Shown here: positions 1 to 35,088 of the stretch, in pieces
How positions within the stretch are numbered: the first letter of the stretch is position 1
How the letters are laid out: each line of letters begins with the position of its first letter
DNA from: Gemmatimonadales bacterium
GTDB taxonomy: Bacteria > Gemmatimonadota > Gemmatimonadetes > Gemmatimonadales > GWC2-71-9
Direction: 5' to 3'
Assembly (NCBI GenBank): GCA_025937755.1
Contig: JAICQR010000011.1
Span: 1-35,088, forward strand
DNA: 35,088 nucleotides
Program-made: the position numbers and the translations under genes
The notes under the pieces: model-generated
Told to the model about the DNA's origin: nothing
The model's database searches: none
Seen by the model: only the letters and a program-made list of their open reading frames with translations

Positions 1-1719
1 CGAGTCCCCTCCACCGGCGCCCAGACCTGGGGCCTCAACATCGTCCGCATCACCCAGCGCAACGGCTACGAGGACACCTGGGCCGACACTCGCCGGGCCA
101 GCTCCAGCTTTCTGGCCCAGAGCGGCACCATCACCGGACTCGAGAAACTCGAGCGCGGTATCGTCATCGAAGTCCAGCCCTATGCCACCGCCTCGCTCAC
201 CGGCGAGCGGGACCCCGTGTCCGGCAGCTTCGAGCGCGGCGACGTCGAGCCCGACGCCGGTGGCAACCTGCGTCTCGGCTTCACCAACTTCGCCATCGAC
301 GCCACCATCAACCCCGATTTCAGCACCATCGAAGCCGATGAGGGTCAGGTCACCGTCAACGAGCGGTTCGCGCTCTTCTTCGAGGAGAAGCGTCCCTTCT
401 TTCTCGAGGGCATCGAGCTCTTTGCCACTCCCAACCAGCTGGTGTATACGAGGCAGATTGGCAATCCGATCGCCGGCGGCAAGTTCACCGGCAAGTTCGG
501 CAAGTTCACCGCCGCCTATCTCGCCGCCGTGGATGACGCGCCCGATGGCAACGCCGTCTTCAACGTCGGCCGGCTTCGGTATGACCTCGGCTCTGCGTCC
601 ACCACCGGCATCACCGTCACCGACCGCGAGCGGGGGACTGACTACAACCGGGTCGTCTCGGCTGACGCCCACATTGTCTTCGCGCGGCTCTACTTCTTCG
701 AGGCGCAACTGGCCAATGGCTGGACCCAGGAGGGCGGTATCGCCCGCAGCGGTCCGGTGTGGAAGGCCGAGTTCGATCGCACCGGCAGAGGCTGGGGATT
801 CAACTACCAGCTGAACGGTATTTCGGATGACTTCGTCACCCGCACCGGTTTCGTCAATCGCACTGGCATCGTCACCGGTCGCGCCTTCAATCGGCTCTCG
901 TTCTATGGGCCGCGGGGCGCATTGGTCGAGAACTTTACCACCTTCTTCGGGCTCAACCGTTTGTGGAACTACGCGGACTTCGAGCTCGGTGAGGCGGTCG
1001 AGGGCTCGGAGGAAATCAACTTCGACGTGTCGATGCGGGGCGGATGGCAGGTCGAGGCCGGTCTCCATCGCGACTTCGTGCAGTTCGATCCGGCCGATTT
1101 CGGCGACTACACCGTGGTGGGCGGCGGTGGCCCGGTGCCCTACGTGCCGGTCGACGAACTCGACAACATGTTCAGCGTCAGCGCCGGTATCGAGACCCCG
1201 ACATACCAGAGCTTTGGCGCCGACTTCAGTGTCAGCGGCGGCAAGGCAGCCATCTTCGACGAAGCGGCGCTGGGCTATGGGTACGAGCTGGAGGCTGGCC
1301 TCAACCTTCGGCCGGCCACGTCGTTGCGGGTGGAACTCGAAGCCGATTTCGTGCGCATCTTTCGCGACAGCGATGATTCCGAATTTGCCCGCGCCTTCAT
1401 CCCGCGACTCAAGGTCGAGTACCAGCCTACCCGGGAGCTCTTCTTCCGGATGATCACCGAATACCAGGCCGAGCGCCGGGCGCCGCTGCAGGACCCGGAA
1501 TCCGGGCTGCCGATTGCGGTGGGTGGCACCATCGACGGCGGTGATGACGCCAACGGCTTCAGGACTGACCTGCTGGCCGCCTACGAGCCTACCCCGGGCA
1601 CGGCGATCTTCCTGGGCTACGGCACCACCATGCGCGACACTGGCGCGTTCCGGTTCCGCGATCTGCAGCGCGACAGCGACGGGCTGTTCCTCAAGGTGAG
1701 CTACCTGATACGCAAGTGA
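1..1719 (+). CDS. DUF5916-family outer-membrane protein (3' part, 5' end outside window)
   Basis: The reading frame is open from base 1 to a TGA at 1717-1719, so the gene enters from outside and only its last 572 codons are visible. The start is not in the window; the ATG-like codons inside are internal. The visible protein runs from a Trp/Gly-rich segment (TWGLNIVRIT) through FAIDATINPDFSTIEADEGQ and FFEEKRPFFLEGIELF to a long stretch of alternating hydrophobic and polar residues ending in a short strand, YLIRK. These motifs match the C-terminal barrel of DUF5916 proteins, which usually carry an N-terminal family 9 carbohydrate-binding-like domain and sit in the outer membrane. The substrate is unknown. 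Short tandem repeats start exactly at its stop codon. Confidence 0.85.
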   Translation, partial: RVPSTGAQTWGLNIVRITQRNGYEDTWADTRRASSSFLAQSGTITGLEKLERGIVIEVQPYATASLTGERDPVSGSFERGDVEPDAGGNLRLGFTNFAIDATINPDFSTIEADEGQVTVNERFALFFEEKRPFFLEGIELFATPNQLVYTRQIGNPIAGGKFTGKFGKFTAAYLAAVDDAPDGNAVFNVGRLRYDLGSASTTGITVTDRERGTDYNRVVSADAHIVFARLYFFEAQLANGWTQEGGIARSGPVWKAEFDRTGRGWGFNYQLNGISDDFVTRTGFVNRTGIVTGRAFNRLSFYGPRGALVENFTTFFGLNRLWNYADFELGEAVEGSEEINFDVSMRGGWQVEAGLHRDFVQFDPADFGDYTVVGGGGPVPYVPVDELDNMFSVSAGIETPTYQSFGADFSVSGGKAAIFDEAALGYGYELEAGLNLRPATSLRVELEADFVRIFRDSDDSEFARAFIPRLKVEYQPTRELFFRMITEYQAERRAPLQDPESGLPIAVGGTIDGGDDANGFRTDLLAAYEPTPGTAIFLGYGTTMRDTGAFRFRDLQRDSDGLFLKVSYLIRK

Positions 1720-1770
1720 GAAGTGAGAAGTGATTTCCCACTTCCCACTTCCCACTTCCCACTTCCCACT
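1717..1770. repeat. 7-base tandem repeats between convergent genes
   Basis: The TGA stop of the DUF5916 gene is the first base triplet of the unit TGAGAAG, which occurs at 1717 and 1724 and is followed by a third TGA at 1731. From 1737 the other strand carries unit AAGTGGG; its C-tracts on the plus strand start at 1737, 1744, 1751, 1758 and 1765. The minus-strand transcript of the neighbouring membrane-protein gene would therefore contain five GGG tracts spaced by four bases, which satisfies the usual G-quadruplex pattern. The two arms are partly complementary. A role in transcript ending is inferred. Confidence 0.8.
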
Positions 1771-1776
1771 AGTTGA

Positions 1777-2334
1777 TCACGGCCACATCCACCCCATCAC
1801 CCCCGCCGTCAGCAATCCATAGAGCAACCCGTCGGCCATCGACTTGAGCGTGGTGCTCCACTGCTTCTTGAACCAGATGGACTGCTGCACCAGCGCCAGC
1901 GAATAGCCGGCGAAGGCAGTCGTGCCGGCCAGCTGGAACACCCGCAGATAGTCCGCTCCCGGGCCCAACGCCCGGCTCGCCACGTACGCCGCAAACAGGC
2001 TCACGACAACGCAGTAGAAAAACCACTGGATCAGGCTGCCGGTCATCGAAAAGTCACCACTGGGCAGCACCGTCATCACCGCCACCGGCCCCTGTCGGTG
2101 CTTTTCGAGGTACTCCGGCGATTTCATCTCGGCGGCATTGGCCGGCCTGGGCATGATGTAGTCGCCCGGTGGAATGGCGAAGGGCCGCATTGCGGCCATC
2201 ACGCCGTCCTGGTTGGGGACCGGCTTGAAGTCACTATGGTGCCACGGCATCACCGTGTGCACCATGGCGCTCACGATGAAGACCAGCACCGCGGCGAGCA
2301 GAATCGGAAGCCAGAGCGCAGCGAGCGTGACCAT
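1777..2334 (-). CDS. conserved integral membrane protein of unknown function
   Basis: A 185-residue protein. The ATG at 2334 is chosen because GGAGGAG lies 5 bases upstream (2340-2346); the frame stays open further upstream but without a better start. There is an N-terminal membrane helix (about residues 3-22), a hydrophilic stretch with a PNQDGVM segment and IPPGDYIMP, then three more hydrophobic segments (about 92-110, 122-142 and 162-182), ending in GWMWP. I recognise the general pattern of a conserved hypothetical membrane protein found in several phyla but no assigned function. It is convergent with the DUF5916 gene and divergent from the FabH-like gene, and looks monocistronic. Confidence 0.8.
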   Translation of the reverse strand: MVTLAALWLPILLAAVLVFIVSAMVHTVMPWHHSDFKPVPNQDGVMAAMRPFAIPPGDYIMPRPANAAEMKSPEYLEKHRQGPVAVMTVLPSGDFSMTGSLIQWFFYCVVVSLFAAYVASRALGPGADYLRVFQLAGTTAFAGYSLALVQQSIWFKKQWSTTLKSMADGLLYGLLTAGVMGWMWP

Positions 2335-2339
2335 ACCAA

Positions 2340-2346
2340 CTCCTCC
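2340..2346 (-). promoter_or_regulatory. Shine-Dalgarno GGAGGAG fixing the start at 2334
   Basis: GGAGGAG on the minus strand, 5 bases before ATG. It supports a start 32 codons inside the longest open frame. Confidence 0.8.
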
Positions 2347-2450
2347 AGACAGAGGGTGACCCGGCGGGGGTTGACGAATCTGCACCCGAAGCCGGGCCGT
2401 GGCCAATCCGCCGAACCGAATCGCGCCCATCTACGCTCCTGATTCCGCGC

Positions 2451-2456
2451 TACCTT
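2451..2456 (+). promoter_or_regulatory. putative -10 element TACCTT of a leaderless transcript
   Basis: TACCTT lies 6 bases before the ATG at 2463 and there is no Shine-Dalgarno sequence. Transcription would begin at or within a base or two of the start codon. No convincing -35 hexamer is visible. Confidence 0.5.
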
Positions 2457-2462
2457 TCAGCC

Positions 2463-3461
2463 ATGCCCACCTCCACCATACTCGGCACCGGCATGGCCGT
2501 GCCCGATCGGATCGTGACCAACGACGAGTTGAGCACGATGATGGACACCAGCGATGAATGGATCCGGACCCGGACCGGCATCGAGCAGCGCCACTGGGTC
2601 AGCCCCGGTGAGACTGGTGCGTCACTCGCACTCACCGCGAGTACGCGCGCGCTGGACGCGGCCGGGGTCACGCCCGACGACATCGACGCCATCGTCTACG
2701 CCACGTCCACCCCCGACCACTTCGCGCCCGGCAACGGCGTCTACCTGCAGCAGCAGCTGGTGGGCCGTCCCATTCCCGCGCTCGATGTCCGGGCCCAGTG
2801 CAGCGGATTCATCTATGGCTTGTCGGTGGCGGACGCGTGGATCCGTGCCGGGCAATACCGCCGGATCCTGCTGGTGGGATGCGAGGTGCAGAGCACCGGG
2901 ATGGATATCTCCACCGCTGGCCGCGACACCGCAGTCATTTTCGCCGATGGCGCCGGAGCGGTGGTGCTGGGCGCATCGGACAGGGCGGATCGCGGGGTGC
3001 TTGGATTCGATCTCCACTCCGACGGGAGCCAGGCCGAGCGCCTCTGGGTCGATGCGCCGGGCTCGATGTACCATCCGCGAATTTCGCAGGAGATGGTGGC
3101 CGAAGGCCGGCACTTCCTGTCGATGGAGGGCCGGGAGGTCTTCCGGAATGCCGTGGTGAAGATGCCGGAGTCGGTCAACACGCTCCTGGCCGCGCTCCAG
3201 CGTTCACCAGCTGACATCGCGCTGCTGCTGCCCCATCAGGCCAACCTGCGGATCTCGGAGATGGTGCAGAAGTCGCTTGGTCTCGAGCCGGGCCAGGTCT
3301 ACAACAACATCCAGCGATACGGCAACACTACCGCTGCGACCATTCCCATCGCCCTCGACGAGTGCGTCCGCGCCGGGCGTCTCAGGGAAGGCGATCTCGT
3401 TGTCATGACAGCATTTGGGTCCGGCTTCATGTGGGGGAGCGCGGCGCTGCTCTGGGGCTGA
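2463..3461 (+). CDS. beta-ketoacyl-ACP synthase III family (FabH-like)
   Basis: A 332-residue thiolase-fold condensing enzyme. FabH enzymes join acetyl-CoA or another acyl-CoA to malonyl-ACP to start fatty-acid synthesis in the cytosol; relatives act in other Claisen condensations. The catalytic triad is visible: Cys113 in AQCSGF, His258 in LLPHQANLRI and Asn288 in YGNTTAATIPIAL, in the right order and spacing. DEWIRTRTGI near residue 31 is the usual family signature. The length is close to the normal 320-335. No other fatty-acid synthesis gene is adjacent, so it may be a specialised paralogue rather than the housekeeping enzyme; I therefore give no symbol. It is likely transcribed alone from a leaderless promoter. 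Confidence 0.9.
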   Translation: MPTSTILGTGMAVPDRIVTNDELSTMMDTSDEWIRTRTGIEQRHWVSPGETGASLALTASTRALDAAGVTPDDIDAIVYATSTPDHFAPGNGVYLQQQLVGRPIPALDVRAQCSGFIYGLSVADAWIRAGQYRRILLVGCEVQSTGMDISTAGRDTAVIFADGAGAVVLGASDRADRGVLGFDLHSDGSQAERLWVDAPGSMYHPRISQEMVAEGRHFLSMEGREVFRNAVVKMPESVNTLLAALQRSPADIALLLPHQANLRISEMVQKSLGLEPGQVYNNIQRYGNTTAATIPIALDECVRAGRLREGDLVVMTAFGSGFMWGSAALLWG

Positions 3462-3511
3462 AACCCGCCGGTGCGTCGTTGCGTAATGCAACAAGCTCCG
3501 TACCCGGATTT

Positions 3512-3521
3512 GAGAGAGAGG
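3512..3521 (+). promoter_or_regulatory. ribosome-binding site (GAGAGAGAGG)
   Basis: A purine-rich run 7 bases before the ATG at 3529, which supports this start. Confidence 0.6.
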
Positions 3522-3528
3522 TTATTCC

Positions 3529-3828
3529 ATGGATACGATCTTCGGCCTGATCTACTTCGGCGTGCTCGCCGTGGTTGGCGTTGCCGGTTACGTCATCAGC
3601 AAGAACTTCGTGCGGCGGCGGCTCCGCTTTGTGGACGCGGTCCAGTCACCCATCGCTCCCGTGCTGGCCGGCGTGCTGGCGTTTGCCATCATGTGGCCGC
3701 TCAGCTTCCTCCCGTTCGTCACCACGACAACCGCGGTCCTGGCCGGCTTCGCCACCGCCTTCGGCACCGCGAGCGGGGTCCGGGCACTGCGCCGGGGGGA
3801 ATACATCGACCGGCAACTGACGCCGTAG
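3529..3828 (+). CDS. small integral membrane protein, unknown function
   Basis: A 99-residue protein with a hydrophobic N-terminal helix (about residues 4-22), a basic loop (KNFVRRRLRF) and two further hydrophobic segments (about 41-60 and 62-82), ending in a charged tail. The topology looks like two or three membrane helices. I recognise no family. It lies 67 bases after the FabH-like gene and 16 bases before the YggX-like gene, which has its own putative promoter, so it may be read alone or with its neighbours. Function cannot be inferred. Confidence 0.7.
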   Translation: MDTIFGLIYFGVLAVVGVAGYVISKNFVRRRLRFVDAVQSPIAPVLAGVLAFAIMWPLSFLPFVTTTTAVLAGFATAFGTASGVRALRRGEYIDRQLTP

Positions 3829-3832
3829 CAAT

Positions 3833-3838
3833 TATCTT
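3833..3838 (+). promoter_or_regulatory. putative -10 element TATCTT of a leaderless transcript
   Basis: TATCTT ends 6 bases before the ATG at 3845, with no Shine-Dalgarno sequence. It has the same geometry as the elements at 2451, 7276 and 17214. Confidence 0.5.
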
Positions 3839-3844
3839 TGGCGC

Positions 3845-4084
3845 ATGCCGAACATCACATGCGTGCGCTGCGGACAGACCCGCGACCAGATGAGCTTTCA
3901 GCCGTTCCAGAACGACCTGGGCCGGCGCCTGTTCAATGAGATCTGCGCCCTCTGCTGGGGCCAGTGGCTGGGCCAGCAGCAGGCGCTCATCAACCACTAC
4001 GCCCTCAACCTGCGCGACCCGAAAGCGAAGGAATTCCTGCTCCAGCAAATGCAGGAGTTTCTCTTTGCGCCTGCCGTCGATTGA
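3845..4084 (+). CDS. Fe(2+)-trafficking / oxidative damage protection protein (YggX family)
   Basis: A 79-residue protein. YggX proteins are small cytosolic proteins linked to iron handling and protection of iron-sulfur enzymes from oxidation. The family pattern is visible: an N-terminal Cys, FQ.F.NDLGRRLFNEIC, then W..WL..Q..LINHY.LNLRDP and an acidic C-terminal helix ending EFLF. E. coli YggX is about 91 residues, so this one is slightly short at its end. It differs from the classic family in having four cysteines in two pairs, Cys6/Cys9 (CVRC) and Cys34/Cys37 (CALC), which could form a zinc-ribbon-like site. Heptamer repeats follow the stop. Confidence 0.85.
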   Translation: MPNITCVRCGQTRDQMSFQPFQNDLGRRLFNEICALCWGQWLGQQQALINHYALNLRDPKAKEFLLQQMQEFLFAPAVD

Positions 4085-4085
4085 G

Positions 4086-4150
4086 ACTTCTCACTTCTCA
4101 CTTCTCACTTCTCACTTCCCACTTCCCACTTCCCACTTCCCACTTCCCAC
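4086..4150. repeat. 7-base tandem repeats (CTTCTCA then CTTCCCA)
   Basis: About four copies of CTTCTCA followed by about five of CTTCCCA, filling the gap between the YggX-like gene and the convergent DUF3187 gene. Read on the minus strand this is GTGGGAA then GTGAGAA, with five GGG tracts spaced 7 bases apart (plus-strand CCC at 4118, 4125, 4132, 4139 and 4146). It is the same unit as at 1737-1767 and 5138-5163. It would lie in the 3' untranslated part of the DUF3187 transcript. Confidence 0.85.
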
Positions 4151-4155
4151 CAACC

Positions 4156-5100
4156 TTACCACCCTCCACTCACCACCAGGGTGAGGTCCACGCCCAGATC
4201 GGTCGGCGCGATATCCTCGGTGAAGCCGACGCGCCACTCCCGCCCTCCCGCAGTGCGGTAGATCCACCCGAAATCCGCGGTCAGCATATCGTTGTCGAGC
4301 GACGGGATCGAAGTGTCGTGGTAGAAGGGCGAGTGGTAGAAGAAGTAGCCGTAGATCGAATGCCTGCCGAAGAGCTGGAGCCGCACCCCCGTCGTCCCCA
4401 TCCCGAAAAGCGAATGCTGCCACGCCTTCAGTGTTCCGCTGCGGGGAGTGGCGCCGACACCACCGGAGATCTCCCACAGCAGCGGCTTCAGCGCCCGGAC
4501 CCGGAGGGCGTGGTTGAGCGCCACCCCGGGCTGGGAACGACTCAGGCTTCCGCCCTTGCCGAGCGGCAGCACCACGCTCAGCGCCGTCTGCTGGTCGGGT
4601 CCGTGGCGCATGCCGAGCGTGAAGCGGGCCTCGCCCGGTGCCAAGCCGTCCGCGTCGGGGGCGTAGTGCACGCCGCCGGGCAGCTCCACTTCGAATCCGT
4701 ATCGGTTCCGCGGCCGGGCGTCCCGCTCCGGCTGGTCGTAGCCGATGAAACCGTGGTACCACTCGAAGAACTCATCGGTGAACCCGCCATGGCTGCCCAC
4801 CAGGCTCACGCTGCCACTGGTCCAGTATGTGGGTGAGAGCTCCCGGGTGCCGCTCCAGGTCAACCGATATAACTCGGCATCGTGCAGGTACGTTGCGGTG
4901 GAGGACACGCTGTACTCGATGGCGTTGGCGTACTCGACCGTCACCTGGCTGCGTGAGCCGGTCGGATCGAAATCCACCATCGGCTGGTAGGCCAGCGGAG
5001 TACGAGTGGAAGCGAGTGGATTGATCGGGCGGTGCGGCGGAGGCGACTGCGCGGCGAGCGGAGTCGCCAGCACGAGGGAAAGGAGCAGAAAACGGATCAC
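4156..5100 (-). CDS. DUF3187-like outer-membrane beta-barrel protein
   Basis: A 314-residue secreted protein starting with GTG at 5100. An N-terminal signal peptide (MIRFLLLSLVLATPLAAQ, cut after LAAQ) is followed by NPLAS, YQPMVDFDP and a series of amphipathic strands with aromatic ends; the last residues are VVSGGW, an aromatic terminus typical of outer-membrane barrels. The pattern NPL...ELYRLTWSGTREL...GGFTDEFFEWYHGFIG resembles DUF3187 proteins, whose role is unknown. The GTG has no Shine-Dalgarno sequence; a TAGTTT element sits 8 bases upstream. Family assignment is by eye; barrel and export are the firmer conclusions. Confidence 0.7.
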   Translation of the reverse strand: MIRFLLLSLVLATPLAAQSPPPHRPINPLASTRTPLAYQPMVDFDPTGSRSQVTVEYANAIEYSVSSTATYLHDAELYRLTWSGTRELSPTYWTSGSVSLVGSHGGFTDEFFEWYHGFIGYDQPERDARPRNRYGFEVELPGGVHYAPDADGLAPGEARFTLGMRHGPDQQTALSVVLPLGKGGSLSRSQPGVALNHALRVRALKPLLWEISGGVGATPRSGTLKAWQHSLFGMGTTGVRLQLFGRHSIYGYFFYHSPFYHDTSIPSLDNDMLTADFGWIYRTAGGREWRVGFTEDIAPTDLGVDLTLVVSGGW

Positions 5101-5108
5101 GGTTGGTG

Positions 5109-5114
5109 AAACTA
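5109..5114 (-). promoter_or_regulatory. putative -10 element TAGTTT upstream of the DUF3187 gene
   Basis: TAGTTT on the minus strand, 8 bases before the GTG at 5100. The spacing is slightly longer than at the other leaderless candidates. Confidence 0.4.
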
Positions 5115-5137
5115 GGGCCAGCCGTCACTGCGCTCAA

Positions 5138-5163
5138 CCCACTTCCCACTTCCCACTCCCCAC
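5138..5163. repeat. 7-base repeats after the PDZ gene stop
   Basis: On the minus strand the TGA stop of the PDZ gene is followed directly by about three copies of the AGTGGGA/AGTGGGG unit. It is the same unit as in the two repeat blocks at 1737 and 4116. Only three G-tracts are present, so a quadruplex within this block alone is unlikely. Confidence 0.75.
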
Positions 5164-6057
5164 TCAGTTGGCCGGCATCCTCCCACTTACCGTCAACGGC
5201 TTCCTGTCCCGCATGATCTCGAACCGGAAGCTCTCCCCCGGCCGGTAGCTCTGCAGGATGCGCATCAGGTGCAGCGGATTCTCCGGCGGCCTGCCGTCCA
5301 CGAGCCGGATCACGTCGCCCCCCTCGAGCTGAAGCGGCGTATCACCCGGAACGCTCAGCACCAGCACCCCGTCGCTGGTGCCGAAGTAACGGCCCAGTTC
5401 GGCGTTGAGCGGCGAGAGATGGAGGTCTCCCACCAGTGACCCCACGGTCACCCGATAGCGCGCGCTGCCAGGCGAAGTGACGGTCCAGGCGCGCTCCAGC
5501 CGCGATTCCAACGGCAGGCCCGTGATCTCGATGTCCGGCCTGGCGCCCAGTTGCTGCTGTACCATGAAGTCTGCCGTCAGCGGGTCCGGTGCGAGCCGCA
5601 CTACGTGTCGAGCCTCGCCACGGACGAACTCCACCGTCGCCGTGTCGTTCATTCCCAGGTCGGAGGCCAGCACGATGAGCCGGAAACCCGAGGGCTCGGT
5701 GCCCTGCAGCAGCGGCGTCCGCACCCGCACCCGGGACGAGAGTGGCTGCCCATCATAGCGGGTCAGCACATCCCCTGCCCGCAAGCCTGCGCGCGCCGCC
5801 GGACTGCCTGGTGTCACCGCACGGATCAGCACGCCCAGCGTGTCCATCGGCCCGGGCGCGCCCGAGACCGAGATCCCCAGGGCCGGTCGCCTCGTCGGCA
5901 GGAAGAAGGTCGAGGCGCCCGCAGGCGCTGTCGTCGTGACTCGCTCGGTCACCCGGATCTGGGCCGCGAGTGGCGTCGCCTGAGTCGACAGCGACATCAG
6001 GACTGCGGCGCCAGCCCACGAGAGACAGAAAATTCTAGAGGCCGACATCGCTCGCAC
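5164..6057 (-). CDS. secreted PDZ-domain protein of an ECF sigma operon
   Basis: A 297-residue protein with a signal peptide (cleavage likely after LAAQ, near residue 32). A first PDZ domain covers about residues 57-150 (ALGISVSG, then TPGSPAARAGLRAGDVLTRY); a second PDZ-like unit covers about 205-295 (LSPLNAELGRYFGT, GVLVLSVPGDTPLQLEGGDV). No protease catalytic triad is present, so it probably binds exported protein ends in the periplasm. The start may be GTG at 6057 or ATG at 6048; both overlap the anti-sigma gene end, which implies translational coupling. Its place behind sigma and anti-sigma genes suggests a role in sensing or answering envelope stress (inference). Confidence 0.85.
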   Translation of the reverse strand: MRAMSASRIFCLSWAGAAVLMSLSTQATPLAAQIRVTERVTTTAPAGASTFFLPTRRPALGISVSGAPGPMDTLGVLIRAVTPGSPAARAGLRAGDVLTRYDGQPLSSRVRVRTPLLQGTEPSGFRLIVLASDLGMNDTATVEFVRGEARHVVRLAPDPLTADFMVQQQLGARPDIEITGLPLESRLERAWTVTSPGSARYRVTVGSLVGDLHLSPLNAELGRYFGTSDGVLVLSVPGDTPLQLEGGDVIRLVDGRPPENPLHLMRILQSYRPGESFRFEIMRDRKPLTVSGRMPAN

Positions 6058-6649
6058 TCGTCAGGTGTACGTCCACCAGGGCATCCATCAGGCCTACCCG
6101 CTGCTCCCAGAGCCCCAGGCGTTCGCTGTCCGCCGCATTCCGGGCCGGCGCCAGTTCAACTACCTGGATCCGCTGGTCCAGCTCGGCGATGCGATCCTCC
6201 AGCGCCTGCGCCACCCGTGCAGTTTGTCCGTCGATCGGCCGCGCCGCGGGATCGAGGGCATCGATCGCCTGCTCCAGTTGCGCCGACTGCTGCTGAGCCT
6301 CGGCGATCGCTGCCGCCGTGACACCACCATCGGATGGCTCCGCTCGCAACATGGGGCCGACCACCAGCGCGCCAGACACCGATGCGGCAGCAGCCAGCGT
6401 CGCCCAGCCCCCCTGACGAATCCTGCGCCCGAGTTGCTCGTGCCGGCGCCGGTTCGCGATGGCGCTCCACTGGTTCCGCGCCGGCCGCAGCGTCGGCAAC
6501 GCTCGCAGCCGCGCCACCCGCTGGTGCAGACGGTCCAGCTCGGCCGTACATGCCTCGCACTGGGCCAGGTGCGTCCGGGCCTCGGCCAGCCCCGGCTCGC
6601 TTCCGCCATCACGCAGTTCGATGAGTTGATCAAGTGTGCAGTGCATCAT
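6035..6649 (-). CDS. zinc-binding anti-sigma factor, single-pass membrane protein
   Basis: A 204-residue protein. The ATG at 6649 has AGGAGG 7 bases upstream and overlaps the sigma-factor stop as ATGA. The first 40 residues hold the ZAS motif of anti-sigma factors: His27, Cys31 and Cys34 (HLAQCEAC), with His3/Cys4 as a likely fourth ligand. A helical linker is followed by one membrane segment (about residues 81-101) and a periplasmic part of about 100 residues predicted to be helical (repeated EDRIAELDQRIQ-type heptads). It should hold the upstream ECF sigma factor inactive until a signal is sensed. The longest open frame extends 45 codons further, but that part overlaps sigma-factor coding and lacks a ribosome site. 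Confidence 0.9.
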   Translation of the reverse strand: MMHCTLDQLIELRDGGSEPGLAEARTHLAQCEACTAELDRLHQRVARLRALPTLRPARNQWSAIANRRRHEQLGRRIRQGGWATLAAAASVSGALVVGPMLRAEPSDGGVTAAAIAEAQQQSAQLEQAIDALDPAARPIDGQTARVAQALEDRIAELDQRIQVVELAPARNAADSERLGLWEQRVGLMDALVDVHLTSASDVGL

Positions 6650-7194
6650 GCCGGCACCTCCTCGCCCAGCCAGCGGCGAAGACGGGCGTGCGCCCGGGCC
6701 AGCTGGGACTTCGAGAAGCTCGGGGTCTTTCCCATCATCGACCCGATCTCCTCGTGGGTATATCCCTCCACATCGTGCAGCCACACCACCGCCCGCGACG
6801 TCTCGCTCAACCGCTCCAGCGCCGCCTCGAGGTCCATCCTGAGCGCCGTATCGTCCCGCCTGGCCGGCGCAAAATCCTCGAACAGCTCGTCGGTGTCGCG
6901 GTACTTGTTCCGCCGGAGCCGCATCAGCGCCTTGCTGGCGGTGATGGTCCGGACCCAGCCCCAGAGGCTCCCGTCACCCCGGTACCGGTGGATGCTTCGG
7001 CAGACCTCGAAGAAGGTCTCCTGCATCACGTCTTCGGCGTCCTCGGTGGTACGGCAGATCCGCCGGGCCAGGTTGTAGACCGGGGTCTCGAAGGCCCGGT
7101 ACAGCGCCTCGAGGGCCGAGGCGTCCCCCGACCGCGCTCGGGCGAGGACAGCGTCAGCCACCGGCTGTGAATCCATGAGGAGAGCTCGGGCCAT
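6646..7194 (-). CDS. ECF (sigma-70 family) RNA polymerase sigma factor
   Basis: A 182-residue protein with the two ECF core regions: region 2 at about residues 25-95 (LYRAFETPVYNLARRI, EDAEDVMQETFFEV, WGWVRTITASKALMRLRR) and region 4 at about 122-178 (ALERLSETSRAVVWLHDVEG, YTHEEIGSMMGKTPSFSKSQ). ECF factors direct RNA polymerase to promoters of a stress regulon. The ATG at 7194 is used; ATG at 7176 is an alternative, and neither has a clear Shine-Dalgarno site. Its stop overlaps the anti-sigma start. It is divergent from the VIT1-fusion gene across 93 bases, so the shared region may hold an autoregulated promoter, though I see no clear ECF consensus. Confidence 0.93.
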   Translation of the reverse strand: MARALLMDSQPVADAVLARARSGDASALEALYRAFETPVYNLARRICRTTEDAEDVMQETFFEVCRSIHRYRGDGSLWGWVRTITASKALMRLRRNKYRDTDELFEDFAPARRDDTALRMDLEAALERLSETSRAVVWLHDVEGYTHEEIGSMMGKTPSFSKSQLARAHARLRRWLGEEVPA

Positions 7195-7275
7195 GGTACC
7201 GGGAAAGATGCAGAGCCCCCCTCCACCGTCGCAAATCCTCCCCCCGCGCCCGGAGCCATGCGCCCTGCGCCCGGC

Positions 7276-7281
7276 TACTTT
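7276..7281 (+). promoter_or_regulatory. putative -10 element TACTTT of a leaderless transcript
   Basis: TACTTT ends 6 bases before the ATG at 7288. No Shine-Dalgarno sequence is present. Confidence 0.5.
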
Positions 7282-7287
7282 CCTCCC

Positions 7288-8418
7288 ATGTCCAACACCG
7301 CGGAAAACCCAGACTTCGAGTCCTGGCTTCACCACCTCACCGACGAAGCCGACGCAGCCTTCCTGTACCGCGAACTGGCCGGCCTGGAGCGCGACCCGGA
7401 GCGGGCCCGGCTCTACCGCCAGCTGGCGGAGGTCGAGGACCGCCATGTCGCGCTGTGGCGGAAGCTGCTGGCCGACCAGGGCCGGGAGGTAGGGGTCCCC
7501 AAGCCGTCGCTGGGCGCCCGATTCCGGGCCTGGACCGCTCGCCGGCTGGGTCCCGGCGTGCTGCTGCCGGTGCTGCTCCAGGAGGAGGGCCGTGAGGTCA
7601 AGGGCTACCTCCAGCTCTACAAGGATGCACCGGACGGGCCTTCGGGCCCCACCGCCCTCCAACTGGCGCGCGAGTCGAAGGAGCATGCCGAGACCCTCGG
7701 CCACATGGCCGGCCGGGAGGGCGAGCCGTGGCACCGGACCGGAGCCGGCGGATTTCTTCGCAATGTGGTGTACGGCTTCAACGACGGCCTGACCGCCAAC
7801 TTCGGGCTCGTAGCCGGCATGATCGGCGCCCAGCAGAGCATGGCATCCGTTGAGCATTTCCTGCTGGTGGCCGGCCTGGCAGGCACCGTGGCGGATGCGC
7901 TGTCGATGGGCGCGTCGGGCTACCTCGCGGCCAAGAGCGAGCGCGAGGTGTTCGAGCACGAGATTGCGATGGAGCGCGAAGAGATCCGGTTGATGCCGGA
8001 ACTGGAGCGAGAGGAACTGAGTCTGATCTACCAGGCCAAGGGTATTCCCGAGGAGCAGGCCGGGCAGCTGGCCGCGAAGGTGATGGAAGATCCCGAGCGC
8101 GCGCTGGCGGAGAAGGTGCGCGAGGAGCTCAAGATCGGCGACGCCACCAGCACCCCGATGCGCGAGGCCTGGATTACCGGCACCGCCACGGCGCTTGGCG
8201 CGATCATACCGGTGGCTCCGTTCCTGTTCTCCACCGGCCGCACCGCTATCTGGGTGGCGTTTGCGCTTGCCATGCTCTCACACTTCGGCGTAGGCGCCAT
8301 GCGCAGCATGTTCACCGGCCGCAGCGTCATCCGAAGCGGGATGGACATGTTCCTGGTGGGCCTGGGTGTCGCGGTGATCGGCTACTTCGTCGGGGAGTGG
8401 ATCGTCGGGATCTTGTAG
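7288..8418 (+). CDS. ferritin-like / VIT1 fusion, metal-ion transporter (MbfA-like)
   Basis: A 376-residue fusion. Residues about 5-145 form a ferritin-like (erythrin) four-helix unit with Glu/His pairs expected to bind two metals: YRELAGLE, AEVEDRHVALW, LLQEEGREVKGYL and ARESKEHAETL. Residues about 155-376 match the VIT1/CCC1 family: VVYGFNDGLTANFGLVAGMIGA, VADALSMGASGYLAAKSERE, and several C-terminal membrane helices. MbfA-type fusions export iron (or manganese) across the inner membrane and protect against iron and peroxide stress. The ATG at 7288 is preferred to an in-frame ATG 30 bases upstream because it fits the domain edge and the -10 spacing. Eight-base repeats begin at its TAG stop. 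Confidence 0.9.
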   Translation: MSNTAENPDFESWLHHLTDEADAAFLYRELAGLERDPERARLYRQLAEVEDRHVALWRKLLADQGREVGVPKPSLGARFRAWTARRLGPGVLLPVLLQEEGREVKGYLQLYKDAPDGPSGPTALQLARESKEHAETLGHMAGREGEPWHRTGAGGFLRNVVYGFNDGLTANFGLVAGMIGAQQSMASVEHFLLVAGLAGTVADALSMGASGYLAAKSEREVFEHEIAMEREEIRLMPELEREELSLIYQAKGIPEEQAGQLAAKVMEDPERALAEKVREELKIGDATSTPMREAWITGTATALGAIIPVAPFLFSTGRTAIWVAFALAMLSHFGVGAMRSMFTGRSVIRSGMDMFLVGLGVAVIGYFVGEWIVGIL

Positions 8419-8463
8419 GGCGGTAAGGCGGGAAGGCGGTAAGGCGGGAAGGCGGGAAGGCAC
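8416..8463 (+). repeat. 8-base tandem repeat starting at a stop codon
   Basis: The TAG of the VIT1-fusion gene opens the unit TAGGGCGG, followed by TAAGGCGG or GAAGGCGG units at 8424, 8432, 8440, 8448 and a degenerate one at 8456. Because the period is 8, the repeated TAA triplets fall in different frames. It is related to the unit at 34313. Confidence 0.85.
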
Positions 8464-8465
8464 GA

Positions 8466-8588
8466 GCCCCGCTGCCTCCCGCAGGCGACGTGGCTCGGCG
8501 GGTCGCCCCCGGCAGGATGCATCCCTCGCGACGCCCTCCGATGTGGGGCGGCCCGCCGGCCTCAGGCGCCGGAGGGAGGCAGCGGGGC
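8466..8588. other. long nested inverted repeat between convergent genes
   Basis: Outer arms 8466-8480 and 8574-8588 are a perfect 15-bp inverted repeat. Inside them, 8497-8509 and 8545-8557 form a 13-bp stem with a single G-U wobble, extended by one C-G and one G-U pair. A 10-base palindrome, GGATGCATCC, lies in the inner loop (8515-8524). The element has no open frame of interest and lies between the ends of the VIT1 and prfC genes. It could be a bidirectional terminator, a structured RNA or a dispersed palindromic repeat. Confidence 0.65.
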
Positions 8589-8599
8589 GAGCGTATAGG

Positions 8600-8638
8600 T
8601 CGCCGAGCCGCCGAGCCGCCGAGCCACCCAGCCGCCTA
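8600..8638 (-). repeat. 8-base tandem repeat starting at the prfC stop
   Basis: Read on the minus strand, the TAG at 8638-8636 opens TAGGCGGC, followed by TGGGTGGC, two TCGGCGGC and a TCGGCGAC unit, all 8 bases long. It mirrors the plus-strand repeat at 8416. Confidence 0.8.
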
Positions 8639-10249
8639 TGGCGCTACTGCATGGAACGCGATCTTCGTCTCCCGATCCACCGTACCTCGCAGCGTGTACT
8701 CGTTCTCGAACAGGATCAGCGGCGCCTCGCGCGAGTCGAATACCAGCTTCTTGCCGTAGCCGTCGCCCACCCGGCGGATCTCGTCCGCATCTCCGACGAC
8801 CCAGCGCGCCAGCGCGAACGGCAGCCGGTCCAGCTTGGCTGGCACACCGTACTCGTTCTCCAGCCGGTGCAGCAGCACGTCGAACTGCAGCGCTCCCACG
8901 GCGCCGACGATCGGACTGGGACCGATGTTGGTGTCCTCGTAGAACACCTGGGCCGCGCCTTCCTCGCTCAGCTGCCGGAGCCCGGTATCGAGTTGCTTGC
9001 GCCGCATCGGGTCGGCCAGCCGCACCCGCGCGAAATGCTCGGGTGAGAACCGGGGAATGTTGCCGAACTCGAGCGGCGGACCAGTCACGATGGTGTCGCC
9101 CACTCTGAGCGTCCCCCGGTCGTGGAGACCGATGACGTCACCCGGCCACGCCTCTTCCACCAGCTTCCGCTCCCGTGCCATGAATTGCTGCGGTGCCGCC
9201 AGCCGGATCGGCCTTCCGCTCCGCACGTGCAGCGCGGCCATGCCCGCGAGAAACCGCCCCGACACCAGCCGCACGAACGCGATCCGGTCCCGGTGCTTGG
9301 GGTCCATGTTCGCCTGGATCTTGAACACGAATCCGGTCAGCTCGGCATGCTCGGGCGTTATGATCCCGGCCGAGCTTTCGCGCGGCAGCGGCGCCGGCGC
9401 CAGCGGCAGGAACGCCTTGAGAAACGGCTCCACCCCGAAATTGGTGAGCGCGCTGCCGAAGAACACCGGCGTCAGGGTGCCGTCGGATACCGCATCGGCG
9501 TCGAACTCCTCACCTGCTGCGTCCAGCAGTTCCAGTTCGTCGCGGAGCGCCGTCACCACGCCTTCGCCCAGCCGCTTGATGACCGCCTCGTCGTCCAGCG
9601 ACCCCGCCGCTTCGGCCGCACGCCCCGATCCGTGGTCTTCACCCTTCTCGAACAGCCGCACCAGACCGGTAGCGCGTTCGAACACGCCAAGGAAAGTGTG
9701 GCCATCAAAGATGGGCCAGGTCACCGGGTAGCAGCGGATGCCGAGGTCGGCCTCGACATCACTGATCAGCTGCAGCGGCGGCGCGCCCACCCGGTCGCAC
9801 TTGTTGACGAAGGTGAAGATGGGCGTGCGCCGCAGGCGGCACACCTCGAACAACTGGCGGGTGCGTTCCTCGACCCCGCGCCGGTTGTCGAGCAGCATCA
9901 CCGCGCTGTCGGCCGCAACCAGCGTGCGATAGGTGTCTTCCGAAAAGTCCTGGTGTCCGGGAGTGTCCAGCAGATTGATGTCGAAGCCTGAGTACTCGAA
10001 CTGCATCACGCTCGACGTCACCGAGATGCCGCGCTCCTGCTCCAGCGCCATCCAGTCGCTGGTGGCATGCCGGGTGGCCCGCCGCGCCTTGACCGCGCCG
10101 GCCATGTGGATCGCGCCGCCATAGAGCAGCAGCTTCTCCGTCAGCGTCGTCTTGCCCGCGTCCGGATGGCTGATGATCGCAAACGTGCGGCGCCGGGCGA
10201 TGGCCTCGGCGAGCTCGTCGGGGCTGACGGACTGGGCTGGACTTGTCAA
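8636..10249 (-). CDS. prfC: peptide chain release factor 3 (RF3)
   Basis: A 537-residue translational GTPase. RF3 recycles RF1/RF2 from the ribosome after termination, in the cytosol. The GTP-binding motifs are in place: SHPDAGKT at 27-34, DTPGHQDF at 95-102 and NKCD at 149-152, followed by domain II and the RF3-specific C-terminal part (VGALQFDVLLHRLENEYG). The length fits E. coli RF3 (529). The start is taken as TTG at 10249, overlapping the leuS stop as TTGA: no ATG or GTG lies between it and the first GTPase motif, and the resulting N-terminus matches the family. The frame is open further upstream, but that would lie inside leuS. Expression is probably coupled to leuS. Confidence 0.95.
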   Translation of the reverse strand: MTSPAQSVSPDELAEAIARRRTFAIISHPDAGKTTLTEKLLLYGGAIHMAGAVKARRATRHATSDWMALEQERGISVTSSVMQFEYSGFDINLLDTPGHQDFSEDTYRTLVAADSAVMLLDNRRGVEERTRQLFEVCRLRRTPIFTFVNKCDRVGAPPLQLISDVEADLGIRCYPVTWPIFDGHTFLGVFERATGLVRLFEKGEDHGSGRAAEAAGSLDDEAVIKRLGEGVVTALRDELELLDAAGEEFDADAVSDGTLTPVFFGSALTNFGVEPFLKAFLPLAPAPLPRESSAGIITPEHAELTGFVFKIQANMDPKHRDRIAFVRLVSGRFLAGMAALHVRSGRPIRLAAPQQFMARERKLVEEAWPGDVIGLHDRGTLRVGDTIVTGPPLEFGNIPRFSPEHFARVRLADPMRRKQLDTGLRQLSEEGAAQVFYEDTNIGPSPIVGAVGALQFDVLLHRLENEYGVPAKLDRLPFALARWVVGDADEIRRVGDGYGKKLVFDSREAPLILFENEYTLRGTVDRETKIAFHAVAP

Positions 10250-12645
10250 ACTACGATGTTGACGAGCCGATTCGGCACGTGGATCACCTTCCGCACCGGC
10301 TGGTCGCCCACGTAGCGTCGGGTGCCGACGTCTGCCAGCGCGGCGGCGGTCACGTCTTCCTCGCTGCTGTCCCGGCGCACCACCACCTTCGAGCGGGTCT
10401 TGCCGTTGACCTGCACCGCGATCTCCACGCTGTCCTCCACCGTCAGCGCCTCGTCCCACTCAGGCCAGCGCTGGTCGAACACCGAGTCTCCATGCCCCAT
10501 GCGTTCCCAGCACTCCTCGGCGAAGTGGGGCACGAACGGTGACAGCATCACCACCAGGTCCTCCACCAGCCGCCGGTCGGCATTCTCGGCATCGCGCATG
10601 GCGTTGACCAGCTCCATGTACGCCGCAATCGCGGAATTGTACCGCAGCGTCTCAATGGCCTCATGCGCCTTCTTCAGCGTCTGGTGCCACTTCACCTCGA
10701 GATGGCGCGGGATGTCGTCGATCGTGGCCGCGCGGGTCGCGTCGCCCACCAGCGACCACACCTTGTCGAGGAATCGCCGCGGGCCGCTGATGCCCTCGTC
10801 CCGGAAATCGCCGCCTTCCTGGAAAGGCCCCAGGAACATCAGGTACATCCGGAAGGTATCCGCGCCCCATTTGGCGATGTATTCGTCGGGGATGACGACG
10901 TTGCCCCGCGACTTCGACATCTTGGCCCCGTCCTTCACGATCAGGCCGTGAGCCCGGAACTGCGCGAACGGCTCCTCGAAATCCAGGTGGCCCAGTTCCT
11001 TCAGCACCATCGCGATGAACCGCGAGTACAGCAGGTGCAGCACCGCGTGCTCGTTGCCGCCGATATACGACGCGACCGGGCACCAGCGCCTGGTGCGCTC
11101 GGCGTCGAACGGGCGGTCATCGAAGTCGGTGCTGGCATAGCGCAGGTAATACCACGCCGAGTCGAGGAAGGTGTCGGAGACGTCGGTCTCGCGCCGCGCC
11201 CTGGCGCCGCACGAAGGGCAGTCCACGAAGTACCAGTCGGCGTGCCGGGCCAGCGGCGAGGTGCCGCTGTCGTCCGGACGAAAGTCTTCCAGCTCGGGCA
11301 GCACCACCGGCAGGTCGGATTCCGGCACCGGCACTACGCCGCATGCGTCGCAGTAGATGATGGGAATGGGCGGGCCCCAATAGCGCTGGCGCGAGATGCA
11401 CCAGTCGTGCAGCCGGTACTGGACCACGCCGCGTCCCGCGCCATTGGCTTCCAGCCAGCGGGTAACCGCAACCTTGCCTTCCTCCATCGGCAGCCCCGAG
11501 AACTCGCCCGAGTCCTGCAGAATGCCGCCCTCGGTCAGCACCTCGACCACCGGCAGCTGGTACTTCCGGGCAAACTCGAGGTCGCGCTCGTCGTGGCCCG
11601 GCACCGCCATGATGGCGCCAGTGCCGTACTCCATCAGCACGTAGTCCGCGATCCACACCGGGATCATTCGCCCGGTGGCGGGATTCTTGGCGAAGCTGCC
11701 GGTGAACACGCCGCTCTTCTCGCGGTCGCCCACCTTGCGCGAAATCAGGTCGCGTGATGCCACCGCGTCGCGATAGGCGTTGACCGACTCCCGCTGTGAG
11801 GCGGTCGTGAGGTCAGGCACCATCGGATGCTCCGGCGCCAGCACCATGAATGTGGCGCCGAACAGCGTGTCGGGCCGGGTGGTGAAGACCCGGATCTTGC
11901 CTGCGTTGCCTGCCGGAAACTCGATCTCGGCGCCGTCAGAGCGGCCAATCCAGTTGCGCTGCGCCGTGACCGTCGTGTCCGACCAGTCCATCTGGTCGCG
12001 ATCGTCGAGATTGGACAGCAGCCGGCCGGCGTAGTCGCTGATCCGGAAGAACCATTGCTCCAGCACCCGCTGCTCTACCGGTGTGTCGCACCGCTCGCAC
12101 CGCCCGCCAATGACCTGCTCGTTGGCGAGCACGGTCTTGTCCTTGGGACACCAGTTGACCGGCGCCGACTTCTTGTAGGCCTTGCCCGCCTGGTACAGCT
12201 GCAGGAACAGCCACTGGGTCCACTTGTAGTACGCCGGATCGGTGGTGGACAGCTCGTGACGCCAGTCGAACATCCCGCCGATGCGCACCAGCTGGCGGCG
12301 GAAATTCTCGATGTTGCGCGGGATCAGCTCGTTGGGGTGGGTGCCGACCTTGAGCGCAAAATTCTCGCTGTGGATGCCGAACGCGTCGTAGCCGATGGGC
12401 TCGAAGACGGAATGGCCCTGCAGCCGCTTGAACCGGCCGAACACATCGGCGCCGGTGAACGCGAACATGTTCCCGACGTGCAGCCCCTCGGCCGACGGGT
12501 ACGGGAACATCATGAGATTGAAAAAGGGCCGCTCGGCGCGGTCCAGGTCGGGTTCGTTGGTGTGCCGCTCGGCCCACCGCTGCTGCCACTTGGATTCTAC
12601 CGCTGAGGGCTCGTAGATATCGGACAGGGTGAAGGTATCGGTCAT
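10246..12645 (-). CDS. leuS: leucyl-tRNA synthetase
   Basis: A 799-residue class I synthetase that charges tRNA-Leu in the cytosol. The HIGH-type motif is HVGN at 56-59 (after MMFPYPSAEGL) and KMSKS is at 575-579. Between them lie the editing domain (TRPDTLFGATFMVLAPEHP) and a Cys-rich zinc segment (CPKDKTVLANEQV.GG.CERC); a second set (IIYCDACG, VDCPSCG) follows. The C-terminus holds the anticodon-binding helical domain and ends ...VPNRLVNIVV. It is somewhat shorter than the E. coli enzyme (860). The ATG at 12645 is preferred to an upstream in-frame start because a TAGTTT element lies 7 bases before it and the protein then begins at the usual point. It is first in a leuS-prfC operon. Confidence 0.97.
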   Translation of the reverse strand: MTDTFTLSDIYEPSAVESKWQQRWAERHTNEPDLDRAERPFFNLMMFPYPSAEGLHVGNMFAFTGADVFGRFKRLQGHSVFEPIGYDAFGIHSENFALKVGTHPNELIPRNIENFRRQLVRIGGMFDWRHELSTTDPAYYKWTQWLFLQLYQAGKAYKKSAPVNWCPKDKTVLANEQVIGGRCERCDTPVEQRVLEQWFFRISDYAGRLLSNLDDRDQMDWSDTTVTAQRNWIGRSDGAEIEFPAGNAGKIRVFTTRPDTLFGATFMVLAPEHPMVPDLTTASQRESVNAYRDAVASRDLISRKVGDREKSGVFTGSFAKNPATGRMIPVWIADYVLMEYGTGAIMAVPGHDERDLEFARKYQLPVVEVLTEGGILQDSGEFSGLPMEEGKVAVTRWLEANGAGRGVVQYRLHDWCISRQRYWGPPIPIIYCDACGVVPVPESDLPVVLPELEDFRPDDSGTSPLARHADWYFVDCPSCGARARRETDVSDTFLDSAWYYLRYASTDFDDRPFDAERTRRWCPVASYIGGNEHAVLHLLYSRFIAMVLKELGHLDFEEPFAQFRAHGLIVKDGAKMSKSRGNVVIPDEYIAKWGADTFRMYLMFLGPFQEGGDFRDEGISGPRRFLDKVWSLVGDATRAATIDDIPRHLEVKWHQTLKKAHEAIETLRYNSAIAAYMELVNAMRDAENADRRLVEDLVVMLSPFVPHFAEECWERMGHGDSVFDQRWPEWDEALTVEDSVEIAVQVNGKTRSKVVVRRDSSEEDVTAAALADVGTRRYVGDQPVRKVIHVPNRLVNIVV

Positions 12646-12652
12646 TGCGCGA

Positions 12653-12658
12653 AAACTA
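12653..12658 (-). promoter_or_regulatory. putative -10 element TAGTTT of leuS
   Basis: TAGTTT on the minus strand, 7 bases before the leuS ATG at 12645, with no Shine-Dalgarno site between. Confidence 0.5.
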
Positions 12659-12691
12659 GCGTCCCGCCTCCCGCCTCGCCACGCGCTGCCG

Positions 12692-12697
12692 TACATT
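12692..12697 (+). promoter_or_regulatory. possible -10 element TACATT of the chemotaxis gene
   Basis: TACATT lies 37 bases before the ATG at 12735. In contrast to the leaderless candidates it leaves room for a leader of about 30 bases, which contains AAGGAG at 12726-12731, 3 bases before the ATG. Confidence 0.35.
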
Positions 12698-12734
12698 TCC
12701 AGCGCCCCGCCTGTCCTGCCATCACAAGGAGCCC

Positions 12735-14027
12735 ATGGCTGCCGAACACCGACGCCTGACCCTCGCCCTCCACCGCACCGGCGCCCTCGTCGTGCTGTGC
12801 CTGACCGCACTGGTGGCCGCGATCCTCTGGATGGCGCTGGAGCCGCTGGGTCCTGGCCGCCAGGAGTCGTTCCTGAAGGGCACGCTGGTGTTCCTGATCG
12901 TCTGCACTCTGCTCGAGTTCGCGACCGTCTGGTGGCTGCGACGTGAGGTGGTCGAGCCGCTGGTGACCGCCGAACGGGTGGCGGCGCGGGTGGCCCGGGG
13001 CGACCTCACCGTCAACGGGCTCAACCCCGACGGTGCCCGGGGCCAGGGCCGGGCGCTGCTGGTCAGCGTGTCGGCCATGGTCGATGCGCTGCGCACCCTG
13101 ACCGGCGCCATCCAGACGGCCTCGGGCGACGCCGCCGCCATGTCCCAGCAGATCGCCGCCTCGACCCAGCAGATGAGCGCGTCGACCGAGGAAGTCGCCA
13201 GCACCACCGGAGACCTGACCGAGCGCGCCAGCCAGCAGGCGCTGATCGTGCGTGGCGCCGCCGAGGATGCCGGGCGGATTCTGGAGATTGCGAGCGGGCT
13301 CGCTGGCGGCGCGGTCGAAGCCGCCAACCGCAACGCAGCGCTCGCCGGTGTGGCCCGAGCCCATCAGCAGAAGCTGGAAGCGAGCACGTCGGAACTGGCA
13401 CGGCTGGCGGACGAGGTCGAGCGTGGCGCCGCGGAGGCCGATGCCCTGGCGGCGGCGTCGGCCGAGATCGAGAAGTTCGTGATCCAGACCAAGGCCATCG
13501 CCCGCCAGACCCACATGCTCGCGCTCAACGCCTCCATCGAGGCGGCCCGCGCGGGCGAGGAAGGCAAGGGGTTCAGCGTCGTGGCAGAGGAGGTCCGCAA
13601 GCTCGCCGCCCAGGCGGCGCGCTCGGCCACTTCCACCAGCGAGATGGTGCAGCAGGTGCAGGAGCGGGTCCAGACTGCGCGCGAGCGGTTGCTGCGGCTG
13701 GGTGAGGGCGGCCTCGCGGCCCGGAACACCGCCCACGCGGCCGCCGAGGGCCTGGCCGATGTCGCGCGCGACGCCGAGGGCAATGACGAGTGGACTCGCA
13801 GGATATCGGCGTCGGCCGATGAAGTGCGCAACCTGATCGAGGGCATCGCCGGCCGGATGCGGGAAGTATCCGCCGGCACCGAGGACTACGCGGCGGCTGC
13901 GGAACAGATCGCTGCCGCGGCGCAGGAGCTCAATGCATCGACCCAGGAGATATCTTCGTCCGCCGGCCATCTGGCCGACGCGGCCGAGAAACTCACCGGT
14001 GCCGTGGGAGGGTTCAGGCTCAACTGA
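12735..14027 (+). CDS. methyl-accepting chemotaxis-type protein without sensor domain
   Basis: A 430-residue protein. Two membrane helices (about residues 13-35 and 47-67) are joined by a very short external loop of about 12 residues, so there is no periplasmic ligand domain. A HAMP-like segment (about 68-122) and a long coiled-coil signalling domain follow. The hairpin tip is well conserved: [48 protein letters not shown] at about 249-296. Such proteins signal to CheA/CheW or act within other signalling arrays; no che gene lies nearby. The start is supported by AAGGAG. It is followed by the M48 gene after 33 bases and may be co-transcribed with it. Confidence 0.92.
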
Positions 14028-14060
14028 GGGTGACGCGCGAACGCGCGCCAAGGGGGTTTT

Positions 14061-14879
14061 GTGAGAGGAAAGGGACGCATCATCATCGCGCTGGTCATCG
14101 CTGCGATTTCGCTCTACATGTACTTCGGCAAGAGTTCCGAGAACCCCGTGACTGGCGAAAGCCAGCATGTGGGCGACATCACGCATGAACAGGAAGTGGC
14201 GCTCGGGTTGCAGGCCGCGCCGGAGATGGCGCAGCAGTTTGGCGGACTGAGTCAGGACGCCCAAGCCACCCAGATGGTCAAGGATGTCTGCGCCCGGCTG
14301 CTCTCACGCAGCCAGGCCCGTGAGGCCACCGAGTATTACCGGTTCGATTGCCATCTGCTGGCCGACCAGAACACCATCAACGCCTTCGCGCTGCCTGGTG
14401 GTCAGGTGTTCATCACCGAGGCGCTCATGAACCGGCTCCAGACCACTGGCCAGCTCGCGGGCGTGCTGGGCCACGAGATTGGCCACGTGGTGGGCCGGCA
14501 CGGCGCTGAGCACATCGCCAAGGCCCAGCTTACGCAGGGGCTCACCGGCGCCGCGGTGCTGGCCACCTACGATCCCAACAACCCATCGTCGCAGCGCAAC
14601 GCCGCGGTGGTGGCGATGATCGGGCAGCTGGTCAACATGAAGTTCGGGCGGGACGACGAACTGGAATCCGACCGGCTGGGCGTGAGCTTCACCGGTGAGG
14701 CGGGCTACGATCCCCGCGCGATGGTGGAAGTGATGCAGATCCTGGCCGAGGCCGGCGGTGGTGGCCGGCAGCCGGAGTTCTTCAGCACCCATCCCAATCC
14801 GGAGAACCGTATCTCGCACATCGAGACAGCAGTTGCCGAGTTGTACCCGAACGGGGTGCCGAGCGGGCTGGAACGGTAG
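14061..14879 (+). CDS. M48 family zinc metalloprotease
   Basis: A 272-residue protein starting with GTG at 14061, with AAGGGGG 4 bases upstream. An N-terminal hydrophobic segment (about residues 6-22) anchors it in the inner membrane or acts as a signal. The zinc motif HEIGH is at 138-142 (His138, Glu139, His142), with the third ligand probably Glu202 in DDELESDRLGV. NAFALPGGQVFIT at about 107-119 is the typical M48 segment. M48C proteins of this size are periplasmic proteases or chaperones of the BepA/LoiP type involved in outer-membrane protein quality control; the exact substrate is unknown. Nine-base repeats start at its TAG. Confidence 0.92.
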   Translation: MRGKGRIIIALVIAAISLYMYFGKSSENPVTGESQHVGDITHEQEVALGLQAAPEMAQQFGGLSQDAQATQMVKDVCARLLSRSQAREATEYYRFDCHLLADQNTINAFALPGGQVFITEALMNRLQTTGQLAGVLGHEIGHVVGRHGAEHIAKAQLTQGLTGAAVLATYDPNNPSSQRNAAVVAMIGQLVNMKFGRDDELESDRLGVSFTGEAGYDPRAMVEVMQILAEAGGGGRQPEFFSTHPNPENRISHIETAVAELYPNGVPSGLER

Positions 14880-14938
14880 AGGAAGTAGAGGAAGTGGAAG
14901 AGGTACCGCTTCTACCTCTTCTACCTCCTCTACTCCTA
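14877..14938. terminator. convergent repeat hairpin between the M48 and FHA genes
   Basis: From the plus side the M48 stop TAG opens TAGAGGAAG, repeated at 14886 and degenerate at 14895. From the minus side the FHA-gene stop TAG at 14938 opens a similar series (TAGAGGAGG, TAGAAGAGG, TAGAAGCGG). The two arms are largely complementary around a central GGTACC at 14903-14908, so either transcript could fold into a long hairpin. Bidirectional transcript ending is likely by position, although no U-tract is present. Confidence 0.6.
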
Positions 14939-15907
14939 CTGCTCTTCAGCCGCCAGCGAATCCACGTCCTCCCGCACCTCACTCGCGGCGTCGAGCAATT
15001 CATCCAGTGACACCGTCGCCGCGAGCGACGTTCCTGCCGGGCTGAGATTCGCGTCGTATTCCAGCCTGCCGCCGAACGCGCCCAGGTCGTCGAGGATGTT
15101 GGCGAAGCTCACGCTCGTGATCAGCAGCGCCACTGCGCCCGCGGTGAGCCGTCGCGCGCGGGCGCCCAGTGCGCCGGTCAGCGAGAGGTGGGTGTGGAAC
15201 ATGACGGTGAGTAACGCCGCGGTGGCCACGAACCCAAGCAGCGACCAGATGGACGCGCCGGGCCACAGGAAGCGGAAGAATCCCATCACGACCCCTGCCA
15301 GCGAAAGCACCAGCAGCGTCCCGACCGACACCGCGAAATGCGCTGTGAAGTGGGCATGCCCGGTGAAGATCCGAGACGCAAAGGCCCAGGCGCCGGCCCA
15401 GAGCGCCAGCAACAGCACCACCGCGCCCACGCCTCCCGCCACTTCGCTGGCCCACTCGGCGCCGACGCTGCCCAGCCAGCCGCTGATGCCCATCACCACC
15501 ACGCCTGCCAGCACCACCGACCACGCCAGCTTGGGCTGCCGCAGTGCCAAGGCCAGGCTTCCCGTTCGAGGTTCACGCAGGGCGGCCGGCACCGGATGCC
15601 CCGGCTCGACCAGCCGAAGCCGGGTTTCTCCCAGCCGCACCACCATCCCCGACCGGACGGCCACGCTGCCGATGACATCGCCGGTGCCGGCGTCGCGGAT
15701 TCCGTTCCTGCTGCCGGCATCCTCGAGCACGACCGTGCCGTCTTCCTGCTGCACCAGCCGCGCGTGGACCGGATCGACATAGCGGTCATCCAGCAGCACG
15801 TCGTTTTCGTAGGCCCGGCCGATGCTGGCCGGGAACACGGCGATCCGGGTGCGGGCCGACGCCTGATTGCGCCGGTCGAGTACTTCCACGAAGATCACTG
15901 GCTCCAC
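14936..15907 (-). CDS. FHA-domain integral membrane protein
   Basis: A 323-residue protein if GTG at 15907 is the start; GTG at 15898, overlapping the protease stop as GTGA, is equally possible. Residues 1-100 form an FHA domain: SIGR at 28-31, DPVH at 45-48 and SRNG at 66-69. FHA domains normally bind phosphothreonine; here the usual Ser of SxxH is Asp45, so phosphopeptide binding may be weakened. About five or six membrane helices follow (about residues 125-290), then a short acidic tail ending AAEEQ. It is coupled to the upstream trypsin-like protease, so the two proteins probably work together at the membrane. No kinase gene is nearby. Confidence 0.85.
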   Translation of the reverse strand: MEPVIFVEVLDRRNQASARTRIAVFPASIGRAYENDVLLDDRYVDPVHARLVQQEDGTVVLEDAGSRNGIRDAGTGDVIGSVAVRSGMVVRLGETRLRLVEPGHPVPAALREPRTGSLALALRQPKLAWSVVLAGVVVMGISGWLGSVGAEWASEVAGGVGAVVLLLALWAGAWAFASRIFTGHAHFTAHFAVSVGTLLVLSLAGVVMGFFRFLWPGASIWSLLGFVATAALLTVMFHTHLSLTGALGARARRLTAGAVALLITSVSFANILDDLGAFGGRLEYDANLSPAGTSLAATVSLDELLDAASEVREDVDSLAAEEQ

Positions 15908-17052
15908 GAGATCCGCTCCAGGAAGTTGCGGGCCACCCGCGTCGCATTCTCCCACGTGACCCCCGAGAGCTGCAGTGATGTCACCAGCCCGTCGCGTGGG
16001 GCGCCCAGCGCCGCAGCGCGCACGATCACGTCATACAATCCGGGCAGCTTCCGGAACCTGCGGGCGCAGATCGCCGTGCGCAGGCGCGAGCCCTCGCGCT
16101 CGAGGTTGCGGGTGGTGCAGCGGAACTCGGTCACTTCGCGTTCGCTGGCCCAGGTGGCCGGCGAGCCATCACCGAAGTGGCTCTCATAGAGCGTGTAGAA
16201 CCGGAACCGGTTGAGCTCGTCGGTCGAGAGCACCTCGTGGGTCACCTCGACCACGCCGGTCCACTGCCCTTCCGAGAGGTAGAGGTAGTCGTCGGTGCCG
16301 CAGTAGTGGGTGACCCGCTCGTAGGGCTCGTCCGGCTCGCGCGACGCGTCCCCCCAGCACTTGAACCACGCCGCCGGACGGGTCGGCACTCGATAGCGGC
16401 CGATGGTCACGCTCGGTACATCCGGCTCGAACAGCCCATTCAAGTAGACGTCCTGATAGGCGCGGATCTGGCTGGCAGCATCGGTCAGCAGCGAGTCAGG
16501 CCGGACGTAGTCCTGCGCCGTGATCCGGTCCACCAGCTCGATGACCCGGTCCACTGGCACCAGGAAACTGATCTCGTTGCCTTCGGTGGAGACGTTGACG
16601 CCCACCACCCGGCCGTCGGGCAGGATCGCGGGCCCCCCGCTCACGCCCGGATTCAGCGAGCCGGAGAAATGGATCTTGGGATACAGCGTGTGGCGCAGCA
16701 GGCCGTTCCAGGTACCCTCGACGATGCTCAACCCGAGATCACGCGGATGGCCCAGCGAGAGCACCCGGTCGCCCTGGTCGGGCTCGACGTTCGACAGCGC
16801 GAACCAGGATGGCGGGGTCCACGCTGCCCGCAGCAGCGCGAGGTCGTGCACGACGTCGATCCCCAGCAGTTCCGCCACCAGCGTGTCGCCCGCGGCGTTC
16901 ACCACCCGAGGCGCGTAACGTCCCGGCTCCCGCACCACCTCGGCCACCACGTGATAGTTGGTGACCAGCAGCCCCTGGCCGTCCACGAAGAAGCCGGAGC
17001 CGAGGCTCGCCTTGGCCGCGGCCCCGTGCTCGGCGATCTCGACCTTGACCAC
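15895..17052 (-). CDS. trypsin-like serine protease (S1C/HtrA-type core)
   Basis: A protein of at least 385 residues. Counting from the GTG at 17052, the catalytic triad is His34 (TNYHVV), Asp70 (HDLALL) and Ser138 (NPGVSGGPAI). The protease core covers about residues 1-195; the remaining 190 residues have two Cys-containing segments and match no domain I recognise; no PDZ motif is seen. Upstream of 17052 the frame stays open and encodes a typical signal peptide (hydrophobic run LLLCALLLPVSLTAQ at about 17105-17149), yet no ATG, GTG or TTG precedes it. The true start may be non-standard, for example ATT at 17211, so the protein is probably exported to the periplasm. Coupled to the FHA gene. 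Confidence 0.85.
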   Translation of the reverse strand: MVKVEIAEHGAAAKASLGSGFFVDGQGLLVTNYHVVAEVVREPGRYAPRVVNAAGDTLVAELLGIDVVHDLALLRAAWTPPSWFALSNVEPDQGDRVLSLGHPRDLGLSIVEGTWNGLLRHTLYPKIHFSGSLNPGVSGGPAILPDGRVVGVNVSTEGNEISFLVPVDRVIELVDRITAQDYVRPDSLLTDAASQIRAYQDVYLNGLFEPDVPSVTIGRYRVPTRPAAWFKCWGDASREPDEPYERVTHYCGTDDYLYLSEGQWTGVVEVTHEVLSTDELNRFRFYTLYESHFGDGSPATWASEREVTEFRCTTRNLEREGSRLRTAICARRFRKLPGLYDVIVRAAALGAPRDGLVTSLQLSGVTWENATRVARNFLERISWSQ

Positions 17053-17213
17053 CCGCTCGGCGAAGCGGCGGAACGCCGCAGCGGTGGTGCTGTTCTCCTG
17101 TGCCGTCAGGGAAACAGGAAGGAGCAGTGCGCACAGGAGCAGGTGCGCGAGGACACGCGGCGTTGGGGCGGAGATCGGGGACCTCGCTGGGGATGAGCGC
17201 GAAAGTCTAATGC

Positions 17214-17219
17214 TATCTT
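17214..17219 (+). promoter_or_regulatory. putative -10 element TATCTT heading the cyanophycin gene cluster
   Basis: TATCTT ends 6 bases before the ATG at 17226 with no Shine-Dalgarno sequence. It lies at the very edge of the divergent protease reading frame. Confidence 0.5.
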
Positions 17220-17225
17220 TGCTGG

Positions 17226-18077
17226 ATGGAATCCTCTCCCGGCGGAAGCCCGGCGATTCGGGCGCTTCGCTCCGCCTTCCGCACCGTTGGGCCCATCGCG
17301 CCCCGCACCGCAGCCCGTGTGGCCGAGCGGATCTTCTGCCGCCCGCCGAGGCCGACGGTGCGGCCCCAGGAAGAAGCCTACCTCGCGACCGGCGAACGCT
17401 TCACCGTTCGGGCCAATGGCATCGAGCTCGCCTGCTGGCGCTGGGGCACGGGACCGCTGGTCATGCTCACCCACGGCTGGGGCAGCCGGGCTGGGCGCTG
17501 GTCCTCGCTGATCCCGCTGTTGCTCGAGTCGGGACTGTCCGCAGTGGCGTTCGATGCGCCGGCGCATGGCCGCTCCTCCGGCAACACCGCGTCCATGCCC
17601 GAGTTTGCCCGCGCCCTCCTGGCCGTTCGCGCGCATCTCGGTGCGGCGCCGCGCGCCGCCGTGGGCCACTCGCTGGGCGGTGCCGCCACCGCGCTCGCGC
17701 TCAGCATGGGATTCGACGCCGGCCGCGCGGTGCTGATTGCGGCACCATCCAACGCCCGGGAGTTCACCGACCGCTTTGCCGAGACGCTGGCCCTGCCTGT
17801 GGCGGTCCGCTCCAGGATGGAACAGAACCTCGAGGCCCGGCTACAGTTCACCTTCGCCGGACTCCACATTCCGACGCTGGCGGCGGGACTCCGCACACCG
17901 GCGCTGCTGGTGCACGACACCGGCGATCGCGACGTGCCCTTCTCCGGCGCCGAAGCGGTGGCAGCGGCGTGGCCCGGTGCGCGACTCATGGCCACCACCG
18001 GACTGGGCCATCGCAAGGTGCTCCACGATCCAGCGGTACTGCGCGAGACACGGGACTTCATTCTGGCCGGCGCGTGA
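17226..18077 (+). CDS. alpha/beta hydrolase
   Basis: A 283-residue alpha/beta hydrolase. The oxyanion-hole segment is LTHGWGSRAG at 81-90, the nucleophile is Ser149 in VGHSLGG, the acid is Asp234 or Asp236 (DTGDRDVP) and the base is His262 (GLGHRKV). A basic N-terminal extension of about 50 residues precedes the fold (AIRALRSAFRTVGPIAPRTA), with no clear signal peptide, so it is probably cytosolic. The substrate cannot be read from the sequence. It is the first gene of a coupled set that continues into cyanophycin metabolism; whether it takes part in that pathway is open. The next gene starts inside its stop codon (GTGA). Confidence 0.9.
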   Translation: MESSPGGSPAIRALRSAFRTVGPIAPRTAARVAERIFCRPPRPTVRPQEEAYLATGERFTVRANGIELACWRWGTGPLVMLTHGWGSRAGRWSSLIPLLLESGLSAVAFDAPAHGRSSGNTASMPEFARALLAVRAHLGAAPRAAVGHSLGGAATALALSMGFDAGRAVLIAAPSNAREFTDRFAETLALPVAVRSRMEQNLEARLQFTFAGLHIPTLAAGLRTPALLVHDTGDRDVPFSGAEAVAAAWPGARLMATTGLGHRKVLHDPAVLRETRDFILAGA

Positions 18078-18340
18078 TCGTGATCGACCGCGAGAACCTC
18101 CTCGCGCCCGGCTGGTCCCACGTCGTGTCTACCACCAACGACATCGGCGAACTCGAGGACTTCCGGCGCCGGATTGGCGCCCCGACGGCCGCCCTCCAGC
18201 TTGGAAATCCCGACTGGCCCCATCTCGACCTCACGGGCCACGTGCGTCTGGACGCGCTTGCGCTGCCCGACGTGATTGTGGTGTCCACCACACGCGACCT
18301 CATCCGTTACGTACGGCACCAGCGCACGGTAACTTCCTGA
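18074..18340 (+). CDS. small DUF4031-like protein
   Basis: An 88-residue protein that is easily missed because its frame is open far upstream. Its GTG at 18074 overlaps the hydrolase TGA as GTGA, and it ends 2 bases before iadA, so it is embedded in the operon. Features: N-terminal VIVIDRENL, WSHVVST near residue 14, ELEDFRRRIGAP at 26-37, HLDLTGHVR at 50-58 and VSTTRDLIRYV at 70-80. The order (HLVS-like, LxxFA.RLG, HYDL, VSxRELVR) resembles the short DUF4031 family, whose function is unknown. It is hydrophilic and probably cytosolic. Family match is by eye only. Confidence 0.7.
   Translation: MIVIDRENLLAPGWSHVVSTTNDIGELEDFRRRIGAPTAALQLGNPDWPHLDLTGHVRLDALALPDVIVVSTTRDLIRYVRHQRTVTS
18330..18335 (+). 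promoter_or_regulatory. possible internal -10 element TAACTT before iadA
   Basis: TAACTT lies 7 bases before the iadA ATG at 18343, inside the end of the preceding small gene. If active it would give a leaderless iadA-cphB-cphA transcript separate from the hydrolase. Confidence 0.4.
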
Positions 18341-18342
18341 CC

Positions 18343-19512
18343 ATGCTCCATCTCCTGCTCAACGCGGACCTGTACACTCCGGAGTCGCAGGGCCACCGGC
18401 ATGTACTCGTCGCCGCAGACCGGATCGCCTGGATCGGAACCGACCGGCCCGATCTCCCCGCGTCGGTCGGGGTCGAGGTCACCGACCTCGAAGGCCGGAA
18501 GGTCATTCCGGGGCTGATCGACGGTCATGTCCACATCACTGGCGGTGGAGGCGAGGCCGGCCACGACACCCGTGTCGCCCCCATCGCGCCCAGCCAGTTC
18601 ACCCGCAATGGTGTCACCACCGTGATCGGGCTGCTGGGCACTGACGACGTCGTCCGCACTCCGGCGGAAGTGGTGGTCACCGCACTCGGCCTTCGGGCCT
18701 CCGGGCTTTCCGCCTGGTGCTACACCGGCGGATACCACCTGCCCCCCGCCACGGTAACCGGCAGCGTGCGGGGCGACCTCGCCCTGGTGGAGTGCATTGT
18801 CGGCGTGGGCGAGCTGGCCATCAGCGATCATCGGTCGAGCCAGCCGACCCTGCCTGAGCTGCTGCGGGTGGCAGCCGATGCCCATGTGGGCGGGCTCATG
18901 TCGGGCAAGGCCGGTGTGGTCCACCTGCACGTGGGCGACGGTCCCCGCGGGCTCGAGCTCATTCGCGAAGCCCTTGCCCAGGGCGAAGTGCCGGCTGCGG
19001 TGTACCACCCGACCCACGTGAACCGGAGGCGCGCGCTGTTCGACGAAGCGCTGGAGCTGACGGGGGAAGGGGTCACGGTCGATGTCACCGCCTTTCCAGT
19101 GAGCCCGGACGAGGATGCCTGGTCGGCCACCGATAGCGTGCTGCGCTATCTCGACGCGGGAGCTTCGCCGGATCGCCTCACGGTGAGCAGCGATGCCGGC
19201 GGCTGTCTTCCCAGGTTCGACGACGCCGGCCGGGTCACCGGCATGGGGGTGGGTCATCCAGGCACCATGTCCTGTACTCTCGCCGGCATCACCTCGCGAG
19301 GCGTGCCGCTCGAGCGGGCGCTTCCACCCTTTACCTCCAATGTGGCGAGACACCTGATGCTCGAACGCAAGGGGCGCATCGCGGCCGGCATGGACGCCGA
19401 TCTCGTGGTGCTGGATGAACGCATGGGCGCGCACGCAGTGATGGCGCGGGGCCGTTGGCATGTGCGCGATGGCAAGGTGGTGGTGAAGGGCGCGCTCGAA
19501 GGGGCCGCATGA
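18343..19512 (+). CDS. iadA: beta-aspartyl (isoaspartyl) dipeptidase
   Basis: A 389-residue amidohydrolase. IadA splits beta-aspartyl dipeptides; in cyanophycin breakdown it would release Asp and Arg from beta-Asp-Arg. The E. coli metal ligands are matched: His62 and His64 (DGHVH, then ITGGGGEAG), His196 (HLHVGD), His225 (PTHVNR) and Asp284 (SSDAGG). The bridging lysine of E. coli IadA (Lys162) is replaced by Glu157 in GVGELAISDHRS. Length and order match the family throughout, up to RGRWHVRDGKVVVKG near the end. It follows the small gene by 2 bases, and cphB starts in its stop codon, so it belongs to the cyanophycin unit. Confidence 0.94.
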   Translation: MLHLLLNADLYTPESQGHRHVLVAADRIAWIGTDRPDLPASVGVEVTDLEGRKVIPGLIDGHVHITGGGGEAGHDTRVAPIAPSQFTRNGVTTVIGLLGTDDVVRTPAEVVVTALGLRASGLSAWCYTGGYHLPPATVTGSVRGDLALVECIVGVGELAISDHRSSQPTLPELLRVAADAHVGGLMSGKAGVVHLHVGDGPRGLELIREALAQGEVPAAVYHPTHVNRRRALFDEALELTGEGVTVDVTAFPVSPDEDAWSATDSVLRYLDAGASPDRLTVSSDAGGCLPRFDDAGRVTGMGVGHPGTMSCTLAGITSRGVPLERALPPFTSNVARHLMLERKGRIAAGMDADLVVLDERMGAHAVMARGRWHVRDGKVVVKGALEGAA

Positions 19513-20396
19513 CCAGCACCCGCGTTTCGGGACACGACCGCTCCGACGCCAGCATTGTCGTGCCGGAGAACCGCCGTAAGAACGGCGCCGGGTTCGCCAT
19601 TCCGGTCGGCGGCGCCGAGGAGAAGGCGGGCCCCAGTGTGATCCTCCGCCGCTTCATGGCGCTGTGTGGCGGCGAGAAGGCCAACATCGCCATCATCCCG
19701 ACCGCTTCCGAGGTGAGCGACACCGGCGACCGCTACGCCCGGCTGTTCCAGGACTTCGGCGCGGCGAGGACCACCATCCTTCCGATTGTGTCGCGGGCCG
19801 ATGCCGGCCGGGAGGATTATGTGCATGCGCTGGACGACGTGTCCGGCATCTTTCTCACCGGCGGGAACCAGCTGCGGCTCTCGACCATGATCGGCGGCAC
19901 CGACATGTCGCGCACCATCCGGCTGCGGCACGCCGCCGGGGTGCACGTGGCCGGTACCTCCGCCGGCGCATCCTTTCTCTGCGAGCACATGATCGCTTTC
20001 GGCGAGGAAGGATCATCTCCCCTGGCCGGCGCAGTGACGCTCGCCCCCGGCCTGGGACTCAGCAACTCGGTCATCATCGATCAGCACTTCCGCCAGCGCG
20101 ACCGCCTCGGCCGGCTGCTGACCGCGCTGGCCTACAACCCGTTCGCCATCGGCATCGGGCTGGACGAGAACACGGCGGCCTTCATCGGCCCCGACAACGT
20201 GATTGAAGTCGTCGGGAGCGGAGCGATCACCGTGGTGGACCCCAGCGAGCTCGAGTTCAGCTCCATGGCGCGGGTCCGGCGCAACGACCCCGTCTGCCTG
20301 ATCGGGATTCGCCTGCATGTGCTGGATCACGGCTCGACCTTCGACTTGCATACCCGCAAGGCCCTCCCCGCGATGGAACTGGCGGAGCGCCCCTGA
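19509..20396 (+). CDS. cphB: cyanophycinase
   Basis: A 295-residue S51-family serine peptidase that cuts the cyanophycin polymer into beta-Asp-Arg dipeptides. The catalytic residues are Ser151 (AGTSAGAS), His193 (IDQHF) and Glu220 (GLDENTA); their spacings of 42 and 27 residues equal those of the Synechocystis enzyme (Ser132, His174, Glu201). AIIPTASE at 61-68 and IFLTGGNQ at 114-121 are also typical. There is no signal peptide, which fits an intracellular enzyme rather than a secreted CphE. The N-terminus is about 20 residues longer than usual. The ATG at 19509 overlaps the iadA stop as ATGA; cphA begins 15 bases after its stop. Confidence 0.96.
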   Translation: MTSTRVSGHDRSDASIVVPENRRKNGAGFAIPVGGAEEKAGPSVILRRFMALCGGEKANIAIIPTASEVSDTGDRYARLFQDFGAARTTILPIVSRADAGREDYVHALDDVSGIFLTGGNQLRLSTMIGGTDMSRTIRLRHAAGVHVAGTSAGASFLCEHMIAFGEEGSSPLAGAVTLAPGLGLSNSVIIDQHFRQRDRLGRLLTALAYNPFAIGIGLDENTAAFIGPDNVIEVVGSGAITVVDPSELEFSSMARVRRNDPVCLIGIRLHVLDHGSTFDLHTRKALPAMELAERP

Positions 20397-20402
20397 CAGT
20401 GC

Positions 20403-20406
20403 GGAG
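20403..20406 (+). promoter_or_regulatory. ribosome-binding site of cphA
   Basis: GGAG 5 bases before the ATG at 20412. It favours this ATG over the in-frame GTG at 20406. Confidence 0.6.
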
Positions 20407-20411
20407 TGGCC

Positions 20412-23198
20412 ATGAAGATTCTTGATCGTGCGGTATATGTCGGACCCAGCCTCTATGCCCACTTCCCCGTCATACGACTGGACGTCGATCTGGGCGAGCT
20501 GGAAGACTGGCCCTCCGCCCGCCTGGGGGAGGGATTCATCGACGCGCTGCTCGACGCCCTTCCCGGCCTCAACGAACATGGCTGTTCCTTCGGCGAGCCG
20601 GGCGGGCTGGTGCGCCGCCTGCGCGAGGGCGAGGGCACCTGGATGGGCCACATCCTCGAACATGTGGCCATCGAGCTCCAGAACATCGCGGGGCATCACA
20701 TCACGTTCGGCAAGACCCGCTCGCTCGGCCCCCGCGGGCACTACTGGATCGTGTACCAGTATGAGCAGCGCGAGGTGGGGCTCGAGGCGGGTGCGCTCGG
20801 CCTGACGCTGCTCGAAAGCCTGCTGCCGCCCGACCTGCGCACCCCGCAGAGCGTCCCTCCCGATTTCGATTTTGCCGCCGAGCGCGACGACTTCATCCGC
20901 TTTACCCAGCGCCACGCCCTGGGGCCCAGCACCGCGGCGCTGGTGCAGGCCGCCACCGAACGCGGAATTCCCTGGCTCCGCATGGGCACCAACAGCCTGA
21001 TCCAGCTGGGGCACGGCCGCTATCAGCGACGGGTGCAGGCCACCGTCACCAGCCAGACCTCCCATATCGCGGTGGAGCTCGCCAGCGACAAGGAAGAGAC
21101 CAACAAGATTCTCGCCAGCCTTGGACTCCCGGTACCGCAACAGGAGCTGGTGACGACCGAGGATGGCGCCGCCGAGGCAGCGGGTGAGATCGGGTATCCG
21201 GTGGTGGTGAAGCCGTACAATGCCAACCACGGCCGCGGCATTTCGATCCACATGACCGATGAGGGGCAGGTGCGCTCGGCGTTTCATGTCGCGCGCGAGC
21301 ACAGCCGCAGCGTCATCATCGAGCAGTTCGTGACCGGGCTCGACCACCGGATGCTGGTGATCAACGGAGCGCTGGTCGCGGTGTCCCAGCGGCTGCCGGG
21401 CAATGTGGTAGGCGACGGCAGGCATACGGTGGCACAGCTTGTCGAGCTGGTGAACGCAGACCCGCGACGCGGCATCGGTCATGAGAAGGTGCTGACCCGG
21501 CTGGAACTGGACCCGCAGGCGTCGTCCATGCTGGCCCGCTCGGAGCTGACGCCCGACTCGGTGCCCCAGCCGGGCCAGCTGGTGTTCCTCCGCTCCACCG
21601 GCAACCTGTCGACCGGCGGCACCGCGACCGACATGACCGACGTGGTCCATCCCGACAACGTGGAGATGGCGGTGCGCGCGGTGCAGGCAGTCGGGCTGGA
21701 TGTGGGCGGCGTGGACTTTCTCTCGCCCGACATCACCCGGTCCTACAAGGAAGTCGGCGGCGGAATCGTCGAAGTGAATGCCGCGCCCGGATTCCGGATG
21801 CACATGGCACCCAGCGAGGGGAAACCGCGCGATGTGGCCGGCCCGGTGGTGGACATGCTCTTCCCTTCCGGCTCGCCCAGTGCCATCCCCATCGCGGCGG
21901 TCACCGGGACCAACGGCAAGACCACCACGGCGCGGATGCTGGCGCACCTGCTCAAGATCACCGGGCACCATGTCGGGCTCACCACCACCGACGGGGTGTA
22001 CATCGACGGCCAGCGCACCGTGGCGGGCGACATGACCGGCCCGGTGGCGACCCGGATGGTGCTGGCCGACCCGTTCGTGGATGTGGCGGTACTCGAGGTG
22101 GCGCGCGGCGGCCTGCTGCGCGCCGGCCTGGGCGTCCGCCACGTGGACGTGGGCGCGGTGCTCAATGTGCAGGAGGACCACCTTGGTCTCGGTGGCGTCA
22201 ACTCCCTCAAGGATCTCGCCAAGGTGAAGCGGGTCGTGGTCGAAGTGGCCCGCGACACCGCGGTGCTCAACGCCGATGATCCGCTCTGCCTCGCCATGGC
22301 GGACCACACCTCGGCCAGGCACGTGTGCTACGTGACGATGAACCCGTCGCACGAACTGGTGCGCGAGCACATCCAGGCTGGCGGCAGGGGATGCGTGCTG
22401 GAGTCAGGCATGACCGGGCAGATGATCACGCTGTACGACCACGGCGCCCACATCCCGTTGCTGCCGGCCCACCTCATTCCGGCGACTCTCGACGGCCGGG
22501 CGATGCACAACGTGAGCAACGCGATGTTCGCCGCCGCGATGGCCTTCAGCATGGGCATGAAGCTGGAATCCATCCGCCACGGCCTGCAGACCTTCGACAC
22601 CACGTTCTTCCAGGCGCCCGGACGCGGCAATGTGTTCGACGACCATCCGTTCAAGGTGATCCTCGACTACGGCCACAACGCCGCGGCGGTGCAAGCCATG
22701 GTCCGGTTTGTCGAGCGGCTCGGCACCGCGGGCCGGCGCGTGGTGGTGTTGTCCGCGCCCGGCGACCGGCGCGACGAGGACATCGCCCAGTCTGCCCGCA
22801 TGGTAGCCGGGTACTTCGACCGCTACATCTGCCGCCGCGACGACAACCCGCGAGGGCGGGGCCCGGACGAAGTACCCCAGCTGCTGCGCACCGCGTTGAT
22901 CGAGGAGGGCGTTCCGCCCGATGACATCGAGGTCATCCCCGACGAGCGCGAATCGCTGCATGTGGCGCTCACCGAGTGCCGAGCCGGCGACCTGCTGCTC
23001 TTCTTCGGCGACAACATCACCCGCTGCTGGGAGCAGATCGTCAACTTTCATCCGATCGATGTCGAGCGCCGTACCGTGCGGCGTCCGATCGAAGGACCAG
23101 GCGCCACTGTTGCACCCGACGGGTCGGCCGCTCCCCGGCCCTTCGTGCGTGACACTCGGGGCGTGCGCCTGGCGCGTGAGACCGAGGGCGAGGATTGA
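20412..23198 (+). CDS. cphA: cyanophycin synthetase
   Basis: A 928-residue enzyme that builds multi-L-arginyl-poly-L-aspartate from Asp, Arg and ATP in the cytosol. Three parts are visible: an N domain (about 1-160) with HILEH at 80-84; an ATP-grasp domain (about 215-485) with VVKPYNANHGRGI at 265-277 and LSTGGTATD at 399-407, which adds aspartate; and a Mur-ligase-like domain (about 490-880) with P-loop TGTNGKTT at 498-505, which adds arginine. The C-terminus continues with a Mur C-terminal fold (ILDYGHNAAA) and a Pro-rich tail. Both ATP sites look intact, so this is a full CphA1-type enzyme. The following gene starts in its stop codon (TTGA). Confidence 0.97.
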   Translation: MKILDRAVYVGPSLYAHFPVIRLDVDLGELEDWPSARLGEGFIDALLDALPGLNEHGCSFGEPGGLVRRLREGEGTWMGHILEHVAIELQNIAGHHITFGKTRSLGPRGHYWIVYQYEQREVGLEAGALGLTLLESLLPPDLRTPQSVPPDFDFAAERDDFIRFTQRHALGPSTAALVQAATERGIPWLRMGTNSLIQLGHGRYQRRVQATVTSQTSHIAVELASDKEETNKILASLGLPVPQQELVTTEDGAAEAAGEIGYPVVVKPYNANHGRGISIHMTDEGQVRSAFHVAREHSRSVIIEQFVTGLDHRMLVINGALVAVSQRLPGNVVGDGRHTVAQLVELVNADPRRGIGHEKVLTRLELDPQASSMLARSELTPDSVPQPGQLVFLRSTGNLSTGGTATDMTDVVHPDNVEMAVRAVQAVGLDVGGVDFLSPDITRSYKEVGGGIVEVNAAPGFRMHMAPSEGKPRDVAGPVVDMLFPSGSPSAIPIAAVTGTNGKTTTARMLAHLLKITGHHVGLTTTDGVYIDGQRTVAGDMTGPVATRMVLADPFVDVAVLEVARGGLLRAGLGVRHVDVGAVLNVQEDHLGLGGVNSLKDLAKVKRVVVEVARDTAVLNADDPLCLAMADHTSARHVCYVTMNPSHELVREHIQAGGRGCVLESGMTGQMITLYDHGAHIPLLPAHLIPATLDGRAMHNVSNAMFAAAMAFSMGMKLESIRHGLQTFDTTFFQAPGRGNVFDDHPFKVILDYGHNAAAVQAMVRFVERLGTAGRRVVVLSAPGDRRDEDIAQSARMVAGYFDRYICRRDDNPRGRGPDEVPQLLRTALIEEGVPPDDIEVIPDERESLHVALTECRAGDLLLFFGDNITRCWEQIVNFHPIDVERRTVRRPIEGPGATVAPDGSAAPRPFVRDTRGVRLARETEGED

Positions 23199-24937
23199 CC
23201 GCCGAACTCGAGGCGCGCCGCCTCACCGGCCCGCACCTGCTCGATGATCGGCAGGGCGCGGCACTCGATGTGCCCATCACCGAGGGAGACGAGCGCCTGC
23301 TCGACCTCTGGGAAGCGGAGGCGCGTCGGCTGCTCACCGCGGTGGGCTGGGCCGGCGAGCGCACCCACGTCCGGCGATTCGAGGGCGGCGCGAGCCTGGT
23401 GCTGACGGCGCCCATCGATACGCTCTACAGCGCCACCGAAGTGGCCGAGGCAGCGTGGGCTGCCGCCTCCGCGCGATTCAGGGGCGAGAAGCCCGACCCC
23501 GCCGCAGCCGACCGATTGCTGGACGCCATCCAGCAGGAACGACGACACCACATTCGCGCGCTGGAAGCCGAAGCCACTCGCCGCAACGTGACCTTCCTGC
23601 TCGACGACGAGGGTGTGTCGGTGGGCACCGGCGTCGGCGCGCTGGTGTTTCCGCTTGATGCCGTGCCCGAAGTGGCCGATGTCGACTGGCATCGAGTGCA
23701 CGATGTCCCGCTGATCCTGGTGACCGGGTCCAACGGCAAGACCACATCGGTGCGATTGGTGGCGGCGATGGCCGCGCACGCCGGCCTCGTGGCAGGCGTC
23801 GCCAACACCGACGGCATCACCGTGGGCGGCGCCCTGCTCGAAGCCGACGACTACAGCGGCCCCATGGGCGCCCGCCGGGTGCTGCGTCATCCCACCGTGC
23901 AGGTGGCGGTACTCGAGACCGCGCGCGGTGGCATTCTCCGGCGGGGCCTGGCCGTGCGCCGGGCCGACGCCTCGCTGCTCACCAATATCTCCGAGGATCA
24001 TTTCGGTGACTGGGGCGTCAATTCGCTTGCGGCACTGGCCGAAGCCAAGCTCGTCACCACCAGGATCGTCCCCGAGGATGGCGCCATCTGCCTCAACGCC
24101 GACGATCCGATCCTTCGCGAGCGAGGCGCGGAACTGGGAGCCCGGGTCTGCTGGTACTCCCTCCGGCCCGATGTCCCCGAACTGGCGCAGGGCCGGGCAG
24201 CGGCGTGGCTCGATGGCACCGCACTCATGCTGCGACGCGGTGCCGATACCAGCCGCCTGATGGACGTGACCAGCGTGCCGCTCACGCTCGATGGCCGGGC
24301 CCGCTACAACATCAGCAATGCACTGGGAGCCATGCTGGCCGCGGCTTCACTGCGCCGGGACGGGAAGTCGCTCGTTTCGATGGGCGCGATGCGCGCCGCG
24401 CTGGAAGGCGTCCGTGGCAGCATCGACGACAATCCCGGACGCGGCAACCTGATCGAGCTGGGCGGCGTGCACGTCCTCATCGACTATGCCCACAATCCGG
24501 CTGGTCTCGAGGCACTGGTGCAGATGGCGGGGGCAATACCGTCGGAACGGCGGCTGGTGGTGCTGGGCCAGGCGGGAGACCGAACCGACGACGCGCTCCG
24601 CGCGCTCGCCCGCGCCGCGTTGCGGCTCGACCCGTCCCGCATCATCCTCAAGGAAATGGGTCACTACCGCCGCGGCCGGGAGCCGGGCGAAGTTCGCCGC
24701 ATCCTCGCCGACGCACTCGAGCAGGCCGGCGCGGCGCCCGACATGGTGGTCTCGGTGGACACCGAAGCCGAGGCCGCGGAGTCGGCCCTCGGCTGGGCCA
24801 GGGAGGGAGACCTCCTGTTGCTGCTCACCCACGAAGAACGGGGCCAGGTGCTGGACCTGCTCCGCGATCTCAAGGCCCGGCGCTGGCGGCCAGGCCAGGC
24901 CGTCACGCCTGCATCAGCTGCTCCAGCGCCGAACTGA
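23195..24937 (+). CDS. Mur-ligase family protein, CphA-related, lacking the ATP-grasp half
   Basis: A 580-residue protein starting with TTG at 23195 inside the cphA stop (TTGA). Residues 1-170 form an N-terminal part (EARRLTGPHLLDD, HVRRFEGGASLVLTAPIDTLYSATE) unlike the ATP-grasp domain of CphA. Then comes a Mur-ligase domain with P-loop TGSNGKTT at 177-184, a CphA-type core (AVLETARGGILRRGL, then SEDHFGDWGVNSL) and a Mur C-terminal domain (VLIDYAHNPAGLEAL). Shared segments such as ARGG.LR.GL make it a relative of the second half of CphA. Its likely substrate is an Asp or Arg derivative or the polymer itself (inference). Its end overlaps the convergent L,D-transpeptidase gene by 35 bases. Confidence 0.9.
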   Translation: MTAELEARRLTGPHLLDDRQGAALDVPITEGDERLLDLWEAEARRLLTAVGWAGERTHVRRFEGGASLVLTAPIDTLYSATEVAEAAWAAASARFRGEKPDPAAADRLLDAIQQERRHHIRALEAEATRRNVTFLLDDEGVSVGTGVGALVFPLDAVPEVADVDWHRVHDVPLILVTGSNGKTTSVRLVAAMAAHAGLVAGVANTDGITVGGALLEADDYSGPMGARRVLRHPTVQVAVLETARGGILRRGLAVRRADASLLTNISEDHFGDWGVNSLAALAEAKLVTTRIVPEDGAICLNADDPILRERGAELGARVCWYSLRPDVPELAQGRAAAWLDGTALMLRRGADTSRLMDVTSVPLTLDGRARYNISNALGAMLAAASLRRDGKSLVSMGAMRAALEGVRGSIDDNPGRGNLIELGGVHVLIDYAHNPAGLEALVQMAGAIPSERRLVVLGQAGDRTDDALRALARAALRLDPSRIILKEMGHYRRGREPGEVRRILADALEQAGAAPDMVVSVDTEAEAAESALGWAREGDLLLLLTHEERGQVLDLLRDLKARRWRPGQAVTPASAAPAPN

Positions 24938-26558
24938 CCTGCTCCAGCGTGCCCGACGTGTCGGGCGAGCTGAGTTTCTGCAGTGCCTTCCGGTCGTTGC
25001 CGTAGAGGTCCTCCCGGAACTGGATCTTGCCGTCGCGCTCGAAGGCGGTGAGGTACAGGATGAACACCGGCACCGTCGGCTCCACCTTCACCGTCTTTGA
25101 CTCCGGCGCTGACATCGCCTCGCGGATGCGGGCGGCATCCCAGTCTCCGCTCGGGCCCAGCACGTACTCGGCAAACTGCGCCGGGTGCTGCAGCCGGATG
25201 CAACCGTGCGACGCTGCGCGCCGGTTGGCGTCGAACGTCGCCTGGGTCGGCGTGTCGTGCATGTAGATCGAGAACCGGTTGGGGAACAGGAACTTGACGC
25301 CACCGAGCGCGTTGCCTGCGCCCGGTTTCTGCCGGACCCGCCATGTGAAGTCCGCCGAGTCCGCATCCCAGTCCACATCGTCGGCCTCCACCACCTTGCC
25401 GCTTTCGTCCACCACTTCGTAGTTGTTGGCGGCGAGCCAGTCGTCGTTGTTGCGCACCTTCGGGATAATCTCGTTGACGGTGATGCTGCGAGGCACGTTC
25501 CACTCCGGACGGAAGACCACCATGCTGAGCGTGTCGGCGAAGACCGGCGTGGCACCCTCATACTCTTCGCCCACCACCACCCGCATGCTCAGCACTTCCT
25601 TGCCGGCATCGAAGGCAAAGAGCCGGAAATCGGGAATGTTGACGATCACGTACCGGTCCTGGAACGCCGGCGGCAGCCACCGCATCCGGTCCAGGTTGAT
25701 CTCGATCTGGTGGATCCGGTCTTCCACTGGCACGTCCAGCTCGCGCAGCATCGCGGCGTCGACACCCTCGCCCTCCGGCAGGTTGTGCCGCTCCCGGAAG
25801 CTCGCGACCGCCGCCGACAGTTTGTCATCGAACCGGTCACCCTCGACGTGGCTGGAATCGAGGTCACCCGCTGCCACCAGCCGATGGCGGAGCGCCGCGA
25901 CGCGCTCACCGGTGGCGGCAGGCCGGATGGCACCGCTGCCCAGCGCCTCCCATCCGCCCGACTCCGCCACCTCCCGCAGCCGGTTGAGCTCATCCAGCAA
26001 CAGGGTGTACTGCTCATGGTGCGGGCGGAGCCGGGCCAGCATCGCGTCAAAGTCCTCTTCCTGCACCGCCTCGCGCAGCACCGAATCCGCCTGGGACGAG
26101 CGGCGCTCGATGTGCCAGCTGCCATCGACCAGATCGGGATCCATTCGGCCGATCAGCATGTCGCTGCCATAGGCCAGGTACAGGGCCGTAAGCCGGAGGT
26201 CCACGTCGGCGATCTCGGAGGGCCGGGTGTCCTTGTGCTCGTAGGCGCGGAGCAGCGCGTCGCGCAACGCGGTGAGCGGGTAATCCCGCATCCGGAGTCC
26301 TTCCGCGTCCGCCTTGGCGATGGCGCTCACCAGCGCCCGCGCCCGCGAACTCGGGCGCTCGCCGTCCACCCAGAGCGCCTCGTAGTCGCGTTCAGCGTAG
26401 ATGGCCTGGAGCGCCTCCCACGAGACACCCTTCGCGAAGGGGGGCACCGAGTCGAGTGTGGCGACGGCACGAATTCCGTCGGCCACGTCCCCCTTGGACG
26501 CCCCGTCGCACCCTGCACCGAAGGTCACCGCCAGCAATATCAGAACGAACCGATTCAT
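24903..26558 (-). CDS. L,D-transpeptidase, YcbB-like, probable lipoprotein
   Basis: A 551-residue protein. The ATG at 26558 has GGAG 6 bases upstream. The N-terminus (hydrophobic, then FGAGC with Cys17) suggests a lipoprotein signal, though the lipobox is imperfect. A helical scaffold region (about 40-200) and a peptidoglycan-binding segment (about 215-275) precede the YkuD catalytic domain (about 295-470): RYVIVNIPDFRLFAF, VFRPEWNVPRSI, and the active-site motif ASHGCIRL with Cys453. Such enzymes form 3-3 crosslinks in peptidoglycan in the periplasm. It is monocistronic and overlaps the end of the Mur-ligase gene on the opposite strand. Confidence 0.93.
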   Translation of the reverse strand: MNRFVLILLAVTFGAGCDGASKGDVADGIRAVATLDSVPPFAKGVSWEALQAIYAERDYEALWVDGERPSSRARALVSAIAKADAEGLRMRDYPLTALRDALLRAYEHKDTRPSEIADVDLRLTALYLAYGSDMLIGRMDPDLVDGSWHIERRSSQADSVLREAVQEEDFDAMLARLRPHHEQYTLLLDELNRLREVAESGGWEALGSGAIRPAATGERVAALRHRLVAAGDLDSSHVEGDRFDDKLSAAVASFRERHNLPEGEGVDAAMLRELDVPVEDRIHQIEINLDRMRWLPPAFQDRYVIVNIPDFRLFAFDAGKEVLSMRVVVGEEYEGATPVFADTLSMVVFRPEWNVPRSITVNEIIPKVRNNDDWLAANNYEVVDESGKVVEADDVDWDADSADFTWRVRQKPGAGNALGGVKFLFPNRFSIYMHDTPTQATFDANRRAASHGCIRLQHPAQFAEYVLGPSGDWDAARIREAMSAPESKTVKVEPTVPVFILYLTAFERDGKIQFREDLYGNDRKALQKLSSPDTSGTLEQVSSALEQLMQA

Positions 26559-26675
26559 TCGATTCTCCAGATCCGGGATCGATCATCGCAGCTTGGAACG
26601 GCGTTGGGAAATGCAAGCGCCGGACCAGCAACCGCGCGCTGCTCCGGCAGGATGAAATCTAGCAGCCTCACCCGC

Positions 26676-26681
26676 TATGTT
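26676..26681 (+). promoter_or_regulatory. putative -10 element TATGTT
   Basis: TATGTT ends 6 bases before the ATG of an 8-codon reading frame at 26688, just upstream of the O-antigen-ligase-like gene. It has the same geometry as the other leaderless candidates. Confidence 0.45.
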
Positions 26682-26687
26682 CGTCCC

Positions 26688-26714
26688 ATGCCCTCCAACT
26701 ATCGCGGCCACTGA
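26688..26714 (+). CDS. possible 8-residue leader peptide (minigene)
   Basis: ATG at 26688 opens the frame MPSNYRGH and ends with TGA at 26712-26714, 3 bases before the GTG start of the next gene. It is placed exactly where the leaderless -10 rule puts a start codon. Translation of it could deliver ribosomes to the poorly marked GTG by reinitiation. It may equally be a chance frame in a short untranslated leader. Confidence 0.35.
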   Translation: MPSNYRGH

Positions 26715-26717
26715 GCG

Positions 26718-28286
26718 GTGCGCACCGCTCGGCGACTCTTGCAGCTGGGGGCCCTGGGCGTGGTGCTCGCCGTGGTGGGCGGTGACTTGTTCGAGCTGGA
26801 TCGCTTCCTTGCGCCCAAGGAACTGGTGCTCCACCTCGCGGCGTTCGGCGCCGCGGCTGCCGCGCTCCGGGCCTCGGAGCGATCAGTGCTCTCCCTTCCG
26901 GACATCGGACTCCTGGCCTGGCTCGGCCTGTCGCTCCTGTCAGCGCTGCTCGCCGCCAACGGCTGGCTCTCGGTCCGGGCGCTGGGTGTGAGCGCGGCTG
27001 GACTCGCCTGCTACTGGACCGCCCGTGCCATTGCCCGCAACGAGATGGAACGTCCGCTGCTGGCGGCACTCGCCATGGCAGCCATACTCGCAGCGGTCAC
27101 GGCGCTGCTTCAGGCATACGGAATCCTCCTTCCGCTGGTCTCGGAGCGCCGGGCACCGGGTGGCCTGCTCGGCAACCGGAACTTCATGGCGCACCTCACC
27201 GCCATCGGCCTGCCGATCATTCTCTATCTCACTCTCACCACCAGGTCCCGTGCCGGCGCATGGATCGGTGGCATCGGCGTCACGCTGGCCGCAGCGGCGC
27301 TGGTGCTGTCGCGCTCGCGTGCGGCGTGGCTGGCGGTGCTGGCGGGCGCGACGTTCCTGGTGGTCGAGGGGGTGCTGGTCAGCGGACTCTGGCGCGATGC
27401 CGCTGTGCGTCGGCGGCTGGCCATGGCAGTGGGCGGAGCCGTAGCGGGCTTGGTGCTGGCCCTGGCGATTCCCAACGGCCTCGACTGGCGATCGGACAAT
27501 CCCTATCTCGAATCGCTGACCAGCATCGCCGATTTTCAGGAGGGCAGCGGCCGAGGCCGGATGGTGCAGTGGAACAACACCCTGCAGATGTCAGCGGACC
27601 ATCGAATTGTGGGCGTCGGCCCCGGCAACTGGATGATCGACTACCCCAATTACACTACCCCGAACGATCCGTCCTTTGCCTGGAACGACCCGATCCCCAC
27701 CAATCCGTGGCCCAGCAGCGACTGGGTCGGGCTGCTGGCCGAGCGTGGGTGGCCCGCGATGGCGTGCCTGCTGGCGGTGCTGGGGTCGCTGGCATTTGTG
27801 GGATGGCGCCGGTCGCGGCGACACGGAGCGAGCCCCGAAGGGCTCGCGGGGCTCGCGATGGTGTCGCTGCTGCTGGTGACCGGAATCGTGGCGGCGTTCG
27901 ACGCCGTGCTGCTGCTGGCGGCGCCGACGCTGCTGTTCTGGACCGCGCTGGGCGCGCTGCAGCCGGCGCCGAGAGTGGCGGTCAGCCTTGACCGGCCGTG
28001 GATGCGAAGGACGGTGCGATGGGCACTGCTCTGTGGTGCAGCGGTGTGGATTTCACGCAGTGCGGCGGAGACGCTGAGCATCGCAGTGGCGGGCGACGGC
28101 GAGAACCGGCGAAGGCTGCGGGTGGCGTCGGCGATTGATCCGGGGAGCTTCCGGCTGCAGCTCCGGCTGGCGGGAATCCCGGGCGACGCGACCTGTGCCG
28201 AGGTCCGCGTACACGCCGCGCGCGCTGCCGAGCTGATGCCCAACCATCGCGCGCCCAAACAGGCGCTTCGACAGTGCGGAGAGTGA
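26718..28286 (+). CDS. O-antigen ligase family (Wzy_C) membrane protein
   Basis: A 522-residue polytopic protein starting with GTG at 26718. About ten or more membrane helices are evident between residues 8 and 460, with a large external loop at about 255-340 carrying the family pattern: GNRNFMAHLT at 154-163, ALVLSRSRAAWLAVLAG at 192-208 and GRGRMVQWNNTLQM...GVGPGNW at about 276-302. This family includes WaaL ligases and Wzy polymerases, which transfer or polymerise undecaprenyl-linked glycans at the periplasmic face of the inner membrane. No glycosyltransferase cluster is nearby. The C-terminal 70 residues are soluble, perhaps a degenerate TPR tail. No Shine-Dalgarno sequence precedes the GTG. 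Confidence 0.9.
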   Translation: MRTARRLLQLGALGVVLAVVGGDLFELDRFLAPKELVLHLAAFGAAAAALRASERSVLSLPDIGLLAWLGLSLLSALLAANGWLSVRALGVSAAGLACYWTARAIARNEMERPLLAALAMAAILAAVTALLQAYGILLPLVSERRAPGGLLGNRNFMAHLTAIGLPIILYLTLTTRSRAGAWIGGIGVTLAAAALVLSRSRAAWLAVLAGATFLVVEGVLVSGLWRDAAVRRRLAMAVGGAVAGLVLALAIPNGLDWRSDNPYLESLTSIADFQEGSGRGRMVQWNNTLQMSADHRIVGVGPGNWMIDYPNYTTPNDPSFAWNDPIPTNPWPSSDWVGLLAERGWPAMACLLAVLGSLAFVGWRRSRRHGASPEGLAGLAMVSLLLVTGIVAAFDAVLLLAAPTLLFWTALGALQPAPRVAVSLDRPWMRRTVRWALLCGAAVWISRSAAETLSIAVAGDGENRRRLRVASAIDPGSFRLQLRLAGIPGDATCAEVRVHAARAAELMPNHRAPKQALRQCGE

Positions 28287-28331
28287 TTCAACTGCGGATT
28301 GCGCAGATGCTGACGCGCAGATGACGCAGAT
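28284..28331 (+). repeat. CGCAGAT-type short repeats after a stop codon
   Basis: After the TGA of the ligase-family gene, GCGCAGAT occurs at 28301 and 28315 and CGCAGAT at 28325, with a variant GCGGATT at 28294. Further TGA triplets lie at 28311 and 28323. The spacing is less regular than in the other stop-linked repeats. Confidence 0.6.
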
Positions 28332-28353
28332 TGGGGAACTGCGATTTCACCGA

Positions 28354-28390
28354 TGGCCTGAGAATAGGCTAACGTCGTTGGATCAGGCCA
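28354..28390. terminator. possible bidirectional hairpin terminator
   Basis: TGGCCTGA at 28354-28361 and TCAGGCCA at 28383-28390 form a perfect 8-bp stem with a 21-base loop, between the convergent ends of the ligase-family and sseA genes. There is no U-tract, so intrinsic termination is uncertain. Confidence 0.4.
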
Positions 28391-28427
28391 AACTCAGCAA
28401 AGGCTTGCTCCCGCCCAAATAGCAGGT

Positions 28428-29279
28428 TCAGCTTCTTCCATCGCTATTAGAGGCGGACCCGTATTCGCTCCAACTCCCGTCATACACCTTCGTATCCCGC
28501 TGTCCCAGCACCTCCAGCGCATGGACGATCGTGCACGCCGTCACCCCCGATCCGCAGGACGCCACCACTGGCCGCGCGATGTCCACCTCCGCGGCCTCGA
28601 ATAGCTGCCGCAGTTCCGCCGCCGGCTTGAGTGTCCCATCCTCACGTACCAGCGACCGGAAGTGCACGTTGCGGCTGCCAGCGATGTGCCCCGAACGGAC
28701 GCCCGGCCTCGGCTCGGGCTCGGTGCCGGCGAACCGCCCCGGCGAGCGGGCGTCCACCACCTGCACCTCGCCATCCGGGCCAATAGCATTCACCTGCGCC
28801 ATGCTGGCCACCCGCGCGGCGTCGAGCTGTGCCACGAACTTTCCGGGCTCCGGAGTCACCACCCCCTGCTCCACCGGCCGCCCCTCGGCCATCCACTTCC
28901 CAAAGCCGCCGTCCAGCACCGCCACCGCCTGGTGCCCCATCGCGCGGAACATCCACCACGCCCTCGGCGCGCTCAGGTTCACTCCACTGGTGTCGTAGAC
29001 CACGATCGTGTCGCCAGTCGACAGGCCCAGTGCCGCCATGCTCCGGCCAAACGCCTCGGCAGTCGGCAGCATGTGAGGCAGCGAGGTGTCCTGCGCCGAG
29101 TTGGCATCGAGGTCGAAGAACACGGCGCCGGGGATATGGGAGCCACGGAACTCGGCGTTCGCGTCGCGGCCCGAGGCCGGCATGTGCCACGACGCATCCA
29201 CCACACGCAAACGTGGCTCGCCCAGACGCTCGGCGAGCCACGCAGTGGAGACCAGGGGTGCGACTGCAGGGTCAGGCAT
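28428..29279 (-). CDS. sseA: 3-mercaptopyruvate / thiosulfate sulfurtransferase
   Basis: A 283-residue tandem rhodanese. The N-terminal rhodanese (about 10-135) is structural; the C-terminal one (about 165-275) has the active loop CGSGVTAC with Cys242. CG[S/T]GVTA is the signature of mercaptopyruvate-type enzymes rather than CRKGVT-type thiosulfate rhodaneses. It moves sulfane sulfur to cyanide, thiols or proteins in the cytosol. Its ATG at 29279 lies 8 bases inside the end of serC, so it is the last gene of the serine operon, which suggests a link between serine/cysteine supply and sulfur handling. Confidence 0.92.
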
Positions 29280-30366
29280 GAACCGCGCGGTTGGCGCGCT
29301 CGAACTCCTTCATGAACGCCACCAGCGCTTCGACCCCGGCGCGCGGCATTGCGTTGTAGATGCTCGCCCGCATGCCACCCACCGACCGGTGGCCCTTGAG
29401 GCCCGACATGCCGCGCTTCGTTGCCTCGGCGATGAACGCTGCCTCCAACTCCTCGGACGGCGCCCGGAAACAGACGTTCATGAGCGAACGGCTGTCGGCG
29501 TCAGCGGTGCCGCGGAAGAAATCGCTCTGGTCCAGGTAGTCGTACAGCAGCGCCGCTTTCTCCTGGTTCTTCCCTTCCATGGCCTTGAGCCCGCCGCCGG
29601 CCTGGATCCACTTGAACACCTCGCCCACCACGTAGATCGCGAAGCTGGGCGGCGTATTGAACACCGACGGCTCCTTCGCGTGGGTCCGGTACTGGAAGAT
29701 GGTGGGGAGATCGGAGGCCGCCGCATCGACCATGTCCTTCCGCACGATCACCAGCACCGCACCGGCCGGGCCCAGGTTCTTCTGCGCGCCGGCGTAGATC
29801 ATGCCGTACTTCCGCACGTCAATCGGGCGCGAGAAGATGTCGCTCGACGCATCGCAGATGAGCGGCACGCCCGCCGGCGGCGTGGGATCCTGCCGCCACT
29901 GGGTGCCGTAAATCGTGTTGTTGGACGTGAAATGCGCGTAGCTCGGCGATGACGACCACGACACGTTGGTGGGGATGTAGCAGTGGTTCCGGTCCTTGCT
30001 CGACGACGCCTCGTGCACCTTCCCCAGCGCCTTCGCTTCTTTCACCGCCTTCTCCGACCAGACACCACTCACCAGATAATCCGCGGTGCCGTCCTTCGGC
30101 AGGAAGTTCATCGGCACCATGGCGAACTGCTGCGACGCGCCGCCCTGCAGGAACAGTACGTGATGGGTGTCAGGGATCCCTGCCAGCTCGCGGCAGTTGG
30201 CTTCCGCCTCCTTGAGGATCCGGTCGAACACCTTGCCCCGGTGGCTGTGCTCCATCACGCCGATACCGCTGTCGGCCACGTTCCAGATGTCGCGCTGGGC
30301 CGACTTGATGACGCTCTCGGGCAGGACCGCGGGGCCCGCGCTGAAGTTGAAGATGCGTTCGCTCAT
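29272..30366 (-). CDS. serC: phosphoserine aminotransferase
   Basis: A 364-residue class V aminotransferase. SerC converts 3-phosphohydroxypyruvate and glutamate to phosphoserine and 2-oxoglutarate, with PLP. Visible landmarks are [14 protein letters not shown] at the N-terminus, [10 protein letters not shown] at 36-45, [16 protein letters not shown] at 72-87, Asp172 (CDASSDI), the PLP lysine Lys196 ([11 protein letters not shown]) and [12 protein letters not shown] near the end. Length is normal. AGAGAGG-like purines (AGAGAGG) lie 4 bases before the ATG at 30366. It follows serA by 22 bases and overlaps sseA. Confidence 0.97.
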
Positions 30367-30370
30367 GATT

Positions 30371-30377
30371 CCTCTCT
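30371..30377 (-). promoter_or_regulatory. ribosome-binding site of serC
   Basis: AGAGAGG on the minus strand, 4 bases before the serC ATG. Confidence 0.6.
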
Positions 30378-30388
30378 GCGATGGTGCG

Positions 30389-31609
30389 TCAGGACGGAGC
30401 CCCGTCCAGCCGGCTCAGGTCCACCTTGATGATATGGGAGTTGCCGCCCTGGATGGCGGTCAGCGCGACGGCGTCCGGCGCCTTGTCCACGTGGACCCGG
30501 GCCAGCGTCGCCTGCGCACCGTGATAGATGATGTTCTCGACTTCTTCGACATTGATGTTGCGATCGGCCAGTTCGCGGAACACGTGCGCCAGCACGCCCG
30601 GCCTGTTGTGATGCCGGATCGACAGCACGTGGGTCGCCGTGCTCTTGGCCAGCCGGTTGACGCAATTGGGCACATTGCCGCGGTCCATGTACTCCTGGAC
30701 GATCCGCACTGCCTCATGCGCGATCGCCACCTGCGCCTGCTCGGTGGACGCGCCCACGTGATGGGTGGTGTACACACCCGGCTCCCGCACCAGTGCGCTG
30801 TCGATCTCGCCGGTGGCGCCGGCCGGCTCACCCTGGAAGACGTCCATGCCCACCCGGATTCCGCGGGTCCGCACCGCCTCCAGCAGCGCGGCCTCGTCCA
30901 CCACCGAGCCCCGGGCGGTATTGATGAGATACGATCCCGGCCGCATCGCGGCCAGGAACTCGGCGTTGACCAGCGACGCGGTCTCCGCAGTCGCAGCCAC
31001 GTTGATGCTCACGGCGTCGCTCACTCGTGCCACTTCGATCGGCGTCTCACACCAGGTGAGCCCCAGGTCCTCCGCCTCCTGAATCGTCAGCTTCCGCGAC
31101 CACGCCGCCACGTGCATACCGAAGACCCGCGCCCGTGCCGCCAGCTCCCGGCCGATCTGGCCCAGTCCCACGATGCCCAGGGTCCGGCCGTGCAGGCCGC
31201 GCGCCTTGGCGTACTCACCCTTCTTCCACTGGCCCGCGCGGGCGTCGGCCACCTGATCCGGAATCCTCCGGTCCAGTGACAGCAGCAGCCCCATTACCAG
31301 TTCTGCCACCGCTACCGAGTTCTTGCCGGGGCAGTTCGACACGAAAATGCCCAGTGCCGACGCCGCCTTCACGTCGATGCTGTCGATGCCGGCTCCGGCC
31401 CGGATCACCAGGCCGAGGCTCGCGCCGTTCCGGAGCGCGTCAGCCGTCACCTTGGTGCCCCGCACGATCAGGATACCGGGATCCACTTCCTTCAAGGCAT
31501 CGGGTATCTCGTCGGCGCTGAGCGAGGGCCGTTCGATCACCGTGCAGCCCAGTTCCTTCAGGGCGTCGATGCCGACTTTCTCGAACTTGTCTGCGAGCAG
31601 GACTTTCAT
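30389..31609 (-). CDS. serA: D-3-phosphoglycerate dehydrogenase
   Basis: A 406-residue NAD-dependent enzyme for the first step of serine synthesis. The nucleotide-binding loop is GLGQIG at 148-153; catalytic residues are Arg233 (NTARGS), Glu261 (FQGEP) and His284 (THHVGAS). A C-terminal ACT domain (about 327-400; [18 protein letters not shown]) is present and probably gives feedback control by serine, as in other ACT-bearing forms; there is no extra intervening ASB domain, so it is the short type. The gene starts 9 bases after the DUF1015 stop and precedes serC. The Shine-Dalgarno sequence before ATG 31609 is weak. Confidence 0.96.
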
Positions 31610-31618
31610 GGGCCTATC

Positions 31619-32845
31619 TCACTCAAGTAAATGCACAAACAGGCCCGACCTCAGCTTCGGCTCGAACCACGTGCTCTTCGGCGGCATCACTTCGCCGGCA
31701 TCGGATACCGCCAGCAGCTGATCCAGGCTGGTCGGGTGCATCGAGAAGCCGATCGCGTGGTCGCCCGATTTCACCCGGCGCTCAAGCTCGGCCGTGCCGC
31801 GAATGCCGCCCACGAACTCGATCCGCGGATCGGTGCGGGGATCGCCCACGCCCAGGATCGGCGTCAACACCCGGTCCTGCAGCAGGCTCACGTCCAGCGA
31901 ACCGATCACATCCGTGTCGTCGATCGACGCAAGGTCGAACGTCAGCCGGTGCCACTTTCCATCGAGGAAGACGCAGACGCTGCCGGGACCCGGCGGCTCC
32001 GGCTGCCTGGTCTCGGAGAGTTCACCCACGTCCGCCAGCCGTGCCAGCACCTCGGCCGCCGTTTGGCCATTGAGGTCCCGCACCAGGCGGTTGTAGGGAA
32101 GAATGCGCAGCTGGTCGGAAGGAAACAGCACCGCCAGGAACCAGTTGTACTCCTCGCCGCCGTGATGGCCCGGGTTGGCCTCGCGCCGCTCCCTGGCCGC
32201 CCGCGACGCGCTGGCACAGCGATGATGACCATCCGCAACATAGCTCACCGGGACGGTGCCGAAGTGCTGGCTCCACGGATGGGTGTCCATCACCCGCCAC
32301 ACCGTGTGCCGCACTTCGTCACTGGCCGTGAAATCGTATACCGGATCCTGGCGGGTAATCTGGTCCGTCAGGCGATCGATCTCCGGCCGCCCCCGGTAGG
32401 TCAGGATGACCGGCTCGGCGTGGGCATTGAGCGTCAGCACATGCCGGGTCCGGTCGTCTTCCTTGTCTGGCCGGGTCTTCTCGTGCTTGAGGATGACATT
32501 GTTGTCGTAATCATCCACGTGCACGCAGGCGACCAGGCCGGTCTGGACCTGGTCACCCATGATCAGGCGATACAGGAACAGCGATGGCTCCTCGTCCTGT
32601 ACCAGCACGCCCTCGCGCATGAGGCGGTCGAGCGCTTCGCGGGCACCCGCGTAGACTCGCGGATCGTGTGGGTCGGTGTCGTCCGGGAGGTCGATGTCGG
32701 ATCGGCCGACGTGGAGAAAGCTGCGGGGGTTGCCGCGGGCCAGCTCGGCGGCTTCGGCTCGGCTCACTACGTCGTACGGCACGGCTGCGACATCGGCCGC
32801 CATCTCGGGCGCCGGCCGTACCGCCCGAAAAGGTTGCAGTCGCAT
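31619..32845 (-). CDS. DUF1015 family protein, first gene of the serine operon
   Basis: A 408-residue protein. The ATG at 32845 has GGAGG 3 bases upstream and gives the usual N-terminus MRLQPFRAVRP. Family landmarks are AAVPYDVVSRAEA near 20, GNPRSFLHV at 38-46, ILKHEKTRPDKEDDR at 118-132 and YVADGHHRCASA at 202-213. DUF1015 genes often accompany serA and serC in other bacteria, but the activity is not established to my knowledge. The DGHHR motif resembles that of ParB/sulfiredoxin-fold serine kinases, so a role on serine or phosphoserine is plausible (inference). It lies 9 bases before serA and is divergent from the GYF_2-like gene. Confidence 0.9.
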   Translation of the reverse strand: MRLQPFRAVRPAPEMAADVAAVPYDVVSRAEAAELARGNPRSFLHVGRSDIDLPDDTDPHDPRVYAGAREALDRLMREGVLVQDEEPSLFLYRLIMGDQVQTGLVACVHVDDYDNNVILKHEKTRPDKEDDRTRHVLTLNAHAEPVILTYRGRPEIDRLTDQITRQDPVYDFTASDEVRHTVWRVMDTHPWSQHFGTVPVSYVADGHHRCASASRAARERREANPGHHGGEEYNWFLAVLFPSDQLRILPYNRLVRDLNGQTAAEVLARLADVGELSETRQPEPPGPGSVCVFLDGKWHRLTFDLASIDDTDVIGSLDVSLLQDRVLTPILGVGDPRTDPRIEFVGGIRGTAELERRVKSGDHAIGFSMHPTSLDQLLAVSDAGEVMPPKSTWFEPKLRSGLFVHLLE

Positions 32846-32848
32846 GGG

Positions 32849-32853
32849 CCTCC
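32849..32853 (-). promoter_or_regulatory. Shine-Dalgarno GGAGG of the DUF1015 gene
   Basis: GGAGG on the minus strand, 3 bases before ATG 32845. It supports a start 79 codons inside the longest open frame. Confidence 0.65.
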
Positions 32854-32924
32854 GAAACGGGAAACACGGGCTGAATCGCCCGCATCTTATCGGATGGACC
32901 GGCGCGGCGAAAGGGGAGATTGTG

Positions 32925-32930
32925 TAGTTT
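32925..32930 (+). promoter_or_regulatory. putative -10 element TAGTTT of a leaderless transcript
   Basis: TAGTTT ends 5 bases before the ATG at 32936. A purine run (AAGGGGAG) is also present but about 17 bases before the ATG, too far to act as a normal Shine-Dalgarno site. Confidence 0.45.
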
Positions 32931-32935
32931 CGGAC

Positions 32936-34315
32936 ATGTACCGAATTCGCCTCCCTTCCGGTACCGAACAGATCTACACCTCGATCCAGGAACTCGCCGA
33001 CGCGGTGCGGCAGGGGGCCGTGGGTCGTGACGCCTCGATCTTCCACCGGCGCACCGGCCAGTGGTTGCCGCTCGAGAGTCACCCCTACTTCGCCTACGCG
33101 TCATCCGACGCGGCTGACAGCGACAAGAAGCCCCCGGAAGACAGCGCAGCCGATCCCTGGTCCACCGAGACCGACCAGTCGTCGGCCGCTCCGCCTGCCC
33201 CGGCCGCTCCACCCGAACCACCCCGGCCGCCGGCCCAGCCCGAGCCCCGGATCTCGACCATCGGCCCGATGCCGCCCCGGCCCATCAAGCCGGATTTCAC
33301 GCCGCCGGTGGTCGAGCCGGTCATTCGACCCGAACCGCCCTCGCGCATCGCCCCGCTCGGGCCGATTCCACCTCGGTCGGAGCCCCCCAGGCTGGTACAC
33401 GAGCCGATCGCACCGACTCCGATGAAGGTGGAGCCGTTGCCGGCGGCACCGCCAACCGAACCCGAGCCCCGGCGCCGCCGAGGCCGGACGGCGCGCGACT
33501 ACACAGCTTCAGCCGAACCGCTGTCGGTGTCACCGCCTCGCGGGCGACGGACCGGCATGTGGATCCTGCTCATCGTGATCCTGGGATCGGCCGTGGGGTT
33601 GCTGATTGGCCAGAAGTTGCTGCTGCCGGGCGGGCCGACCGAAGTGGTTCCGGCGGACGACGCGACTGCGCCGGTCCGGGTGCCCAACCTGCGGGGGCCG
33701 GTGCCCGATCGCCCCCAGGCCCAAGGCGTCGATCCCACCGCACCGGTGGGAGTCGAAGCGCTCATCGACCGGAGGGCGAACGCCTTCGAGGCTGCCCGGG
33801 CCAATCTCCGCAACATGCTCGACGAAGCCGGCCTTGCCACCATTCTGAACGTCCGATCATACACCTCGCCCGATGGCGCTCAGGCGGCCCGGCGCAATAT
33901 CGCGGCGTCGCTGAACGTGATTGGTCAGTTCCGCCGGCGAGAGGTCATGATCGAGCAGGCATATGAGGACTCGGCCCGCTTCCAGACCGAACGCGCGGGC
34001 TGGAGCCGGCAGGCAATCGAACGCTGGGACAACCGCCCAGTGGTTCGCGAGCCCTATGCTTCAGCCAACCTCGCCGAGTCGCTCCTGGCCGATGCCGACA
34101 GTCTGCTGGCGATCCTGACCGCCACCGAAGAGGGCTGGGGCATCCAGGGCGAGACGCTGGTGTTCGGGGACCCGGCCCGCGCCGCCGCCTGGCGCGCCCA
34201 GCGTGATCGGATCCGGCTGCAGGCCGGCGAGCCGGTCAACGATCCCGCGGGACGGCCGACACTGTCGCCCGTGCGTGCGGCGGTGGAGCCGGAGGCGCTG
34301 CCGACGGCGCGGTGA
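32936..34315 (+). CDS. proline-rich single-pass membrane protein with GYF_2-like N-terminus
   Basis: A 459-residue protein. Residues 1-55 (MYRIRLPSGTEQIYTSIQEL, then VGRDASIFHRRTGQWLPL) look like a GYF_2/DUF4339-type or related small domain that reports on a protein partner. A long Pro-rich, low-complexity linker (about 70-200) and a basic stretch precede one membrane helix (about 206-230, MWILLIVILGSAVGLLIG). The C-terminal 230 residues are then outside the cytoplasm and helical (ANAFEAARANLRNMLDEAG, then ARFQTERAGWSRQAIERW). The function is unknown. The frame continues far upstream, but that part lies opposite the DUF1015 gene; ATG 32936 fits the domain and the -10 spacing. Eight-base repeats start at its TGA. 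Confidence 0.8.
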   Translation: MYRIRLPSGTEQIYTSIQELADAVRQGAVGRDASIFHRRTGQWLPLESHPYFAYASSDAADSDKKPPEDSAADPWSTETDQSSAAPPAPAAPPEPPRPPAQPEPRISTIGPMPPRPIKPDFTPPVVEPVIRPEPPSRIAPLGPIPPRSEPPRLVHEPIAPTPMKVEPLPAAPPTEPEPRRRRGRTARDYTASAEPLSVSPPRGRRTGMWILLIVILGSAVGLLIGQKLLLPGGPTEVVPADDATAPVRVPNLRGPVPDRPQAQGVDPTAPVGVEALIDRRANAFEAARANLRNMLDEAGLATILNVRSYTSPDGAQAARRNIAASLNVIGQFRRREVMIEQAYEDSARFQTERAGWSRQAIERWDNRPVVREPYASANLAESLLADADSLLAILTATEEGWGIQGETLVFGDPARAAAWRAQRDRIRLQAGEPVNDPAGRPTLSPVRAAVEPEALPTAR

Positions 34316-34425
34316 GGCGGTAAGGCGGTAAGGCGGTAAGGCGGTGAGCCTGTGGGACGAAGATCGAGGCGCAATGCAGCGATACCCGTTACGCACACGT
34401 ACCGCCCTACCGCCCTACCGCCTTA
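34313..34425. terminator. paired 8-base repeat arrays forming inverted arms
   Basis: On the plus strand the TGA of the upstream gene opens TGAGGCGG, followed by TAAGGCGG at 34321, 34329 and 34337. On the minus strand the TAA of the MATE gene opens TAAGGCGG, followed by TAGGGCGG twice (34417-34402). The two arrays are complementary and about 57 bases apart, so transcripts from either side that cross both could fold into a strong hairpin. A bidirectional terminator is likely by position. The stretch between the arms holds no gene. Confidence 0.65.
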
Positions 34426-35088
34426 CCGTTCTATCACCACCCGCTGGATTTCCCGCCGTAGCCGATTCCGCGCTCGCGCCAGCAGCAGCAGTCCGACCAC
34501 CACCAGCCCCACCACCAAGCCCCACCAGAGACCGCGCGGGCCCAGCTCGGTGCGGAATCCCAGGTAGAGACTGATAGGCAACCCCACCAGCCAGAAACCC
34601 ACCAGCCCCATCACCATGGGGAAACGGGTGTCGGCCATGCCGCGCAGGATTCCCGACGACACTACCTGCAGGCCGTCGAACACCTGGAACACACCCGCCA
34701 GCGGAAGCAGCGTCACCGCCAGCGCGAGCACTGCCGGGTCGGTGGTGTACACCCGGGCGAACAGGCCGGGGATGAACGTGAACAGCATCGCGGTGGATAC
34801 CATGAAGCCGACGCCGACGAACAGCGCCGAGTTTGCTGAGCGGCGGGCGCGCTCCATGGCGCCCTCGCCTATCGCGCGGCCGACCAGCACCGAGGCGGCA
34901 ACACCCACACCCAGCGGCACCATGAACGTGAGCGACGCGAGGTTGAGCGCGATCTGGTGCGCCGCTACGGCCGGCGTGCCGAACTGACCCATCAGCAGGC
35001 CGACGCCACCGAAGACCCCGAACTCCAGCTGCATGTGAATTCCGATCGGTGCCCCGATCGCGAGCATGCGTCCCAGCGGAGCGAGGTC
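34423..35088 (-). CDS. MATE family efflux transporter (C-terminal part, 5' end outside window)
   Basis: The last 221 codons of a gene that continues beyond the window; the ATG at 35067 is internal. The visible part has six or so membrane helices and MATE-type segments: PLGRMLAIGAPIGIHMQLEFGVF, FGTPAVAAHQIALNLASLTFMVPLGVGVAASVLVGRAIG and DGLQVVSSGILRGMADTRFPMVMGLVGFWLVGLPI. These proteins export drugs or metabolites in exchange for Na+ or H+ across the inner membrane. The NorM branch is the closest by eye. It ends VVIER with TAA inside an 8-base repeat. Confidence 0.92.
   Translation of the reverse strand, partial: DLAPLGRMLAIGAPIGIHMQLEFGVFGGVGLLMGQFGTPAVAAHQIALNLASLTFMVPLGVGVAASVLVGRAIGEGAMERARRSANSALFVGVGFMVSTAMLFTFIPGLFARVYTTDPAVLALAVTLLPLAGVFQVFDGLQVVSSGILRGMADTRFPMVMGLVGFWLVGLPISLYLGFRTELGPRGLWWGLVVGLVVVGLLLLARARNRLRREIQRVVIER

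Follow-up and report, generated by a model that had tools for sequence, protein, structure and literature searches.

Cyanophycin is both a widespread nitrogen store and a polymer of biotechnological interest, and the known synthetases responsible for its formation are single multi-domain enzymes. The question raised by the locus described here, from an uncultured Gemmatimonadales bacterium, is why the synthetase gene cphA should be followed directly by a second gene for a CphA-derived ligase (MURL), and whether an alpha/beta hydrolase (HYD) and a small protein (D4031) encoded at the head of the same row of genes participate in cyanophycin turnover. The locus points to nitrogen storage in Gemmatimonadales, a trait apparently unreported in the open-access papers retrieved, and is likely to represent a cyanophycin storage operon in which MURL serves as a dedicated partner of CphA1 and as a ligase in its own right. 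MURL is the part of the locus worth following; the role of the HYD-D4031 pair is uncertain.

Organisation of the locus

The window, the whole 35,088-nucleotide stretch of DNA analysed, is one entire contig of a 2.3-Mb draft metagenome-assembled genome (MAG; 80% complete, 226 contigs), and from the names of some of the MAGs carrying D4031 homologues we infer that the source bacterium originated in soil. The ORF map and direct reading of the sequence placed six plus-strand ORFs in a single row (17226-24937; Table 1), and confirmed the co-directional arrangement with successive GTGA, 2-base, ATGA, 15-base and TTGA junctions reported in an earlier sequence-only reading. The gene overlaps suggest a single transcript extending over all six genes. 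The unit is well bounded, since opposite-strand genes occupy both flanks: a divergent trypsin-like protease gene upstream, with its 5' end at 17052, and a convergent L,D-transpeptidase gene downstream (24903-26558), which overlaps the 3' end of the MURL gene by 35 bases. Being the only sizeable gap ahead of the unit, the divergent intergenic region is the likely promoter region; a promoter scan found no sigma-70 consensus site within it, and neither the promoter nor the terminator scans gave a signal clearly above chance.

Table 1. Coordinates of the six-gene unit and its upstream intergenic region within the window
Feature	Position	Strand	Details
Divergent intergenic region, likely promoter region	17053..17225	.	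173 bases; from anatomy only
HYD, alpha/beta hydrolase	17226..18077	+	283 aa; Abhydrolase_1 50.8 bits (cut-off 25.8)
D4031, DUF4031-like protein	18074..18340	+	88 aa; GTG start; GTGA overlap with HYD
iadA, isoaspartyl dipeptidase	18343..19512	+	ATG start; 2-base gap after D4031; TIGR01975
cphB, cyanophycinase (S51)	19509..20396	+	ATG start; ATGA overlap with iadA; TIGR02069
cphA, cyanophycin synthetase 1	20412..23198	+	928 aa; ATG start; 15-base gap after cphB; TIGR02068
MURL, CphA-derived Mur ligase without ATP-grasp domain	23195..24937	+	580 aa; TTG start; TTGA overlap with cphA

The cyanophycin core: iadA, cphB and cphA

The proposal that cyanophycin synthesis and full breakdown are encoded together was borne out, in that IadA, CphB and CphA each passed the relevant curated cut-off and gave near full-length alignments to solved enzymes. 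IadA scored 388.7 bits against TIGR01975 (cut-off 331.25), and its closest solved relative was the isoaspartyl dipeptidase 8dqn (E 1e-125), with which both the metal motif HVHITGGGGE (HxH) and the active-site segment VGE..DHRSSQP aligned. CphB scored 253.1 bits against TIGR02069 (cut-off 126.6), and its serine motif GTSAG aligned with that of the solved cyanophycinase 7uqv. CphA scored 1113.3 bits against TIGR02068 (cut-off 850) over profile positions 1-861 of 862, contained PF18921 (the N domain), RimK/ATP-grasp, Mur_ligase_M and Mur_ligase_C domains, all over cut-off, and aligned full-length with 7lgn and 7lgm. It is thus, like the CphA1 enzymes of Synechocystis (7lg5), Acinetobacter (7lgm) and Tatumella (7lgn), a full-length protein with N, G (ATP-grasp) and M domains.

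On established biochemistry, therefore, the three enzymes would provide for synthesis from Asp, Arg and ATP, followed by release and hydrolysis of beta-Asp-Arg. CphA1, which is a tetramer, would make the Asp-Arg polymer, its ATP-grasp domain adding Asp and its Mur domain adding Arg; CphB would cut this polymer to beta-Asp-Arg, and IadA would then split the dipeptide to Asp and Arg. A search of the source genome, a MAG that is only 80% complete, found no arginase.

In a wider sample of the phylum Gemmatimonadota, 69 of 298 genomes had cphA, and the 72 cphA neighbourhoods fetched were divided by similarity to the window CphA into 44 type-1 and 28 type-2 loci. The HxxEH motif of the N domain takes the form HILEH in the window CphA, with a Cys 21 residues away (Cx21HxxEH), a spacing common to all 38 type-1 CphAs bearing the motif; by way of contrast, the published primer-making motif is Cx19HxxEH, found in 83% of CphA1s (PMC9262961). 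In the Synechocystis CphA1 the equivalent N-domain site has been demonstrated to produce primers (PMC9262961), and the HxxEH site of the window CphA probably does likewise.

This core pathway is ordinary and already known in kind, clusters of iadA, cphB and cphA having been published: the available text of PMC10206079 records cphA1, cyanophycinase and iadA clustered together in 37 of the 231 genomes possessing all three. The window shares these three clustered enzymes, but adds MURL, which that text does not mention, together with the HYD-D4031 pair; there is a 4-base overlap between iadA and cphB, and 15 bases separate cphB from cphA. According to the same source, cphA and the cyanophycinase gene lie near each other in 81% of the genomes that possess the two (PMC10206079); the control at the protein level that had been deduced from co-expression of synthetase and depolymerase does not follow from the gene arrangement. 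Regulation might also work through differential translation, through the supply of substrate or through the polymer being insoluble.

MURL: domains, fold and motifs

The earlier suggestion that the unit contains two unexplained members, HYD and D4031, gained partial support as detailed below, but it missed the fact that the last gene of the row is itself unexplained. MURL consists of an N-like domain (residues about 1-165) and an M domain (about 170-560). Both Mur_ligase_M and Mur_ligase_C were matched over cut-off, with no ATP-grasp match; the score of 318 bits against the full synthetase profile TIGR02068 did not reach the cut-off of 850, and involved positions 477-859 only. Although MURL shares the amide-ligase fold and P-loop with MurE-type Mur ligases, its score against the MurE profile TIGR01085 (84.2 bits) was likewise short of the cut-off (257.3), and it was closer to the CphA M domain than to MurE.

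A structure model of MURL based on 34 sequences gave a pLDDT of 93.7, and its best Foldseek match in the PDB was the whole of Trichodesmium CphA1 (TeCphA1), the TM-score being 0.82 when normalised to the query. Since the Mur part accounts for approximately 393 of the 580 residues, a value this high indicates that much of the N-terminal 165 residues superposes as well. The N region gave no Pfam match, and profile-profile comparison with the CphA N domain yielded a marginal 27-column match (probability 3%). It is concluded that MURL is a CphA1 minus its G domain, the CphA-like character of the N region being predicted from the fold model.

The motifs expected of a functional Mur site were retained across the 34 homologues: the P-loop G[ST]NGKT in 32, DH[LFM]G also in 32, E[TV]ARGG in 31, and the lid domain in nearly all. 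The P-loop lysine of the window MURL is K182. This conservation of P-loop and Mur motifs suggests selection for catalysis, and MURL would appear on sequence grounds to be an active ATP-dependent Mur amide ligase. The HxxEH motif, carried by 38 of 41 type-1 CphAs, was by contrast found in none of the 34 MURLs.

A further difference from CphA1 concerns the putative acceptor loop, which we take to be the counterpart of the acceptor-recognition motif of MurE, the binding of Arg by its Asp-Asp pair in CphA1 being presumed by transfer from MurE. Asp-Asp was present in all 44 type-1 CphAs, whereas most MURLs carried Met or Leu in place of the first Asp, and most also contained an inserted Tyr. Because the acidic pair is lost, the amino-acid acceptor of MURL is probably bound in a different manner from Arg in CphA1, and the specificity of the enzyme for its amino acid is probably altered relative to that of the synthetase.

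Occurrence of MURL and its association with cphA

A gene for MURL was located directly downstream of type-1 cphA, and on the same strand, in 40 of the 44 loci, mostly within about 100 bases. The remaining four comprised two at contig ends, so that 40 of 42 testable loci were positive, and two (L077 and L093) without MURL. It was also missing from the cphA locus of genome G314, and MURL is therefore not indispensable. No MURL was found beside type-2 cphA at any of the 28 loci, and among 102 genomes of the family it was confined to the 27 with cphA-family hits. MURL, overlooked in the sequence-only reading, is far better conserved with cphA than are HYD and D4031.

The association also extends to another phylum. 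The cphB-cphA-MURL triad was present on Ruegeria and Shinella plasmids and in a record named Roseateles sp. XES5, and MURL was encoded directly after cphA on four proteobacterial plasmids. The MURLs of Ruegeria sp. THAF33 and Shinella zoogloeoides are WP_152460471.1 and WP_160788060.1, respectively. In a tree of M domains the MURLs of both phyla formed one clade (support 1.0) apart from the adjoining CphAs, and they therefore constitute a distinct family rather than a set of local duplications, one that may be old or may have been spread by transfer. A stand-alone partner of the MURL type was not described in the open-access literature searched, so far as the available text of those sources goes, and an earlier description elsewhere is possible; two papers on CphA1 structure deal with the Mur domain as a part of that enzyme. 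That a second ligase, derived from CphA, comes after cphA in most type-1 clusters of one phylum and turns up again in another suggests that the one-enzyme pathway of the textbooks leaves something out in these bacteria, the polymer of which may differ in composition, priming or length control.

Proposed function of MURL

A comparable known system is CphA2, which extends the polymer backbone by means of its retained ATP-grasp site. As described in PMC9262961, which cites Klemke 2016, CphA2 is a relative of CphA1 that has a single active site, is without the N-domain motif, and repolymerises beta-Asp-Arg. MURL likewise has a single active site and is without that motif, but it is the mirror image of CphA2 in that the Mur site has been kept and the ATP-grasp domain is gone. 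Set against CphA1 itself, MURL is short of both the G domain and the HxxEH motif, and having no G domain it is not expected to lengthen the polymer backbone. Its most likely reaction would be to join an amino acid to an Asp beta-carboxylate, either a free one of the cyanophycin polymer or one belonging to Asp itself or another short substrate containing Asp.

Two more specific proposals may be considered. One, which can be advanced only tentatively, is that MURL defines a new class of free-standing N-M ligases, which would prime or decorate cyanophycin using some amino acid different from Arg, or alternatively make beta-Asp-X dipeptides; the cyanophycin of these Gemmatimonadota and Alphaproteobacteria would then differ from the classical material. 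The other, which we regard as rather unlikely, is that MURL is an N-M paralogue with a redundant or regulatory role, binding cyanophycin or assembling with CphA1 and thereby modulating it, either with an unchanged Arg acceptor or with no catalysis of its own. The direct coupling of its gene to cphA is consistent with such a function, as are retention of the CphA fold, with an N domain that the model places as in CphA, and the binding of polymer by the N domain of CphA1 (PMC9262961). However, almost every one of the 34 MURLs keeps the P-loop, the acidic and His motifs of the Mur site and the lid domain, a pattern suggestive of selection for catalysis, and the change in the acceptor loop is itself conserved, as decay would not be.

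HYD and D4031

HYD contains a GHSLGG nucleophile elbow, with a candidate triad Asp (in HDTGDRDVPF) and His (in GLGHRK) read from the sequence, and its nearest solved structures are arylesterases and other esterases. The label 'DUF4031-like' previously applied to the 88-residue protein proved apt: the match to DUF4031 (PF13223) is a weak one over the core of D4031, below the curated cut-off of 25.6 bits in all three members tested (22.8 for the window protein, 17.5 and 23.6 for two relatives). To our knowledge no function has been assigned to either DUF4031 or D4031. The D4031 family comprises 16 members, which show 47-72% identity to the window protein and 25 invariant columns when aligned; D4031 is therefore a real protein. 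Its structure model was confident (pLDDT 95.8); comparison of this fold with the PDB gave no match at E <= 0.001, the best hits being at chance level, and a search of PDB sequences gave none. A phage derivation for D4031 was rejected, no match having been found in 50,697 phage records.

D4031 was found in 16 of the 102 genomes of the family and in no genome of the class sample outside it; a peptide-pattern scan of 84,980 species, which may miss distant relatives, returned 14 loci, all in Gemmatimonadales/Gemmatimonadetes MAGs. HYD and D4031 form a pair specific to this lineage and show a tendency to lie close to the cph locus, to which they are only loosely tied. The expectation that they would prove to be accessory factors was only partly upheld. 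The pair is not absent beside cphA in all relatives, the identical six-gene order being conserved in G310 (JAICNA010000004.1), but that full order recurs in this one other genus, and most genomes with cphA either carry the pair at another place or do not have it.

The reading to which we give the better, though somewhat less than even, chance is that the two are passengers: a separate module of two genes that came to lie ahead of iadA and uses the same promoter. HYD and D4031 are conserved as a pair without a cph cluster directly around them, HYD occurs in cphA-less members of genus g2, and within the samples searched D4031 occurs in a single family. What a passenger origin explains less readily is their repeated proximity to cphA in varied arrangements (upstream and coupled, upstream but distant, or downstream), which is more than one shared accident would predict, though the genomes concerned are related.

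A direct role in cyanophycin metabolism, to which we would assign something like one chance in three, would make HYD and D4031 true accessory factors of turnover, for example a second beta-aspartyl-peptide hydrolase and its small partner. Apart from the order conserved in G310, this possibility draws on the enrichment of cphA among D4031 genomes (13/16, as against 27/102 overall; Fisher p 7e-7, a value that ignores relatedness and so is inflated by it), which persisted at the level of genera (6/7 against 14/41, p 0.004). Sharon and Schmeing (PMC10206079) also consider alpha/beta-hydrolase-fold neighbours of cph clusters to be possible isoaspartyl dipeptidases. Against it, the dipeptidase step is already covered by IadA, three draft genomes (G155, G106 and G312, the absence being least certain in G312) have D4031 but no detected cphA, 13 have HYD but no detected cphA, and HYD is often unlinked, lying 125 kb from cphA in G044.

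In favour of an accessory role, in each of the six genomes, the window included, in which D4031 shares a contig with cphA or MURL, it lies within 6 kb, either up- or downstream. Against such a role, opposite-strand genes separate the HYD-D4031 pair from the cph cluster in genus g3. In G091 and G228 the pair is located 3-5 kb downstream from MURL, with opposite-strand genes intervening, a position occupied in G008 by D4031 alone. In G066, G314 and G320 the cph cluster is on a separate contig, and no MURL fragment was found on the contigs carrying D4031. In G214, D4031 is encoded 5.8 kb upstream, with an opposite-strand RND efflux system between it and cphB. This efflux system has the appearance of an insertion.

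Variation among the synthetases

The primer-making motif of this phylum's type-1 CphAs, those resembling the synthetase of the window, in which it lies in the N domain, was Cx21HxxEH, a spacing that exceeds the Cx19HxxEH of the literature by two residues; within the stretch searched, HxxEH was missing from 3 of 41 such proteins. Two type-1 loci, L077 and L093, lacked MURL, the CphA-derived Mur ligase without an ATP-grasp domain, and constitute useful natural controls; in the CphA from L077, HxxEH was not found in the stretch searched either. Convergent cphA pairs within single loci of G310 (L137, L161; MURL in between) and G314 demonstrated that some genomes have two synthetases side by side.

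A second, more distant lineage, type-2 cphA, was common in the phylum (L054, L057, L058, L067, L069, L070, L078, L081, L088, L092, L099, L101, L103, L105 and others). No MURL was present at type-2 loci among the cphA neighbourhoods compared, and the cyanophycinase-like gene, where seen, was often located some 3–4 kb downstream.

Neighbouring genes

In genus g3, HYD-D4031 (the alpha/beta hydrolase and DUF4031-like pair) was followed by genes for arginase, which would be a sensible outlet for cyanophycin-derived arginine, and the ethanolamine ammonia-lyase light chain (EutC). An unannotated small protein (WETEDNYW..RPYxxGPDYYxRFRPAYRYGFES), without a Pfam match, was encoded near D4031 on the opposite strand in ten loci, and was not found in the window's neighbourhood. 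In L131 (G214), an RND efflux system lay between D4031 and cphB as if inserted into a once-continuous unit, with no iadA seen in that stretch. Tn3-family transposase and recombinase genes adjoining the cphB-cphA-MURL triad on a Shinella zoogloeoides plasmid suggest its mobility.

Coordinates of the features described
Feature	Location	Position	Strand
cphA	window	20412-23198	+
HYD-D4031 with arginase/EutC	L127 (also L129, L130, L135)	8066-9405	arginase/EutC opposite to HYD-D4031
WETEDNYW protein	L127	4140-4565	-
WETEDNYW protein	L137	8701-9393	+
WETEDNYW protein	eight further loci		
RND efflux system	L131	4640-9968	opposite
Convergent cphA pair	G310:C72	12352-19405	
Convergent cphA pair	G314:C176	7636-13137	
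Shinella plasmid locus with triad	L178, NZ_CP086612.1	31214-48866
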